A stretch of 64,000 nt of DNA from Fodinibius roseus (GTDB taxonomy: Bacteria; Bacteroidota; Rhodothermia; Balneolales; Balneolaceae): assembly GCF_900129315.1 (NCBI RefSeq), contig NZ_FQUS01000004.1, positions 62,001 through 126,000 on the forward strand. Reading direction: 5' to 3'. Within the stretch, counting starts at the first letter, position 1. Each line of letters starts with the position of its first letter. The position numbers were made by a program, and so were the translations under genes. The notes under the pieces are model-generated. The model was given only the letters and a program-made list of their open reading frames with translations, had not been told where the DNA came from and ran no database searches. Below are positions 1 through 64,000 of the stretch, piece by piece.

Positions 1-544
1 TAATGAGTACCGTTTTCCCCACCCCGGCGCCGCCGAAAAGTCCCGCTTTCCCCCCCCGCTCAAGCGGAGAGAGCAAATCCATCGCCTTGATGCCGGTCGT
101 CAATACCTCCCGGCCGGTTTCCTGTTCTGACAGGGTAACTTTCGGCTGAAAAATACTGCGCATAGTCTCCTGATCCACCGCTCCCTGCTGGTCGATCGGA
201 TCCCCGAATACATTCACAACACGTCCCAACAAGGCATCCCCCACCGGGACCGTCAGTGGGGATCCGGAATTTATAACGTTCGTCCCGCGGCTCAATCCCT
301 GGGTGGAATTCAGCGCCAGCGCCCGCACCGTTCGATCATCAATATGGGCGGACACTTCGGCAATAATCTGCGGATCCGATTCAATCACAAGCCGGGTTTG
401 CAGTACGGGAAGATCACGCTCAAACACAACATCAATAACACTGCCCCGCACCGATCGCACCCGGCCGGTGCACGGGGACGGTTCGGCCGCATTGGTACCG
501 GTACTGCTGCGATTAGCGCCTGTTATATCTTCTGTTAAAGGCAT
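1..544 (-). CDS. atpD: F1 ATPase beta subunit, N-ATPase-like, 3' part outside the window
   Basis: The catalytic beta subunit of a rotary F1Fo ATPase. The ATG at 544 opens a frame running off the left edge (181 codons visible). The N-terminal barrel has RVRSVRGSVIDVVF and HIDDRTVRALALNSTQGLSRG, then VPVGDALLGRVVNVFGDPID, and the P-loop GLFGGAGVGKTVLI is at the edge. The HxxxxTVRALAL..TQGL wording and short acidic leader fit the alternative (N-ATPase) beta subunits better than the standard ones; this subtype call is inference from memory. Only 9 nt separate it from the upstream phosphoenolpyruvate synthase gene, so both are probably on one transcript. A beta-first order matches N-ATPase operons, but the rest of the operon lies outside. 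Confidence 0.88.
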   Translation of the reverse strand, partial: MPLTEDITGANRSSTGTNAAEPSPCTGRVRSVRGSVIDVVFERDLPVLQTRLVIESDPQIIAEVSAHIDDRTVRALALNSTQGLSRGTNVINSGSPLTVPVGDALLGRVVNVFGDPIDQQGAVDQETMRSIFQPKVTLSEQETGREVLTTGIKAMDLLSPLERGGKAGLFGGAGVGKTVLI

Positions 545-553
545 GGTGGAAAA

Positions 554-2953
554 TCACGTGGAGTGTTTGTGTTCGGCCTGGTATACTTTTTTAATCACAC
601 TTACGACACTGTCCGGGTTCAGCGATATGGAGTCAATGCCGCACTCCACCAGGAAAGCCGCGTAATCGGTATTATCACTGGGAGCCTGTCCACAGAAACC
701 GATCCTGATTCCCGCCTGGTGGCCGCGGCTTATTACCTCGCGGATCGCTTTTTTAACGGCCGGATCATTTTCATCAAATAGGTAGGCCAGATCCGCGGAG
801 TCCCGATCCACCCCCAGGATAAGCTGCGTCAGGTCGTTGGATCCGATGGAAAATCCGTCAAACAGTTCTGCATATTCTTCCGTCAGAATATAGTTGCTCG
901 GAATTTCACACATCATATAGATTTGAAGATCATTTTCACCGCGCCGCAAACCGAAGGTCTCCATCTGCTCCAACACTTTGCGCGCCTCCGTCAACGTCCT
1001 GCAAAAGGGGATCATAATGATCACATTGTCAAGTCCTATTTCTGCACGGACTTTCTTGAGGGCCCGGCACTCCAGGGCAAATCCATCCCGGTAGCCATCG
1101 CTGTAATAGCGCGAGGCACCCCGCCACCCCAGCATCGGGTTCTGTTCATCCGGTTCGAATTCATTGCCACCGATCAGATCGGCATACTCGTTGGTTTTGA
1201 AGTCACTGGTTCGCACGATGACGGGATCCGGGTGTTGTGAGGCGGCTATTTTGGCGATGCCGCTGGACAGCTTATCCACAAAATACTGCTCAAGGTCACT
1301 ATACCCCCTGGTCAGTTTTCTTATTTTGGCAAACTCATCCTCATTGATAATTCGTTCGGGATGGGCCAGCGCCATCGGATGGATGCGAATATGCTGACTG
1401 ATAATGAATTCCATGCGGGCCAGTCCCACCCCACGAACGGGAAGCCGCCACCATTTAAAGGCCGATTCAGGGGTGGCCAGATTTAACATGATATCCGTTT
1501 GGGGCTCGGGAAGATCGTCCAGATCAACCTCATTGACCTCAAAATCAATCTTGCCCTCATAGATCTTGCCCTCCTCCCCCTCCCCGCTCGAAAGGGTTAC
1601 CTCCTGTCCCTCTTCAAGTATTTTTGTCCCTTCGCCGGTACCCACCACAGCCGAGATGCCCAGCTCGCGACTGACAATGGCCGCATGACACGTTCGTCCC
1701 CCGAAATCCGTAATAATACCGGCTACGTTTTTCAGGGACGGTACCCAGTCGGGCTCCGTCATTTCCGTAACGAGTATGTGATCGGGCTGCAGATTTTGAA
1801 GATCAGTGATATCATGCACATGCTTTATAATACCATGAACGATATTGTTTCCGATACTTAATCCCCTGATCAACACCGGCGCTCCGTCTTCGTGCAGGCG
1901 ATAGGTTTTAAAACTCCCGCCAGCCTGCTGAGAGTGAATCGTCTCGGGACGAGCCTGCACGATATAAAGCTCACCGGTCGAGTCTTCTTTCACCCATTCG
2001 ATATCCATCGGTTTCCCGTAATGCTTTTCAATATCGGCCGCCCAGCGGGCCAGCCGGAGTATCTCCTCATCCCCGAGTACAAACGACTGCCGCTCCATCA
2101 TGGAAGTAGGCAAATTTTTCGTTTTGTTTTCCCCCTCCGAGGCATACACCATTTTAAGCTCTTTGCTGCCTTTTATTTTCTCAATAATGGGACGCTTTTC
2201 CTCAGCATTCAAAAAAGGCTTGAAGACAAAAAACTGGTCCGGGTTCACCGTACCCTGCACCACATTTTCCCCGAGTCCCCACGAACCGTTGATAAGCACC
2301 ACATTGGGGAAGCCCGACTCCGTATCCACCGTAAACATGACCCCGGAACAAGCCTTGTCGGCTCTGACCATTTTCTGGATTCCGATGGAAAGCGCCACCT
2401 TCATGTGATCGAACCCCTTTTCCTCGCGGTAGGAGATGGCCCGATCGGTAAAAAGGGAGGCAAAACATTTCTTACAGATCCCCACCAGTTCATCGCCCCC
2501 GCGAATGTTCAGGTACGTTTCCTGTTGGCCCGCAAAGCTGGCATCGGGGAGGTCCTCAGCGGTTGCGCTGCTTCGGACAGCCACATCTACGTCCCCGGTA
2601 TCGTACTGCCCGGATAACTCCGAATAAGCTGCTCGTATTTTCTCAGCCAGTGGAATCGGGAATACGCCCTTGTTGATCATCTGCCGGATTGAACGGCCGG
2701 CCTCTTCCAGAGATATATCCCCGCGCCGGAATCTGCCTATCTCTTCTTCGACAGGAGCCTCCAGGCTGTTTTCTTTCATAAAAGCCCAATAGGCCTCCGC
2801 GGTGGTGGCAAAGCCGTTGGGAACACGGACGCCCATCGGTTCCAGGTGTTTGATCATTTCACCAAGGGAGGCATTTTTACCGCCGACCAGGCCAACATCG
2901 TCTATTCCGACCTCTTCAAACCAACGTATATAGGGTGATGATTGTTTGTCCAT
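554..2953 (-). CDS. ppsA: Phosphoenolpyruvate synthase
   Basis: Converts pyruvate, ATP and water to phosphoenolpyruvate, AMP and phosphate. At 799 aa it has the full family length. The ATP-grasp domain covers about residues 15-340 (LVGGKNASLGEM, VAVRSSATAEDLPDASFAGQ, VQARPET). The mobile phosphohistidine domain has GGRTCHAAIVSRELG with the catalytic His at 423. The C-terminal barrel has IGSNDLTQLILGVDRDS and GFCGQAPSD with the proton-donor Cys. The gene lies directly before the ATPase beta gene. In proteobacterial low-oxygen/dormancy clusters ppsA genes also sit among universal stress proteins, so a role in carbon and energy balance during energy limitation is likely but inferred. Confidence 0.95.
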   Translation of the reverse strand: MDKQSSPYIRWFEEVGIDDVGLVGGKNASLGEMIKHLEPMGVRVPNGFATTAEAYWAFMKENSLEAPVEEEIGRFRRGDISLEEAGRSIRQMINKGVFPIPLAEKIRAAYSELSGQYDTGDVDVAVRSSATAEDLPDASFAGQQETYLNIRGGDELVGICKKCFASLFTDRAISYREEKGFDHMKVALSIGIQKMVRADKACSGVMFTVDTESGFPNVVLINGSWGLGENVVQGTVNPDQFFVFKPFLNAEEKRPIIEKIKGSKELKMVYASEGENKTKNLPTSMMERQSFVLGDEEILRLARWAADIEKHYGKPMDIEWVKEDSTGELYIVQARPETIHSQQAGGSFKTYRLHEDGAPVLIRGLSIGNNIVHGIIKHVHDITDLQNLQPDHILVTEMTEPDWVPSLKNVAGIITDFGGRTCHAAIVSRELGISAVVGTGEGTKILEEGQEVTLSSGEGEEGKIYEGKIDFEVNEVDLDDLPEPQTDIMLNLATPESAFKWWRLPVRGVGLARMEFIISQHIRIHPMALAHPERIINEDEFAKIRKLTRGYSDLEQYFVDKLSSGIAKIAASQHPDPVIVRTSDFKTNEYADLIGGNEFEPDEQNPMLGWRGASRYYSDGYRDGFALECRALKKVRAEIGLDNVIIMIPFCRTLTEARKVLEQMETFGLRRGENDLQIYMMCEIPSNYILTEEYAELFDGFSIGSNDLTQLILGVDRDSADLAYLFDENDPAVKKAIREVISRGHQAGIRIGFCGQAPSDNTDYAAFLVECGIDSISLNPDSVVSVIKKVYQAEHKHST

Positions 2954-3043
2954 AATTTAATTGTAATAAAGGAATGCCCCGGTTGTATTCTTTAAAAGCT
3001 GAAAAATGAACTATCCCGGATTTTTCACCAGGAAATTTGGTCC

Positions 3044-3796
3044 TCAGCGTGCCACATAGCCTCCGTCCACCAACAGCGGGTGCCCGGTAACAAAAGAAGC
3101 TTCATCGGAAGCCAGCCACACAACGGCATCAGCTACCTCACGTGGCTTGCCCAACCGTCCTGCAGGATGAAGTGAAATGATATATTGTTTGGTTTCTTCA
3201 TCGGTGGTAATACCGGCATCTTCCAGCATCGGTGTTTCAATAAAGCCCGGACATACAGCATTGATACGTATACCTTTCTGTGCATATTCAATAGCAGCAG
3301 TTTTGGTAAGTCCCAGCAGACCGTGTTTGGAGGCAACATAAGCAGGTGCCTCGGCAAAACCCACATGTCCGAGTATGGAGGAAATATTAACAATCGAGCC
3401 GCTCCCATTCTCAAGCATGGCTTCAATTTCATATTTCATACACAAAAATTGTCCCCTCAGGTTAATATTGAGCACCTTATCCCACCCCGCGGTGCTGTAT
3501 TCACCGCTGGTTGCGGACTCTCCGCCTATACCGGCATTGTTACAGGCCATATCCAGGCGTCCGAATTTTTCTATTGCTTCATTAACCATATTGCGAACGT
3601 CATCCTCCCGGGATATATCCGCTTTGACAGAGAGAACCTCGGCTCCTTCTTCCTTGATCTTTTTCTCTGTTTCCTTAAGGTCTTCGCCTTTGATATCGGA
3701 AATTACGATATCGGCTCCCTTTCTTGCGAAGGCGATGGCCGTTTCCCTGCCGATACCCGTAGCTGCACCTGTAATTAAAGCAACTTTATTATCCAT
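3044..3796 (-). CDS. SDR family oxidoreductase (glucose 1-dehydrogenase-like)
   Basis: A 250-aa classical short-chain dehydrogenase. It has the Rossmann motif TGAATGIG near residue 9, the acidic residue after beta-2 (ISDIKG) suggesting NAD preference, NNAG near 90, and the catalytic Ser (IVNISS) and YVASK Tyr-Lys pair. The C-terminus LVDGGYVAR is typical of the glucose 1-dehydrogenase-like subgroup. The substrate cannot be told from sequence. It stands on the same strand as its neighbours, 90 nt upstream of ppsA, and may be co-expressed with it. Confidence 0.9.
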   Translation of the reverse strand: MDNKVALITGAATGIGRETAIAFARKGADIVISDIKGEDLKETEKKIKEEGAEVLSVKADISREDDVRNMVNEAIEKFGRLDMACNNAGIGGESATSGEYSTAGWDKVLNINLRGQFLCMKYEIEAMLENGSGSIVNISSILGHVGFAEAPAYVASKHGLLGLTKTAAIEYAQKGIRINAVCPGFIETPMLEDAGITTDEETKQYIISLHPAGRLGKPREVADAVVWLASDEASFVTGHPLLVDGGYVAR

Positions 3797-3835
3797 AATA
3801 GTCCGTATTAAACAACCAGTGCATACTCTGATTAG

Positions 3836-4033
3836 TTATAATTTTTTTGGGGCCGCTTGACAGGTCGATACGCCCAACAGCGCATACAGGGGACATACTC
3901 CGACGATGCCCGTAATCAACGGAATCAGTCCTACGACTCCCCACCAGCTTTGATAATAGAAGCCGAGAAAAAATATTACTACTGCAAGTATCACTCGTAC
4001 TATGGTGTCTGTCCTTCCTACATTGGTTTTCAT
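3836..4033 (-). CDS. DUF2892 (YgaP-like) small membrane protein
   Basis: A 65-aa protein starting MKTNVGRTDTIVRV, with two hydrophobic helices (about residues 12-30 and 32-52) and the signature GxxPLxTGIVGVCPLYxLLGVSTC. This pattern fits DUF2892 inner-membrane proteins, which often occur beside rhodanese or stress genes. A longer overlapping frame exists but only this one carries the family pattern. The function is unknown. Confidence 0.8.
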   Translation of the reverse strand: MKTNVGRTDTIVRVILAVVIFFLGFYYQSWWGVVGLIPLITGIVGVCPLYALLGVSTCQAAPKKL

Positions 4034-4062
4034 GATAGCCTCTTTTCATTAAAATTAACGAA

Positions 4063-4091
4063 CCGGCAAATGGTCATGGCCCTTTTGCCGG
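4063..4091 (-). terminator. Hairpin after the Hsp20 gene, possible terminator
   Basis: Perfect 8-bp arms CCGGCAAA (4063-4070) and TTTGCCGG (4084-4091) flank a 13-nt loop, 27 nt past the Hsp20 stop on the minus strand. The following bases are T-rich but lack a clean T run, so termination is only possible. Confidence 0.45.
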
Positions 4092-4118
4092 CCCTATTAC
4101 ATGTATGTTTGTTAATTC

Positions 4119-4568
4119 TCAATCTATCGGCACGGTTTTAGGTTTTTGCACCTCGGCTTTCGGAACAGTTACTTTTAAGACGCCATCCTTAAATCGAGCT
4201 TTGATTTTGTCATCCTTGCCTGCCGAGGGAAGCGTAAACGAACGCGTAAAACTACCATGATACCGCTCCTTGCGAAGAAAGTCCTCTTTCTCCTCTTTTT
4301 CCTCGTGCTGACGCTCGCCACTGATGGTCAATCTGTTATCCTTATAACTGACTTCCACATCTTCTTTGGAGATGCCCGGCAGGTCCACTGATACGATATA
4401 TTCTTCATCCGTTTCACTGACATCCGTATCCGGGGCCCATAGTTCCATTCGCATTCCATCGCCGCCCTCTCTGCGCGAAAAAGGTACGATATCATCGAAA
4501 AAACGATCCATCTCCCGCCGAATAGATTCAATCGGAGACAACTCGGATTTCTTTTGTATTGCTTTCAT
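4119..4568 (-). CDS. Small heat-shock protein, Hsp20/alpha-crystallin family
   Basis: A 149-aa ATP-independent holdase chaperone. The alpha-crystallin domain spans about residues 42-140: APDTDVSETDEEYIVSVDLPG at its start, ISKEDVEVSY, and the closing GVLKVTVPK. The short N-arm and C-tail fit bacterial class A/B proteins. The start is fixed by a strong Shine-Dalgarno AAGGAGGAG 5-6 nt before ATG, showing that this organism uses SD sequences. Two palindromes of the candidate operator type (4722-4739 and 4790-4807) lie upstream. Co-location with universal stress proteins and ppsA is typical of low-oxygen stress clusters. Confidence 0.95.
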   Translation of the reverse strand: MKAIQKKSELSPIESIRREMDRFFDDIVPFSRREGGDGMRMELWAPDTDVSETDEEYIVSVDLPGISKEDVEVSYKDNRLTISGERQHEEKEEKEDFLRKERYHGSFTRSFTLPSAGKDDKIKARFKDGVLKVTVPKAEVQKPKTVPID

Positions 4569-4721
4569 AATTACTCCTCCTTATTTGTATTGAAATTCTA
4601 TAAGCATTTTTCCGTAAAAATCCGGTTCTGCTTATTTCTCATATATAAGTAAGGAATTATATGGACACAGGTATGCAGTACGATCTTATCGAAACGTGTA
4701 GGAAAGCAGTAATTGTAGTGA

Positions 4722-4739
4722 TAGGGGATTTCCCTACAT
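4722..4739. promoter_or_regulatory. Candidate operator palindrome A
   Basis: TAGGGGATTTCCCTACAT, with perfect arms TAGGG-N5-CCCTA, 154 bp upstream of the Hsp20 start. It aligns without gaps to 17616-17633, 19288-19305 and, more weakly, 7436-7453. Confidence 0.5.
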
Positions 4740-4789
4740 GCAATAACTGAACTTTGAAGTACTGCTGACTTTTAGTTGCCGGCAGGTAT

Positions 4790-4807
4790 TATGTCAGGAT
4801 ATGACAG
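4790..4807. promoter_or_regulatory. Candidate operator palindrome A2
   Basis: TATGTCAGGATATGACAG contains the perfect inverted repeat TGTCA-N5-TGACA (4792-4806). Its right half resembles the site at 19288-19305. It lies about 220 bp upstream of Hsp20. Confidence 0.4.
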
Positions 4808-5227
4808 GCCGCTTTTTTCTCTCTCCTGGCTATTATTCATTTTTCTATACTTTTTAAAACCTATGTTTTGCCCAATCTCTATATTTTCGCTATTTCAATA
4901 TCCTCATCTTTAGTCTATACACTACGGTTTTAAAATCACTCAGGAGTTGGTATTGAACAAAAACCCTCTGGTTTTTCAAAGGCCTCTTATCATTTATCCA
5001 GAAATGAAACCGGTTTGTCGTGCTATGATGAACTCTCTCTGCTGCAAACCGACTGTCCGGGGACACTCTTCGGGATGCTTCACAAAACCATCGAACGTGT
5101 CATTCTGAGCCTGCCAACGAATCTCAAACTAACGGTTGTGGCTTCTAAAAGAGTAACTTTGATGACTCATGTGATGACAGCCGGGGTTTGCAAAATCCTT
5201 CCTGATGACCCTGAAAAATGGGAAGGG

Positions 5228-5899
5228 CTACTCCAGGTTGGCGCCTTCCGTCTCCACCCATTTCACCGCATGCATCATGAGCTCCGTGGCGTTTTCAAGA
5301 TTAAGTTTGGTTTTAATCCGGGCCCGGTACGATTCCACTGTTTTTACAGCAAGATGTAGCTTTTCGGCTATTTCCCGGGTGTTATTCCCTTTGCCGGTAA
5401 GTTCGAAGACCTCCAGCTCACGATCGCTTAAAAGATCGAGGGGTGATTTATTGAGATCTTTTTGCCCGCTTGCCATGCCCAGCAGTAACTTTTCATTGAT
5501 GGCATCACTAACGTAGATTCGGCCATTGAGTATTTTTCTCACCGCTTTAATTAAAACATCCCCGGCTTCCTGCTTCATAACGTATCCCTTGGCCCCGGCA
5601 CGCAATACTCGTTCCGCGTATAAATTTTCCTCATGTCGCGATACGACCAGTATCTTCAGATCGGGATCCTGTGCAGCAAGATGCTTTACCAGTTCCAGGC
5701 CGCTCATGCCGGGCAGGGAGATATCTATAACGGCCAGATCAGGCGCAAGTTCATCGTATTTTTCCACGACCTCTTCAGCGCGCTCGAACTGTGCTATGAC
5801 TTCAAACCCAAGTTCCGAATCCAGCGTCATGGATAATCCTTTGCGCATCATCGGATGGTCGTCCACTACTATGATTTTTGTCTTGGAATCTTTACCCAT
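5228..5899 (-). CDS. Response regulator, NarL/FixJ (LuxR-HTH) family
   Basis: A 223-aa two-domain transcription factor. The receiver domain covers about residues 7-125 with the acidic pair DD (13-14), phospho-acceptor Asp59 in VIDISLPGMSG and Lys109 in GYVMK. The C-terminal LuxR-type helix-turn-helix (about 155-217) has LSDRELEVFEL and TREIAEKLHLAVKTVESYRARI. It follows the histidine kinase gene by 12 nt, so the two form a cognate pair. NarL/FixJ regulators bind short GGG/CCC-type inverted repeats in known cases, matching the recurrent palindromes nearby. That target assignment is inference. Confidence 0.95.
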   Translation of the reverse strand: MGKDSKTKIIVVDDHPMMRKGLSMTLDSELGFEVIAQFERAEEVVEKYDELAPDLAVIDISLPGMSGLELVKHLAAQDPDLKILVVSRHEENLYAERVLRAGAKGYVMKQEAGDVLIKAVRKILNGRIYVSDAINEKLLLGMASGQKDLNKSPLDLLSDRELEVFELTGKGNNTREIAEKLHLAVKTVESYRARIKTKLNLENATELMMHAVKWVETEGANLE

Positions 5900-5911
5900 A
5901 ATAAAAGATAG

Positions 5912-7348
5912 TTATATTTTATTTACCATTTCAATATTGTACAACGGGATGCTGCATATTACCCGGGTCCATCCTTCAGGAGTTTCGGTAATATTCAAGT
6001 TGCCCCCTAATATATGGGAGCGGTATTTCATCGTATTGATGCCCATGCCTTTATCTTTTTTTTCACTTGTAGCGGGAAATCCTGTGCCATTATCTTCGAC
6101 AACAAGCTGTAATCTTTTTTTACTGTTATTGGCTTCCAGACGGACGAATATCTTTGTAGCCTGACCATGTTTGACTGCATTATTAATGGCTTCCTGTGCA
6201 ATGCGGTACAGGTGCAGGGCAACCGTCGGCTTTTCAATTTTAAAATCACTGGGACATTTAAAGGTGCATGGCGTATCCGTAAGTATTTCAATCCGCTCAC
6301 AAAGTCGACTCATGGCAGCCTGCAGTCCTTCATTTTCCAGCTCAATATGCGCCAGTCCATGCGCCAGTTCACGAGCTTGCTCATCCGCTTCCCTGATCAT
6401 ATTGGAAATTTCCAGCACTTCATCTGCCGCCGGCAGCCCGTTGGCTTCCAGCTTGCGGGCCAGATTCCTGCTGATCAGGCTTATGCCTGAAAGCATCTGT
6501 CCCAGTCCGTCGTGTAGTTCATGTGCGATACGGCGGCGCTCATCCTCGGCTATCTCAAGGATTTCATTTTCCAGCTTGCGCCGGTTACTGATATCTTTGA
6601 TTAATCCGGTAAAAATTACTTCATCCCCGACGTTAACCTCGCTTACAGCCAGCTCAATGGGAAATACGCTCCCGTCCTTTCGCTTGCCTCTTACTTCTCT
6701 GCCAATGCCGATAATTTTGCGTTCGCCCGTCTCCAGATAATTGTCCAGGTACTCATCATGCTCCTCATGGTAGGGAGACGGCATAAGCATGCTTATATTT
6801 TCCCCGATTACTTCTGCGGGTCGGTAGCCAAACATCTTCTCGGCTGCCTGGTTAAAGTTCTGAATGATTCCCTCTCTGTCAATGGTGATAATCCCTTCAA
6901 CAGCCGTTTCCAGAATCGCTTCGGTCCGGGCCTGGCTCTCGGCCAGCTCTAACTCCGCTTTTTTCTGCAAGCTGATGTCACTGGCATTACCCAGGATAAC
7001 CGGCTCTCCCCGGCTATTTTCGATCATAGTTCTCTTTACATCCAGCCAGATACGGGAACCGTCCTTATGGCGTCCCTCCATCTCAAGGGAAAGCTCCTTC
7101 CCTTTTTTTAAAAACTCCAGCTCATCCTTAAAATTGTCCGACTCCCGCCCCGGATAAAGTCGCCAGACCGGCTTGCCTATGATCTCCCCGGCTTTATAGC
7201 CAAACACTTTTTCACCGCCCCCATTCCAGTACAGGATCGTCCCCTCCAGATCCAACAGCATCACCAGCCGGGGAAGGTGATCCATCATCTTTCGCAGATC
7301 TTTTTCGTCAACCGGGTTATTTAAATATTCTTCTTTTAAGAGACTCAT
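5912..7348 (-). CDS. PAS-PAS histidine kinase with FixL-like heme PAS, HisKA_3 type
   Basis: A cytosolic sensor kinase of 478 aa from ATG 7348; an in-frame start at 7384 is less likely because the N-terminus MSLLKEEYLNN is the natural one. PAS1 is about residues 20-130 and PAS2 about 140-255. PAS2 contains LMPSPYHEEHDEYLDNY followed by IIGIGREVRGKRKDGSVFP, closely matching FixL. The FixL heme-ligand His corresponds to H197 and the oxygen-responsive Arg to R217. The HisKA_3 domain has ELHDGLGQ (phospho-His H279) and the HATPase has NNAVKHG, DNGTGF and GMGI. No transmembrane segment is seen. It probably senses oxygen and phosphorylates the adjacent regulator. Confidence 0.93.
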   Translation of the reverse strand: MSLLKEEYLNNPVDEKDLRKMMDHLPRLVMLLDLEGTILYWNGGGEKVFGYKAGEIIGKPVWRLYPGRESDNFKDELEFLKKGKELSLEMEGRHKDGSRIWLDVKRTMIENSRGEPVILGNASDISLQKKAELELAESQARTEAILETAVEGIITIDREGIIQNFNQAAEKMFGYRPAEVIGENISMLMPSPYHEEHDEYLDNYLETGERKIIGIGREVRGKRKDGSVFPIELAVSEVNVGDEVIFTGLIKDISNRRKLENEILEIAEDERRRIAHELHDGLGQMLSGISLISRNLARKLEANGLPAADEVLEISNMIREADEQARELAHGLAHIELENEGLQAAMSRLCERIEILTDTPCTFKCPSDFKIEKPTVALHLYRIAQEAINNAVKHGQATKIFVRLEANNSKKRLQLVVEDNGTGFPATSEKKDKGMGINTMKYRSHILGGNLNITETPEGWTRVICSIPLYNIEMVNKI

Positions 7349-7435
7349 AAGAAATTTTAATTGCGGATACGCACAAACACCCAAGTTAAAAAGTTATCGG
7401 ACTTCTCCTTAATTTAAATCTAAAATTTTAATACA

Positions 7436-7453
7436 TGGCAAATTCCCCTACAT
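7436..7453. promoter_or_regulatory. Candidate operator site E
   Basis: TGGCAAATTCCCCTACAT shares the right half CCCTACAT with site A, in the same spacing frame; the left half is poor. It lies in the divergent spacer between the histidine kinase (start 88 bp away) and the YciF-like gene (start 147 bp away). Confidence 0.35.
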
Positions 7454-7599
7454 CCTATTGTCAGGTTCCCCCCTACTTCCCGATCAGCTGTTCCCCTCTT
7501 TTCGGAATCCACAAAATATGGTTATATATAATTCAAGATGTTCACCTGATCAAAATAATTCTAAATATACCAGTAATTATACAATTAAAAATACCCGAT

Positions 7600-8145
7600 A
7601 TGAAAGATCAAGAACAGGATATCATAGATCTCTACGATTTAATGCTTGAGCAGCTGCGTGATCTGTACGACGGGGAGCGCCAGCAGCTTGATTATCTTCG
7701 TAAAGCCGAAGAGCAGGCAGATTCATTTGAGCTGGACGAAATCATACAGATGCATCGCAGGGAAACCAAAAATCAGCTGGAGCGAATAGAAGAAGTGTTT
7801 GACATACTCCATGAAGAACCGGCCGGTGAATCGTGCGATGGCATCAGGGGGATCATTGAGGAAGCGGTGAAGCTGAGTGATCGCTGCAAAAATCCGGAAG
7901 TGCGGGATGCTGCACTGGTAACCGCCATCCAGCATATCAACCACTATGAAATTGCCGGATACGGCACCGCCATCTCCTATGCCAAGGCCCATGAGCAACA
8001 CGATATTGCCGAACGTTTGCTCGATACGCTGAGAGAAGAAAAAAGGGCCGACATGGGATTAAGCGACCTCGCCCAGGATCAAATCAATCCGCACGCAAAA
8101 TGGACGGCTATTGTCAAAAAGTCGGAAAAGGAATCGACTTCATGA
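7600..8145 (+). CDS. YciE/YciF (DUF892) ferritin-like protein
   Basis: A 181-aa all-helical protein of the DUF892 group. LYDLMLEQLRDLYDGERQQLDYL at the N-terminus, MHRRETKNQLERIEEVF and AIQHINHYEIAGYGTAISYA supply the Glu/His residues typical of the ferritin-like bundle. Family members are stress-induced, probably metal-binding, and of uncertain reaction. The start ATG at 7600 is chosen because the upstream in-frame extension (from 7435) is AT-rich, overlaps the promoter zone and shows no homologous pattern. It is divergent from the sensor kinase gene. Confidence 0.88.
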   Translation: MKDQEQDIIDLYDLMLEQLRDLYDGERQQLDYLRKAEEQADSFELDEIIQMHRRETKNQLERIEEVFDILHEEPAGESCDGIRGIIEEAVKLSDRCKNPEVRDAALVTAIQHINHYEIAGYGTAISYAKAHEQHDIAERLLDTLREEKRADMGLSDLAQDQINPHAKWTAIVKKSEKESTS

Positions 8146-8227
8146 GTATAAAACGGTAGGTTCATGTGCTGTTGCAGTACGCTCCTGTACGTTCAGTACA
8201 AACTTTATTCATATCAAATTATAGTTT

Positions 8228-10126
8228 GTGAAAAAAATCTTAACGGCTGGCAAATTTAAGGCATGGTTGACGGTAATCTGTGCTATTGCCTTGCTCATCG
8301 GAGCTATAGGCGAATGGACGGGATGGCTGCAGAAGCAACTCACAGTTGTTTTCTATATTATCGCTTATCTCAGCGGTGGATACGCAGGAACGGTTGAGAG
8401 TATCCGGGCTCTGACGAAGTTCAAAATCAATGTGGATGTGCTCATGATCCTGGCGGCCCTTGGAGCGGCCAGCATTGGTGAATGGATGGAAGGAGCTATC
8501 TTGCTTTTTCTATTTTCATTGAGCAATACCCTTCAGGACTATGCCCTTGGTAAAAGCCGGCGTGAAATAAAATCGCTGATGAAACTTCGTCCTGATGAGG
8601 CTTTGGTTCGCAATTCCGATGGCTCGGAAATAAAACGGCCCGTTGAAGAGCTTTCAAAAGGTGATATAGTAATTGTCAGGCCCGGAGAACGTATCCCCAT
8701 CGACGGAGAAATAACAGACGGAATTACATCGGTGAATCAGGCAGCAATTACGGGAGAAAGCGTACCCGTTAAAAAAAAACCGGGAGATGAGGTATTTGCT
8801 GCCAGTCTCAATGAAAACGGAGTTATTTCTGTACGGGTTACCAAGCTGGCCAAGGAAACAACCCTGGCCAAAATCATTAGAATGGTTGAACAGGCGCAAG
8901 GCAGTAAAGCCGCCACCCAGCGGTTTTTAGATGATTTTGAACCCTGGTATGCAGTGGGAGTAATTTCAGCGGTTGTTCTGCTCATCCTATTTCCCTGGTT
9001 TTTTTCGGGCCAGCCTTTCGACGACATATTTTACCGGGCCATGACGGTACTGGTGGTAGCTTCTCCCTGCGCGTTGGTGATCAGCACGCCGGCTTCCGTA
9101 CTTTCGGCTATCGCCAATGCGGCAAAAAATGGTATTCTATTTAAAGGCGGGGCCTATCTTGAACAGGCAGCCTCAATTGACATCATTGCCTTTGACAAAA
9201 CGGGAACGCTGACAAAAGGTAATCTGGCGGTAACCGATATTATCCCTTACAACAACGGTAAAGCCGGTCAAATTTCAGAATCCGAACTGCTTTCAATGGC
9301 CGCTTCGGCCGAAGAACATTCTGAGCATCATCTGGCAGCCGCCATTCTAAAAAAAGCGGGCGAACAGAAGGTAGCATATGGCTCTGCAAACCAAGTACAG
9401 TCTGAGGCCGGAAAAGGTATTTCCGCACAATTAAAAAATAAAACCATCCAGGTGGGCAACGAAAAACTCTTTGATACCACCAGCGAAGACTGGAAAAACG
9501 GGATACGGGAAGAAGCCGATAAATTAAAACTACAGGCCAAAACGGTGATTTATGTTGTTATTGATGGTAAACCAGCCGGAATAATTGCTGTGGCTGATGA
9601 AATTCGAGAGCAGGCGCCGGCGGCGATAAAGAAATTAAAGAGCCTGCAAATCAACCGGCTGCTGATGCTGACCGGGGACACTACAGGGGTCGCTCGTTCT
9701 ATTGCTGATGAGATTACTATCGATGAATTTCACGCAGAACTGCTGCCCGACGAAAAGGTTGAATTTATCAAACAGCTGGTCAAAGAAGGTTCTACGGCCA
9801 TGGTGGGTGACGGTGTCAACGATGCCCCGGCACTGGCAGCCAGCCACATGGGCATTGCCATGGGTACGGCAGGTACCGATGTGGCTTTGGAGACGGCCGA
9901 TGTGGTATTGATGGGAGACGATCTTAATAAACTACCCTATCTGATTCAGCTTGCACGCAAATCCCGGAAAATTGTCTGGCAAAATATCATCTTTAGCCTG
10001 GCAGTCATTGCCGTACTGGTAGCCTCGGTGTTTCTCTTTGCCTTGCCCCTTCCTATCGGCGTAGTGGGACACGAGGGCAGTACCCTGCTGGTAGTTTTAA
10101 ACGGATTGCGTTTGCTCAGAACATAG
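8228..10126 (+). CDS. P1B-4 type heavy-metal P-type ATPase
   Basis: A 632-aa inner-membrane metal-exporting ATPase with a GTG start. The transport motif in the sixth helix is SPC (279-281) rather than CPC, and the last helix has HEGST (615-619). Both mark the P1B-4 group (CoaT/CtpD/PfeT, Co2+/Fe2+ or related metals). The actuator loop has TGESVPV, the phosphorylation site is DKTGTLTKG with Asp323, and the hinge is GDGVNDAPALA. There is no N-terminal metal-binding domain, as is usual for P1B-4. The nucleotide-domain dipeptide normally HP reads HH (S365-EHH). Iron or cobalt export during oxygen shift is plausible but inferred. Confidence 0.94.
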   Translation: MKKILTAGKFKAWLTVICAIALLIGAIGEWTGWLQKQLTVVFYIIAYLSGGYAGTVESIRALTKFKINVDVLMILAALGAASIGEWMEGAILLFLFSLSNTLQDYALGKSRREIKSLMKLRPDEALVRNSDGSEIKRPVEELSKGDIVIVRPGERIPIDGEITDGITSVNQAAITGESVPVKKKPGDEVFAASLNENGVISVRVTKLAKETTLAKIIRMVEQAQGSKAATQRFLDDFEPWYAVGVISAVVLLILFPWFFSGQPFDDIFYRAMTVLVVASPCALVISTPASVLSAIANAAKNGILFKGGAYLEQAASIDIIAFDKTGTLTKGNLAVTDIIPYNNGKAGQISESELLSMAASAEEHSEHHLAAAILKKAGEQKVAYGSANQVQSEAGKGISAQLKNKTIQVGNEKLFDTTSEDWKNGIREEADKLKLQAKTVIYVVIDGKPAGIIAVADEIREQAPAAIKKLKSLQINRLLMLTGDTTGVARSIADEITIDEFHAELLPDEKVEFIKQLVKEGSTAMVGDGVNDAPALAASHMGIAMGTAGTDVALETADVVLMGDDLNKLPYLIQLARKSRKIVWQNIIFSLAVIAVLVASVFLFALPLPIGVVGHEGSTLLVVLNGLRLLRT

Positions 10127-10271
10127 TTGGGATATCAAATACAAAAACATTTAAAACCTGTTAAATCAACTATTCTTGTTTTCTACCATGCTGAAATATG
10201 GTTTTTGGCCATAAAATCCGTTAGCTTGAATTTTCCTCTTTAGACAAGTAACATAGTAATACAGCCAATAA

Positions 10272-11537
10272 ATGGATTTACAGCTGCAAATCATTTGGAA
10301 TATCCTGTCGGCCCTGGGAATCGGGTTGCTCATCGGTATCGAACGGGGCTGGTCCGGCCGCGAAGAGGACGAAGGAGATCGTGTAGCAGGTATTCGCACC
10401 TTTAGCCTGGTGGGACTGCTCGGAGGAGTATGGGGCGAATTGAGTCGTTTTGCGGGCGAGTGGATGGTAGCGGTCATCTTCCTTTCTCTCACCGCGCTGG
10501 TCATTACTTCCTATATCATAGATACCAGAGAAGATCACGATCTGGGTATCACTACGGAGATAGCCCTGCTGCTCACCTTTTCCCTCGGGGCGTGGGCGAC
10601 CCTGGGATATCAGTTGTATGCATTGGCCGTGACGGTTATCGTCATCTCACTGCTAAGTCTGAAACCGGTACTCCATCGATGGCTGCAGGAAATTGAAGTC
10701 AAAGAGATTTATGCAGGAATCAAGCTGCTGGTTATCTCGGTTATTCTCTTGCCTCTGCTGCCCAATGAAGGCTTTGGGCCCTGGCAGAGCCTGAATCCCT
10801 ACTGGATATGGTGGATGGTCGTGCTCATATCCGGTCTTTCTTTTACAGGGTACATTCTTATCAAATATTTGGGCAGACGGCAAGGTACCCTGCTGACAGC
10901 AGTGACCGGCGGACTGGCTTCATCAACCGCCGTAACGCTCAGCCTTGCACAGCTCGCACGACAACAAAAACAGGTTCCCAGCTATCTTTTTATGGCGGGG
11001 GTGCTTGTCGCTTCATCCATCATGTTTGTTCGAGTTGCCATCGAGGTATTGATTGTAAATCCCAGCCTGTGGCATCCCCTGTGGGTACCGCTGACCGTAA
11101 TGATGGGGTCAACGGGCATTGCCGCAATATGGCTTTGGAGGAAATCCCGGAATCCGGCAGATAAACAGCCCGAAATCGACCTTAAAAACCCACTTCAGTT
11201 TTTTACGGCCCTCCAGTTCGGTTTGTTGCTGGCTGTTATACTCGTCCTTGCTACCGCCATGGAACACTGGTACGGGGACGAGGGCATTTATCTGCTGGCA
11301 TTGCTTTCCGGGCTTATGGATGTGGATGCCATTACGCTTTCCCTTTCCCGAATGGCCCTGAACGAAATCGGTTCGGATGTAGCAGTTTCCGGTATTGTCA
11401 TATCTGTAATCTCCAATACCTTAGTCAAAGGGGCACTTTTCACATTCTGGACAGGCTTCAATAAGAGCAAGACGTTGTTATGGCTTATCCTCCTGATCTC
11501 AGCAACCGGAGTCCTGAGTATTCTTCCTTTTCTCTAA
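10272..11537 (+). CDS. MgtC/SapB family membrane protein with DUF4010
   Basis: A 421-aa polytopic membrane protein with about 11-12 predicted helices. The N-terminus LSALGIGLLIGIERGW and the following RVAGIRTFSLVGLLGG are the MgtC/SapB signature. The C-terminal half (from about residue 150) has the DUF4010 pattern TGGLASSTAVTLSLA and GLMDVDAITLSLSRMA. The function is not established; MgtC relatives modulate ATP synthase or Mg2+ homeostasis in some bacteria, but that should not be assumed here. It follows the metal ATPase on the same strand. Confidence 0.88.
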   Translation: MDLQLQIIWNILSALGIGLLIGIERGWSGREEDEGDRVAGIRTFSLVGLLGGVWGELSRFAGEWMVAVIFLSLTALVITSYIIDTREDHDLGITTEIALLLTFSLGAWATLGYQLYALAVTVIVISLLSLKPVLHRWLQEIEVKEIYAGIKLLVISVILLPLLPNEGFGPWQSLNPYWIWWMVVLISGLSFTGYILIKYLGRRQGTLLTAVTGGLASSTAVTLSLAQLARQQKQVPSYLFMAGVLVASSIMFVRVAIEVLIVNPSLWHPLWVPLTVMMGSTGIAAIWLWRKSRNPADKQPEIDLKNPLQFFTALQFGLLLAVILVLATAMEHWYGDEGIYLLALLSGLMDVDAITLSLSRMALNEIGSDVAVSGIVISVISNTLVKGALFTFWTGFNKSKTLLWLILLISATGVLSILPFL

Positions 11538-11570
11538 CACTATTTATATACTCAAATCAAGAAAAAACAG

Positions 11571-12656
11571 TTATAACTCTTCCGTTGGTTCTTTCCCCTT
11601 CACCTCTTGTTGATTCCGATAATCACCCAGGAGCAAAGCAATGGGCTTCAATTCCTCAAATTCATCAAACACCACTTTCAAGACCCCCAGTAAAGGGATA
11701 AATAAAATCATTCCCGACACACCCCAGATATTTCCACCGACAAATATAGCAATGAGTGCTGCCATAGGATTTAATCTAACCTGGGATCCCAGGATGTATG
11801 GGGTTATTAGATTATTTTCCACCAACTGAATAAACCAGAGAGCAACAAGCACAGCAACAGGATAAAACAGCGTATCCGTGGTAGCAATCGTATATAAAAT
11901 AACAACAAGGGAAGCAACGATTACCCCGATATAGGGTACGAGATTGAAAACAGCCAGTAATACCGCAAAAAACAAAGCATAATTAATTCCCAGCAAAGTC
12001 AACACTATATAGAAAAGAATTCCAATTATTACGGTCACCCCCATCAGCCCGACCATATATTGCTGTACCACATCATTTACCTTGCTGATGATATCAGAAG
12101 CCTTTGTCCGGTAATTTTTAGCCAATCCAAGGAACCCATCATAGAAAAGATCCCTGTAATAAAGCATAAAGAAAATATACAGGGGGATAACACTGATCAG
12201 TGTTAATGTTTGAAATGCCGAGAAAAGGGAATTCCGCAGCATAATCAGGGAGTTACTGAATATACCTGACAGGGAACTGGAAACCTGTTGGGCTATCGTT
12301 TCATTTGTAACACCAAGGGTTTCCTCGCCTATCTCTTGAAATGACAAAATCCAATCATTTAGTTTATTGGTAACTGCAGGGGCATCCCTCAACAAACCAA
12401 CAATCTGAAAAGAAAGAATATACAACACAAGGCCTATTAAAGCAGTGACTATTATCAATACAGAGATTATAGCTGCGGGACGAGGGACTTTCTTTTCAAG
12501 CCATTGTGTTACCGGTAAAATAAGCAACGAAATAAACAGCGCCCAGGCCAATGGAAGTAATATCAGTTGAGCTTCCGACATGATATGTACCAGCAGCACT
12601 CCCGCCAGTAAGAGGGCGGCAATACGTACGATGTTGGAATTACGAGCTTTTTGCAT
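11571..12656 (-). CDS. AI-2E family transporter (PerM/YdiK-like permease)
   Basis: A 361-aa membrane protein of the AI-2E/PerM family with seven to eight helices. The typical hydrophilic segment lies between helices 3 and 4 (about residues 90-150). The C-terminal pattern LVENNLITPYILGSQVRLNPMAALIAIFVGG, ending in IPLLGVLKVVFDE, is diagnostic. Members export diverse substrates or drive Na+/H+ antiport, so the name is not proof of AI-2 transport. It converges with the MgtC-like gene and has somewhat lower GC than its neighbours. Confidence 0.9.
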   Translation of the reverse strand: MQKARNSNIVRIAALLLAGVLLVHIMSEAQLILLPLAWALFISLLILPVTQWLEKKVPRPAAIISVLIIVTALIGLVLYILSFQIVGLLRDAPAVTNKLNDWILSFQEIGEETLGVTNETIAQQVSSSLSGIFSNSLIMLRNSLFSAFQTLTLISVIPLYIFFMLYYRDLFYDGFLGLAKNYRTKASDIISKVNDVVQQYMVGLMGVTVIIGILFYIVLTLLGINYALFFAVLLAVFNLVPYIGVIVASLVVILYTIATTDTLFYPVAVLVALWFIQLVENNLITPYILGSQVRLNPMAALIAIFVGGNIWGVSGMILFIPLLGVLKVVFDEFEELKPIALLLGDYRNQQEVKGKEPTEEL

Positions 12657-12744
12657 AATGATAAATCAAAGATTCAATAACTCTTGATGTATTGGAATAA
12701 TCAATATATATGGAATCCACAAAATAGATAACCTTATACTCAAA

Positions 12745-14073
12745 CTAAAAGAAATCAAAATCTTCGTAATGAATATTTTTCTCCGGCACATTCATTTTTT
12801 TTAACTCGCTTAACAATTTTTTTCTCATCTGCCGAGGGCCACAGATATAAATGACTTTCTTTGCCAGATCAGGAATATCACGGGCATCTAAAAAACCTTC
12901 CCTGTCGGCACAAACCAAATGAATATTGAACCCGGTGGATTGCTTCTGGAATGCTTTAAACTCATTCAGATATACAGCCTCTTTTTCAGCGTTTACACAG
13001 TAGTACAAATCTGCCATAACATTCGATTTTTCCTCTTTCAGATTTCTGACCCAGCTCAAAAAGGGAGCAATACCCACGCCGCCGGCCATCCACACCTGGC
13101 TTTTTGATTCCCGCCTGTAATCGAAACAACCGTATGGACCTTCAAATAATGCTGTTGTGCCGGTTTCTAAATTTCTGTAAAGGGTCCGGGTATAATCCCC
13201 AAGAGCTTTTACCATTATTCTGACCTCTTTCCGTCCGGGAGCACTGCAAACTGTAAACGGGTGAGCTTCGCGAGTAATATCCGGGGCGAGAAAACTAAAA
13301 AAATAAAACTGTCCGGGACGAAACGTTATAGCTTCTTCTGCCTGCAGCTCGATTTCCACAACCCGGTCACTCAACCGTTCAACAGTTGTAACCTCAAGCC
13401 GGGGCTTCTGGAGTATGTGTTCCAGCAGGAATGATTTATAAATCCACGCTGCGACGGCCGCAACAGATAAAATGAGCAGATACAGAAACAATAAAGGACT
13501 GGCGATTGCCAGATTATCCAGAAAAAACAGATGGATAGCCCCGAATATAAATACAACCCCCATAAACTTATGTGTCAGTTTCCACTTGTCATAAGGGAGC
13601 TTGACCACCAGGGTCAGCAGCATCAGTATAATCAGGCCCCAAAAAGACCAGCTGCCGAAATCGACTGCCAATCGACGGTGCACCGGAAGGAAATACCAAA
13701 ATACCTTGGCAATATCCTGTGGTACCCACCTGGTTGCCAGTAAAATCGGATGAAACAACAGCAGGACAAAAGTAGCATTGGCCATCCGGTGATGGGTATG
13801 ATACATTTTATCCAATCCGCCGAAACAGGATTCCAGCCATTTAATCCGTGCGGATAATACAAAAGTAACTGCAAATAGAGAGAAGCCGACAAGAGCGGAC
13901 AGCTGACTTGAATAGATGAAAAATCTTTTTGCGCTGTGCCTGACCGTTGTCTCCGGATAGGCCGTTAGCCAAAGCGGGATCACCAGCAAGGGTATCAGCC
14001 AGAATACCCAGGGACCGATATTTCTTTTCTCATGTCTGTGCCCCGGCAACGGTGAGGTTGAATTGGATTCCAT
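12745..14073 (-). CDS. Ferric-reductase-like transmembrane flavoprotein (NOX/FRE type)
   Basis: A 442-aa fusion of a heme-binding membrane domain (about residues 20-215) with a ferredoxin-NADP reductase-like module (about 220-442). The membrane part carries paired histidines in helices (HHRMAN, LLLFHP, THKFMG, AIHLFF) suited to two b hemes. The FAD site has RPGQFYFFSF and HPFTVCSAP, the NAD(P) site GGVGIAPFLS and the end CGPRQM and EDFDFF. It likely passes electrons from NAD(P)H across the membrane to an unknown acceptor such as Fe3+ or O2. Same direction as the AI-2E permease gene, 88 bp apart. Confidence 0.9.
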   Translation of the reverse strand: MESNSTSPLPGHRHEKRNIGPWVFWLIPLLVIPLWLTAYPETTVRHSAKRFFIYSSQLSALVGFSLFAVTFVLSARIKWLESCFGGLDKMYHTHHRMANATFVLLLFHPILLATRWVPQDIAKVFWYFLPVHRRLAVDFGSWSFWGLIILMLLTLVVKLPYDKWKLTHKFMGVVFIFGAIHLFFLDNLAIASPLLFLYLLILSVAAVAAWIYKSFLLEHILQKPRLEVTTVERLSDRVVEIELQAEEAITFRPGQFYFFSFLAPDITREAHPFTVCSAPGRKEVRIMVKALGDYTRTLYRNLETGTTALFEGPYGCFDYRRESKSQVWMAGGVGIAPFLSWVRNLKEEKSNVMADLYYCVNAEKEAVYLNEFKAFQKQSTGFNIHLVCADREGFLDARDIPDLAKKVIYICGPRQMRKKLLSELKKMNVPEKNIHYEDFDFF

Positions 14074-14436
14074 AGCTATACTTATACATCACGTTAAATA
14101 TTACATTGCAACTCATCCCGGCTTTTTAAACATAAAAAAATTCAGCATCTTTTCGGCGCCGGGAGCGGCATATCGCCATACTATCAATGAACTGGATCTG
14201 CGAAATGAACCAAGTGCCTGGCCAATGAGAACTCGATTACTTGCCCGGCAGGGATACGAAGACAATGGTGTAAGGAGTGGTTCCGAATAACCGGCAAACC
14301 GCAAGAGTAAAGGATACTGAATTTTTTGTGATACCAGTTAATCCCTACAGTATTTAGATACCAAATCACTACATCATTTTTCTTCAAAAGGTATATTTTT
14401 AAAAAACAGATAACTAACATAATTTAACGATCCGTC
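14074..14436. other. Divergent spacer upstream of a universal stress protein gene
   Basis: 363 bp between the flavoprotein and the universal stress protein genes. It contains one half-site of the recurrent palindrome, TCCCTACAG (14342-14350), 87 bp before the USP start. A GC-richer patch at 14150-14300 has short frames on both strands but no recognisable product. Confidence 0.5.
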
Positions 14437-15312
14437 ATGGCTGATATCAATAACATTTTATTCCCGACTGACTTTTCCGAGAATACGTCCAATGCGCTCA
14501 CCTTTGCCCTGGAAATAGCCCGCGCCAGCGATGCAAAAGTGCATCTCATGCATTCCATCGAGGAACCCTATAATTTTGCCATGATGGATGAAGCCCCTAT
14601 CACTACAGAAGTCAAGCGAAGTATCAGCCAGACCGTAAAAAAACTGTTTAATACTCTGGAGGATGAAATCCGGAAAAATGACACCTACGGTGAGCTGAAT
14701 ATTGAAACCAGCATTCAAACCGGACGGGCCGTATATAACATTCTCGAAGAAGCCGGGAATCGAAATGCTGACCTGGTGGTTGTCGGGGCCAAAGGGCGGA
14801 CCGGGTTGAAAAAAATTCTCTTCGGCAGCACCACCGCAGAAGTTATACGTCGCGCCGAAGTACCGGTTTTGGCCGTACCCAAAGAAGCTTCGTACGAGGG
14901 ATTCAAACAGATCATCTTCGCCACTGACTATCAGGATGGCGATCTCGAAGCGCTGCAATTCGTGGTCAAACTGGCGAAATTGTTCAACTCAAAAATCAAT
15001 ATCTTTCATTCCTCGCTTAAAAACAATCTCAAAACCGAAATCATGTCCAGGGGGTTCAGGGATCTTGTAACAGAAAAAATATCTTATGATAACATTGAAT
15101 TTGAAACAACCCCGTCCACACGCTTCTTTGAAGCAGTAACGCAAAAAATGGCCCGGCACAGTATTTCACTGCTTGTAATGGTGCACTATGAGGAATCGTT
15201 CCCGCCCCTTCCCAAACGGCTTTCACAGGAAATGAGCTATTATTCAGAGGCTCCCCTGCTGGTGCTGCCGGGTCAAAAACTGACTAATGCTAAAAATGAT
15301 CATGTTGGATAA
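14437..15312 (+). CDS. Universal stress protein, tandem two-domain
   Basis: A 291-aa cytosolic UspA-family protein. Domain 1 (about 1-150) starts NNILFPTDFSENTSNAL and ends with the ATP-binding signature GAKGRTGLKKILFGST and VPVLAVP. Domain 2 (about 160-285) starts IIFATDYQDGDLEAL but lacks the GxxGR loop, so only the first domain should bind nucleotide. It is a paralogue of the protein at 20078-20923, sharing the same layout. USPs accumulate during starvation, hypoxia and stress. The gene stands alone. Confidence 0.93.
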   Translation: MADINNILFPTDFSENTSNALTFALEIARASDAKVHLMHSIEEPYNFAMMDEAPITTEVKRSISQTVKKLFNTLEDEIRKNDTYGELNIETSIQTGRAVYNILEEAGNRNADLVVVGAKGRTGLKKILFGSTTAEVIRRAEVPVLAVPKEASYEGFKQIIFATDYQDGDLEALQFVVKLAKLFNSKINIFHSSLKNNLKTEIMSRGFRDLVTEKISYDNIEFETTPSTRFFEAVTQKMARHSISLLVMVHYEESFPPLPKRLSQEMSYYSEAPLLVLPGQKLTNAKNDHVG

Positions 15313-15392
15313 TATCAAACAGATACATCATCCGACTGTTTTTTCCCAGACGTGCTTAAAATGCCTTCACCTATGCCCGGAGAACAGCTGCT

Positions 15393-15701
15393 CTATTTCT
15401 TCATCTCTTTTCGCAAAGATGAAAATCCATTCTTAAGATCTTTCCACAACTTTTCGGCATCCTTTCTGATACTCTGGTAGGTCGTTTCCCCCACTTCTTC
15501 AAGCTGATCCATTTTTTGGTCCAACTTGCTTCTTTTGGTTTTTAAATTATTTAATCTTTTAGCCAAATCCTGTTTTAATTCGGAAAGCCGTTTTTCATTC
15601 TCCTCTTCAAATGCTTCCAGCTCGCGATCCCATTTTTTCAGCTGAGTCGACAATTTATCGATGTATTTCTCGCGTTTGGTTGTGGATACTTTTTTATTCA
15701 T
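15393..15701 (-). CDS. Coiled-coil hypothetical stress protein
   Basis: A 102-aa highly charged protein, almost all helical: KKWDRELEAFEEENEKR, SELKQDLAKRLNNLK, KLDQKMDQLEEVGE, ending SSLRKEMKK. It has no signal peptide and no cysteine. The pattern resembles small coiled-coil proteins of the Sll1863 stress-response type, but that link is weak. It lies 50 nt downstream of the OB-like gene and probably belongs to that operon. Confidence 0.7.
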   Translation of the reverse strand: MNKKVSTTKREKYIDKLSTQLKKWDRELEAFEEENEKRLSELKQDLAKRLNNLKTKRSKLDQKMDQLEEVGETTYQSIRKDAEKLWKDLKNGFSSLRKEMKK

Positions 15702-15751
15702 GATAGGTAACTATTCTTCGTGTGAGTGTGAGTATTGCTATATTTGAAATT

Positions 15752-16207
15752 TTAATTTACCCAGCTTTGCCACCTGGGCCGCCCGTTTTCATCTCTCAAA
15801 ATCAGCGTGCTGTCGCCGTGTTCAATTCGGGCGGCTATTATGGCAGGATTATCTTCATAATTAACGCGCGATCCAACAACTCTAACCTTTTGACCATCTT
15901 TGAGTCTATCTTGCTGGTGACTGATATACCACTCCGGCCCCAGGTGGATGGGAATAATTTTTTTGTTTTCTGTTTCCAGAATTAGAATAACACCTTGCTT
16001 CTCATCATTCTGGCTGCCTTCAGTAATAATTTCCAGGATATGGCCGTCAAATTCTTTGACATTATCCGGATCAAATTGCCGGTGGTATTTTTTATAACGC
16101 ATGACTCCTTTGGAAATCGAATGGACAATTCCCCCTATTGCCAACAAAACCAGACCTCCGCCCCATAATTGCAAATTTCTTATCACTTCTTTTGTATTCA
16201 GATCCAT
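15752..16207 (-). CDS. Membrane-anchored OB-fold-like hypothetical protein
   Basis: A 151-aa protein with one N-terminal membrane helix (about residues 12-32) followed by a soluble beta-rich domain: DGHILEI, GVILILETENKKIIPIHLGP, LKDGQKVRVVGSRV and IIAARIEHGDSTLILRDENG. This resembles an OB-fold domain that occurs with redox proteins in several phyla, but no reaction is known. It is 24 nt after the SQR-like flavoprotein gene, implying a joint electron-transfer or membrane role. The family call rests on pattern recognition only. Confidence 0.7.
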   Translation of the reverse strand: MDLNTKEVIRNLQLWGGGLVLLAIGGIVHSISKGVMRYKKYHRQFDPDNVKEFDGHILEIITEGSQNDEKQGVILILETENKKIIPIHLGPEWYISHQQDRLKDGQKVRVVGSRVNYEDNPAIIAARIEHGDSTLILRDENGRPRWQSWVN

Positions 16208-16231
16208 AATTAACCACTCACTTTTTATATA

Positions 16232-17509
16232 TTAAATGACGGTGCGGTCAGCGATAAATTCAGACAGCGGCAAACCCCATGTAGGTATTTTTCCACCCGT
16301 TGTATAGTACATGGATTTAAAACCCATTTTGAGCATATGGGGCGTGTATCCCATTTTCAGGATACTGGTATCTCCACCCCACCATTCATCGGTATGCATG
16401 TAAAAGCCCTTGTGGCTTCCCATGTCGCCCATACATATAAGCATGAATTCCATCGGATCTATTTCTCCCTCGGGTTGATAATTCCCCACCTCCTTTCCGA
16501 CCACACGGGCCAACACTTCCGCTTCCATATGTCCCAGTGATCCCAGCTTCGGAACCGTAATGGAAGCCGCATCCCCAACCGCAAAAACCTCCGGGTAATC
16601 GGGATTGCGCATGTACCTGTCGGTAACAATAAACCCCTGATCATCTGAGATAGGTAATTCTTTCAGGAACGCGTGGGCTTCCCAGTTCGGAAAAATAATC
16701 TTTAGTTCGGCCTCAACGCTGCTGCCGTCCTTGAATTCAATGCCATCTTTATGAATTCTGCTGATTCCCCTGGTATTGGCCTTATACCCGTATCCCATCT
16801 CTTCCACCATGGGCAACAGCTGATCGAGAATCTGTTCTCCTGCATCTTCGGCAATGACTTCGGCGGGGGTGAACAGCGTTATTTTTTCAGCTCCGCCCAG
16901 GTCCCGCCTCTCAAGCCAGTCGGCCATTGAGAAGGCCACTTCTACCGGGGGACCCTCACAAGCTGCCTCGGCCACGGGCAACCCTTCCGGAAGCTTATCG
17001 CTTTTACCTTGTATAAAACGGTCCGAACCGATGGCAACCGGTCCCCCTTTATATCCTCCTTCGTGAAGATACCTTCGAATTTCATCCCCGTAAAACGTAT
17101 CCGTAAACGTATGACCATGTTCTGCAAAACCTTCGATCTTGTCAAAAGCCAAATGATTCCCCAGGGCAATAACCAGATAATCGTAAGCTATATTTTCGCT
17201 CGCAGAACCGGACCGCTCAGTTGGTATATAGGCAATATTTTTTTGGTCCACATCAATATTCCGGATGTCCCCCTGGATAAACCGGATGTGATCCCGGTCG
17301 AGAAATTTCATGAAGGGAAGGTGGAGTTCCGTGGCGGGATTATTGTTGTTCCACACCTCAATGGGAATATTGGGAATAAACGACAAATAAGGTTTGCGAT
17401 CGATACAGGTAATCTTTACCCCCTCACCTGCAAACTCCCGAAGATAACGAGCAGTCGTAAGTCCGGCGAAGTTGCATCCCAATACGAGAATATGCGGTTG
17501 CGCAGCCAT
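16232..17509 (-). CDS. SQR/NDH-2-like FAD-dependent oxidoreductase
   Basis: A 425-aa pyridine nucleotide-disulfide-type flavoprotein. ATG 17509 is preferred because MAAQPHILVLGCNFAGLT starts the FAD-binding strand directly; the extension to 17554 has no homology pattern. It has the second FAD motif EVFAVGDAAS near residue 315 and an AACEGPPVEVAF segment like sulfide:quinone oxidoreductases, plus further cysteines (LVLGC, LICMGDMG). A hydrophobic amphipathic C-terminus (HMLKMGFKSMYY) suggests membrane attachment. Sulfide or another donor to quinone is possible, unproven. First gene of a three-gene minus-strand unit; candidate operator C lies 107 bp upstream. Confidence 0.85.
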   Translation of the reverse strand: MAAQPHILVLGCNFAGLTTARYLREFAGEGVKITCIDRKPYLSFIPNIPIEVWNNNNPATELHLPFMKFLDRDHIRFIQGDIRNIDVDQKNIAYIPTERSGSASENIAYDYLVIALGNHLAFDKIEGFAEHGHTFTDTFYGDEIRRYLHEGGYKGGPVAIGSDRFIQGKSDKLPEGLPVAEAACEGPPVEVAFSMADWLERRDLGGAEKITLFTPAEVIAEDAGEQILDQLLPMVEEMGYGYKANTRGISRIHKDGIEFKDGSSVEAELKIIFPNWEAHAFLKELPISDDQGFIVTDRYMRNPDYPEVFAVGDAASITVPKLGSLGHMEAEVLARVVGKEVGNYQPEGEIDPMEFMLICMGDMGSHKGFYMHTDEWWGGDTSILKMGYTPHMLKMGFKSMYYTTGGKIPTWGLPLSEFIADRTVI

Positions 17510-17615
17510 GATGTTCTGGATTGAATTAATGTTTAATACATAATAAAAATTCAATGTCTCTCGTACTCAGACGAGTAACCTGATTGTTATGTAATTAATA
17601 GCTATCTCAATTATG

Positions 17616-17633
17616 TAGGGAATATTCTTACAT
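17616..17633. promoter_or_regulatory. Candidate operator palindrome C
   Basis: TAGGGAATATTCTTACAT, extended by ATG on the left to an imperfect 21-bp palindrome with outer arms ATGTA/TACAT. It sits 107 bp upstream of the SQR-like gene and aligns without gaps to site A. Confidence 0.5.
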
Positions 17634-17792
17634 ATGATCTCATATTTGAAATCCCCTTGAAATTTAAAACCGCATAGTCATAAATTGAGTCTTTGTCGGG
17701 CTACTCTTCACTGTGCCTGCTACGTTAGCTGAAGCTTTCATCCTACTATCCATTTGATGTCAGACTACAGAATGTTCATTTGTTGAATCCAA

Positions 17793-18662
17793 TTAGTTTA
17801 GTTTAACCTGCCATCCTCCCCCAAACGCAACATCTGCAGAAGACTCTGACAAGCCGAAAGAGGTGCTGATATTCAGACTGGTCCGTGCACCCACCTGATA
17901 ACCTATCCCCAGCGCGGCCGACATAGGAGGGATAACCCCATCAATAATTTCTGTCATCCCGTTAAAAGATCCGAGTACCAGCCAGTGTCCACCGGAAAAA
18001 GATTTACCGATGCCCGCTCCGTAGGTCAGCGAAGATTTCAGTTCCAGGTCGGGCATGTCTCCAAAATGCCAGTACATGAAATTGGCTGTCGTAAACCATG
18101 TATCAAAACGCCTGGATACGGAACCTCCGATGCCCATATCCCAGGCACCGGTCCCAAATCCGTTTGAAGGATCAGCCAAAGGAAATTTAATCGAGGTATT
18201 GAAGTACAAAGCAGTTGCCGCGGTCTCAAATCCCAGGACCTGATACTGTAAAGAGAGCGATGGATCACTGAAGCCGGACTGTGTATACGAAGCCGTGTCC
18301 GCCAGATCGACAGGCTGTCTGCGACCTCCCATTCCCATACCCGGACCCTGCCCGTAATGCCGGCCCACCGACCCGTGTTGAGGCCCTCCGGTAGGTATCC
18401 CTCCATAGCGGCTGTACGAGATCCACGGGGAACTTTGTATAACAAAGGGAACGTCAGCGGAAATTCCGTATCGCGCATTCCTTATACCCAGGCCATTGGT
18501 CAGATAAAAACTCCGGGTATTTTCTTCGAAGTAATAGGAGCCGGTCGCCAGCTGCATACTGCCGTTGTAATGCAACGATTGTCCCCGTACCTGACCGGCT
18601 CCCGATAGTCCACCTGCTATAATAAAGCCCAGAAACAGGATCCATCTTTTGAGATTCATCAT
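17793..18662 (-). CDS. Outer-membrane beta-barrel protein (transporter-like)
   Basis: A 289-aa secreted protein with signal peptide (residues 1-28, ending GAGQVRGQS). It alternates hydrophobic/aromatic strands (GSMQLATGSYYF, LYFNTSIKFPLA, ALGIGYQVGARTSLNIS) and ends WQVKLN, as expected of an outer-membrane barrel. A Gly/Pro/Met-rich loop (about residues 90-115, GQGPGMGMGGRRQP) should be extracellular or periplasmic. Substrate unknown. It follows the Met-rich protein gene by 33 nt and probably acts with it. Confidence 0.75.
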   Translation of the reverse strand: MMNLKRWILFLGFIIAGGLSGAGQVRGQSLHYNGSMQLATGSYYFEENTRSFYLTNGLGIRNARYGISADVPFVIQSSPWISYSRYGGIPTGGPQHGSVGRHYGQGPGMGMGGRRQPVDLADTASYTQSGFSDPSLSLQYQVLGFETAATALYFNTSIKFPLADPSNGFGTGAWDMGIGGSVSRRFDTWFTTANFMYWHFGDMPDLELKSSLTYGAGIGKSFSGGHWLVLGSFNGMTEIIDGVIPPMSAALGIGYQVGARTSLNISTSFGLSESSADVAFGGGWQVKLN

Positions 18663-18695
18663 GTCAAAGCAATAGTTTTTCCGGGAATGGGATGT

Positions 18696-19163
18696 TTAAT
18701 TTTGATCCGGTTGATGCTCACGCAATCTTTTGGTCATTCGCTCCATCGTTTGGACCGTTTCTTCAAGCTGACCGGTCATACCCTGCATATGCTGGCGGAC
18801 CTGATCCATATCCTTTCTCATCTCGCCGTCCTGCATCATTTGACGATCCTGAAGCATAAGGCTACAGCGTTCGGCTGCATTTTTCATATTGCCAAGCATC
18901 AGCCCAAGCTGCTCACCCATGCGGTTCATCATCCGGTACTGGTTCTGCATCTGTTCGTTTTGCGTCTTTTCCATCATGCGTGACATCTCCTGATTCATCA
19001 TATGAACACGTTCATTCATCTGGTTCATACGCTGATTCATATCCCGCATCTCATTCATCTGTTGCTGCATCATTTTCTGCTGAGCATGCTGCTGGGCCAA
19101 AGCTGTGTTTCCCAGCATCACTACTCCGACAATCAGGCCAAGTAATCCATTTAGCATCTTCAT
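18696..19163 (-). CDS. Methionine-rich periplasmic coiled-coil protein
   Basis: A 155-aa exported protein: signal peptide about residues 1-23 (ending NTALAQQ), then a helical region unusually rich in Met (30 Met, about 19% of residues), Gln and Asn, with one Cys (AERCSLM). Met spacing such as MNEMRDMNQRMNQM could bind Cu(I)/Ag(I) or form a surface coat; both are inference. It has no assigned family that I recognise. It is first in a two-gene unit with the beta-barrel protein; candidate operator D lies about 125 bp upstream. Confidence 0.75.
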   Translation of the reverse strand: MKMLNGLLGLIVGVVMLGNTALAQQHAQQKMMQQQMNEMRDMNQRMNQMNERVHMMNQEMSRMMEKTQNEQMQNQYRMMNRMGEQLGLMLGNMKNAAERCSLMLQDRQMMQDGEMRKDMDQVRQHMQGMTGQLEETVQTMERMTKRLREHQPDQN

Positions 19164-19470
19164 AGTACGTTACACCAATTCTATTTTATTGAGATTAAAA
19201 ATACACAATAGAATTTCGGTTATTACCGGCAATCAAGATGTGGTTTTTCTCCCCCGGCCTTTTGTAGTTCACCGGCACGTTTGCCTGTAGGGAAAACCAT
19301 GACAGGCTGATCCATGCAGTATTTTCCCTCACAGATCCAAACAAACAATACCTACGTCATAATATCATTGATAGCGCTAATCTGCAGGTGAATAAATGAT
19401 CACACCATGGCGTAAACGTACGTTCGCTTATTGCAAAGGATCCCTTACTCTATAACTAACATGATCCCTA
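19164..19470. other. Divergent spacer with candidate operator D
   Basis: 307 bp between the Met-rich protein gene and the BCAM0308-like gene. It holds candidate operator D and nothing else that I recognise as coding. Confidence 0.6.
19288..19305. promoter_or_regulatory. Candidate operator palindrome D
   Basis: TAGGGAAAACCATGACAG, within outer arms CCTGT (19284-19288) and ACAGG (19302-19306). It is between the divergent Met-rich and BCAM0308-like genes and matches site C in the left half and site A2 in the right half. Confidence 0.45.
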
Positions 19471-19965
19471 ATGAAAAATATCGACAGCCATTTTAAACAA
19501 GAGCGAAGCCGGATTTACGATGACCAGAAACACAATGCCTACCGGACAACAAAAAAGCATCCTGACCCCACCATTTGCCCTGTTTGCGGAGCGCTATATA
19601 CCAATGGGCGGTGGACCTGGGAGGATCTTCCGGAAGAAGCATCCCGGGTAATCTGCCCGGCCTGCCGGCGAACCAGGGATAACTATCCTGCAGGAATTAT
19701 TGAGCTACGGGGATCTTTTTTCGACATTCATCGAACCGAGATCATGAACAGGGTCCAACATATCAAAGACCTGGAAATTTCCGAACATCCCCTGGAGCGA
19801 TTTATTCGTATCAGCGAAAAAAAAGAAAAGACCACCATTACTACTACCGGCATCCACCTGGCCCGGAGAATCGGGGATTCCCTGGTCAAATCCTACGCGG
19901 GAGATCTGAGCTATAACTATGACGACGAGCATCTGATCCGGGTATTCTGGCAGCGGGACCTGTGA
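19471..19965 (+). CDS. BCAM0308-family zinc-ribbon protein
   Basis: A 164-aa cytosolic protein. The N-terminal half has two CxxC pairs, CPVCGALYTNGRW and CPACRRTRDNYPAG, forming a probable zinc ribbon related to the NMD3-like domain; the C-terminal half contains the conserved TGIHLARRIGDSLVKSYAG and a terminal VFWQRDL. The name comes from a gene in the Burkholderia cenocepacia low-oxygen locus; homologues are typically found among stress genes. Activity is unknown; RNA or ribosome binding is possible because of the NMD3 likeness. Confidence 0.85.
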   Translation: MKNIDSHFKQERSRIYDDQKHNAYRTTKKHPDPTICPVCGALYTNGRWTWEDLPEEASRVICPACRRTRDNYPAGIIELRGSFFDIHRTEIMNRVQHIKDLEISEHPLERFIRISEKKEKTTITTTGIHLARRIGDSLVKSYAGDLSYNYDDEHLIRVFWQRDL

Positions 19966-20077
19966 GTTAACTTATTAATAAACAACCCCACGCGAGCAGC
20001 ATGGATTTCATTACAGCAATTTTGCCTGCTTTTGAATAGTATTAAAGAAAACCTAATTCCAAGTAATTGACTGATCC

Positions 20078-20923
20078 ATGGACGCAACCATCAACAATAT
20101 TTTATTCCCCACCGATTTTTCTGACAACGCCCGGCATGCGCTGCCTTTCGCTCTGAAAATCGCCAAACGGATCGGCGCTACGGTCCATATTCTTCACGCT
20201 ATTGAAGAGCCCTATGACTTCGCTCCCATGGATGAGGAAATAAAGGAAGGAGTAACCAAAAAAGTAAGAAGACTGTTTGACAAGATAATACGGGAAATAG
20301 AAAAGGAGGGTATATATTCCGATATACCGGTTGAAACTCACATCCGGACAGGACGCGCAATAAATGCTATTTTAGAGACCGATCAGTCTTTTGGGGCTGA
20401 CCTTATCGTAATGGGTACCAAAGGCCGAAGCGGGTTAAAAAGAATATTTATTGGAAGCACCACCGCAGACGTTGTGGAAGCCTCGGCGATACCTGTATTG
20501 GCCATCCCTGAAAACGCTCCCATAACCGACTTCAACCAGATTTTATTTACGACCGATTACCACGACGGAGACCTAAAAGCGCTGCAATATGTGGTTGAGC
20601 TGGCTAAACGCTACAAGGCAAGAATAAAAGTATTTCATACGACACTCGAGAGCAATCTCAAAACGGAATGTATGTTCTATGGGTTCCGGGAGCTGGTTAA
20701 AGAAAAAATATCATACGAACCTATTGATTTCGAGGAGGAAAAATCCATCACTTTTTTTGAAGGGGTGGCCAACCAAATAGAAAGATACCCGATATCATTG
20801 GTTGTTATGATACGTTATGTTAAACCGCTGTCCTTGATCGGACCCAAAAAACAATCCAGGGATATGAGCTACTACATCCAGGCTCCCCTCCTGGTTTTAC
20901 CCGGTAAAACAAACAATAATTAA
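20078..20923 (+). CDS. Universal stress protein, tandem two-domain (second paralogue)
   Basis: A 281-aa paralogue of the universal stress protein at 14437-15312, with the same layout: NNILFPTDFSDNARHALPFAL, GTKGRSGLKRIFIGST and VPVLAIP-like end (IPVLAIPENA) in domain 1, then ILFTTDYHDGDLKALQ and a C-terminal half without the GxxGR loop but ending MSYYIQAPLLVLPG. Domain 1 should bind ATP; domain 2 looks structural. It follows the BCAM0308-like gene by 112 bp. Weak similarity to the operator (GGATTTCATTACAG, 20003-20016) is seen upstream. Confidence 0.92.
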   Translation: MDATINNILFPTDFSDNARHALPFALKIAKRIGATVHILHAIEEPYDFAPMDEEIKEGVTKKVRRLFDKIIREIEKEGIYSDIPVETHIRTGRAINAILETDQSFGADLIVMGTKGRSGLKRIFIGSTTADVVEASAIPVLAIPENAPITDFNQILFTTDYHDGDLKALQYVVELAKRYKARIKVFHTTLESNLKTECMFYGFRELVKEKISYEPIDFEEEKSITFFEGVANQIERYPISLVVMIRYVKPLSLIGPKKQSRDMSYYIQAPLLVLPGKTNNN

Positions 20924-20984
20924 TCGCTGCTGTGAACCAAAAAGAGAAACAAATGGACCCTCTAAAAATAAAATCGCAACCAAT

Positions 20985-21236
20985 ATGAAGTCATCCTCAT
21001 CCAATCACCGTGTGAAAGTTAAAATAGAACACAATATGGTCGCCGATATTGACCCTGAAGAAATCAGCCGGTGGGAAAACGAGGGGGGATTGTCGTCCGA
21101 AAACCCAATTCCGGTATCACATCCCGACCTGCCCCTGCATGAGAAGGAGATTTTCGAAGTCACAGATTGTGAGATCATTCTTGAGGACGGACAGCTCTAT
21201 CTGCTGGCAGAGATCGATCTGCTTTCACACGATTGA
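20985..21236 (+). CDS. Small hypothetical protein (83 aa)
   Basis: An 83-aa protein with a charged centre (NMVADIDPEEISRWENEGG) and an acidic C-terminal half (EVTDCEIILEDGQLYLLAEIDLL). No known domain was recognised. It follows the universal stress protein gene by 61 bp, so co-expression is likely. An 11-codon frame starting at 20953 overlaps its ATG as ATGA, possibly coupling translation, but it is too short to call as a gene. Confidence 0.55.
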   Translation: MKSSSSNHRVKVKIEHNMVADIDPEEISRWENEGGLSSENPIPVSHPDLPLHEKEIFEVTDCEIILEDGQLYLLAEIDLLSHD

Positions 21237-21245
21237 CGGTGACAG

Positions 21246-22448
21246 TCAATCCGGGAAAGAAATCTTCCCCAGGTGAATCATCTGTTGTCCTCTGTTTGCA
21301 TACGGATCGACACTAAACCCTTCTCCTGAGAGCGTCTCGTTGGCTAAAACGGCAAAACAGGCCGCCTCTTTGGCATCGGCATTGAAATAGGTCTCCCCGA
21401 AAGCTACGAACGTCGCCCCCGTGAGAGACCGCTTCAGCGTTTCCATTAGATACGCGTTGTGGATGCCCCCGCCGCTCACCAATACCTCCAAGGCAGGGGA
21501 TGGAGGGACAACCTCTTTAACGGCATCAGAAATGGTCTCGGCCGTAAAAGTTGTAAGCGTAGCCAGCAGGTCTTCCGGCCGGATATCCTTCACTCCCGAC
21601 GCCTGCCGGGCCCTGTGCACATACGCTCCATTGAAAAGTTCGGGACCGGTTGTCTTGGGAAGGTCCAAATCAAAGTACGGATCCGCTTTCAGCGCTTTCA
21701 GCAGCGGCTGGTTCACGCTTCCCCTGCGCGCAGCTTTTCCCTCCTCGTCAAACGGTTTGCCGAACAGGCGACGCGCTGTCTTATCCAGCAAAGTATTGCC
21801 GGGACCGGTATCGCCGCTTACCGGCTCCCCCCCCGTGCAGGCCGCGGGAAGATACGTAAAATTGGCAATGCCGCCGATATTCAGCAGCAGCCGGTCTTTC
21901 TCGGGATGACCGAATAGCAGCCGGTCCACCAGTGCCGCCATCGGGGCCCCCTCTCCGCCTGCAGCCGTATGTTTTTGGCGAAAATCGCTGAGCGTAAGAA
22001 TACCCGTTCGATGCGCAAGATGATCTCCATCCCCGATCTGCAGCGTCGCATGGGGGAATCCGGGCTTCCGGTGCTTCGATACGGGAGCGTGGTAGACCGT
22101 CTGTCCGTGGCTGGCGATACAGTCAATTTCATCCGGGCCCCGTCCCCACTCCTTGAGGGTCTCCAGAATCGTATCTCCCGTATAGTCGGCGAGATAGCTA
22201 TTCATAAGACAGACATCCTCCAGCCGGCACTGGGGGACGGATACGATTTCTTTTAGCTTTTCCTGCAACCCGCGGGAATAGCTCTGTGTGCTGAACTCCA
22301 GCAGCTCCAGCCCGGTGTCCACCCCACTGCCTGTAATGCGGCACAGCGCCAGATCGAGCCCGTCCATCGAGGTGCCCGACATCAATCCGAGCACTAATTT
22401 CACCTCCTTTTGCGCGACGGTCGTCAACGATGTCATTACAGAATTCAT
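21246..22448 (-). CDS. anmK: Anhydro-N-acetylmuramic acid kinase
   Basis: A 400-aa recycling enzyme that opens and phosphorylates 1,6-anhydro-MurNAc from peptidoglycan turnover to MurNAc-6-phosphate. The ATP motif LGLMSGTSMDGLDLAL is near residue 20, and later VSGDTGPGNTLLD and VSGGGIHNAYL complete the ASKHA fold. An in-frame ATG 12 nt downstream (22436) is an alternative start. It converges with the 83-aa gene, with 9 nt between the stops. Confidence 0.95.
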   Translation of the reverse strand: MNSVMTSLTTVAQKEVKLVLGLMSGTSMDGLDLALCRITGSGVDTGLELLEFSTQSYSRGLQEKLKEIVSVPQCRLEDVCLMNSYLADYTGDTILETLKEWGRGPDEIDCIASHGQTVYHAPVSKHRKPGFPHATLQIGDGDHLAHRTGILTLSDFRQKHTAAGGEGAPMAALVDRLLFGHPEKDRLLLNIGGIANFTYLPAACTGGEPVSGDTGPGNTLLDKTARRLFGKPFDEEGKAARRGSVNQPLLKALKADPYFDLDLPKTTGPELFNGAYVHRARQASGVKDIRPEDLLATLTTFTAETISDAVKEVVPPSPALEVLVSGGGIHNAYLMETLKRSLTGATFVAFGETYFNADAKEAACFAVLANETLSGEGFSVDPYANRGQQMIHLGKISFPD

Positions 22449-22531
22449 TAATTGATTGCCTATACAGGATTATGTATTGTTCAGCTGAAAAATAACACGA
22501 ACTTTGAAATACGCAATAGTTATTTATTATT

Positions 22532-22783
22532 ATGGATGAACTCCATGAATCCGATTACGAGGCTTACGAGCAGGATATCAAACTCCTGGTGGATACCCTT
22601 CGCCAGTGCTTCAACGCAGAAAAGGCACGCTATAACATTGTCGGCCATCAGAATGCCCTTTTTATTGAAATAGAGGGACTTGATGCACTGAGTGCGGAAG
22701 AGATCTCAGAAGTCGCCGAACCGGTCCTCGATGAACTGGATATGGACTTCGATGAAGTTTCCCTCCTGCCCCTGAAAAATTGA
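22532..22783 (+). CDS. Small acidic hypothetical protein (83 aa)
   Basis: An 83-aa acidic protein: MDELHESDYEAYEQDIKLL, RYNIVGHQNALFIEIEGL, and ELDMDFDEVSLLPLKN. One Cys, no signal peptide, no membrane helix. No domain recognised. It starts 83 bp from the anmK start in the divergent spacer, and its codon use looks normal for the region. Confidence 0.6.
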   Translation: MDELHESDYEAYEQDIKLLVDTLRQCFNAEKARYNIVGHQNALFIEIEGLDALSAEEISEVAEPVLDELDMDFDEVSLLPLKN

Positions 22784-22994
22784 TGTCATTCCTGTTCAGA
22801 ATAATCTATCTTTCATCCGCAAGGAATCGAATAGATCCTTTTAAAATGTTCTGAAAGCAATATGGCAAGCATGAGTACTATCTTATAGGTACAGGTTATG
22901 GATAGGGGGTAGAAACACGCCTCTTATTGAATATTCATGCAGAGCTGTATTACCTTTCAAAAGATAGATAACAAACGAACTTCATTACGCTATT

Positions 22995-24698
22995 ATGGCC
23001 ACTGCAACAACCGGATATACCCTCAAATGTGTGCCCAACGGCCATCCCAATTCCGAGGAGGAGACCACCACCTACTGCACGGAATGCGGAAGCGTGCTTC
23101 GGGTTGACTACGACCAGCCCTCCGAAGACTTGCAATATCCTTTAAAAAATATTCTGCCCGATCCCTTAAAGACCCATCCCACTGCGCTAAAGCGACTGGG
23201 CAGGCTTTCCGAAACGTACGGGGCCGACTTGTGGACCAAGCTGGAATTCGAGCATCCGACCGGCTGCTTCAAGGATCGCGGAAGCTACATCGAAGTCCAG
23301 AAAGCACGGGAACTGGAAGCCGATGCCATCTGCCTGGCCTCCACCGGCAACATGGCGGCCTCGGTAGCGGCTTATGCGTGCTACTTTAACATCCCCTGCT
23401 TTGTTTTTGTCCCCGAAAAAACCACCGAAGCCAAGCTGGCACAGGCCACGATTTTCGATGCGAATATTATCCGTATCAAAGGGTCCTTCAGCACCTGCGA
23501 GCAGCTCTGCCGGGAGTTTGCCAAGTCAGGCAATTATTACCTGGCCGGGGACTTCGTTTTTCGGGAAGAGGGACAAAAATCGTTTACTTATGAATTAGTC
23601 GACCAGGGGGGCAGTGATATGGATTATATTTTTATTCCTGTAGGATGCGGTACCAATTTCAGTGCCATCTTCAAGGGGTATAAAGAAATGCGGGAGGGGG
23701 GACTGATCGATCGTATTCCAAAGCTGGTCGCTATTCAGCCGGACCAGAGCTCACCGGTGGTCGAAGGGATTTTCAAAAAAGAGAAGATTGTCAAAGAACA
23801 GGTGCAGACCATGGCCAGTTCGGTAGCGGTGCCGGACCCGGTGGATTTTTACAAAGTGCTCGAGGGCATCGACCAGTCGGAGGGCATGGCTTTTACCGTC
23901 TCGGAAGATGAAATCCTGGATGCCCTCAAAGAGCTGGCGGTAACAGAGGGTGATTTTGTGGAACCGGCGGGCGCACTGCCGCTGGCCGCCTTTAAGAAGC
24001 ATAATGAGCAATTCAGCGGGAAAAAATGCCTCTTTGTGGCCACCGGAACGGGTTTTAAAGATACCCAGGTTGTTACTAAACATTCCCTCAATTCACCGGT
24101 GCTTTCAGCGGACCTCAAGAAGGTGATCAGCTACGTCAATTCCGGCTTCATCGGGATGCAGAAAAAGTCCTGGGGCAAATCGCGCGATACTTTCATGGCG
24201 AATCTCAAGATGGACAAGGAGCACGAACAGCTGTACAATGATTACGTATCCAAGATCAACAAAAAAGGCAAAACGCTCAGCAACAATGAAATAGAGGTCC
24301 TGCAGTCGCTCATCTTTGATGAGGATACAGATCTGAAATACCCGGTGGAAGTGTTGGACTACAAACTGATTATGCGCAAACACGGGCTGGTCCAGGCCAC
24401 CGTAAAACTGAGCCTGGAAGGCCGCGAAGTGGTCTCCGAGTCCAAAGGCGTGGGCCCCATCGATGCCGTTCTCACGGCTATTCGTACGGAGACAGACAAC
24501 GTCTTTCCCCTGGTCGTGGAAAATCACGAAATCGATATCCTCAGTCCCGATACGGATTCGCTGGTAACCGTTACGCTAACCCTGAGAAACGGCGAGCAGC
24601 AGTGGGTCTCAAAAGGAGCCTCGCCGGACACCCTCGAAGCGGTGATCCAGGCCTTTACCAAGGGACTGGCTATCGCAATGAAAGGCTCTCACGTGTGA
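22995..24698 (+). CDS. Threonine-synthase-like PLP enzyme fused to LeuA-type regulatory domain
   Basis: A 567-aa protein. Residues about 10-35 hold an N-terminal zinc-ribbon-like segment (CVPNGHP...YCTECG). Residues 50-370 are a fold-type II PLP enzyme with the Schiff-base lysine K93 in GCFKDRGS, the ASTGNMAASVAAYA phosphate loop and GCGTNFSAI. Residues about 450-560 match the alpha-isopropylmalate synthase C-terminal dimer/effector domain: ATVKLSLEGREV, SKGVGPIDAVLTAI, SLVTVTLTL and KGASPDTLEAVIQAF. The family predicts a threonine synthase reaction on O-phosphohomoserine, but a canonical thrC lies 3.3 kb away, so this may have another substrate or be an amino-acid-regulated isozyme. Confidence 0.85.
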   Translation: MATATTGYTLKCVPNGHPNSEEETTTYCTECGSVLRVDYDQPSEDLQYPLKNILPDPLKTHPTALKRLGRLSETYGADLWTKLEFEHPTGCFKDRGSYIEVQKARELEADAICLASTGNMAASVAAYACYFNIPCFVFVPEKTTEAKLAQATIFDANIIRIKGSFSTCEQLCREFAKSGNYYLAGDFVFREEGQKSFTYELVDQGGSDMDYIFIPVGCGTNFSAIFKGYKEMREGGLIDRIPKLVAIQPDQSSPVVEGIFKKEKIVKEQVQTMASSVAVPDPVDFYKVLEGIDQSEGMAFTVSEDEILDALKELAVTEGDFVEPAGALPLAAFKKHNEQFSGKKCLFVATGTGFKDTQVVTKHSLNSPVLSADLKKVISYVNSGFIGMQKKSWGKSRDTFMANLKMDKEHEQLYNDYVSKINKKGKTLSNNEIEVLQSLIFDEDTDLKYPVEVLDYKLIMRKHGLVQATVKLSLEGREVVSESKGVGPIDAVLTAIRTETDNVFPLVVENHEIDILSPDTDSLVTVTLTLRNGEQQWVSKGASPDTLEAVIQAFTKGLAIAMKGSHV

Positions 24699-24825
24699 CT
24701 TGAACGGGCGGATAAATAGGGGACAAATAACATTTGCGGGAAGCCCCACCCGGGTAATTTTTATAATTCCGTCGATATATTTGGTCCTGGCCGTATCGTA
24801 ATCAGGGTATTGTATTCAAAACCAC

Positions 24826-24849
24826 AAAAGAGGCCCGCGGGCCCCTTTT
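24826..24849. terminator. Bidirectional-type terminator hairpin
   Basis: AAAAG-A-GGCCC-GC-GGGCC-C-CTTTT, a near-perfect GC-rich stem with A and T tracts at either end, 127 nt after the stop of the threonine-synthase-like gene. The symmetry suits termination on both strands. Confidence 0.6.
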
Positions 24850-24873
24850 GGAAATCCGGAAAAGCGTGGTGAT

Positions 24874-24889
24874 TTAGGGTATACCCTAA
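24874..24889. promoter_or_regulatory. Perfect 16-bp palindrome
   Basis: TTAGGGTATACCCTAA is fully self-complementary. Its TAGGG/CCCTA arms match the operator-like sites near the stress genes, but the spacing is 4 instead of 5, so it may be unrelated. Confidence 0.4.
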
Positions 24890-24932
24890 TTTGAATACGT
24901 ATCCAAAAATGTTTAAGATAGAACAGGATTTA

Positions 24933-24950
24933 TACACGATTGGTCGTGTA
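24933..24950. repeat. Inverted repeat, 7-bp arms
   Basis: TACACGATTGGTCGTGTA has perfect 7-bp arms around a 4-nt loop. It could be a regulator site or a short hairpin. No T tract follows. Confidence 0.4.
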
Positions 24951-25256
24951 CTATTACTAATACCGTAATAACGAATATCCATTATCAATGCAGTTACGGA
25001 GGGGGATCGCATTTCTTGCAGGCCCTAAGCAATACTTGTTTTAAGGCTCCTTATCTATTATTTATTCGAAAGATTAACCAGAAAGGGCGTTATTTGTAAG
25101 AAGCCTGGCTAACCAAGACTGATATCCTAGTCTTTTACCTGACTATTCGGTTTTTGCTTCTTTTGACGAACATTCCGTGTTACGAATTTGCATCAGTGAT
25201 TTTTTATTTTTAAAGGGTCGTTAGGCCCACTTTAATTTTCATGAACATAAAATTCT

Positions 25257-25598
25257 ATGTTGAATAAAATAGAATGGAGTGATTTTAAAAAGGTAGAATT
25301 GCGAGTAGGCACAATTATTGAAGCCAATGATTTCCCCGAGGCAAGAAAGCCTGCCTATATTTTAAAGATTGATTTTGGTGAAGAGATCGGCATTAAGAAA
25401 TCAAGTGCCCAAATTACCGATCTGTACAGTAAGGAAGATTTAATCAATAAGATGATAATCGCTGTAGTAAATTTCCCGCCTAAACAAATTGGTCCCATTA
25501 TGTCTGAGTGTTTGGTCACTGGCTTTTATGACAATAATGGCAATGTAGTTCTGGCTATTCCAGATAAAATAATTGAGAATGGGGCAAAATTAGCCTAA
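25257..25598 (+). CDS. csaA: CsaA-type tRNA-binding-domain protein
   Basis: A 113-aa OB-fold tRNA-binding domain protein. The signature is FKKVELRVGTIIEAND, ARKPAYILKIDFG, KKSSAQIT, and FPPKQIGPIMSECLVTGF. CsaA dimers are proposed export chaperones with peptide- and tRNA-binding activity. The coding sequence is more AT-rich than the housekeeping genes around it, and together with the next two genes it may have been acquired. No operon partner is obvious. Confidence 0.88.
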   Translation: MLNKIEWSDFKKVELRVGTIIEANDFPEARKPAYILKIDFGEEIGIKKSSAQITDLYSKEDLINKMIIAVVNFPPKQIGPIMSECLVTGFYDNNGNVVLAIPDKIIENGAKLA

Positions 25599-25677
25599 CA
25601 AGATCAAGCGCTTCATCAGTGATGCAACTTAGCCGTAATTCGATAAAGACTCCGGATAGCTCTCGGTAAGACCTTTA

Positions 25678-26667
25678 TCAGGTTTTGACCGAAATAACGA
25701 TTTTACCAGTAGTATGCTTTCGTTCGATTAATTCGTGAGCTTCAGCTATTTGACCAAACGTAAAGACCTTTGATATATAAGGAACCAGTTTCTCCTGATC
25801 AATGGATGCAACCAACTGATTGAGTATCTCCCGGTGTCTGTTTGGAGCCAGTCCATAAACCGCAGAAGCTCCCATAAATTCATAACTTATAGTAATATTC
25901 CTTATCAAATTTGAATTTCCTACAGAAGAATCAAAACTTACAGGAAGGATGGTACAAATATGTCCCCCAGGCCTCAAATAATTGAGTGATTCAACAAAAG
26001 TTTTTCCTCCAACAGTATCAAAAATGAAGGGAAGTCCTTTCCCCCCGGTGAACTCCTTTACGGATTCCTCCACAGATGAGGTTTTATAGTTTATGACTAG
26101 ATCGGCACCCAATGTTTCCCGGCAATATGCTATGGATTGCGGGCGGCTGGCTGTAGTGATAACGGTACAGCCAGCGCTTTTCGCCAACTGTATGGCAAGA
26201 TGCCCCACGCCACCGGCCCCGGCCTGAATCATGACCGTGTTGCCTTCTTTTAACTGAAGTCGGTCAAAAAGCCCCTCATAAGCGGTGATACCGGTAAGCG
26301 GAATAGCAGCCCCAATGACAGGATCCAAGTCATTAACTTTCAGGCATGTCGCCGCTTTTACGGCAATATATTCGGCATTGGCTCCGGGCCTGAATGGAGA
26401 AGGAGAAGCGATAATACGATCGCCAATGGTTAAATCTTTGACCTCCCCGCCCACGTCTACCACTTCGCCGTACAGATCGTATCCTGCAATCAGCGGGAAA
26501 TCCCGTTTCGCTTGAGAGTGATTTCTGATTCGGCAGTCCACAGGATTTACACTGGTATAATGTACGTTTACCAGTACATCGTCTTGATTAATCTTCGGAG
26601 TATCGGTATCGATCATAGCAAAGACCTCTGAAGGCTTGCCATGTGAAGTTATTACATTTGCTTTCAT
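25678..26667 (-). CDS. Zinc-independent MDR oxidoreductase (quinone reductase-like)
   Basis: A 329-aa medium-chain dehydrogenase/reductase. The GroES-like N-domain has HYTSVNPVDCRIRN and AGYDLYGEVVDVG; the Rossmann fold has GAGGVGHLAIQLAKSAG near residue 155. The catalytic and structural zinc ligands of alcohol dehydrogenases are absent, which places it with NADPH:quinone oxidoreductases. It is transcribed from the spacer shared with the AraC-type gene, both on the minus strand, so that regulator may control it. Confidence 0.88.
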   Translation of the reverse strand: MKANVITSHGKPSEVFAMIDTDTPKINQDDVLVNVHYTSVNPVDCRIRNHSQAKRDFPLIAGYDLYGEVVDVGGEVKDLTIGDRIIASPSPFRPGANAEYIAVKAATCLKVNDLDPVIGAAIPLTGITAYEGLFDRLQLKEGNTVMIQAGAGGVGHLAIQLAKSAGCTVITTASRPQSIAYCRETLGADLVINYKTSSVEESVKEFTGGKGLPFIFDTVGGKTFVESLNYLRPGGHICTILPVSFDSSVGNSNLIRNITISYEFMGASAVYGLAPNRHREILNQLVASIDQEKLVPYISKVFTFGQIAEAHELIERKHTTGKIVISVKT

Positions 26668-26738
26668 GATTTTTTAAAGAAAATATATGGACCAATATAT
26701 CTTCCGTCGTTATCCAATCGGTAATCTTTTTTATCCAA

Positions 26739-27629
26739 TCAGGATTTTCTTAGATCCGACGGGCGAATTCCAAACTGTCTTTTAAAGGCATTAGAAAAGC
26801 TTCCCACGCTTTGATAACCACACAGCAAGCCTACTTTGCTTACAGAATTCTGCGTTTCAAGAAGCAGTTGATAGGCCTTCGAAAGATTTTTTTCCGCCTG
26901 GTATTCAAATACTGATTTGTTAAGTTCTCTCCTAAAAAGAGTTTTTAGCTTAAAGGAGTTGATTCCTACTTTCCTGGATAACTCGTTGATTGTCAAGTAG
27001 TGTTGTGAATTTTCTATCAGGTCTATCACCTCAGCAAGCTTTTTTGCATCCGATCGCTGTATGTTTTTCAGGCCGTTCTGTCGTCCAATGACTGTTTCAA
27101 AAAAACCGTAAACCTGCTCAAGTATCGTTTTCTCCAAAAAAAGCTCGCGAAGTTCCTGTGATTGTTGCGGTGTATTTTGATCCAACTGCAACAGGGAATA
27201 ACTTTGAGGTGGTAACGGGATTTCGATAACTTCATTCCGGAACAGGTCAGGAAAAAGAATCTGTAGTTCTTCCACCATCACATCAGGTAGATGCAGATGA
27301 ACAATTTTAAAGTGTGCATTGGCCTCTAGCTTTGAACAATGGGTCTTTGGCAACGTATGGTAAAAAACAGCTTTTCCCTTTTGAAAGGAATACCTTTTTT
27401 TCTTTCCCAGAAACGATTCTGAATAGCCGTCAAAACAAAATACTAATTTATAAAAGCGTGAATCGTAATCTACCTTTAACATACGGTGATCCTTCGTTTT
27501 AAACCGGTATGAATAGAGACCGCTGCCCGATTTTGTTGTCAGTTTAGACTCACCGTAGTAGTCGTACAATTTTGTTTGATGGTTTTTTAGAACATTCGGC
27601 CGGTCCTGATATGAAGTGTATATTTCCAT
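26739..27629 (-). CDS. AraC-family transcriptional regulator
   Basis: A 296-aa regulator. The AraC/XylS DNA-binding domain occupies the last 100 residues: LTINELSRKVGINSFKLKTLFRRELNKSVFEYQ and VGLLCGYQSVGSFSNAFKRQFG. The N-terminal region is an undefined effector domain. ATG 27629 (MEIYTSYQDRP) is preferred; a TTG further upstream (27704) is poor. The sequence is AT-richer than average. It lies 71 bp upstream of the quinone-oxidoreductase-like gene on the same strand, which is the natural target. Confidence 0.88.
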   Translation of the reverse strand: MEIYTSYQDRPNVLKNHQTKLYDYYGESKLTTKSGSGLYSYRFKTKDHRMLKVDYDSRFYKLVFCFDGYSESFLGKKKRYSFQKGKAVFYHTLPKTHCSKLEANAHFKIVHLHLPDVMVEELQILFPDLFRNEVIEIPLPPQSYSLLQLDQNTPQQSQELRELFLEKTILEQVYGFFETVIGRQNGLKNIQRSDAKKLAEVIDLIENSQHYLTINELSRKVGINSFKLKTLFRRELNKSVFEYQAEKNLSKAYQLLLETQNSVSKVGLLCGYQSVGSFSNAFKRQFGIRPSDLRKS

Positions 27630-28005
27630 AACGTTTAATGTTTTCAACCTGTTGTTAACCTGTAATAATACCGAAAATTGTTCTGCTTTTATTAACACTC
27701 TCAAAGAAACTCTTTACTGGTTTTTAAAACTAAGAATCCTGACTTCCATTTTTTTCATGATATAGATGAATTCATTTTCATTGAACTTCCAAGATTTGAT
27801 GTGGCTGCTTTTTTATTTTTAGAGAAGATATTTGATCATCAAGAACAGGCACACGATGAGGCTATGAAGAATACCTGGATGAGGTCAGTGAAAATGAATT
27901 TTATCAAAATCCCGAGACAGTGAAACTTGGTCGGGCAAACTTCCCCTGTCTCTTCGTCAAATAAAACTACTGCACTAAAAGAATGAGATTCCTGCTGAGT
28001 TGGGT
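27630..28005. other. Spacer with degenerate coding remnants
   Basis: 376 bp between the AraC-type gene and thrC. The plus strand at 27756-27923 reads HDIDEFIFIELPRFD before losing similarity, and after a frame change EYLDEVSENEFYQ leads to a stop near 27963. This looks like a decayed gene, possibly of a PD-(D/E)XK transposase-like family, but the evidence is thin. Confidence 0.3.
27756..27963 (+). pseudogene. Possible gene remnant, frameshifted
   Basis: The string FIFIELPRFD resembles the family motif of Rpn/PD-(D/E)XK nuclease transposases (FIELPKF). The frame then breaks and a second frame carries a plausible acidic helix (EYLDEVSENEF). No start codon or complete domain remains. This could also be chance. 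Confidence 0.25.
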
Positions 28006-29328
28006 TCAAGACCCATAACTCTCCTTCAAAAACGCTTCAAAAGCCGGGTATTCCGCTTTCATCCCGATACTTTTCTTCTCTCTGCGGAGACTTTCGGCCA
28101 GGCGATCGGGCATGGTAACGGGCCGGCCGATAACCGGCTCGATAATGTCGCCGAATTTGGCGGGGTGGGCGGTTGACAAGATAATGACGGGATCCCGATC
28201 CCCTTTCCGCTCGTCCTTGTACTGCCGGGCCGCCAGGTAACCAACAGCCGTATGCGGGTCGAGGAGGTAATCGTAGTTGCTGTAGACTTCCCGGATCGCA
28301 TCCCTGGTCTGATCATCGTCGAAGGAGGCGGCCCAGAGATGCTGTTTCAGCGTCGCCATTCCCGGGTAAAGGGCTCGGATGCGCTCCAGGTTACTGGGGT
28401 TACCGACATCCATGGCGCTGGAAATGGTAGCCCGGGAGGGCCTGGGCACAAAGTCTCCCTCCTCCAAAAAGAGCGGGACGACATCATTGACGTTGGTTCC
28501 CGCCACAAACTGTCCTGCCGGCATGCCGGTTTTCCCCGCCATCATTCCCGCCGTGAGGTTGCCAAAATTACCGCTGGGTACGCAAAAATGTACGGGGCTT
28601 TTTTCTTCGAGCTGCGCCAGCGCGGCCGCGTAATAAAACATCTGGGGCAGCAGCCGGGCGATGTTAATGGAATTGGCCGAGCTGAGGGTTATATCCTTTC
28701 GCAGCTCCTCGTCCAAAAAGGCCTCTTTAACCATCTTCTGGCAGTCGTCAAACGTTCCCTCAACCTCGAGTGCCGTGACATTGCCCCCGATAGTCGTCAG
28801 CTGCTGTTCCTGCAGCTTGCTCACCTTGCCGCTGGGATACAGCAGGCATACGTCCACTCCTTCCACCCCTTCAAAAGCACGCCCCACGGCGCTGCCCGTA
28901 TCCCCGGAGGTCGCCACCAGGATCACCATCTGCTCTCCCTTCCGGCGGGCCTGGTAACTCATCATCCGGGCCATAAAGCGCGCACCGAAGTCTTTGAACG
29001 CCAGGGTGGGGCCGTGAAACAGTTCCAAAATATACCTGTCGTCATGCAGGTGAACAAGCGGGGCTTCAAAAGAGAGGGCATCCTCGACCAGCGGCTGCAG
29101 CTCGCGGGCAGCGACTTCGGGGATAAAGGTGCGGGACAGCAGCAGGCCGATTTCCTGCAGGGACTTTCCCTGGATATTCTTCCAGAACGGGTCCGTCAGG
29201 TCCGGCCACCGGTCGGGGACATACAACCCCCCGTCCGGCGCCAGTCCCTTCTCCATGGCCTCTAAAAAACTGACCGGCCGGGTCTTTTCCCGGGTGCTGA
29301 TGAATGCTATGGTTTCAGTCTTTGACAT
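28006..29328 (-). CDS. thrC: Threonine synthase
   Basis: A 440-aa fold-type II PLP enzyme turning O-phosphohomoserine into threonine. The E. coli-type N-terminus is present (ISTREKTRPVSFLEAMEKGLAPDGGLYVP). The PLP lysine is in TLAFKDFGARF and the phosphate loop in ATSGDTGSAVGRAF. It overlaps thrB by 14 nt and is last in the minus-strand operon. It is the canonical enzyme, distinct from the fusion protein at 22995-24698. Confidence 0.96.
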   Translation of the reverse strand: MSKTETIAFISTREKTRPVSFLEAMEKGLAPDGGLYVPDRWPDLTDPFWKNIQGKSLQEIGLLLSRTFIPEVAARELQPLVEDALSFEAPLVHLHDDRYILELFHGPTLAFKDFGARFMARMMSYQARRKGEQMVILVATSGDTGSAVGRAFEGVEGVDVCLLYPSGKVSKLQEQQLTTIGGNVTALEVEGTFDDCQKMVKEAFLDEELRKDITLSSANSINIARLLPQMFYYAAALAQLEEKSPVHFCVPSGNFGNLTAGMMAGKTGMPAGQFVAGTNVNDVVPLFLEEGDFVPRPSRATISSAMDVGNPSNLERIRALYPGMATLKQHLWAASFDDDQTRDAIREVYSNYDYLLDPHTAVGYLAARQYKDERKGDRDPVIILSTAHPAKFGDIIEPVIGRPVTMPDRLAESLRREKKSIGMKAEYPAFEAFLKESYGS

Positions 29329-30271
29329 CGATTACTTTTGCTCCTTTGGTATTGATGCGGGATATATATTCGTCCGAGGGCAGGCCGATCCGGTCCAGTT
29401 CCGATTTCATGGCATTGCTGACGTTCAGCGCCGTCTCGCGGTCGGGCGTCAGGGCAAAAATAGAGGGACCCGAACCGGCGATTCCCGCTCCCACTGCCCC
29501 ACCCTCGAGAGCAGCCTCCTTGACGGCATCGTAGCCCGGGATGAGGACCGACCGGATCGGCTCAATAATAACGTCTTCCATGGAACGGGCAATCAGATCC
29601 AGATCCTTGTTGATCAACCCGGCCACCAGTCCCCCTACATTGCCCCACTGCCTGACCGCCTGGCCGAGTGAGATATCGTTCCGGAGGATCCGGCGGGTAT
29701 CCTCGGTTTTGATCTCTATCTGCGGGTGTACGATAACCGCATAGAGTGACTCGGGAAAAGGGAGATTAAAGATATCAAGCGGGTCGGAACTGCGGATAAA
29801 CACAAAACCACCCAGCAGGGAGGGGCCCACATTATCGTAATGGGCGGTCCCGCAGGCCACGCGCTCGCCTTCCGCGGCAAAGGGCAGCAGCTCCTTGCGG
29901 CCCAGCGGCTCGCCCAACAGCCGGTTGACCGCCAATACCGCACCCGCCGAACTGGCTGCACTGGAACCCAGTCCACTCCCCAGCGGCATCTGCTTGTGCA
30001 CCTCAATTTCGATGCCGTTTTCAAATCCCAGGTGGTCGAGCAGCGTCTGAACAGCCACGCTGGCCGTATTTTTAAGGGCATTACTGGGCAGTAATCCATC
30101 GTCACCGGTAATGGATTTGATCACAACCTGCCCCTCGTCTGCAGGCCTAACAACAATCTCGTCGCCGGGGGCTTCGAGGGTAAACCCCATGACATCAAAA
30201 CCGCAGCTTACATTGGCTACGCTGGCCGGGGCAAATACACGGACTTCCTTGTGTTCATATGTTGATTTCAT
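29315..30271 (-). CDS. thrB: Homoserine kinase
   Basis: A 318-aa GHMP kinase that phosphorylates homoserine. The N-terminus is VRVFAPASVANVSCGFDVMG, the ATP loop PLGSGLGSSAAS is near residue 95, and the C-terminal GAVGAGIAGSGPSIFAL is present. It begins 3 nt after thrA and overlaps thrC by 14 nt, so translation of the three is probably coupled. Confidence 0.97.
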   Translation of the reverse strand: MKSTYEHKEVRVFAPASVANVSCGFDVMGFTLEAPGDEIVVRPADEGQVVIKSITGDDGLLPSNALKNTASVAVQTLLDHLGFENGIEIEVHKQMPLGSGLGSSAASSAGAVLAVNRLLGEPLGRKELLPFAAEGERVACGTAHYDNVGPSLLGGFVFIRSSDPLDIFNLPFPESLYAVIVHPQIEIKTEDTRRILRNDISLGQAVRQWGNVGGLVAGLINKDLDLIARSMEDVIIEPIRSVLIPGYDAVKEAALEGGAVGAGIAGSGPSIFALTPDRETALNVSNAMKSELDRIGLPSDEYISRINTKGAKVIDVKD

Positions 30272-30274
30272 TAG

Positions 30275-32746
30275 CTATACGATTTTATTGCTGAAGGAGG
30301 GTACATTACTGATCCTCAGGATATCGGCCAGTATGCCGCCGGCCGTGACCTCTGCACCGGCGCCGGGACCTTTTACCACCAATGGGGTGTCCCGGTAATG
30401 TTTGGTATGGAAAGCGATGATATTATCGCTGCCCGAGAGTCCGCTGAAAGGATGATCGGAACCGATCTCCTCCAGTGCCACTGTGGCATCGCCCTGTTCG
30501 TACCGGGCAATATAACAGAGGCGGTGCCCTTTGGAGGCCGCCTGCTCATACTGCTGCCGAAAATCGTCGTCAAATTCCGCCAGCTTCTCAAAAAAGTCCT
30601 CGATACTGTCCGCCTCCCGGGCCGGACCGGGAACCAGGTTTTGTACCTCCAGGTCCCCCATTTCCACTTCAATGCCGGCCTCGCGCGCCAAAATGAGCAG
30701 CTTGCGGGCCACATCCCTGCCGTTCAGGTCCTCCCGCGGATCGGGCTCGGTATATCCTTTCTCCAATGCATTCCTGACGACCTGGCTGAAGGGCGTTTTT
30801 CCGTCATAAGTGTTAAATATATAGCTCAGCGTTCCCGAGAGCACGCCCTCTATTTTGGTAATTTCATCGCCCGCCAGCACCTGCTCCTTCAGCGTTTTTA
30901 CGACCGGCAATCCCGCTCCCACATTCGTCTCATAGAGATACATTACATTATGTTCGAGCGCCAGCTCCTGCAGCTCCTGGTAACGCTTCAGCGTACCCGA
31001 GTTAGCTTTCTTGTTGGCAGTAACCAGTGAAAAATTGGCCTTCATTACTTCGGGATAAAAATCGGATACCTCCTCGCTGGCCGTACAGTCGATAAACAGG
31101 CTGTTGGGAAGGTTCAGCCTGTCAGCCTCCTCCAAAAACTGTTGAAGGCTCATCGGTTCTCCTTCCTCTTCGAGACGATCCGGCCAGCCCGTAAACGGCA
31201 TTCCCTCTTCACGGATCTTGTAATATCTTGAATTGGCAATACCGCATAGCTTGAGCTCTATATTATGCTTCTCAAAAAGGAGACTGGCCTGCTTGTCAAA
31301 CAGGTCGAGCAGCTTGCTTCCGATCAGCCCGATGCCGATCAAGAACAGGTTGACGGATTTTATCTCACTCAGGAAAAAAGCATCGTGGATGGTGTTGAGC
31401 GTCTTAGCCAGGTCATCCTCCTGGACGACGATTGAGATATTCCGCTCCGAAGAGCCCTGGGCGATAGCGCGCACATTAATGCCATTGCGTCCCAGCGATC
31501 GGAAAAAGCGTCCCGATATCCCCGGTGTCCGTTTCATTCCTTCGCCGACCGCGGCCACGATGGAACAATCCGGCTCCTCTTTTATCTCATCAATAATCCC
31601 TTCCTCAAGCTCCCGCTTGAAATGACGTTCCAGCGCCTGCATGGCCAGAGCGGCCTGGCCGGGCAGAACGGCGAAACACACCGTATGCTCCGACGACGCC
31701 TGGGTAATCATGATAATGTTGACTCCGGCATCGGCCAGCGCCGAAAAAATACGCGCGGCGAATCCGCTGACGCCCACCATGCCGCTTCCCTTCAGGGTGA
31801 TAAGGGTGATATGGTCAATGGAGGAGATCCCCTTGACACTCGACTTGTCATCCTGCACCTCCCGGGTAATGACCGTGCCCTTGGCTTCGGGCTTGAACGT
31901 ATTTTTAATAAAGATGGGGATTGCCTGCTCCATCGCCGGGTGGATGGTCGGCGGGTAGATGACCTCGGCCCCGAAATGAGAGAGCTCCATAGCCTCTTCG
32001 TAGGAGAGCCTTCCGATCGGCAGATGACGCCCTACTTTGCGGGGATCGGCCGTCATGATCCCCTCGACATCCGTCCATATTTCGATAGCTTCCGCATTCA
32101 GGGCGGCCCCGATGAGCGAGGCGGTATAATCCGACCCGCCCCGACCGAGAGTCGTCGTTTCGCCGTTTACCGTGGATGAGATATAACCGGTAACAATACC
32201 CACAAACTCACTTTCCTGGAGCCGTTCCCGGATATTTTCGTAAGTTGTGGGAACCAGCACCCGGGCGTTTCCGAAATCGTCGTTGGTCTTTATCAGCTCC
32301 CGGGCATCAATATATTCCGCCTCTATGCCGCTGCTCGCCAATGCTTTACTGAGGATATAGGCCGAGAGGCGTTCCCCGAAGCCCAGCACAAAATCACGGG
32401 TGCGGTCGGTAAGCTCGTGCGTGAGAGAGACGCCATGCAGCACATCATCGAGCTCATTAAGCAGCACTTTGAGTTCGGTCAATACCGTGCTCTGCTGTTT
32501 CACACCGATAAGCTTGCGTACGATATCAATATGGCGGTCTTCAATAGCCTTGAGCTGTTCCCGGTAGGACTGGTTGCCGGCAGAAGCATCCTCCACCATC
32601 TGCTGCAATGTGTTGGTCACCCCCCCGAAAGCGGACACAACCACCTGTATGCGGCCTTCTTCCCGTTTCCTGGCAATAAGTTTTAGAACTTTTCTGATGG
32701 CATCTTCTGATCCCACAGAAGTACCGCCGAACTTTAAAATGCGCAT
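30275..32746 (-). CDS. thrA: Bifunctional aspartate kinase / homoserine dehydrogenase I
   Basis: An 823-aa bifunctional enzyme. The aspartokinase part (about 1-300) has KFGGTSVGS and TTLGRGGSDYTA. Two ACT domains lie around 310-460. The homoserine dehydrogenase part (460-823) has LIGIGLIGSKLL and GTLSYIFNTYDG. It catalyses the first and third steps of the aspartate family and is usually feedback-regulated by threonine through the ACT domains. The length and order match E. coli ThrA. It follows dapD by 84 bp. Confidence 0.97.
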   Translation of the reverse strand: MRILKFGGTSVGSEDAIRKVLKLIARKREEGRIQVVVSAFGGVTNTLQQMVEDASAGNQSYREQLKAIEDRHIDIVRKLIGVKQQSTVLTELKVLLNELDDVLHGVSLTHELTDRTRDFVLGFGERLSAYILSKALASSGIEAEYIDARELIKTNDDFGNARVLVPTTYENIRERLQESEFVGIVTGYISSTVNGETTTLGRGGSDYTASLIGAALNAEAIEIWTDVEGIMTADPRKVGRHLPIGRLSYEEAMELSHFGAEVIYPPTIHPAMEQAIPIFIKNTFKPEAKGTVITREVQDDKSSVKGISSIDHITLITLKGSGMVGVSGFAARIFSALADAGVNIIMITQASSEHTVCFAVLPGQAALAMQALERHFKRELEEGIIDEIKEEPDCSIVAAVGEGMKRTPGISGRFFRSLGRNGINVRAIAQGSSERNISIVVQEDDLAKTLNTIHDAFFLSEIKSVNLFLIGIGLIGSKLLDLFDKQASLLFEKHNIELKLCGIANSRYYKIREEGMPFTGWPDRLEEEGEPMSLQQFLEEADRLNLPNSLFIDCTASEEVSDFYPEVMKANFSLVTANKKANSGTLKRYQELQELALEHNVMYLYETNVGAGLPVVKTLKEQVLAGDEITKIEGVLSGTLSYIFNTYDGKTPFSQVVRNALEKGYTEPDPREDLNGRDVARKLLILAREAGIEVEMGDLEVQNLVPGPAREADSIEDFFEKLAEFDDDFRQQYEQAASKGHRLCYIARYEQGDATVALEEIGSDHPFSGLSGSDNIIAFHTKHYRDTPLVVKGPGAGAEVTAGGILADILRISNVPSFSNKIV

Positions 32747-32830
32747 TTCGTTAATTTAAATATAAAATATATCTATTGATTCAGGCTGTAGACTGCATTA
32801 TGAACAAGTCAGTCGTGCTCATGTATTCCA

Positions 32831-33586
32831 TCAGCGCAGTGCGTCTTCCAACTCAAGCGAGGCATCGCTTTGAGCATCACGATATTTGACAATCATCGGG
32901 CAGGCCATGCTGAGTCCCTGTTCGGTGGCCCAGCTGCCGCTCATGGGACGCGTACCGGGGATGACCACGGCCCTTTCGGGGATGGCGGCTCCCTTTTTAA
33001 GTATCTCTTCGTTTACGCAGTCGTACACGGGGATCGATTTGGACAAGGTGACCCCCGGAGCGATAACCGCTCCCCTTTTAACGAGGATGCCCTCCACAAT
33101 GACGGCCCCCGCCCCGACAAAACAATCATCTTCGATCACCACGGGACTGAGTCCCACAGGCTCAAGCACGCCTCCCAGCTGCACGCCGGCGGAAAGATGA
33201 ACGTTCTTTCCCACCTGGGCACAGGAGCCTACCAGAGCATGGCTGTCGATCATCGACCCTTCATCCACATAAGCGCCCACATTCACATAGGCCGGGGGCA
33301 TGATGATAACGCCCGGAGCGACATAGGCGCCGCGGCGAACGGACGATCCACCGGGAACCAGCCGCACGTTGTCGGCCACGGTAAACCGCCGGGGGGGGAG
33401 GTTCTGCTTATCAACAAAACCATCGTAAATGCCGGAATATTCGGTGTTTTCGCCGGCGCCAAAGGAAGCCAGGATGGCTTCTTTTACTTCTACATTAGCC
33501 TCCCATCCGTCTCCTCTGGGTTCTGCGGCGCGGACTTCGCCCTCTTCAAGCTGATCTAAAATGATTTCCCAGTTACTGTCACTCAT
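32831..33586 (-). CDS. dapD: Tetrahydrodipicolinate N-succinyltransferase
   Basis: A 251-aa left-handed beta-helix transferase that succinylates tetrahydrodipicolinate. The hexapeptide repeats are visible (VIIMPPAYVNVGAYVDEGS, VHLSAGVQLGGV, GAGAVIVEGI) with the typical terminus RPMSG. It shows that lysine is made by the succinylase route. It follows dapA by 103 bp. Confidence 0.95.
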   Translation of the reverse strand: MSDSNWEIILDQLEEGEVRAAEPRGDGWEANVEVKEAILASFGAGENTEYSGIYDGFVDKQNLPPRRFTVADNVRLVPGGSSVRRGAYVAPGVIIMPPAYVNVGAYVDEGSMIDSHALVGSCAQVGKNVHLSAGVQLGGVLEPVGLSPVVIEDDCFVGAGAVIVEGILVKRGAVIAPGVTLSKSIPVYDCVNEEILKKGAAIPERAVVIPGTRPMSGSWATEQGLSMACPMIVKYRDAQSDASLELEDALR

Positions 33587-33689
33587 GGTGTTGTACTATT
33601 TTATTTGTCAGTTAGATATTTTTTTCAAATAAATAAAGCCAGTGATGATGTCTGCCTTAGACGTATGACACGCTGCTGCATCGATTCGG

Positions 33690-34580
33690 TCAGTCGCTGC
33701 CGGTTTCCTCGTACCAGTCCCGGATCATTTGATCTGCATTTTTCAACAAACTGATATCGGCCAGTTCATCTTCAGTCAGAGGGGGACGCAACGCAGAGGA
33801 AGAAATCCATCCTTTCTCTTTGAGCAGCAGCTTGACCGGCACAGGGTTGGGTGCTTCAAACAACGCATCCGCACACTCCTGCCAGAGCGGGAGCAGTTCC
33901 GGCCCGCGTCCCTCCATACACCACTGTACATAGCGGTGTACGGCCTTCGGCCACACGTTCGAGGCTACGGAGACCAGCCCCGTGCAACCGGCCATCGCAA
34001 AGAAGGGCGTCAGGGCATCATCGCCGCTGTAGAAAGCCAGCTCCGGCGCACTTGCGCGGTATCTCTGAAAATCGGTTATGCTTCCGCTGGCCTCTTTCAC
34101 CACCTCAAAATTCGGATGTCCCTTCAGCTCCATCAGCATTTCAACACTCATTTTGACACCGGTTCGAGAGGGGACGTTATACACCATGCAGGGCTTGTCA
34201 GCGGCGTCCAAAAGCGACTTGAACCACTGGACCTGTCCCTTTGCACCCGGTTTGGCATACAATGGTGTGACCAGCAGAAAGGCGTCGATCTCAAACTGGT
34301 GACAATATTCTATCCACTCCAGCTGATGGCGGAGATTAAAGCCCCCCACACCGGCCATCACAGGGATCTCAATATTCAGGCTCGAGGCGGTCTTGACGAC
34401 CTGCTTTTTATCTTCCAGGCCCAGGGCCAGTCCCTCTCCGGTACTTCCTAACACCAGCACGCCATTACCGGCCTCATCCTGTTTATAGATCAGCGACGCC
34501 AAATCCTCCAGGTTAAGTTCGCCATTTTCGTGCATCGGTGTGACTACCGCGGTCCAGGTTTGTGTATCTGTAATCTTCAT
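33690..34580 (-). CDS. dapA: 4-hydroxy-tetrahydrodipicolinate synthase
   Basis: A 296-aa class I aldolase condensing aspartate semialdehyde with pyruvate. The Schiff-base lysine K162 lies in VVKEASGS and the catalytic Tyr134 in VYNVPSRTG; GSTGEG near residue 45 is present. It overlaps dapB by 4 nt (ATGA). Confidence 0.96.
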   Translation of the reverse strand: MKITDTQTWTAVVTPMHENGELNLEDLASLIYKQDEAGNGVLVLGSTGEGLALGLEDKKQVVKTASSLNIEIPVMAGVGGFNLRHQLEWIEYCHQFEIDAFLLVTPLYAKPGAKGQVQWFKSLLDAADKPCMVYNVPSRTGVKMSVEMLMELKGHPNFEVVKEASGSITDFQRYRASAPELAFYSGDDALTPFFAMAGCTGLVSVASNVWPKAVHRYVQWCMEGRGPELLPLWQECADALFEAPNPVPVKLLLKEKGWISSSALRPPLTEDELADISLLKNADQMIRDWYEETGSD

Positions 34581-35254
34581 GACTGTTGCATTATAAAATC
34601 AAAAATAGTGGAAAAATCGTGAAACCCGGGCTCAATCTCCGGTTTTACCAGCTGTTCCGCTGCCCAGACGGCGCCCCGGGCAAAGATCTCACGGTCGCGG
34701 GCCCGGTGCTCCAGCCGGATGGATTCGGTATCCGTCTTCACTTCAAGCCGGTGGATGCCTTTGATATCCCCCTTCCGCTCGGAGGTAATCTCCGCCTCGC
34801 GGCCCAGCCACTCCTGCCACGACAGGGCCGTACCGCTGGGTGCATCCTGTTTATGAATGTGATGGATCTCATGAATATGGAATGAGGGCTCCGTCAACAC
34901 CGAAGAACTCTGTCCAATGACATTGAGGCAGCGGCGTACGATGCTCATGCCCAGGCTGAAGTTCGAAGCCTGCAACCATTTTATACCCTGTATTCGCAGG
35001 CGCTTGTCCAGATCTTCCGGCCATTCATAGCCGGTGGTCCCCCACGCCGAAGGAATACCCGAGCTCATCAGCGGCTCAACCAGATCCTCGACGGCGGCAC
35101 CCGGCACAAAAAGAATAGCGACATCAGCTTGTTGCAGTGCCTCGGCCGTCGGCTTCTCCGAAGAGTTAAAAGGTCCGACCACCTGCTCGTCATCTAATAT
35201 ATCAAGAACTTTTCCACCGGTCCTTCCGGTTCCAATAACAGCAAATTTTGTCAT
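34577..35254 (-). CDS. dapB: 4-hydroxy-tetrahydrodipicolinate reductase (short form)
   Basis: A 225-aa NAD(P)H-dependent reductase, shorter than the usual 240-270 aa. The Rossmann start is VIGTGRTGGKVLDIL and the active-site signature is HEIHHIHKQDAPSGTA with its His-Lys pair. The shortness is spread through the N-domain and the key motif is intact, so it should be active. First gene of dapB-dapA-dapD-thrA-thrB-thrC. Confidence 0.92.
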   Translation of the reverse strand: MTKFAVIGTGRTGGKVLDILDDEQVVGPFNSSEKPTAEALQQADVAILFVPGAAVEDLVEPLMSSGIPSAWGTTGYEWPEDLDKRLRIQGIKWLQASNFSLGMSIVRRCLNVIGQSSSVLTEPSFHIHEIHHIHKQDAPSGTALSWQEWLGREAEITSERKGDIKGIHRLEVKTDTESIRLEHRARDREIFARGAVWAAEQLVKPEIEPGFHDFSTIFDFIMQQS

Positions 35255-35837
35255 TCCCCAAAAAATGTTCGATTAAAATAAAAATAGAGTGGTAAGTATA
35301 ACCTTTTCAAACTCTATTTTCATACCATTTGCGCAAAACCCCAAATATAATGTAGATTCAGGGCCTAATCCAGATTTCTCACTCCCAAAGTTCCGGGGAG
35401 TACGGGCCAAGGCCTCCATATTACGAATGTTTTCTGCATGCGAAGAATGGGCGGACGTTTCGCACATCTACATCTGAGCTGCGAAGCCTGTGGCGTACCA
35501 GCATCCCGAGAGGGTAACGCAGGTCAGGGACCGGCAGCGAGGGTAAGATATCATTTTTACCAATAATTTTTATTTTAACTCTTTTCATTCAGAAAGTTCA
35601 CGATATTCCATTTTTTTAATTTGTAAAGTTAACTTATTTAAGAGGCTTTTGAATACCAGGGCCTTTGTTCAAAGCCAGGGCCAACGGGGGATTGCCGTTG
35701 CAACATATTGCCATATGTAAGGATTTCAACCGGCCGGTAACGGCGACATTGGCCAAAAGAACGGTTCGCCGTTCGAGAGTTCGAGGGCCTCGCCAGGAGA
35801 CATACGGGCTAACTATTTTATTTAAATAAAAGAAACT
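35255..35837. other. Divergent spacer between dapB and a DUF819 permease gene
   Basis: 583 bp. It holds dispersed repeat copy 1 (35642-35792). The region 35460-35560 has a GC-rich stretch with stems that faintly resemble SRP RNA but lack its core; no gene is called. No lysine riboswitch pattern was recognised on the minus strand. Confidence 0.55.
35642..35792. repeat. Dispersed repeat, copy 1
   Basis: Starts GAGGCTTTTGAATACCAGG and ends near GGGCCTC, with the conserved centre CATATTGCCATATG and the tail GACATTGGCCAAAAGAACGG. It is related to the copies at 37317, 38704 and 54886. Confidence 0.6.
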
Positions 35838-37091
35838 ATGCATACATTTTTTGCTGCTCCGGTCTTTACCAACGATGCAGTGGTTTTAGGTATCCTGCTG
35901 CTTATACTGGCTTTAATTTTCATTACTTCCAGCAGCGACAACCCCAAATGGCAAAAATTTTATACGTTTGTCCCCTCCCTGCTGCTCTGCTATTTTATTC
36001 CTTCCATCTTTAATTCCCTGGGACTGATTTCCGGTGAAGAGTCCAATCTCTATTTTGTGGCCTCACGCTACCTGCTGCCGGCAAGCCTCGTGCTGTTAAC
36101 GCTGAGCATAGATTTCAAAGGCATCATCGGTCTGGGTCCCAAGGCCATTATCATGTTTTTGGCCGGAACGCTGGGTATCGTTGCAGGGGGACCCCTGGCC
36201 GTGTTGACGGCCGGTTATTTTTCGCCGGAACTGGTGGGCGGGGAAGGCCCGGATGCCCTGTGGCGCGGACTCTCAACGGTTGCCGGCAGCTGGATCGGGG
36301 GCGGAGCCAACCAGACGGCCATGTACGAAGTTTTCGATCCCAGCGACAACCTGTTTTCAGCCATGGTTACAGTGGATATCATCGTGGCCAACATCTGGCT
36401 CGGTTTCCTGCTCTATGGAGCCGGCATTTCCGAGCGTATCGACCGCTGGTTTAATGCGGATGCCACGCCCATCACCGAGCTGCGAAAAAAAATCGAGAAC
36501 TATAAGGCGAGTATTGCCAAAATACCCACGCTGGCCGACCTGACCAGTATTGTGGCCGTTGCTTTTGTGGTTACGGCCATCGGGCATCTCGGAGGCGATG
36601 CTATTGCCCCCTGGATTGCCGAGAATGCCCCGCAACTCAGTCAGCTGAGCCTCGATTCACGCTTTTTCTGGATTATCGTCATTGCCACCACCGGGGGACT
36701 GCTGCTCTCTTTCACCCGGGCGCGGAAGCTGGAGGGGGCCGGGGCTTCCAAGGTGGGAAGCCTTTTTCTGTATGTACTGGTCGCTACGATCGGGATGAAA
36801 ATGAATGTGCTGGCGATCTTAGAGAGCCCGGGTTTTTTCCTGATCGGGCTGATGTGGATCCTGATCCATGTGCTCATTCTGTTCCTGGTCGCCAAGCTTA
36901 TCAATGCTCCCTTCTTTTTTATTGCCGTAGGCAGCCAGGCCAACGTGGGCGGTGCCGCCTCGGCGCCTATTGTGGCCTCGGCCTTCCATCCCGCCCTGGC
37001 GCCGGTAGGCGTTCTCCTGGCGGTGCTGGGCTATGCCCTCGGCACCTATGCAGCCTACCTCTGCGCGCTGATGATGCAGTTTGTGAGCTAA
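35838..37091 (+). CDS. DUF819 family membrane protein (YjcL-like)
   Basis: A 417-aa polytopic membrane protein with about 11-12 helices. Conserved DUF819 patterns include STVAGSWIGGGANQTAMYEVF, LFLYVLVATIGMKMNV and VGSQANVGGAASAPIVASAF. The transported substrate is unknown. It stands alone on the plus strand, divergent from the dap/thr operon. Confidence 0.9.
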   Translation: MHTFFAAPVFTNDAVVLGILLLILALIFITSSSDNPKWQKFYTFVPSLLLCYFIPSIFNSLGLISGEESNLYFVASRYLLPASLVLLTLSIDFKGIIGLGPKAIIMFLAGTLGIVAGGPLAVLTAGYFSPELVGGEGPDALWRGLSTVAGSWIGGGANQTAMYEVFDPSDNLFSAMVTVDIIVANIWLGFLLYGAGISERIDRWFNADATPITELRKKIENYKASIAKIPTLADLTSIVAVAFVVTAIGHLGGDAIAPWIAENAPQLSQLSLDSRFFWIIVIATTGGLLLSFTRARKLEGAGASKVGSLFLYVLVATIGMKMNVLAILESPGFFLIGLMWILIHVLILFLVAKLINAPFFFIAVGSQANVGGAASAPIVASAFHPALAPVGVLLAVLGYALGTYAAYLCALMMQFVS

Positions 37092-37102
37092 GCTGAGTAA
37101 TG

Positions 37103-37265
37103 AGTAATAAGTAGAAAGTAAAAGTATTAAATTCACGGGCTTGGACTCACCCTAAAATAGGTTGACAAAAAATATATACATTATGTCGACGAATAATCAC
37201 AGAGGAACGACTCGAAGATATATCGATGCTTTCCACCTACTACTTTTTACTTTCTACTATTTACT
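37103..37265. repeat. Imperfect inverted repeat flanking a 114-bp AT-rich segment
   Basis: The left arm AGTAATAAGTAGAAAGTA continues to 37126 and the right arm at 37241-37265 is its reverse complement with a few differences. It looks like a remnant of a small mobile element or a low-complexity duplicated tract. Confidence 0.45.
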
Positions 37266-37316
37266 ATTTAGGCCTGATTTCCATTTCCAGGATCTTTATC
37301 TTTCGTATTCATAAAA

Positions 37317-37470
37317 AGGCTTTGGGAAACCTGGAATTTTGGTCCCTATCAAAGCCTGAATATCAAAAGCCTGAGCGCATTCAAAACCTCCGCATACACA
37401 TAAGGCATATGCGGAGGTTTTGAATGCGCAAAGAAAATACACAGATTGGCTACAAGAGCGGTTTCACAGA
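37317..37470. repeat. Dispersed repeat, copy 2 with perfect 22-bp hairpin
   Basis: Starts AGGCTTTGGGAAACCTGG, then ATCAAAGCCTGA, and ends after GATTGGCTACAAGAGCGG. Its central hairpin has perfect 22-bp arms at 37375-37396 and 37408-37429 with an 11-nt loop. Confidence 0.65.
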
Positions 37471-37505
37471 CCTCTCTCATATTTAAAGCTTCATTTATTT
37501 TATTC

Positions 37506-38711
37506 ATGCGCATCCTGAAATTTATCGGCGTCGCCGTCGGTACCCTGCTGCTGGTCTTCCTGATCGTCTTTGGCTTTAACCCGAATGCCCTCTTTACCCT
37601 TTTTGAGAACAGTGATGACCTGCAAGAGGGACAGGAATGGGTATCGAAGACCACCTCGCTGAAAGGACTCACCGAATATATTGGCGAACATCCCCGTATT
37701 GCCGCTGTGGTCTCGCGTTCCGCAACCAACCCGGACACCGTCATCTCATACGGGGCTGGTCAGCCGCATACCATGGGCACGCTCTCGAATTTTCTCCTGA
37801 TTACAACCTACGCCCGCCTGGTGGAAAACGATTCCCTCGATCCCGGTGAGCCTATTCCCCTGAAAGAGGTGGATGCCTACCAGCTTCCCTATATCGATGC
37901 CACCAATCACGAGGATGCCAAAACAGCGCTCCGCAGCGAAGGCGCTGTCACTTCCGACAGCGAAGTTGCGTTGGGGGACCTTATTCAGGCGGGCATCATT
38001 TTTAATGATCTGGCGATTTCCGATTACCTGTATTACCGGTTGGGAGAAGAGGCCATCAGCCATACCTATGAACAACTGAAGCTCCGGCATACCGACCGGC
38101 CCCTCCCCTTCTCCGGGCTTTACATAACCATCAATCCGGCCACGCACGACACCACAGCCCAGGCTCACCTGCAGTATCTCGACAGGTTGTCAGGCCAGGA
38201 GTTCCGGGACATGGTATTGACCAATGCTCAAAAATACCAGTCGGATACTGCTTTCCGCAACCGTATTGATGAACTCTTCAATGCTTCGCAGGGACTTGCG
38301 ATGCAATTTACCGACCGCCGGGATGCCTTGACCTTTTTCCCCCAGTCAACCGCGGGCGAGCTCTCCGGGTTGATGATCAGGCTGCAACAAGACCAGCTCC
38401 TTTCACCGGCCGTTTCAAAGCGAATCAGGGATATTATGGATTGGCCCCTGGAGCGGCAGAGCTTGAACAACGACTTTGAATTCTACGGGGCCATTTACGA
38501 TAACCGGATGGGACTGCTTAATGGACTGGATTACGGCGCTTCGACCTACTCGCAGGAGCCGTTCGGTCAGGCCGTCTTCTTCGATTCCCTACAGGTTGGC
38601 CTCTGGTTTCATATGAGCAGTAACCTGATGCACCAGGATTACCAGCAGCGCCTGATGTGGGATCCGGCCCTGCGCGAGACCACCCTGCGGCAGCTTAACA
38701 GGAAATTTTGA
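37506..38711 (+). CDS. Serine hydrolase-like (beta-lactamase fold) protein, catalytic residues not seen
   Basis: A 401-aa protein with an N-terminal membrane anchor (residues 4-24, KFIGVAVGTLLLVFLIVFGF). The following domain resembles D-alanyl-D-alanine carboxypeptidase/class A beta-lactamase folds (SRSATNPDTVISYGAG, IIFNDLAISDYLYYRLG), but no SxxK tetrad is visible at the expected site (TMGTLSNFLLI) and the SDN motif is degenerate. It may be a non-catalytic cell-wall-binding relative. The start at ATG 37506 is chosen over an upstream TTG at 37446 that lies within repeat copy 2. The stop codon is the first part of repeat copy 3. Confidence 0.6.
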   Translation: MRILKFIGVAVGTLLLVFLIVFGFNPNALFTLFENSDDLQEGQEWVSKTTSLKGLTEYIGEHPRIAAVVSRSATNPDTVISYGAGQPHTMGTLSNFLLITTYARLVENDSLDPGEPIPLKEVDAYQLPYIDATNHEDAKTALRSEGAVTSDSEVALGDLIQAGIIFNDLAISDYLYYRLGEEAISHTYEQLKLRHTDRPLPFSGLYITINPATHDTTAQAHLQYLDRLSGQEFRDMVLTNAQKYQSDTAFRNRIDELFNASQGLAMQFTDRRDALTFFPQSTAGELSGLMIRLQQDQLLSPAVSKRIRDIMDWPLERQSLNNDFEFYGAIYDNRMGLLNGLDYGASTYSQEPFGQAVFFDSLQVGLWFHMSSNLMHQDYQQRLMWDPALRETTLRQLNRKF

Positions 38712-38850
38712 AAAACCAGGAATTTTAGTCAATATCAAAGCCTGAGCTTATTGAAAACACAGCATATATGATATATAAACATACATATGTGAGGATGTTG
38801 AATCCGTGAAAATTCAGTGATTTGCCAAAAGAATAGTTTTGCAAAGCGCT
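38704..38850. repeat. Dispersed repeat, copy 3
   Basis: Starts TTTTGAAAAACCAGGAATTT over the stop codon of the preceding gene and ends TTTTGCAAAGCGC. The centre has CATATATGATATAT and CATATGTG. It is related to the copies at 35642, 37317 and 54886. Confidence 0.6.
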
Positions 38851-38920
38851 CTAATATTGATAACTGAATTTTGGCTATCTTTAGGTTTCCTGTTCTTCCT
38901 AATATCAACTAACAACTGCT

Positions 38921-39088
38921 ATGGCAAACTCAACCAATAAAGTAACGGAATCTGTTCGCGGGGGCATCACTCTCGGTTCGGCACTGGCCATTGCTATATC
39001 GTGGTCGGTCAATGAGTCCATTCTCTGGGCGATTATACACGGCTTACTGAGCTGGTTCTATGTTCTCTATTACGCCCTTTTTTACTAA
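38921..39088 (+). CDS. Small membrane protein (55 aa)
   Basis: A 55-aa protein too short for usual gene finders: MANSTNKVTESVRGG, then two hydrophobic stretches (TLGSALAIAISWS, SILWAIIHGLLSWFYVLYY). A small TM hairpin of unknown function. It lies 19 nt before the next membrane protein gene on the same strand, so the two may be co-translated. Confidence 0.6.
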   Translation: MANSTNKVTESVRGGITLGSALAIAISWSVNESILWAIIHGLLSWFYVLYYALFY

Positions 39089-39107
39089 TGCACCGGATTG
39101 CACACGC

Positions 39108-39593
39108 ATGGACTCTTATAAATATCTTTACCTTGTATGGCTGATTCCAGCCGCCTTTATCTTCCTGTGCCTTCACCAGAGCATGGTCTGGTACGGTATC
39201 ATTGATACCTACGAAAACGGCAACAGCTACACTGCGGAAGTCGTCGACTATGAACTGAAACAGATAGCCGCTCAAACCAACGGTTATATCGTATTGCGCT
39301 TTGAGGATCAACAGGACCGTTTAATACAGAAAAAACTGTCGTTGCCGGTGGAAATGGCGGGACAGTTGCAGCAGATCAGGGTGGTACCCATCCGTTATCA
39401 AGCCGGTGCCTTCCAGGAAATTGTAATTATGCCTACCTATGGAACCCAGAAGGGATTGGTACTGACCAATCTGGCCATGGCGGTCGTAGCCCTGATCATT
39501 ACCCTGATCATTGCCGTGGTAGTGCATCGCTATGCCGGCAAAAAGGCACGGGAAGGGTCAGAACAACTTGAAATAGAAAGAATCGATCACTGA
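39108..39593 (+). CDS. Hypothetical membrane protein
   Basis: A 161-aa protein with an N-terminal helix (YKYLYLVWLIPAAFIFLCL) and a C-terminal helix (VLTNLAMAVVALIITLIIAVVV) around a soluble beta-rich middle (YTAEVVDYELKQI, YIVLRFEDQQDRLIQKKLSL). No family recognised. The start is placed at 39108 because upstream codons overlap the 55-aa gene. It precedes the methylase gene by 5 nt. Confidence 0.65.
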   Translation: MDSYKYLYLVWLIPAAFIFLCLHQSMVWYGIIDTYENGNSYTAEVVDYELKQIAAQTNGYIVLRFEDQQDRLIQKKLSLPVEMAGQLQQIRVVPIRYQAGAFQEIVIMPTYGTQKGLVLTNLAMAVVALIITLIIAVVVHRYAGKKAREGSEQLEIERIDH

Positions 39594-39598
39594 CTCCC

Positions 39599-40330
39599 AT
39601 GAAGAACAACCGCTCTTCTTCCGCTCGGGGGACCCTCTACCTCGTCCCCAATACACTTGGTAAAACACCCGAGAACAACACCATTCCCGAATACGTGCTT
39701 AATATCATACGCCGGCTGGATGTCCTGATTGTGGAAAATATCCAGACGGCCTCGCGTTACCTGCAGTGGGTGGGAGACACCATCCCCGACTATGAAATTG
39801 ACTTCCTGCTGCTAAATAAAAAGACGCCGGTGCATGAAATCGCCTCCTTTTTGGATCCGCTGAAACAGGGACGCGATGCCGGACTGTTATCCGAAGCGGG
39901 GTGTCCCGTGATTGCCGATCCCGGCTCAGAGCTGGTAAAGATGGCTCATGCGCAAGATATTCACGTATCACCGCTGGTGGGTCCCTCTTCGATCCTGCTG
40001 GCATTGATGGGATCGGGCTTTAACGGCCAGGAGTTTGCCTTTCACGGCTATCTGCCTATCGACCGGAATAAACGGCGTCAGGCCCTGCTGAAGCTGGAAC
40101 AAAAAGCCCGAAACAGTGCGCAGACCCAAATTTTTATGGAAGCGCCCCATCGCAATGATGCGATCGTTAAAAATATTATCGCCCACTGCAGAGACGACAC
40201 CCGTTTCTGTACGGCTACGAACCTGACGCTGCCCGACGAGCGTATCATCTCTCAGCCTGTCCGTCACTGGAAGCAGGGGTCGATTCCCGCTATACATAAA
40301 GAACCGACGATTTTTCTCTTATCTTCTTAA
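39599..40330 (+). CDS. SAM-dependent methyltransferase, RsmI/tetrapyrrole methylase family
   Basis: A 243-aa protein of the tetrapyrrole methylase fold. It has GTLYLVPNTLGK at the start, VLIVENIQTASRYLQW, and the RsmI-like SEAGCPVIADPGSELV and VGPSSILLALMGSGFNGQEFAFHGYLP. RsmI 2'-O-methylates C1402 of 16S rRNA, but this shorter Bacteroidota-type relative may be a paralogue, and the substrate is uncertain. Confidence 0.85.
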   Translation: MKNNRSSSARGTLYLVPNTLGKTPENNTIPEYVLNIIRRLDVLIVENIQTASRYLQWVGDTIPDYEIDFLLLNKKTPVHEIASFLDPLKQGRDAGLLSEAGCPVIADPGSELVKMAHAQDIHVSPLVGPSSILLALMGSGFNGQEFAFHGYLPIDRNKRRQALLKLEQKARNSAQTQIFMEAPHRNDAIVKNIIAHCRDDTRFCTATNLTLPDERIISQPVRHWKQGSIPAIHKEPTIFLLSS

Positions 40331-40405
40331 GCCTCCCGTCATCGGATTGGTTGTTCTCATCATTTTTTGGGTTCCGTATTTTCAGGATTGAAAAAATGAA
40401 ACGTT

Positions 40406-40786
40406 TTACCGGGCGCCGGCCTCTTCCAACATATGCACAATGTCATCATGCTGGTGATAGCTGGCCTGGTCTTTAGCCGACCATCCCCGGTCGTCATGCA
40501 CTTCCACATCACTGCGATGCTTGATCAGAAGCTGCACAATTTCATGATGACCGTTACTTGACGCCCAGTAAAGAGCGCTGGTTCCCCGGTTATCACGCAC
40601 GTTCACATCCGCTCCCTCATCAAGCAGGCATTTCACGATTTCAGTATGTCCGTGCTTGGCTGCTTTCATGAGAGCCGTTCGTTTATGCTCATCACTGGTG
40701 TCAACATCTGTTCCCTCCGAGAGGTGTCTCTTTACTGCTTCAATATCTCCATTTTCCGCAGCTTCCAGAAAGGCGTTTTCTTCCAT
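40406..40786 (-). CDS. Ankyrin repeat protein
   Basis: A 126-aa cytosolic protein of about four ankyrin repeats (FLEAAENGDIEAVKRHLSEG, TALMKAAKHGHTEIVKCLLD, TSALYWASSNGHHEIVQLL, AKDQASYHQHDDIVHMLEEA). The start is fixed by a strong SD (GGAGG, 9 nt upstream). Longer frames upstream (to 41020) have no SD and no homology. Function unknown; ankyrin repeats mediate protein-protein contacts. Confidence 0.8.
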   Translation of the reverse strand: MEENAFLEAAENGDIEAVKRHLSEGTDVDTSDEHKRTALMKAAKHGHTEIVKCLLDEGADVNVRDNRGTSALYWASSNGHHEIVQLLIKHRSDVEVHDDRGWSAKDQASYHQHDDIVHMLEEAGAR

Positions 40787-41124
40787 AAATAAACCTCCGT
40801 TTCTATAGTTTAGTAGGTAGGATGTAGTGTTATTGTAATTGATAAAATAGCCATAATCAACTTTTTGAAGGGAGTATTTGGATTTTTTGGCAGGAATGGA
40901 AAAAAGGTCCCCTCCAGCTGCAACCGGAATCCGGCAAGCCACCGGTTTCAATAGCTCCACGAGCCCCAAAGGTCCTGTTTCCGGGAATCCACCGGCCCAA
41001 CCATGCAGCCCAACAGCCATAGCCTTGCCATACGGTCCCTTGTGCTTCTCTCTTTTTTTCTTGTGTAAATATTACTTAATTTCAAGCCTTAAGGATTATC
41101 ATTCTATAACCAATACGAGGTACG

Positions 41125-42420
41125 GTGACTCTACAAGCTACTGGCTCCGGAAATGATGGCTGTCTTTATGGCCGATTTTTTTTAGTAGTTATACTAAGTT
41201 GTCTTTTTTTAACAGGCTGCAACACGCTTTCACAAGCCCAGAAGAATGCTGACAATTCACTAACCCGCATTTCCACGGCCGTTCGCAGCGACGGGAAGGG
41301 GCAGGTCGTACGATTTAATATGCAGCAGCCGGCCGATTCCTTTCGGGTATACCAGCCCGAACCCCATCTTATCCAGCTTGCCATTTTTAACGATAAGATA
41401 AATTCGGATAATATTGCCGCCCCGGGCGAGTCGTCTCTCTTGGAAGATGTCCGGTTTTACGACATCCCCAACGGTATCGGCGTGGATATACGGCTTAACC
41501 CGGATAACTATTACGACAGCCAGTTCTATCCGGATGCGAAAAGTGATGATTTGTTGCTGGGACTCACCCATACCGATCGCCAGGCTTTGGAACAGCAGAC
41601 ACAGGGGTTGGCAGCCATTCGATGGTCGGAGTCTCCCTTTCCTCCCGACAGCCTGCAACCGGAAGAGGAACCTTTGCCGCAAAACACCAATTACGACAAA
41701 GTGAAAGATAAGATGAAGTTTGACGTGGTTGTCCTTGATCCGGGACACGGCGGACATGATACCGGTGCCATCGGCTATAATAATGTGCTGGAAAAAAAGG
41801 TTGTGCTGCAGATTGCCAAAAAAGTGGGCGGCTACATCAATGAACATCTGCCGGATGTGGAGGTAATTTATACGCGTGATGATGACCGTTTCATCGAGCT
41901 TGAAGAACGCGGACGCATAGCCAATCGCCAGGAGGGGGATCTTTTCGTCTCCATTCACTGCAATTCCAACCACTCGCGACAACCCTACGGCTCGGAGGTC
42001 TATTTTCTCGGGCTGGAACGAAGTCAAACAGCCCTTGAAGTGATGAAACGCGAAAACAAAGTGGTACGCGCCAACAGCAATGTTGAACAGAAACAGCTCA
42101 GCCAGGAAGAACTGCTGATCTACGAACTGGCCAACAGCGGGTATATATCGACCAGTGAACGCATCGCCGGAATGCTTGAGCACCAGTTCAGTGAACGCGC
42201 CCAGCGCCGGTCACGGGGGGTCAAACAGGCTCGATTTGTCGTGCTATATCATGCTTCCATGCCTGCGGTTCTGATTGAAACAGGATTTATCAGCAACCCC
42301 AATGAAGCACAGTACCTTACCTCGGAATACGGACAAAACATCATCGCTTCGGCCATTTTCAGAGCGATCCGGAATTACAAGCAGCAGTACGAGCGAAATT
42401 ATCAACTGCAGACAAAATAA
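41125..42420 (+). CDS. N-acetylmuramoyl-L-alanine amidase, lipoprotein (AmiC-like)
   Basis: A 431-aa Amidase_3 enzyme that cleaves the stem peptide from MurNAc. A GTG start precedes a hydrophobic signal and lipobox LTGC (Cys near residue 32), so it is probably anchored in the outer membrane. A variable N-terminal domain is followed by the catalytic domain (about 195-425): VVLDPGHGGHDTGAIG, RDDDRFIELEERGRIAN, SIHCNSNH and LIETGFISNPNEA with the Zn ligands. It is 9 nt upstream of udk and may share its transcript. Confidence 0.9.
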   Translation: MTLQATGSGNDGCLYGRFFLVVILSCLFLTGCNTLSQAQKNADNSLTRISTAVRSDGKGQVVRFNMQQPADSFRVYQPEPHLIQLAIFNDKINSDNIAAPGESSLLEDVRFYDIPNGIGVDIRLNPDNYYDSQFYPDAKSDDLLLGLTHTDRQALEQQTQGLAAIRWSESPFPPDSLQPEEEPLPQNTNYDKVKDKMKFDVVVLDPGHGGHDTGAIGYNNVLEKKVVLQIAKKVGGYINEHLPDVEVIYTRDDDRFIELEERGRIANRQEGDLFVSIHCNSNHSRQPYGSEVYFLGLERSQTALEVMKRENKVVRANSNVEQKQLSQEELLIYELANSGYISTSERIAGMLEHQFSERAQRRSRGVKQARFVVLYHASMPAVLIETGFISNPNEAQYLTSEYGQNIIASAIFRAIRNYKQQYERNYQLQTK

Positions 42421-42429
42421 GCATCTCTT

Positions 42430-43044
42430 TTGGAACCATTAATTATCGGCGTGGCAGGTGGAAGCGGAGCCGGTAAAACGACGGTTGTCCGCCATATTAT
42501 CGACACCTTCAGAGAAGAATGTATCCTCCTGCTGCAGCACGACTCCTACTACCGGGACCTGAAACATCTTCCGTTCAGTGAGCGGACCCAACAAAACTTT
42601 GATCACCCTTCTGCCCTGGAAACGGAGCTTATGATTCGCCATATCAAGGCACTAAAAGAAGGTTATCAGGTCGAAATCCCTATCTATGATTTCACCAACC
42701 ATATCCGGAAAGATGAGACAAGGCTGGTCGAACCAAGGGATATTATCCTCATCGACGGAATTCTCATTTTTAATGAAAAAGAGCTCCGCGAGCTAATGGA
42801 TATTAAGCTGTATGTGGACACCGACGACGATATCCGCCTGCTCAGGCGCATTCAGCGTGACATTGTGGAGCGCGACCGCGAACTGGAGAACGTCCTCCAC
42901 CAGTACAAAAAGTTTGTGCGACCCATGCACCTCGAATTTGTGGAACCCAGCAAACGATATGCCGATATTATCATCCCGCGCGGGGGACAAAATAAAGTGG
43001 CGCTGGATATGGTCAATGCCCTTATCCAGGATCACCTGAATTAA
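42430..43044 (+). CDS. udk: Uridine kinase
   Basis: A 204-aa uridine/cytidine kinase of nucleoside salvage. P-loop GVAGGSGAGKTT near residue 7, the DHPSALET region, PIYDFTNHIRKDE and a C-terminal RPMHLEFVEPSKRYADIIIPRGG. It has a TTG start 9 nt after the amidase stop. Confidence 0.95.
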   Translation: MEPLIIGVAGGSGAGKTTVVRHIIDTFREECILLLQHDSYYRDLKHLPFSERTQQNFDHPSALETELMIRHIKALKEGYQVEIPIYDFTNHIRKDETRLVEPRDIILIDGILIFNEKELRELMDIKLYVDTDDDIRLLRRIQRDIVERDRELENVLHQYKKFVRPMHLEFVEPSKRYADIIIPRGGQNKVALDMVNALIQDHLN

Positions 43045-43137
43045 CCGAAGGGTATGTTTTTTGCTTTACTCGCCTTATATTAATTTGCAAAGGGTTAAAT
43101 ATTAGCATTGGAACATCCAAGCCAATAATTTATTTAT

Positions 43138-43860
43138 ATGGATTTAACATCAAAGACTGCAGTTGTAACAGGAGCAAGCGGCGGCATTGGAGCCGCCTTC
43201 AGCCAGGCATTGATTAACAAAGGCGCTACCGTATACGGCCTGGCCCGCAGCGCTGATAAACTGGGACAGCGTCAGCAGGAACTGGGCGATCAGTTTGTTC
43301 CCGTAACACTGGATATCACCGACCACGAGTCCATTGACCGCTGGATTCAACAGACGTTTGACGATGACCTTCTGCCCGATGTACTGATCAATAATGCGGG
43401 ACTGGGGCGCTTCGGTGATGTGGACTCCCTGCCCCTCGAGGATTGGGAGGCCATGATCAACACCAACCTCTCCGGCATCTTCTATATGTGCCGCCAGGTG
43501 GTACCTCTCATGAAGGACAACGAAAACAGCTGCCATATTATCAATATCGCGTCTATCGCGGGGAAGGTGAGTAATCCGCAAATGTCGGGGTACAATGCTT
43601 CCAAATTCGGGGTGCGGGGATTCAGCGAGGCGCTGTTTCAGGAACTGCGCTACGACGGCATCAAGGTAACCTGCTTTTATCCGGGCTCCATACAAACCGA
43701 TTTTTTTAGTGACGCCAATAATTCCGAATCGCACGCAAATATGATGCAGCCCGGGGATGTGGCCGGGGTGCTTATCAATGTGCTGGAAACACCGGATAAT
43801 TTTCTGATCAACGACATCACCATGCGTCCGCTAAACCCCAAACACCCGACAGAGCAATAA
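43138..43860 (+). CDS. SDR family oxidoreductase
   Basis: A 240-aa classical short-chain dehydrogenase with AVVTGASGGIGAAF, DVLINNAGLGRFG, catalytic Ser (NIASIAG) and Tyr-Lys (YNASKFG). The subgroup resembles YdfG-like/3-ketoacyl reductases, with no clear substrate. It lies 3 nt upstream of the lipoprotein gene, suggesting an operon. Confidence 0.9.
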   Translation: MDLTSKTAVVTGASGGIGAAFSQALINKGATVYGLARSADKLGQRQQELGDQFVPVTLDITDHESIDRWIQQTFDDDLLPDVLINNAGLGRFGDVDSLPLEDWEAMINTNLSGIFYMCRQVVPLMKDNENSCHIINIASIAGKVSNPQMSGYNASKFGVRGFSEALFQELRYDGIKVTCFYPGSIQTDFFSDANNSESHANMMQPGDVAGVLINVLETPDNFLINDITMRPLNPKHPTEQ

Positions 43861-43863
43861 CCT

Positions 43864-44217
43864 ATGGTCAGATGGTACTGCCTTGTCATCCTGTTATCAG
43901 GCCTCGTTGCGGGGTGCAGCGAATCGCCGGAAAAGCCTGAAATGCTTATCGATGAAGATACCTATATCTCTTTGCTGGTTGAGCTCCAGCTGGTCCGCAC
44001 CTATTCTGAAACGGATCGCATGGATGAAGCGGCGGCGGATTCGCTTCGCGATACAATATTCCGGGAATACGGTGTTCCCGACAGCGCTTTCTGGGAAAGC
44101 CATAAATATTACCAGCAATTTCCAGCGGATCAAAAAAAACGGGTGGAAGAGGCTATCGAGCGGCTCCGAAAAGATCGCATGGAAGAACCGGGGCGCCCGT
44201 CGGAAGAACAGGATTAA
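43864..44217 (+). CDS. DUF4296-like lipoprotein
   Basis: A 117-aa protein. The N-terminal signal is followed by lipobox VAGC (Cys near residue 18). The body is a short helical domain typical of the DUF4296 group (LIDEDTYISLLVELQLVRTYSE, FREYGVPDSAFWESHKYYQQ). Function unknown. Its stop overlaps the recQ stop by 4 nt in a convergent arrangement. Confidence 0.75.
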   Translation: MVRWYCLVILLSGLVAGCSESPEKPEMLIDEDTYISLLVELQLVRTYSETDRMDEAAADSLRDTIFREYGVPDSAFWESHKYYQQFPADQKKRVEEAIERLRKDRMEEPGRPSEEQD

Positions 44218-46154
44218 TCGCTGGCCTCCTCTATCCAGACATACTTTTCAGCATCCGTTATCACCTTTTGCTCGCGAATCAGGTGACTGAGCGACTTCTT
44301 GACGCGGTCTTTACTCCAGCCGAATTGACGGCAAAGATGTCCCAGTGTCTTCCCCCCTTTTTTCAGGGACTGCTTGATCGTCAGCAGGTCAGAATCCTCC
44401 AGGTACCGGACCGGCTTCTCCCTGCTCAGGCAGTTATCGCAATGACCACAAGCTGACACTCTCTCTTCACCGAAATAACGTCGGATATAGGCTTCCCGGC
44501 AGTTTTCAGTCCGGATATATCCCCGCATATAATCCAGTTTCTTCAACAGGGTATTCCGGTGCCCTTCCAGCTGCTCTCTGCTTAATCGCAGGGACGACTG
44601 CCGCTCGTCCACCAGTTTAACCAGCGGCGATTCGCCGATAAAGGTGTAGTTCAACATCTGGTCGTGATCCTGCAGTACCTGCAAGCCTTTTTTGACGGCA
44701 TTGGGTGAGATATCCAGCTTCTTCCGCAGATAATCGAAATCTAAAAATTTCATCTCCCCAAAAGCTTCGGCCCCGTACTGGCGGAGCAGCGTATCTAAAA
44801 AAAGTGCTTTTCGCTGGTTACCCGGGGACTTGATCCTCTCCCGGATATAATCGCGGCTTGCTATAAATCGAATCCCGATCTGTGGTGTCACATGCTCGAC
44901 CATCCGGAGGATCCCCAGCTGGTTGAGCACGTTCAGCGCCGAGCGGCAGATACGGGGTGAAAAGCCTGAACGCTTCGCCAGTGCTTTTACCGAAATTTCC
45001 CGCATCTTCTCCATTTCCGCCCCGACAGCCAATTCAAAACTGTCACAGAGCACATCGTACAGATGCTGCAGCTGCTTTCTTCCGGGATACGATTCTTTAA
45101 TGCGCTGCCCGGCAACCGTCAAATCGGACGGTTTGAACAGAAGCAGCGGGTAACTTTCTATGCCATCCCGGCCCGCTCTTCCCGCCTGCTGGTAATACGC
45201 CTCAAGCGTATAAGGCATCACATAATGGATGACGTAGCGGCAATCGGCCTTGTCAATGCCCATCCCGAAGGCACTCGTGGCGACGACGAGGGGCAGCTCT
45301 CCCCCGATCCACTGCTCCTGAATGCGCTGCCTTGCCCCCGCTTCGATGCCCGCATGATAGGGCCTGGTCCGAATGCCCACCCTTTGCTCAATCTTTTGAG
45401 ACAGTGTTTCACAGTTTCTTCGCGTACCCCCATAGATAAGTCCGGACCCCATATCTCCCGCCCGTTTTACAGCCTCAAGCAACTTTTTTTCCTTCTGGTC
45501 GGTGGGCGTCACCCACCACTTGAAGTTAGGCCGTTCAAATCCTTTTGACACAATAACCGGATCCTCAAAACCGAGGGTTTCCCGGATATCCCTGCGCACT
45601 TCCGGGGTGGCGGTGGCCGTCAGTGCAATCCAGGTCACCGAATCGGCAATGGATTCAAAAGCTGGACGAATCTCACGGTAAGCTGGACGAAAATCATGTC
45701 CCCATTCCGAAATACAGTGCGCCTCGTCAATAGCAATCAGATCGATATCCAGCCGGGATAGCTCGGCTTCCCAGATCGGGGTCCCCAGCCGTTCCGGCGA
45801 ACAGTAGAGCAGGTCGTACATCCCGTTTCGCGCATTCGCAAGACGCTGTTCGATCTCCCGCGAAGAGATCGTACTATTGATAAATGTTGCCTGGATGCCC
45901 CGTTCCAGGAGCTGCTGAACCTGGTCCTGCATTAACGCTATCAGGGGTGAAATGACGATCGTCAATCCCTCCAAGACAACGGCCGGCAGTTGGTAACAAA
46001 GCGACTTGCCCCCCCCGGTGGGGAAGAGCACCAGGGTATTTTTTCGCTCCAGGACAGCATTAATAACCACATCCTGCCCTTCTCGGAAGGTGGGGTAGCC
46101 CCATTTTTGCTGCAGGATATGTCGGGCTTTCGCCATCTGTTCACTGCTCATCAA
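44214..46154 (-). CDS. recQ: ATP-dependent DNA helicase RecQ
   Basis: A 646-aa 3'-5' DNA helicase. Walker A LFPTGGGKSLCYQLP, DEAH box (IDEAHCISEWGHDFR), helicase C motif VATSAFGMGIDKADCRYVIHY, the RecQ zinc-binding set (NCREAYIRRYFGEE, CGHCDNC) and a winged-helix region. The HRDC domain is short or absent, giving 646 aa. It acts in recombination and replication-fork repair. Confidence 0.95.
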   Translation of the reverse strand: MMSSEQMAKARHILQQKWGYPTFREGQDVVINAVLERKNTLVLFPTGGGKSLCYQLPAVVLEGLTIVISPLIALMQDQVQQLLERGIQATFINSTISSREIEQRLANARNGMYDLLYCSPERLGTPIWEAELSRLDIDLIAIDEAHCISEWGHDFRPAYREIRPAFESIADSVTWIALTATATPEVRRDIRETLGFEDPVIVSKGFERPNFKWWVTPTDQKEKKLLEAVKRAGDMGSGLIYGGTRRNCETLSQKIEQRVGIRTRPYHAGIEAGARQRIQEQWIGGELPLVVATSAFGMGIDKADCRYVIHYVMPYTLEAYYQQAGRAGRDGIESYPLLLFKPSDLTVAGQRIKESYPGRKQLQHLYDVLCDSFELAVGAEMEKMREISVKALAKRSGFSPRICRSALNVLNQLGILRMVEHVTPQIGIRFIASRDYIRERIKSPGNQRKALFLDTLLRQYGAEAFGEMKFLDFDYLRKKLDISPNAVKKGLQVLQDHDQMLNYTFIGESPLVKLVDERQSSLRLSREQLEGHRNTLLKKLDYMRGYIRTENCREAYIRRYFGEERVSACGHCDNCLSREKPVRYLEDSDLLTIKQSLKKGGKTLGHLCRQFGWSKDRVKKSLSHLIREQKVITDAEKYVWIEEASD

Positions 46155-46405
46155 ATACCGTTGAATACTTTACGTTTAAAATAAGTACCCTGAAAAGTCC
46201 GGCCTGGATTATTCACAAAGAAATCTGATTTTGGGCAAGGCGGAATAAAAATGGATGCGGAGAGATACTTTCCTGCCTTGAGTACCCCCTTTTCATTACA
46301 ACGCAGCACAGGAGCAAATTTCGCAGCCATTATTTCAATAGTTCATAAAAAGACCTTATTAAATGCCAGGGTTTTAGAAAATAACAGGATAACGAATCAT
46401 TCCAT

Positions 46406-46421
46406 ATTATTCATGAATAAT
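46406..46421. promoter_or_regulatory. Perfect palindrome, possible arginine-repressor-type site
   Basis: ATTATTCATGAATAAT is fully self-complementary. Its halves contain TGAAT/ATTCA as in ARG boxes but in reversed spacing, so ArgR binding is only suggestive. It lies about 350 bp before the first arginine-operon enzyme gene. Confidence 0.35.
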
Positions 46422-46464
46422 CCATGCCGGATTATAACCCAGCACTTCATCTGCTATTTTTTAA

Positions 46465-46488
46465 AAGATTAAAAAAATCTTGTTTTTT
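46465..46488 (+). terminator. AT-rich hairpin with T run
   Basis: AAGATT and AATCTT arms (6 bp) are followed by GTTTTTT. A weak terminator or attenuator ahead of the arginine-operon leaders. Confidence 0.3.
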
Positions 46489-46516
46489 CTTCTATAAGAC
46501 ATTATTATTACCCTCT

Positions 46517-46624
46517 ATGAAAGCAAGCGGAACATATACCCCTTCATTCTTCGACAGGCCACCTGTTGATGCCTTTCCTGTGTTTCCGATTCGGCGGCGG
46601 CCGCGGGCCCTTCCGGGCTCATAA
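46517..46624 (+). CDS. Candidate arginine-rich leader peptide (35 aa)
   Basis: A 35-codon ORF (MKASGTYTPSFFDRPP ... IRRRPRALPGS) with five Arg codons, four of them clustered as CGG CGG CGG CCG CGG near the end. A GC stem (46606-46621 region) overlaps its tail. Its place just before the arginine operon suggests ribosome-mediated attenuation by charged tRNA-Arg. No SD or clear terminator is visible, so coding is uncertain. Confidence 0.4.
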   Translation: MKASGTYTPSFFDRPPVDAFPVFPIRRRPRALPGS

Positions 46625-46649
46625 ACATCTTCTTTGCGGAGGGTGCATC

Positions 46650-46760
46650 ATGTCTTTACTCATCCGCAATCTCACCTTACCGATTAACAACTCACTTTTA
46701 ACAGCAACTATTCTTTGTTTGCTGCTGTCTGATATAACACTAACTTTTATAGTAGTATGA
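46650..46760 (+). CDS. Small hydrophobic leader ORF coupled to the GNAT gene (36 aa)
   Basis: A 36-aa ORF starting MSLLIRNLTLPINNSLL, with a strong SD (GGAGG at 46638-46642). It is hydrophobic and its stop overlaps the following ATG as ATGA (46757-46760), so it should be translationally coupled to the acetyltransferase-like gene. It may be a leader peptide or a small membrane protein. Confidence 0.5.
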   Translation: MSLLIRNLTLPINNSLLTATILCLLLSDITLTFIVV

Positions 46761-47422
46761 ATATTCGCATAACCGTCGCTGGCTCACAGCATGTTGCTCA
46801 CGCAGAGGAGATCTGCAAACTGATGGAAGAAGCGGCCAAACAGCGCGGCACCGGTATCGCCAAGCGCAAGCCTGAGTATATCAAGGCCAAAATGGAAGAG
46901 GGCAAGGCGGTCATAGCGATCGACACCGAAGGCAATCATCTTGCCGGGTTCAGTTATATTGAAAGCTGGGACGACAAGAAATATATTGCCAACTCGGGAC
47001 TGATTGTCCACCCGCACTACCGCAAAATGGGGCTCGGCAGGCGCATCAAGAAAAGGATCTTCAAGCTTTCGCGGTCCAAGTACCCAAACGCCAAAATTTT
47101 TGGCATCACGACAAGTATGGCCGTCATGAAGATTAACTCGGATATGGGGTACAAGCCGGTTACCTTTTCGGAGCTGACGAAAGATGAGGAGTTCTGGAAA
47201 GGCTGTCAAAGCTGTCCCAATTACGATATCCTTACCAATGAAAATCGCAAGGATTGTCTTTGTACGGGAATGCTGTACGACCCCGAACAGGAAAAGAACA
47301 AGGAAACGGCGGATAAACGCACCCGGTGGAAGCGATTCAAGCGATTTCTCCGGCTGCACCAGAGAAACCTCCAACGAAAAACCAAACAGCTTTTAAATCT
47401 AACAAGCAAAAATAATGACTGA
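46757..47422 (+). CDS. GNAT N-acyltransferase, probable first enzyme of the arginine operon
   Basis: A 221-aa GNAT protein with a C-terminal basic extension. The acyl-CoA site is LIVHPHYRKMGLGRRIKKRIF, with the beta strand YIANSGLIV before it. Placed at the head of the arginine genes, it is the likely acyl transfer to glutamate (N-acetyl- or N-succinylglutamate synthase), replacing classical ArgA/ArgJ. The basic 40-residue tail (KRFLRLHQRNLQRKTKQLL) is unusual. Overlaps argG by 8 nt. Confidence 0.82.
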   Translation: MNIRITVAGSQHVAHAEEICKLMEEAAKQRGTGIAKRKPEYIKAKMEEGKAVIAIDTEGNHLAGFSYIESWDDKKYIANSGLIVHPHYRKMGLGRRIKKRIFKLSRSKYPNAKIFGITTSMAVMKINSDMGYKPVTFSELTKDEEFWKGCQSCPNYDILTNENRKDCLCTGMLYDPEQEKNKETADKRTRWKRFKRFLRLHQRNLQRKTKQLLNLTSKNND

Positions 47423-48611
47423 GAAAAAGAAAATTGTCCTCGCCTTTAGCGGGGGACTCGATACCTCCTATTGCGTGCCTTACCTTAAGGAGCAGCATCA
47501 GGCTGAAATCCATACGGTGCTGGTGAATACCGGCGGGTTTGACCGACAGGAACTGGCGGATATCGAGCAGCACGCTTACAGCCTGGGCAGTGATACGCAC
47601 CAGACCCTTCATAAGACAGACGACTATTATGAAAAGATTGTTCGTTTTATGATCTTCGGAAATGTCCTGAAAAACAATACCTATCCCCTGTCTGTAAGCT
47701 CCGAGCGGGTGTTTCAGGCGGTTGCCATTGCCAAATATGCGCTGGAGGCCGGGGCCGACGCTCTCGCCCACGGCAGTACGGGAGCGGGAAACGACCAGGT
47801 CCGGTTTGACCTTATTTTTAATGTCATAGCTCCCGATTTGGAGATTATTACCCCCATCCGCGATCAGCAGCTGACGCGCGAAGAAGAGGTCGCTTTCCTG
47901 AAAGAACACAACGTCGACATGAACTGGAGCGAGGCTAAATACTCCGTCAACAAGGGCCTGTGGGGCACCAGCGTGGGGGGAGCGGAAACCCTGACGTCCG
48001 ACCAGCCGCTGCCCGATGAAGCCTGGCCAAGTCCCCTCCGTGAGGAAGAGCCGAGAACCATCAGCCTTGCGTTTGAAGAGGGAGAACCGGTTAGCATCGA
48101 CGGGAAGGAGTATGATCCCGTCGAACTGATTCGAACGCTGGATGAGACCGGCTCGGCTTACGCCATCGGCCGTGATATTCATGTGGGCGATACGATTATC
48201 GGCATCAAAGGCCGGGTGGGCTTTGAGGCGGCGGCAGCCATGCTCATCATCAAGGCGCATGAGCAGTTGGAAAAACACGTGCTGACCAAATGGCAGCTTT
48301 ACTGGAAGGATCAACTCTCCGACTGGTACGGTATGATGCTCCATGAGGGACAGTACCTGGACCCGGTCATGCGCAATATCGAAGCCTTTCTTTCGGATAC
48401 CCAATCGACGGTTAACGGGAGCGTCTTTCTCAAGCTCTCGCCCTACCGGTTCGACATCGAGGGCATATCCTCTCCCAATGACCTGATGAACGCCAAATTC
48501 GGCGACTATGGAGAGATGAACAAGGCCTGGAGCGGGGAGGACGTGAAAGGGTTTTCCAAAATATTATCCAACCAGATTAATATCCATCAATCCGTGAATA
48601 ATTATGATTAA
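47415..48611 (+). CDS. argG: Argininosuccinate synthase
   Basis: A 398-aa ATP-dependent ligase joining citrulline and aspartate. The PP-loop is LAFSGGLDTSYCVPYLKE near residue 9, followed by HGSTGAGNDQVRFD and IGRDIHVGDT. In this operon the product of the carbamoyltransferase must first be deacylated by ArgE. It overlaps the GNAT gene and argC by 8 nt each. Confidence 0.95.
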   Translation: MTEKKKIVLAFSGGLDTSYCVPYLKEQHQAEIHTVLVNTGGFDRQELADIEQHAYSLGSDTHQTLHKTDDYYEKIVRFMIFGNVLKNNTYPLSVSSERVFQAVAIAKYALEAGADALAHGSTGAGNDQVRFDLIFNVIAPDLEIITPIRDQQLTREEEVAFLKEHNVDMNWSEAKYSVNKGLWGTSVGGAETLTSDQPLPDEAWPSPLREEEPRTISLAFEEGEPVSIDGKEYDPVELIRTLDETGSAYAIGRDIHVGDTIIGIKGRVGFEAAAAMLIIKAHEQLEKHVLTKWQLYWKDQLSDWYGMMLHEGQYLDPVMRNIEAFLSDTQSTVNGSVFLKLSPYRFDIEGISSPNDLMNAKFGDYGEMNKAWSGEDVKGFSKILSNQINIHQSVNNYD

Positions 48612-49581
48612 CGCAGGTATTGTCGGGGGTACGGGATATGCAGCAGGCGAACTGCTGCGTATTCTGCTTCATCATCCCAAAACAGCAATCCGCTTCGTAT
48701 ACAGCACCAGCAAAGCGGGCGAACCGGTTACCTCGGTGCACCAGGATCTGATCGGGGAAACGGAGATGGCGTTCAGCCATGAACCGGATCCCGATATCGA
48801 CCTGCTGTTCCTGTGCATGGGACACGGTAACTCACATGCTTTTTTGGAGGCTCATGATATTGCGGACGAAACCCGTATTATCGATCTGAGTCGCGACTTT
48901 CGTCTCGCGCCCGATCAGACGTATGGCGAGCGTTCCTTTATTTATGGGTTCCCGGAGCTGCAGAAGGAGGCCATCAAAAACGCCGGGAATGTCGCAAATC
49001 CCGGCTGCTTTGCCACTGCCATACAGCTGGCCCTGCTGCCGCTTGCTCACAGCGGGAACCTGCAGCACGATGTGCATATCCACGGCATCACCGGATCCAC
49101 GGGTGCAGGAAGTTCACCAAGCGCAACAACGCATTTCAGCTGGAGAAACAACAATGTCTCTATCTACAAGGCGCTGCGTCACCAGCATGCCGGTGAAGTC
49201 CGCCAAAAGCTGCAGCAGGTATTCCCTGATTTTGACAGGGAGCTGAATTTCATTCCCGTGCGGGGAAATTTTACCCGGGGCATTTTTATTTCGGCCTATA
49301 CCAAATGGGACCCTTCACTGGCAAAAGCACAGTCGCTCTATAAAAATTATTACCAGCACTCCTCCTTTGTGCACCTCAGCGATGCGCCCCTGCACCTGAA
49401 GCAAGCGGTCAATACGAACAAGGCCCTGCTTCACCTGGAAAAGGAGGAAGACAAGCTGCTTGTCACCTGTATCATCGACAACCTGCTTAAAGGAGCCTCC
49501 GGACAGGCGGTAGAAAATATGAACCTGATGTTCGGCTTCGACGAAACCATGGGCCTCCAGCTCAAACCCTCAAACTTTTAA
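48604..49581 (+). CDS. argC: N-acetyl-gamma-glutamyl-phosphate reductase
   Basis: A 325-aa NADPH-dependent reductase. Rossmann start AGIVGGTGYAAGELLRIL and the catalytic Cys135 in NPGCFATAI; STGAGSSPSATTHFSW follows. It overlaps argG by 8 nt. The acyl group carried by its substrate could be acetyl or succinyl. Confidence 0.96.
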   Translation: MINAGIVGGTGYAAGELLRILLHHPKTAIRFVYSTSKAGEPVTSVHQDLIGETEMAFSHEPDPDIDLLFLCMGHGNSHAFLEAHDIADETRIIDLSRDFRLAPDQTYGERSFIYGFPELQKEAIKNAGNVANPGCFATAIQLALLPLAHSGNLQHDVHIHGITGSTGAGSSPSATTHFSWRNNNVSIYKALRHQHAGEVRQKLQQVFPDFDRELNFIPVRGNFTRGIFISAYTKWDPSLAKAQSLYKNYYQHSSFVHLSDAPLHLKQAVNTNKALLHLEKEEDKLLVTCIIDNLLKGASGQAVENMNLMFGFDETMGLQLKPSNF

Positions 49582-49596
49582 TATAGAATATGATAT

Positions 49597-50739
49597 ATGG
49601 AACTCTTTGACGTCTATCCCCTGCTTGATCTGGAACCGGTAAAAGCACAGGACCACTATGTCTTTACGGCAGACGGGACCAAGTATCTCGACTTTTACAG
49701 CGGACACGGGGTCATATCCATCGGGCACTCCCATCCCCATTATATCAATGAGGTAAATAACCAGCTTCGCGATATCGGCTTTTATTCGAATTCTGTTAAA
49801 AATCCCCTGCAACAAAAGCTGGCTGAAAAACTGGGGCGGATCTCCGGTTACGATGATTATCAGCTGTTCCTGAGTAATTCCGGTGCCGAAGCCATCGAGA
49901 ACGCTTTAAAGGTAGCCTCCTTCCATACTAAAAAGTCGAAAGTCATTGCGTTCAAAGGCAGTTTTCACGGGCGAACGTCAGCGGCGCTCAGCATCACCGA
50001 CGGCGATAAATACTCCGCCCCGATCAACAAGGGAAGTGAAGTCACCTTTCTCGAGCTAAATGACAGTGACGGGCTGGAACAAGAATTAGAGCAGGACGAC
50101 GTCTGTGCCGTTGTGATCGAAGGCATACAAGGCATCGGGGGCATCAATATTCCCGATGATGAATTCCTGCGGCTCGTCCGAGAACGCTGCACCGAAACCG
50201 GTACCCTGCTGATATGTGACGAAATTCAATCGGGCTACGGCCGAACGGGGGCCTTTTTCGCCCACCAGCATGCCGGCATCAAGGCGGATATCGTTACGGT
50301 CGCGAAAGGCATGGGCAACGGCTTTCCGGTGGCGGGTACGATCATACACCCGGACATCGAACCTTTTTACGGGCAGCTCGGGTCTACCTTCGGGGGCAAT
50401 CATCTGGCCAGTGCCGCAGCATCAGCGGTGCTGGACGTTATCGAAAGCGAAAACCTGATGGACCGGGCAACACAGCTGGGCAACACCCTGCTGAACAGCC
50501 TGTCGACGCTTCCCGAACCCCGGGAAGTGCGGGGAAGGGGATTGATGATCGGCATGGAATTTCCGTTTGCCGTAAAAGAGCTTCGCCGGGTCCTCATTGA
50601 GGAGGAACATATTTTGACGGGTGTATCTTCCGACCCCAACGTCCTGCGACTGCTTCCTCCACTGACCATCACGAGCAAGGAAGTAACGATCTTTATAAAC
50701 GCACTTAAAAGCGCACTCTCACTTAGCAAAGTATCATGA
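49597..50739 (+). CDS. argD: Acetylornithine-type aminotransferase
   Basis: A 380-aa class III PLP aminotransferase. The PLP lysine is K237 in TVAKGMGNGFPVAG; YSGHGVISIGHSHPHY, SNSGAEAIENALK and DEIQSGYGRTG are the family marks. It converts N-acylglutamate semialdehyde to N-acylornithine. Overlaps the carbamoyltransferase gene by 4 nt. Confidence 0.95.
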   Translation: MELFDVYPLLDLEPVKAQDHYVFTADGTKYLDFYSGHGVISIGHSHPHYINEVNNQLRDIGFYSNSVKNPLQQKLAEKLGRISGYDDYQLFLSNSGAEAIENALKVASFHTKKSKVIAFKGSFHGRTSAALSITDGDKYSAPINKGSEVTFLELNDSDGLEQELEQDDVCAVVIEGIQGIGGINIPDDEFLRLVRERCTETGTLLICDEIQSGYGRTGAFFAHQHAGIKADIVTVAKGMGNGFPVAGTIIHPDIEPFYGQLGSTFGGNHLASAAASAVLDVIESENLMDRATQLGNTLLNSLSTLPEPREVRGRGLMIGMEFPFAVKELRRVLIEEEHILTGVSSDPNVLRLLPPLTITSKEVTIFINALKSALSLSKVS

Positions 50740-51671
50740 ACCATTTTACTTCATTCGAGGATGTCGAACATCCGCAGAAACTGATCCGGCAGGTTATTGA
50801 GCTGAAAAATAATCCGCTGTTCTCTGAAAGAGGAAAACAGAAGACCGTGGGACTCATATTCTTCAATCCCAGCCTGCGAACCCGGCTCAGTACGCAGAAA
50901 GCCGCGCTGAACCTGGGAATGGACGTTATCGTGCTCAATATCAACAAGGATTCCTGGAAAGTCGAGTTCGAGGACGGGACGGTCATGAATGGCGACACGC
51001 AGGAACATATCAAAGATACGGTCAAAGTCATCAGCAGCTACTGCGATATCCTGGGCGTACGCTCCTTTGCAACCCTGAAAGACCGGCGGGAAGATTATGA
51101 AGAGCGCGTGTTAAACAATTTCCTGACCTACTCGTCGGTACCGGTCATCAGCCTGGAATCGGCGACCCTGCACCCGCTGCAATCCCTTACCGATATGGCG
51201 ACGATCGCCGCATCAGGCATTACAAGGCCCAAAGTTGTTCTTAGCTGGGCCCCGCACCCCAAAGCCCTGCCCCAGGCCGTGGCCAATTCTTTTTTGCAGT
51301 GGACCCCCGCAATCGATGCCGATGTGGTGCTGGCCCATCCCGAGGGGTACGAGCTTTCCGATACGTTTGCCGGGAACATTTCAGTCACCCACAACCAGGA
51401 AGAAGCCTTCGCCGGTGCCGATTTTATTTATGCCAAAAACTGGTCCAGTTACACCTCCTACGGAGAGACCCCTGCTGTAGACGGGGACTGGACCATCACG
51501 GCCGGGAAGATGGAGCTTACCAACCGGGCGCAGTTTATGCACTGCCTTCCGATCCGGCGCAATGTCGTGGCGTCGGACAGCGTCATTGACCGCTCGCTGG
51601 TCTACCGGCAAGCCAAGAATCGTGAATTTGCAGCACAAGCCGTGCTGCACAACCTAATGGAGACTTTATAA
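50736..51671 (+). CDS. N-acylornithine carbamoyltransferase (AOTCase/SOTCase family)
   Basis: A 311-aa transcarbamylase acting on acylated ornithine. It has the carbamoyl-phosphate site FNPSLRTRLS and the C-terminal MHCLPIRRN. The loop DSWKVEFEDGTVMNGDTQEH contains W74 and, 15 residues later, Q89; this position is Glu in acetylornithine enzymes and Pro in Bacteroides succinylornithine enzymes, to my knowledge, so the acyl group cannot be inferred. Overlap with argB is 1 nt (TAATG). Confidence 0.92.
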   Translation: MNHFTSFEDVEHPQKLIRQVIELKNNPLFSERGKQKTVGLIFFNPSLRTRLSTQKAALNLGMDVIVLNINKDSWKVEFEDGTVMNGDTQEHIKDTVKVISSYCDILGVRSFATLKDRREDYEERVLNNFLTYSSVPVISLESATLHPLQSLTDMATIAASGITRPKVVLSWAPHPKALPQAVANSFLQWTPAIDADVVLAHPEGYELSDTFAGNISVTHNQEEAFAGADFIYAKNWSSYTSYGETPAVDGDWTITAGKMELTNRAQFMHCLPIRRNVVASDSVIDRSLVYRQAKNREFAAQAVLHNLMETL

Positions 51672-52447
51672 TGCAGACGTTACATATCATTAAAATCGGT
51701 GGAAGTATTGCGAACAGCGACCGCCGTTTAACCACCTTCCTCAAAAACTTTTCAGGTATGGACACGCCCAAAATCGTCGTTCACGGAGGGGGGACAGCGG
51801 CTACTGACCTGTGCAATAAGCTCGGCATTCCGGTCCGAATGAAAGAAGGACGCCGTATCACCGACAAACCGGCGCTGGATGTGGCCGTTATGGTCTATGC
51901 GGGACTCATTAACAAGACAATCGTGGCCAAGCTTCAGAGTCTTTCCTGCAATGCACTCGGACTTTCGGGGGCTGACCTCAATATGATTCCGGCACAAAAG
52001 CGACAGCATCCGCGGGTAGACTATGGCTTTGTGGGGGACGTACAGCCCGAGGACATCAACACCTACTTTATCAGGCGACTTCTGGATGAGCAGGTGGTTC
52101 CCGTTTTCCCGGCAATCACGCATGACGGTAAGGGACAGCTGTTAAACACCAATGCCGATACCATCGCCTCTGCGCTGACCATCGCCCTGACCAAATACTA
52201 CCACACACACCTGACCTACTGCTTTGAGAAGCCCGGGGTTCTGCTGGATGTTGAGGATGACGACTCCTGGATTCGGCAGATCGACCGGGAAAAATATGAC
52301 CGGCTCAAAGATCAGGGAGTCATCAACGAAGGCATGATCCCCAAACTCGATACCGCCTTTGAAGCCCTCCGCCGAGAGGTCAACAGCGTGCATATCAAGC
52401 ATGTCGACAACCTTCTGAACGACAAGGGGACCGAACTTACCTTATGA
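51671..52447 (+). CDS. argB: N-acetylglutamate kinase (or N-acylglutamate kinase)
   Basis: A 258-aa amino-acid kinase. Motifs are IIKIGGSIANSDRR, VVHGGGTAATDLC, and the nucleotide region NTNADTIASALTIAL. It phosphorylates the gamma-carboxyl of N-acylglutamate. Short N-terminus, so it is probably not arginine-sensitive like the long ArgB forms. Overlaps argE by 4 nt (ATGA). Confidence 0.94.
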   Translation: MQTLHIIKIGGSIANSDRRLTTFLKNFSGMDTPKIVVHGGGTAATDLCNKLGIPVRMKEGRRITDKPALDVAVMVYAGLINKTIVAKLQSLSCNALGLSGADLNMIPAQKRQHPRVDYGFVGDVQPEDINTYFIRRLLDEQVVPVFPAITHDGKGQLLNTNADTIASALTIALTKYYHTHLTYCFEKPGVLLDVEDDDSWIRQIDREKYDRLKDQGVINEGMIPKLDTAFEALRREVNSVHIKHVDNLLNDKGTELTL

Positions 52448-53514
52448 GCCAGCTATACGCAGAAGCCATTGATCTCTTAAAACAACTTATTGCCACGCCC
52501 TCCTTTTCAAAGGAGGAAAAAGAGACCGGAGATTTAATACAGCAGTTTCTGGAGGACAAGGGAATTACTACCCGCCGGCATAACCATAACATCTGGTGTG
52601 TCAACAAGCATTTTGATCCTTCCAGGCCGACGATTCTGCTGAATTCTCATCACGATACGGTCCATCCCAACTCGGGCTACAGCAAAGACCCCTATACCCC
52701 TGTCGTGGAAGACGGCAAATTATTCGGACTGGGTTCCAATGATGCGGGGGGGGCGCTGACATCGCTGATCGCCACCTTTATTCACTTTTACTCCAAAGAA
52801 AACTTAACCTATAATCTCATTTTGGCGGCCACGGGGGAGGAAGAGATCTCCGGGGAGAACGGCATCGTTTCTATTCTCGACAAAATACCCGCCATCGATT
52901 GTGCCATTGTAGGCGAACCCACCCAGATGCGCATGGCCGTAGCCGAGAAGGGACTGATGGTGCTGGAATGTACCGCAAAAGGAGTCAGCGGACATGCGGC
53001 CCGGGATGAGGGAAAAAACGCTATCTATTTGGCCCTCGAGGATATCGAGTGGTTCAGGACCTACCGTTTTGAAAAGGTGTCGGAGATGCTGGGTCCCGTC
53101 AAAATGACCGTTACCGTCATTCAGGCGGGCAGCCAGCACAATGTGGTGCCCGACCGCTGTACCTTTACCGTGGATGTGCGCAGTACCGATGTGCATGACA
53201 ATGTCGAAATTCTGGATATTATCGATGCGCATATTGAATCGGATATTACCGCTCGTTCGATCCGGCTGAACCCCTCTTTTATTCCACTGGATCATCCTGT
53301 TGTGCATTCCGGCGACAAGCTGGGGCTGGAGCAGTATGGCTCTCCCACCCTTTCCGACCAGTCGGTTATACCGGTGCCCTCGTTAAAAATAGGCCCGGGT
53401 AAATCCGCCCGCTCCCATACGGCCGACGAGTTTATCCTGCTCCGGGAAGTAGAGGAAGGTATTGAAACATACATTAAGCTGCTGGATGCGGTTCTCCGTA
53501 ATAATAATGCATAG
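52444..53514 (+). CDS. argE: M20 family N-acyl-ornithine/citrulline deacylase
   Basis: A 356-aa M20 zinc deacylase. Zn ligands lie in LLNSHHDTVHPNSGY, GLGSNDAGGALT, ATGEEEISGENGI and a C-terminal SHTADEF. The dimerisation domain is between (about 175-285). It removes the acyl group, most likely from N-acylcitrulline in this pathway. It starts inside the argB stop. Confidence 0.9.
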   Translation: MSQLYAEAIDLLKQLIATPSFSKEEKETGDLIQQFLEDKGITTRRHNHNIWCVNKHFDPSRPTILLNSHHDTVHPNSGYSKDPYTPVVEDGKLFGLGSNDAGGALTSLIATFIHFYSKENLTYNLILAATGEEEISGENGIVSILDKIPAIDCAIVGEPTQMRMAVAEKGLMVLECTAKGVSGHAARDEGKNAIYLALEDIEWFRTYRFEKVSEMLGPVKMTVTVIQAGSQHNVVPDRCTFTVDVRSTDVHDNVEILDIIDAHIESDITARSIRLNPSFIPLDHPVVHSGDKLGLEQYGSPTLSDQSVIPVPSLKIGPGKSARSHTADEFILLREVEEGIETYIKLLDAVLRNNNA

Positions 53515-53602
53515 GTATTTGTATTTATTCATGCTTTCAACTTTATACCTTCTACTAACAACATACCTGCGATTTAACAATAACGATTAACCAGGAATAA
53601 CC

Positions 53603-54895
53603 ATGAAACTTTGGAACAAAGAACAGCAAGAAACCAGTGCCATCATTGAGCAGTTCACGGTGGGCAATGATCGTGTACTGGATCTGGAAATTGCTGAATA
53701 CGATCTGCGTGCCTCTAAAGCACATGCCCGAATGCTGCACAGTGTCGGGATTTTATCCGATGGGGAGCGGGAAGATCTTCTCAGGGAGCTGGACCGGTTA
53801 CTGGAGGAATTGGAGGAAGGATCGTTTACCATTGAGGAAAAATTCGAGGACATCCACTCTAAAATTGAGTATGAGCTGACGCAGGCACTGGGACAGACGG
53901 GCAAAAAAATCCACGCGGGACGCTCCCGTAACGACCAGGTGCTGGTTTGCCTGCATCTGTATGCCAAGGATCAAATTCTCGAGATAAAGAAATTGGTCAG
54001 GGAACTCTTCGACCGGTTGATTGCGCTGAGCGAACAGTACAAGGAGGTAATCATCCCGGGCTACACGCACATGCAGGTGGCGATGCCCTCCTCTTTCGGC
54101 TTGTGGTTCGGGGCCTACGCCGAGTCGCTCGTTGACGACCTGTATATGCTCAATGCGGCCTACCGGGTGGCCGATCAAAACCCGCTGGGCTCTGCCGCCG
54201 GTTTTGGCACTTCCCTGCCGCTGGACCGTACCATGACCACCGAAGCGCTGGATTTTAGAACCCTGAAATATAATTCCGTAGCGGCCCAGATGAGCCGGGG
54301 AAGACTGGAGAAGATGACAAGCTTTGCGCTCAGTGCGGTAGCGGGCACGCTTTCCAAAATGGCGATGGACGTCTGCCTGTATATGAGCCAGAATTTCGGC
54401 TTTCTCTCTTTTCCCGATGAACTGACGACCGGATCCAGTATTATGCCGCACAAGAAAAATCCGGATGTTTTCGAGCTGGTCCGCGCCAAGTGCAACCGCG
54501 TTCAAAACCTGCCCAATGAACTTACACTGATTACCGGCAACCTGCCCAACGGCTATCACCGGGATTTTCAACTGCTGAAGGACAGCTTCTTTCCGGCCGT
54601 GGAAACCCTCAAGTCGTGCCTCAGCATCAGCCATTTTATGTTTGAGCATGTACAGGTCAATACCAATGTGATTTATGATGAAAAATATGACTACCTGTTT
54701 AGTGTGGAGAAGGTCAATAAGAATGTTATGCGGGGAGTCCCTTTCAGGGAGGCTTATCGCAAGGTGGGAGAAGCGATTGCCAAGGGGACCTTTCGTCCCG
54801 ACAAAAAACTGAAGCACACCCATGAAGGCAGTATCGGCAATCTTTGCAATGAAGAAATCAAGGAAAAGTTTAACCAGGCATATAGAAGCCTTTGA
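53603..54895 (+). CDS. argH: Argininosuccinate lyase
   Basis: A 430-aa member of the fumarase/ASL superfamily releasing arginine and fumarate. The signature GSSIMPHKKNP near residue 275 is intact, and HAGRSRNDQV near 103 and GYTHMQVAMPSS near 153 are present. Its last codons and the TGA are formed by the left end of repeat copy 4. An 88-bp gap separates it from argE. Confidence 0.96.
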   Translation: MKLWNKEQQETSAIIEQFTVGNDRVLDLEIAEYDLRASKAHARMLHSVGILSDGEREDLLRELDRLLEELEEGSFTIEEKFEDIHSKIEYELTQALGQTGKKIHAGRSRNDQVLVCLHLYAKDQILEIKKLVRELFDRLIALSEQYKEVIIPGYTHMQVAMPSSFGLWFGAYAESLVDDLYMLNAAYRVADQNPLGSAAGFGTSLPLDRTMTTEALDFRTLKYNSVAAQMSRGRLEKMTSFALSAVAGTLSKMAMDVCLYMSQNFGFLSFPDELTTGSSIMPHKKNPDVFELVRAKCNRVQNLPNELTLITGNLPNGYHRDFQLLKDSFFPAVETLKSCLSISHFMFEHVQVNTNVIYDEKYDYLFSVEKVNKNVMRGVPFREAYRKVGEAIAKGTFRPDKKLKHTHEGSIGNLCNEEIKEKFNQAYRSL

Positions 54896-55021
54896 AAAAC
54901 CAGGAATATTGTTCAAAGTCAAGGCCAGAGGGAGGTTGAAATCGCAGCATATGCCATATGTGAAAATTTCAACCGACCGATAACGCCGACATTGGGCAAA
55001 AGAACGGCTTTGCAAAGGCTT
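54886..55021. repeat. Dispersed repeat, copy 4, with 9-bp terminal inverted repeats
   Basis: 136 bp starting AAGCCTTTG (54886-54894) and ending CAAAGGCTT (55013-55021), an exact 9-bp terminal inverted repeat. The left end encodes the argH C-terminus and stop. The centre has the arms GGTTGAAAT/ATTTCAACC around GCATATGCCATATGTG. It is related to the copies at 35642, 37317 and 38704. Confidence 0.7.
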
Positions 55022-55055
55022 TACATAATTAATTTTAAACCAAACAAACAAAACT

Positions 55056-55856
55056 ATGGACACGCAAGTTGCGATTCTCGGCGGAGGAAATCTGGGTACG
55101 GCACTGGCCAAAGGCCTTGCCCGCACGGAGGAAGCCTCCTCAAAATATGATGTCACGATAACCCGGCGAAATGCCGATCTTATTCGCTATCTCGAAGACG
55201 ACGGCATTACCGTCACTACTGATAATACCGCAGCGGTAGAAGAGGCTGATCTGGTTATACTGTCCGTTCAGCCGACCCAGATTGAAGACCTCGTAAATGA
55301 CATAAAACCCGTTTTGGACCCGCAACAACATATTCTCATTTCGACAATGGCCGGGGTAACCGATGAAGATATTACGGAACTGACCGGTTCCGGATTTCCT
55401 ATTTTTCGCGTAATGCCGAACACGGCGGCCGCTATTAACCAGGCCATGACCTGCGTGGGAAAAACCCCGCATAAAGAGGCTGAAGAAAAGGTCATAGAAC
55501 TTTTTGAGTCGCTCGGCAAGACGCTGCTTATCAATACGGACCTTATGGAAGCAGCCACCGTACTGGGAGCCTGCGGTATCGCCTTTTTCCTGCGCTACAT
55601 CCGCGCCGCTTCACAGGGAGGGATCGAAGTCGGCTTTCATGCGAAGGAAGCTCAGCTTATCGCTTCGCAGACCGCGCTCGGTGCTGCGGCGCTGCTGCTG
55701 GACTCCGATAACCATCCCGAGCACGAGATCGACAAGGTAACGACGCCCAAAGGCTGTACCATTGCGGGACTGAATGAGATGGAGCACAACGGACTGAGTT
55801 CAGCGTTGATTAAAGGGATAAAAGTTTCGTATGAGATGATTGAAAAAATCCGCTGA
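55056..55856 (+). CDS. proC: Pyrroline-5-carboxylate reductase
   Basis: A 266-aa NADPH-dependent reductase giving proline. Rossmann start VAILGGGNLGTALAKGLA, FRVMPNTAAAINQAMT and the C-terminal TPKGCTIAGLNEME are diagnostic. It follows argH across the repeat and may be co-regulated with the arginine operon. Confidence 0.95.
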   Translation: MDTQVAILGGGNLGTALAKGLARTEEASSKYDVTITRRNADLIRYLEDDGITVTTDNTAAVEEADLVILSVQPTQIEDLVNDIKPVLDPQQHILISTMAGVTDEDITELTGSGFPIFRVMPNTAAAINQAMTCVGKTPHKEAEEKVIELFESLGKTLLINTDLMEAATVLGACGIAFFLRYIRAASQGGIEVGFHAKEAQLIASQTALGAAALLLDSDNHPEHEIDKVTTPKGCTIAGLNEMEHNGLSSALIKGIKVSYEMIEKIR

Positions 55857-55975
55857 GCCGTGTATTTCCCGTAAGGTTGAGCGGACGGGGCGAAGAAAAA
55901 TTGCTTAGATAGTACCTGAGGATATGGGTTTATTCTGCGGTCTGACAGCTGGTCAAAAGGGAGGGAATTTTTCTT

Positions 55976-56743
55976 TTATACCTCATCGCCGGCGAGCGCC
56001 GCTTTCACATAATTACGGCGCATCTCGGCAATGGCTGAGATAGAAATTCCCTTGGGACAAACGGCCTCGCATTCGGCGTAGTTCGAGCAATCCCCGAAGC
56101 CTTCTTTATCCATCTGCTCGACCATGGCAACCGTACGCCGTTTCCGCTCCGGCTCGCCCTGGGGCAAGCGGTTCAGGTGCGCCAGCTTTGCGCCGGTAAA
56201 GAGGGAAGCGGATGAATTGGGACAGGCCGCCACACACGCCCCGCAGCCGATGCAGGTGGCATAATCAAAAGCGGTATCTGCTACGGATTTATCAACAGGG
56301 ATGGAATTGGCGTCCGGCGCCGAGCCCGTTTTGACGGATACATACCCTCCCGCTTCTATGATGCGGTCAAACGCGCTGCGGTCCACAATCAGATCTTTTA
56401 TAACCGGAAAACCCTTCGCCCGGAACGGCTCGATGACAATCGTATCTCCGTCACTGTAATTGCGCATATGCAGCTGACACGTACAGGTCATTGCCTTGGG
56501 ACCGTGCGCCCGGCCATTAATCATCAGGTTGCAGGAGCCGCAAATGCCTTCTCGGCAATCATAATCAAACTCGACGGGCTCCTCCCTGCCTTCGGCAACA
56601 ATCTGTTCATTCAGGACATCGAGCATCTCTAAAAATGACATGTGCTCGTTGACATTGTCAAGGGTATAGTCGACCAGCTTGCCGGGTTTATCCGGTCCGT
56701 CTTGCCGCCAGATTTTCAAGTGGATGGTAAATGTGTCAGCCAT
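55976..56743 (-). CDS. sdhB: Succinate dehydrogenase/fumarate reductase iron-sulfur subunit
   Basis: A 255-aa subunit carrying three Fe-S clusters. The [2Fe-2S] ligands are in CREGICGSCNLMINGRAHG, and the [4Fe-4S]/[3Fe-4S] ligands in CIGCGACVAACPNSSA and CSNYAECEAVCPKGIS. It passes electrons between the flavoprotein and the membrane anchor. Last gene of the minus-strand sdhC-sdhA-sdhB set, 69 bp after sdhA. Confidence 0.96.
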   Translation of the reverse strand: MADTFTIHLKIWRQDGPDKPGKLVDYTLDNVNEHMSFLEMLDVLNEQIVAEGREEPVEFDYDCREGICGSCNLMINGRAHGPKAMTCTCQLHMRNYSDGDTIVIEPFRAKGFPVIKDLIVDRSAFDRIIEAGGYVSVKTGSAPDANSIPVDKSVADTAFDYATCIGCGACVAACPNSSASLFTGAKLAHLNRLPQGEPERKRRTVAMVEQMDKEGFGDCSNYAECEAVCPKGISISAIAEMRRNYVKAALAGDEV

Positions 56744-56812
56744 AATGCTTTCCGTTTTGCCACGGTGACACCAGATACCCAGAGTACGGGCCGGTGTCTT
56801 TGCGGCCTAAAA

Positions 56813-58732
56813 TTACTTGTAACTTCGTTGTTTCAATTCGACAAATTCAAATTCCAGGTTCTCCTTGTGGAGCTTCTCCTGAAGCTCGCCGTTTACCCCC
56901 TTAAACTCCCAGGCGGCCACATAGGCGTACTCTTCATCATTCCGCAGGGCTTCCCCTTCTTCCGTTTGGTGCTCCTTGCGAAGGTGACAGCCGGCAGACT
57001 CATCCCGGTGGAGGGCATCTTCCGCCATCAGCTCTCCCAGCTCCAGGAAATCGGCCACGCGTCCCGCAAATTCCAGGTACTTGTTGAAATTGGACGCCTC
57101 GCCCGGCACCCGCACATTTTCCCAGAACTCCTTGCGGAGCGCCCGGATCTCCCGAATGGCCTGTTTGAGTCCCTCTTCACTGCGCGAAATACCCACCTTA
57201 TCCCACATAATCTGTCCCAGCTCGCGGTGGAAATCGATTACGCTTTTATCGCCCTTGACACTTAGTAATTTATCAATATGCTGCTGGGCATTTTCAGCAG
57301 CTTCGTCAAAAGCTTCGTGACCGGTATCGATCTCATCGATATCCGCATCCGCGATATAATTTCCGATCGTATAGGGGATGATAAAATAACCGTCCGACAG
57401 TCCCTGCATCAGCGCACTGGCTCCGAGCCGGTTTGCCCCGTGATCTGAGAAATTGGCCTCGCCGGCCACAAACAGCCCGGGGATGTTGCTCATCAGGTTG
57501 TAGTCGACCCACAATCCCCCCATCGTATAATGCACGGCCGGAAAAATACGCATCGGTTCTTCATAGGGATTGTCGCCGGTAATGTTTTCGTACATTTCAA
57601 AGAGATTCCCGTATTTCTCCGAAATGGTTTTCCTTCCGTCGCGCTCAATGGCATCCGCAAAATCAAGATAGACCGCTCGTCCCGTCGGACCCACGCCCAT
57701 TCCTTCATCACAGACGATTTTGGCATTCCGGGAAGCCACATCCCGCGGCACGAGATTTCCGAAGGCGGGGTACTTCTCTTCCAGATAATAGTATCGATCC
57801 TCTTCCGGTATATCATTCGGATGACGGTCATCTCCTTTCTTTTCAGGCACCCAAACGCGTCCGTCGTTGCGCAGGCTCTCGCTCATCAGCGTCAACTTCG
57901 ACTGGTAATCACCGGAGACCGGGATACAGGTCGGGTGAATTTGCACGTAACAGGGATTTGCAAAGCCGGCGCCCCGCTTGTGGCAGCGCCAGGCGGCCGT
58001 CACATTTGAATTCTTGGCATTGGTTGACAGGTAAAAAGCATTTCCATACCCGCCGCTGGCCAGCACCACGGCATCGGCCATCCAGCGCCGGATCTCCCCG
58101 GATACGAGATCTCGCGTCACAATACCGCGGGCTTTCCCTCCGGCCACCACCAGGTCCAGCATTTCGTGGCGGGTGTGCATCTCGATATTGCCTTCATGTA
58201 CCTGGCGCATCATCGCCTGGTAGGCTCCCAGCAGCAGCTGCTGACCCGTTTGTCCCCGCGCATAAAAGGTGCGGGATACCTGGGCCCCGCCGAAAGACCG
58301 GTTAGCCAGCAGTCCTCCGTATTCCCGGGCGAAAGGAACACCCTGCGCGACAGCCTGGTCAATAATTTCATTTGAAATTTGAGCCAGCCGGTAGGTATTC
58401 GATTCCCGCGAACGATAATCGCCGCCTTTGATGGTATCATAAAACAGGCGCCAGATGGTATCGCCGTCATTGGGATAATTTTTGGCGGCATTAATCCCCC
58501 CCTGGGCTGCAATGCTGTGGGCTCGCCGTGCCGAATCCTGGATACAGAAGCTCTTTACGTTATAACCCAGCTCAGCCAGACTCGCCGCGGCAGATCCACC
58601 GGCCAGGCCGGTACCCACAACGATGATATCATGATTGCGCTTGTTGTTGGGAGCAACCAGTTTAATATCCTTTAAATGCTTGGACCATTTATCTTCTAAC
58701 GGCCCGGAAGGAACTTTTGAGTCTAATTTCAT
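56813..58732 (-). CDS. sdhA: Succinate dehydrogenase/fumarate reductase flavoprotein subunit
   Basis: A 639-aa subunit with covalent FAD. The N-terminal [23 protein letters not shown] is the dinucleotide fold, [19 protein letters not shown] the FAD-His region, and [13 protein letters not shown] and [12 protein letters not shown] the catalytic parts. It oxidises succinate or reduces fumarate. 27 nt separate it from sdhC. Confidence 0.97.
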
Positions 58733-58759
58733 AAGTCTAAAAGTGGATTTGCAAAATAA

Positions 58760-59470
58760 TTATTGGCACTGTATGAGAGCAGCTTCACAGCCTCCGCCAA
58801 AATAGATATAAAGAGGAATAAACAGAAATCCCACGGCCATTAAAAGGGCAAATACAATACCGGCCGCATAAATAAGGGCCGAATACCGGTTGTGCTTCAT
58901 CGTCAGGGATGTGAAGGCACTCCAGAACCCGTGTCCCAGGTGAAATCCCAATAAAATCATTACGGCCGTATACCCGAAAGCGTATATCGGCTGTTGGAAG
59001 GTAGCCAGCATTAAGGCCTTGAGATCTCTGGCTTCCCCCCCGCCGGGCAGGATCACCGTCCCGGGATCCGCGAATTTAAAAGTATCGAGATGTATGATAA
59101 GAAAAACAAGCAGCACGATACCGGTAAAAATCATCGATTTTGAGGCCCAGGTGACATGACTGGGTCCCCCTTTGCTCTGATATTTTTCATACCCCCGGGG
59201 ACGTGCTTTCCGGCGGCGCCACCAGATCGAAATCCCGACATAGGCATGCAACAAAAAAGCGACGGCCAGGCCGGCTTCCAGAATATACAGGAGCCATCCC
59301 ATACTCTCGAGCGCATAGGCAGCTTCATTGAAGGCGTGCACATCACCAAAAACCTGGAGATTCGTAGCCAAGTGAAAAATAATAAAAATGATTAGGCCAA
59401 CGCCTGTGACGCCTGTTAGTATTTTTCGCCCTACTTGTGATTTAAGCGCTTGTAGAAATGATGCCATCAC
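58760..59470 (-). CDS. sdhC: Succinate dehydrogenase cytochrome b subunit (single anchor)
   Basis: A 236-aa membrane anchor of the Bacteroidota/Epsilon type with five helices. Heme-coordinating His residues are in IFHLATNLQVFG, FLLHAYVGISIWW, FLIIHLDTFKFA and GFHLGHGFWSAF. No separate sdhD is needed in this type. First gene of the sdhC-sdhA-sdhB set. Confidence 0.93.
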   Translation of the reverse strand: MMASFLQALKSQVGRKILTGVTGVGLIIFIIFHLATNLQVFGDVHAFNEAAYALESMGWLLYILEAGLAVAFLLHAYVGISIWWRRRKARPRGYEKYQSKGGPSHVTWASKSMIFTGIVLLVFLIIHLDTFKFADPGTVILPGGGEARDLKALMLATFQQPIYAFGYTAVMILLGFHLGHGFWSAFTSLTMKHNRYSALIYAAGIVFALLMAVGFLFIPLYIYFGGGCEAALIQCQ

Positions 59471-59668
59471 TGATACTCATTATTAGAATGTCTGTTAACC
59501 CGCAACCGTTAGCCAACACGCGGGTCCGTTTAGCAAGGGTAGAAGATGAGGCGAAATGGATAAAAAGGCAAGGCCGGCAGGAACTGTTTTAATTTTTAAA
59601 TCTTATTCAGAAATATTCTAAATTAGAGATTCTTAAATGAACTGGTAACGGTCATCTAAACGATACGT

Positions 59669-60295
59669 GTGCAATCAATTACGAAAACCTCTCGAGCATC
59701 ATTTCGGGAAAAGGGTTCGAAATTTATCGGCTTTCTCTTTCCCACCGGTACTTTGGAACAGTTCGAAAGCCGCTTAACGGATATCAAGTCTGATTACCCG
59801 GATGCCACCCATCACTGCTACGGGTGGCGGATGGATCCGAACGACCTTGAAGAGTTCGCGCAAGACGACGGTGAACCGGGCGGGACAGCGGGACTCCCGA
59901 TCCTGAATCAACTGAAATCGTATGATTTGGTCAACGCCGGGTGTGTCGTCGTCCGATATTACGGCGGAACCAACCTGGGCAAAAGCGGGCTTGTCCGGGC
60001 CTACGGGGAAGCAGCAAAGCTCTGCCTGGAACAGGCATCGTTTTCAAAGCTTATCCCGACCCGAAATTTCAGAGTGACCTATCCCTATTCACAGCAAAGC
60101 CAAATTGATCAGCTGAAACACACCTTTGATCTGAAAGAGATTGATTCGCAATACCTCGAAAAAATTACGCTTAAACTCGCCTGCCGATTGGAACAGGCCG
60201 ATACTTTTTGGCAGGAACTCCGGAATATTGAACACCGTGGCATTAAAGCCGGCAAGGGGGAAGCCAGTTTCGTTACGCTTACATCAACTGATTAA
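59669..60295 (+). CDS. IMPACT/YigZ family protein
   Basis: A 208-aa UPF0029-family protein. GTG start at 59669. RASFREKGSKFIGFLFPTG, HHCYGWRM, DDGEPGGTAGLPIL and VVRYYGGTNLGKSGLVRAYGEA are the family signature; a C-terminal DUF1949-like beta-alpha domain follows. Function is not well defined; relatives are linked to translation control. Confidence 0.9.
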   Translation: MQSITKTSRASFREKGSKFIGFLFPTGTLEQFESRLTDIKSDYPDATHHCYGWRMDPNDLEEFAQDDGEPGGTAGLPILNQLKSYDLVNAGCVVVRYYGGTNLGKSGLVRAYGEAAKLCLEQASFSKLIPTRNFRVTYPYSQQSQIDQLKHTFDLKEIDSQYLEKITLKLACRLEQADTFWQELRNIEHRGIKAGKGEASFVTLTSTD

Positions 60296-60395
60296 CCTGC
60301 CGTCCAATCCGCGGTGATCCGTGTCTCACTTTTAATCTGATAATCTGCTCAGTACTCCGTACCTTTGAAACAACAAATTTTACAAATTTGGAATC

Positions 60396-60950
60396 ATGAA
60401 GATCTATACCAGAAAAGGCGACCGGGGAGAAACCTCACTCTTTGGCGGACAGCGGGTGTCAAAGTCTCAACATCGGATTCGTGCTTACGGCACGGTGGAT
60501 GAGCTCAACTCTTTCATAGGACTCGCAGCAAGCTATGAATTATCCGAAGTCGGAAAAAAACATCTGAAAAAACTCCAAAAATTACTGTTTATTTTGGGAG
60601 CGGACCTGGCTACCCCCCACTCGGCGAAACCGAGGATTGATCGTATTGGCCAGGAAGAGGTTGATTTCCTGGAAGAGGCCATAGATGAAATGGAAAAGGA
60701 GCTGGAACCTCTTAAAAATTTTATTTTACCCGGAGGCTCACAGGCCGGATCAACGCTTCATATCGCCCGTACCGTCTGCCGGCGTGCCGAGCGCGCTGCT
60801 GTCGCCTGTCAAAAATGGCATAACGTATCAGGCCAAACTATAAAATTTCTGAATAGGCTCTCGGATTTTCTTTTTGTCATGGCCCGGTTCGAAAACAAAC
60901 GGAAAGGCACACCTGAAGAAACATGGAAGCCGGACAGACAGGACCCGTGA
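60396..60950 (+). CDS. Cob(I)alamin adenosyltransferase, PduO type
   Basis: A 184-aa helical-bundle ATP:cob(I)alamin adenosyltransferase. N-terminal KIYTRKGDRGETSLFGG and RAYGTVDELNSFIG, and the C-terminal RRAERAAVACQ and LNRLSDFLFVMARFEN are the family motifs. It makes adenosylcobalamin for B12-dependent enzymes. Confidence 0.94.
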   Translation: MKIYTRKGDRGETSLFGGQRVSKSQHRIRAYGTVDELNSFIGLAASYELSEVGKKHLKKLQKLLFILGADLATPHSAKPRIDRIGQEEVDFLEEAIDEMEKELEPLKNFILPGGSQAGSTLHIARTVCRRAERAAVACQKWHNVSGQTIKFLNRLSDFLFVMARFENKRKGTPEETWKPDRQDP

Positions 60951-61095
60951 ACAGCGGGAGACGGTCAGGCGAATGCCTTCCAATGGCAGAACAGCTGTGA
61001 GCTGCGGCCTGCTTGCTACCTGCTTTGAATAATGGACAAAAAATAGTAACTACCTGCATTCATTTATTTAGAATTTAACTCTTGATGTCAAGCAT

Positions 61096-62439
61096 ATGGC
61101 CTTAATGATTTCCGTCTCGGGTATCCGGGGCATTTTCGGAACCGACTTAACTCCTGAAAATCTCGGTCGCTTCAGCGCCGCCTTCGGAAGCTGGGCTGAC
61201 GGCGGGAAAATCGTCGTCGGCCGCGACACCCGGGTGACGGGACAAGTGTGTGAGGATATCGTCGCAGCAACGCTCCAATCCGTAGGCTGCGATGTCGTAC
61301 AGCTGGGCGTCGCCACGACTCCCACGGTAGCCATGGCTGTCCTTAAACACAGCGCAGCCGGGGCCGTCATCATTTCCGCCAGCCATAACCCCGCTGAATG
61401 GAATGCCTTGAAGCTTCTTAACAGCAGGAGCGAATTCCTCGACGCCGGGGAAGGAGGGGAAGTGATCCGTATCAGCGAAGATCAATCTTACCGGTACAAA
61501 CCCTTCGACCAAATAGGGTCCGTCGAAACCGATACGGACGCTCTGGATCACCATATCCGGAAAATTCTGGACCTGCCCTATATTGATCCGGATCTTATTG
61601 CATCCAAAAACTTTTCGGTGGCTATGGATCCGGTTAACGGGACGGGCGCGATTGCCCTCCCTCCCCTGCTGCATGCGCTGGGTGTTGATGAAATCCATGC
61701 GGTTCATGACGAGCCTGACGGACGCTTTGCGCACAACCCGGAGCCCCTTCCCGAGCATCTTCAGGATATTTGTTCGCTTGTCCGTGAAAAAGGGTGTGAC
61801 CTTGGGCTGGTAACCGATCCCGATGGCGACCGGCTGGCACTGGTATCCGACAAGGGTAACCTGTTCGGCGAGGAATATACCCAGGCGGCGGCTTTCGACT
61901 TCATGCTTGAGAAAAAAGGAGGGGCCTGCGCGACGAATCTCTCTTCTTCGCGCGTGACGGATGATATAGCCCAACAGTACGGGCAAGAATGTCACCGCTC
62001 AGCCGTGGGTGAAATTAATGTGGTCCAAAAAATGAAAGAAGTGAATGCCGTAATCGGCGGGGAGGGCAACGGCGGGGTTATTAATCCCGACCTTCATTAC
62101 GGGCGTGATGCCCTGATGGGCGCTGCCATCATGATGCAGCTGCTTGCCGAACGCGACATAACGGCCGAGGACTACCGGAACTCCCTGCCCGGTTATGTCA
62201 TACGAAAAAGCAAGATGGACCTGGCTGATATTGACGGGGACGCTATTCTGGAAAAAGCGCAGAAAGTGTACCGGGATTACCACCCTGATACCACCGACGG
62301 GGTAAAAATTGATTTTGAAGACGGATGGGTACATCTTCGAAAATCAAACACTGAACCGATTATTCGTATCTATTCCGAAGGGATCTCCGCAGAAAAAGCC
62401 AAAGAACTCGCGGATACGGTTGTTGCGGCCGTCCGGTAG
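61096..62439 (+). CDS. glmM: Phosphoglucosamine mutase / phosphohexomutase
   Basis: A 447-aa alpha-D-phosphohexomutase. The phosphoserine is S96 in ISASHNPAEWN; the Mg site is DPDGDRLA, the sugar loop GGEGNGG, and the phosphate loop SNTEPIIRIYSE near the end. GlmM-like by length and the first loop (VSGIRGIFGTDLTPE), but phosphomannomutase activity cannot be excluded. Confidence 0.88.
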   Translation: MALMISVSGIRGIFGTDLTPENLGRFSAAFGSWADGGKIVVGRDTRVTGQVCEDIVAATLQSVGCDVVQLGVATTPTVAMAVLKHSAAGAVIISASHNPAEWNALKLLNSRSEFLDAGEGGEVIRISEDQSYRYKPFDQIGSVETDTDALDHHIRKILDLPYIDPDLIASKNFSVAMDPVNGTGAIALPPLLHALGVDEIHAVHDEPDGRFAHNPEPLPEHLQDICSLVREKGCDLGLVTDPDGDRLALVSDKGNLFGEEYTQAAAFDFMLEKKGGACATNLSSSRVTDDIAQQYGQECHRSAVGEINVVQKMKEVNAVIGGEGNGGVINPDLHYGRDALMGAAIMMQLLAERDITAEDYRNSLPGYVIRKSKMDLADIDGDAILEKAQKVYRDYHPDTTDGVKIDFEDGWVHLRKSNTEPIIRIYSEGISAEKAKELADTVVAAVR

Positions 62440-62512
62440 ATTTTATTCGGAGTCTTACTTTATTATCTTAATTTCCCTAATTGTTTAATGTTCATCTATT
62501 CGGAAGTTATTT

Positions 62513-63394
62513 ATGATTACATCCATGACCGGATTTGGTCGCGGCGAAGCTTCGTCGGATAATATATCGGTAACGGTGGAGCTTAAAACCGTTAACAGCC
62601 GCTATCTCGATATTTCACTGCGACTGCCCCAGCTTATACAGGAGAAGGAACTCGAACTCAAGGAGCGCCTCCAGCAGCATATACAGCGGGGCAAAATAAA
62701 TGCTTCCGTTCGTGTTGATAAAGCTGATACCGGCCGGCCGGACATCACTTTCAATAAAAATCTGGTGCGCGGCTACAAAATGATGCTCAATGACCTGCGT
62801 GATGCCGCAAATATCGAAAAACCGATTTCCCTGGGCGATCTGATGCAGTTCAACGACATTTTTGAGTCCCGCGAGGAGGACGATGAAACACGGCAGATCG
62901 TCTGGGAGCTCACCCGGTCCGCCACCGAAAAAGCCGCCGGAGCCCTTACCGGCATGCGCCGGCAGGAAGGCAGTCAGCTTAAGGAGGATCTGCTCCAGCG
63001 GGTTGATCATATCGAAGAGATGCTGAACATTATCCGGGAAAAAACGAACGGGCGCGCTAAGAAAACCAAAGAGGAACTTTTGGAACGTATCAACGACCTG
63101 ATCGATAACGACAAAATTGACGATGACCGACTGGAAATGGAAGTTGCTGTGCTCGTCGATAAAATGGATATCACAGAAGAAATTGTCCGCACGCAGTCGC
63201 ATCTCAAGTTTTTCCGCGAGGCCGTCGAAAATGAGAACGCGGTCGGTCGTCGCCTGAACTTCCTGAGCCAGGAGATAAACCGGGAAATCAATACTATCGG
63301 CTCCAAGGCCAATGATTCGGAAATATCTCAGTATGTCGTACAGGCTAAAGAAAGCCTGGAACAAATAAGGGAACAGGTGCAGAACGTTGAATAA
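62513..63394 (+). CDS. YicC family protein
   Basis: A 293-aa protein with the YicC N-terminus (ITSMTGFGRGEAS, VELKTVNSRYLDISLRLP) and the DUF1732 C-terminus (VGRRLNFLSQEINREINTIGSKAND). YicC-type proteins are RNA endonucleases involved in RNA turnover and stress survival in E. coli. It overlaps gmk by 8 nt, the usual pairing. Confidence 0.94.
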   Translation: MITSMTGFGRGEASSDNISVTVELKTVNSRYLDISLRLPQLIQEKELELKERLQQHIQRGKINASVRVDKADTGRPDITFNKNLVRGYKMMLNDLRDAANIEKPISLGDLMQFNDIFESREEDDETRQIVWELTRSATEKAAGALTGMRRQEGSQLKEDLLQRVDHIEEMLNIIREKTNGRAKKTKEELLERINDLIDNDKIDDDRLEMEVAVLVDKMDITEEIVRTQSHLKFFREAVENENAVGRRLNFLSQEINREINTIGSKANDSEISQYVVQAKESLEQIREQVQNVE

Positions 63395-63965
63395 AACAGA
63401 GCGTCGCGGGAAAATCATTGTTCTTGTGGCTCCCAGCGGAGCCGGTAAAACAACGCTGGCCCGGCGGTTGCTTAATGAGTACCCGGAAATAAAGTTTTCA
63501 ACTTCCGCTACTACCCGTCCCCCCAGAAAGGGTGAAATTGAGGGCGAAGACTACTATTTTCTGAACGAAGACGAGTTTAGCCGAATGATTGAGGGAAATG
63601 CGTTTTTAGAATGGGAATATTACAGCGGATACCGGTACGGGACGCTGCAGTCAGAAGTTGATAAATTGGTTGATTCTGGGTATTTTCCCCTGCTTGATAT
63701 TGAAGTGAAAGGCGCTCTCAACGTGCTTGAAATATACGGATCGGAAGCAATATCCATTTTTATAGAGCCGCCTTCAATGGACGTTCTGCGACAGCGCCTC
63801 CGGAAACGCGGAAGCGAAACGAATGTCACATTAAAAAAACGTTTGCAGCGGGCCGAAATGGAAATGAACCACGCCCGGCACTTCGATCATATTGTGGTAA
63901 ACGACGATCTCGATACGGCGTACGAAGAAATTCGGACAATTATTGAACCTTTTATTACTGATTAG
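63387..63965 (+). CDS. gmk: Guanylate kinase
   Basis: A 192-aa enzyme making GDP from GMP. P-loop LVAPSGAGKTTL near residue 15, TTRPPRKGEIEGEDYYFL and the nucleotide-binding site GALNVLEIYGSEAISIFIEPPS. It lies between yicC and the omega subunit gene, a conserved neighbourhood. Confidence 0.96.
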   Translation: MNKTERRGKIIVLVAPSGAGKTTLARRLLNEYPEIKFSTSATTRPPRKGEIEGEDYYFLNEDEFSRMIEGNAFLEWEYYSGYRYGTLQSEVDKLVDSGYFPLLDIEVKGALNVLEIYGSEAISIFIEPPSMDVLRQRLRKRGSETNVTLKKRLQRAEMEMNHARHFDHIVVNDDLDTAYEEIRTIIEPFITD

Positions 63966-63967
63966 TT

Positions 63968-64000
63968 ATGTCTATAAAAACGCTTGATGTTGAAAAACTG
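63968..64000 (+). CDS. rpoZ: RNA polymerase omega subunit, N-terminal fragment
   Basis: Eleven codons (MSIKTLDVEKL) start 2 nt after the gmk stop and run off the right edge. The start and the yicC-gmk-rpoZ order support an omega/Rpb6-type subunit. The fragment is too short for a motif check, so the call rests on context. Confidence 0.6.
   Translation, partial: MSIKTLDVEKL

Follow-up and report, generated by a model that had tools for sequence, protein, structure and literature searches.

A probable FixL-type heme-PAS histidine kinase, a candidate operator and repeated loss of the heme histidine in a Balneolaceae stress region

Our analysis of a 64,000-nucleotide stretch of the Fodinibius roseus genome (contig NZ_FQUS01000004.1, positions 62,001 to 126,000; hereafter the window) indicates that a sensor histidine kinase encoded there has, very probably, an oxygen-binding heme pocket like that of FixL. 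Moreover, sequence comparison suggests that the two-component switch to which this kinase belongs likely activates survival genes clustered nearby, by way of a palindromic DNA site, TGTARGG-N5-CCYTACA. The unexpected part is that the heme site has been lost repeatedly in the family under a largely constant regulon.

The kinase gene (5912..7348, minus strand) encodes 478 residues from an ATG start, with an alternative TTG possible 12 codons upstream. A Pfam scan places PAS_4/PAS_3 at about residues 23-117 (PAS-A), a second, heme-type PAS domain at 141-253 (PAS-B; 6e-35), HisKA_3 at 270-334 (PF07730, 48.6 bits) and an HATPase_c domain in the protein, and recognises no membrane or extracellular domain. 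PAS-B (6590..6928, minus strand) contains the predicted proximal heme ligand, H197 (codon at 6758..6760), and the equivalent of the O2-contacting Arg220 of BjFixL, R217 (codon at 6698..6700).

A preliminary description had called this second PAS domain FixL-like, and the resemblance is strong. Against PDB sequences PAS-B matches RmFixL with an E value of 1.3e-32, BjFixL with 2e-32 and DosP with 1e-18, while the best match beyond FixL and DosP reaches 5e-10; FixL chains occupy the first 13 rows of the match list, which argues at the sequence level that the match is not a chance one. The alignment to BjFixL is gapless, the Bj number being the window residue number plus 3, so that H197 corresponds to His200, N203 to Arg206, K211 to His214, I212 to Ile215, R217 to Arg220, L233 to Leu236 and V235 to Ile238. 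The pairing of H197 and R217 with His200 and Arg220, the retention of Leu236 and the replacements of Ile238 by Val, Arg206 by Asn and His214 by Lys had all been proposed beforehand, and each is found exactly as proposed. A structural alignment, which had been named as the check that could overturn the proposal, gives the identical register, with H197 falling on His200 and not away from the heme pocket. For this alignment we used an AF2 model of PAS-B (mean pLDDT 77, from a 34-row alignment), for which Foldseek returns FixL at all of ranks 1-20; VIA-align superposes model residues 1-139 on residues 129-267 of BjFixL 8js5 with Z 18.6, rmsd 1.9 and 39% identity, and Z ranges from 16 to 18.6 over FixL chains. 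The model has low confidence at the F helix and FG loop, which we considered as a signal of missing heme; we dropped this idea because a matched prediction for an orthologue lacking the His is equally low there, so the model is uninformative on heme. If FixL/DosP-type heme PAS domains are defined as cluster 3 of PMC10468136, then PAS-B goes with them in that its closest relatives are FixL/DosP PAS domains, in its fold and in its F-helix His at Bj200, and the Arg at Bj220 that marks FixL is present as R217. We regard heme binding by the window protein as likely, and the assignment to the heme-PAS type as well supported by sequence, by fold register and by the coordinated decay of the pocket in orthologues without the His, to which we return below.

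The pocket had also been described as modified, but this is not how it appears among its relatives. In a comparison set of 90 PAS domains that belong to this type and carry the His, drawn from Balneolota, Rhodothermota, Planctomycetota, Verrucomicrobiota, Proteobacteria and others, the window residues are the majority state at all three positions (Asn at Bj206 in 58, Lys at Bj214 in 61, Val at Bj238 in 83). Since the window pattern, HNKIRLV, is the commonest one, found in 44 of these 90 other His-bearing relatives, the window pocket is the ordinary pocket of a large PAS group, and it is BjFixL that is unusual within the group. FixL variants at Bj206 still bind heme, but the R206A variant of BjFixL weakens inhibition by O2 (PMC10765370), and the Asn that the window protein has at this position therefore counts against a FixL-like oxygen switch.

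Might PAS-B then bind heme and yet respond to NO, CO, sulfide or the redox state of the heme rather than to O2? The Asn, which may weaken O2 inhibition, speaks for such a signal, as does the precedent of DosP, which responds to sulfide, and of mycobacterial DosS, whose heme binds H2S (PMC9918477). A weakly sulfide-quinone-reductase-like gene, coding for a 440-aa FAD/NAD (pyridine-nucleotide) oxidoreductase (16232..17554, minus strand), moreover lies behind one of the palindromes of the window (TGTAGGGAATATTCTTACA, 17614..17632). However, the distal O2 pocket residues R217, L233 and I212 are all retained, and Hsp20, universal stress protein (Usp) and O2-independent HemG resemble low-oxygen regulons such as Burkholderia lxa, so that we consider a signal other than O2 unlikely, though not negligibly so. 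By analogy with FixL, an oxygen-responsive kinase in the window genome is plausible.

The gene directly after the kinase gene (5228..5899, minus strand) encodes its presumed partner, a NarL/LuxR-type response regulator with a receiver and a C-terminal GerE/LuxR domain, as in regulators of the NarL/DevR type. Conserved neighbours on the same strand are the genes for an Hsp20 small heat-shock protein (4119..4568), a short-chain dehydrogenase (SDR; 3044..3796) and phosphoenolpyruvate (PEP) synthase (554..2953; over the cut-off of NCBIfam TIGR01418), and the order kinase-regulator-Hsp20-SDR-PEP synthase is kept in several genera. Genes for DUF892 and Usp proteins are frequent neighbours of the kinase; in the window these are a ferritin-like DUF892 gene divergent from the kinase (7435..8145, plus strand, with a true start probably near 7600) and a tandem Usp gene (14437..15312, plus strand). 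The kinase had been said to head the stress region, and here we differ, since its gene sits inside the region and not at its head; that it controls the region is supported by the conserved gene order and by palindromes that cluster around the kinase and track with it. Directly after PEP synthase, left of the window and reaching into its start, lies an operon for an alternate F1F0 (N-type) ATPase (L151:8721-15545; genome C22:55720-62544), a type that pumps Na+, with beta, alpha and a subunits over their NCBIfam cut-offs. From gene sizes we had taken this cluster for an Mrp antiporter, a reading that the NCBIfam assignments led us to reject; several relatives have size-matched genes at the same place.

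How does this arrangement compare with known systems? We would describe the kinase as a FixL-type PAS domain joined to a HisKA_3 kinase and paired with a regulator of the NarL/DevR type, and not as an orthologue of FixL, which we rejected because the FixL equivalog NF041777 (NCBIfam) scores 177.9 bits against a cut-off of 850. With FixL/FixJ of rhizobia and Burkholderia it shares PAS-A and a heme-type PAS-B in front of the histidine kinase (PAS-A is likewise paired with the heme PAS in BjFixL 8js5), equivalents of His200 and Arg220, and a partner regulator with a LuxR-type DNA-binding domain. Unlike FixL, which has a HisKA (class I) core, the window kinase has a HisKA_3 core; its regulator is closer to DevR/NarL than to FixJ, and its regulon would be a stress island and not nif/fix. 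The DosS/DosT-DosR (DevR) system of mycobacterial dormancy is alike in its HisKA_3-type kinase, in its regulator, DevR (3c3w, E 7e-27) being the closest solved structure to the window regulator, and presumably in its Hsp20 and Usp targets and palindromic operator. It differs in operator sequence and in that DosS holds its heme in a GAF domain and not in a FixL-type PAS, a Pfam scan of the window kinase finding no GAF domain. The PAS domain of staphylococcal NreB carries a [4Fe-4S] cluster, for which it needs four Cys, whereas PAS-B of the window contains no cysteine and aligns to heme PAS domains; the targets of NreB/NreC are those of nitrate/nitrite respiration. NreB/NreC does resemble the present system in joining a PAS kinase, in that case O2-sensing, to a response regulator with a GC-rich palindrome (PMC8139620). 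Finally, the low-oxygen-activated (lxa) locus of Burkholderia cenocepacia groups Usp genes with the gene of a heat-shock protein, serving persistence under anoxia (PMC6127331, PMC9104464), and the present region has a similar grouping; it belongs to an unrelated phylum, and in the literature we did not see a FixL-type kinase described inside that locus.

The palindrome was first spotted, as TGTAGGG-N5-CCCTACA, by reading intergenic regions. Besides the site behind the oxidoreductase gene, the window has one 161 bp upstream of Hsp20 (GATAGGGGATTTCCCTACA, 4720..4738) and a weaker one between two divergent small genes (TGTAGGGAAAACCATGACA, 19286..19304). In this genome or its relatives palindromes stand upstream of Hsp20, kinase, DUF892, Usp and HemG genes, the sites at Usp genes being seen in relatives; the distance to the kinase, Hsp20, DUF892, Usp and other genes is mostly 70-230 bp, and this includes loci whose kinase lacks the His. 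We based the statistics on regions, on pattern counts and on a position weight matrix (PWM) over 99 kb. Genes cover 85% of the window plus 16 orthologous loci, yet 42 intergenic and 3 coding matches occur there at up to 3 mismatches, and 16 intergenic and 0 coding matches at up to 2. Other spacers between 0 and 12 give 0-8 intergenic matches against the 42 at spacer 5, and shuffled arms give a mean of 2.2, with a maximum equal to the real count that presumably comes from a shuffle restoring the real arms. The half-site TCCCCTACAT is no more frequent in the window alone than expected by chance; a signal emerges only when both arms are required, 5 bases apart, and several genomes are compared.

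Counted over the whole window genome with up to 2 mismatches allowed, the palindrome shows no excess (19 sites versus 72 for a reversed control pattern), and the evidence is therefore its clustering. Of the 19 sites, 9 lie around the kinase, to either side of it and within 44 kb, an interval set post hoc; and when the PWM is trained on other genomes alone, it picks out nine sites with a score of 15 or more in C22:27-87 kb and not one in the 39 kb that follow. Sites outside the window precede genes for a DksA-like protein, for proteins of unknown function and for HemG, the menaquinone-dependent protoporphyrinogen dehydrogenase (L150:15091-15624, C22:42090-42623; over the NCBIfam cut-off), which has two palindromes upstream, at L150:14883 and 14979. 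The left edge of the cluster holds a long open frame of 2907 aa (L150:761-9484, C22:27760-36483). A separate palindrome (L152:278-296, C47:278) lies upstream of an OmpR-type regulator and a HAMP kinase, by YceI-like genes and a methyltransferase. Balneolaceae genomes with a full-length kinase have on average 2.5 palindromes versus 1.1 in those without, the control pattern being equal in both, in a comparison that ignores kinship. Two members of the family in genus g12, G069 and G070, have 16 and 8 palindromes at up to 1 mismatch, far above other members, possibly reflecting an enlarged regulon.

That the motif is found also in genomes without the kinase, and that the predicted site at the window's own kinase promoter is weak (the divergent kinase/DUF892 promoter, 7432-7477, has only weak palindromes, and better ones stand there in relatives), would be natural if the palindrome belonged to another regulator and the kinase-regulator pair did not control the stress genes. 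We find this very unlikely in view of the clustering around the kinase, the tracking with it across genomes (kinship again ignored) and the recurrence of the palindrome beside sister regulators elsewhere: in many sister loci it follows the regulator gene at a distance of up to 450 bp, and it is perfect in L072 and L081. Its TAGGG...CCCTA core, moreover, resembles the NreC site, which we take to be TAGGG-N4-CCCTA. Because the palindrome clusters around the kinase and recurs beside sister regulators, the kinase-partnered regulator is its most likely binder, and the palindrome is probably the operator of that regulator. In the one sister locus that was checked for it, a YceI-like gene follows the regulator.

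On balance we favor a soluble two-component system in which a heme-PAS O2 kinase would act through a NarL/DevR-type regulator and the palindrome on a low-oxygen or energy-stress gene set. PAS-B would hold a b-type heme via H197, and O2, possibly also CO or NO, would be bound on the distal side of the heme next to R217. In the FixL family the deoxy heme is active and the oxy heme inactive; by this analogy autophosphorylation at H279 would be inhibited while a ligand is bound and activated once the heme is deoxygenated. The phosphate would be handed to the regulator, a dimer of which would sit on TGTARGG-N5-CCYTACA and induce Hsp20, Usp, DUF892, HemG (O2-independent heme synthesis), the oxidoreductase and neighbours. 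Such gene content would fit a low-oxygen or energy-stress response like that of lxa or the DosR regulon.

Does the heme site persist throughout the family? A relative of the kinase is present in 49 of 92 Balneolaceae genomes, and in a tree built on the kinase region, with the PAS columns left out, the kinases of the stress region form one group (20 rows, 99/98 support), with a sister group standing apart from it. Sister-group kinases keep the His in 30 of 30 rows, and the members that were inspected have, in our reading of the alignment, a receiver-like N-terminus instead of a PAS; L046, L047, L049, L050, L072 and L081 are examples with the same heme-type PAS, the inspected ones with that N-terminus. 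Within the stress-region group, on the other hand, 9 of 20 kinases lack the His, by five changes under parsimony and at least four when well-supported branches are counted. Identity to the family consensus drops at pocket positions from 0.81 in His-bearing kinases to 0.37 in the nine without it, and at other conserved positions from 0.77 to 0.65; the Mann-Whitney p of 5e-6 over positions is only indicative, because the rows are related and the pocket positions were chosen by analogy with FixL structures. Decay specific to the pocket is what one expects if the pocket serves heme, and the simplest reading of the sequences is that heme binding is real where the His is present and has been given up where it is absent.

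One could instead suppose that PAS-B is an apo sensor or a sensor of some other ligand, its FixL residues inherited and not used. Nine orthologues without the His, after at least four losses through which the regulator and mostly the palindrome stayed, are compatible with this, as is the lack of the His in about 40% of the published PAS cluster (PMC10468136), and a literature search gave no characterised member with exactly these residues plus a HisKA_3 kinase. The pocket is nonetheless conserved in His-bearing orthologues and decays specifically where the His is gone, and we judge an unused pocket quite unlikely.

Returning to heme binding where the His is present, what remains where it is absent? 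Orthologous loci without it retain the regulator and, for the most part, Hsp20 and the palindrome; four same-genus genomes with such a kinase keep kinase, regulator and Hsp20, and SDR and PEP synthase were not seen in the stretch of them that we examined. Since in at least four lineages the loss of the His left the regulator, and mostly the palindrome, in place, oxygen cannot be the family-wide signal: its control of the regulon is not universal in Balneolaceae, and the regulon can work without heme. We see about even chances that the oxygen sensor as such was removed at least four times, the heme pocket reading O2 in part of Balneolaceae and the same pocket, emptied, reading another signal in orthologues whose regulator, operator and core targets are unchanged.

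Thus, in a phylum that has received little study, an Hsp20/Usp/PEP-synthase island appears to stand under a FixL-type heme sensor joined to an output of the DevR/NarL type, and a concrete operator sequence is provided for testing. Pocket-specific loss of heme under a near-constant regulon makes ligand switching by PAS domains directly testable in closely related proteins and, if our reading is true, Balneolaceae would offer a natural series for the way in which a sensor takes a new ligand and leaves the wiring of its regulon as it was.
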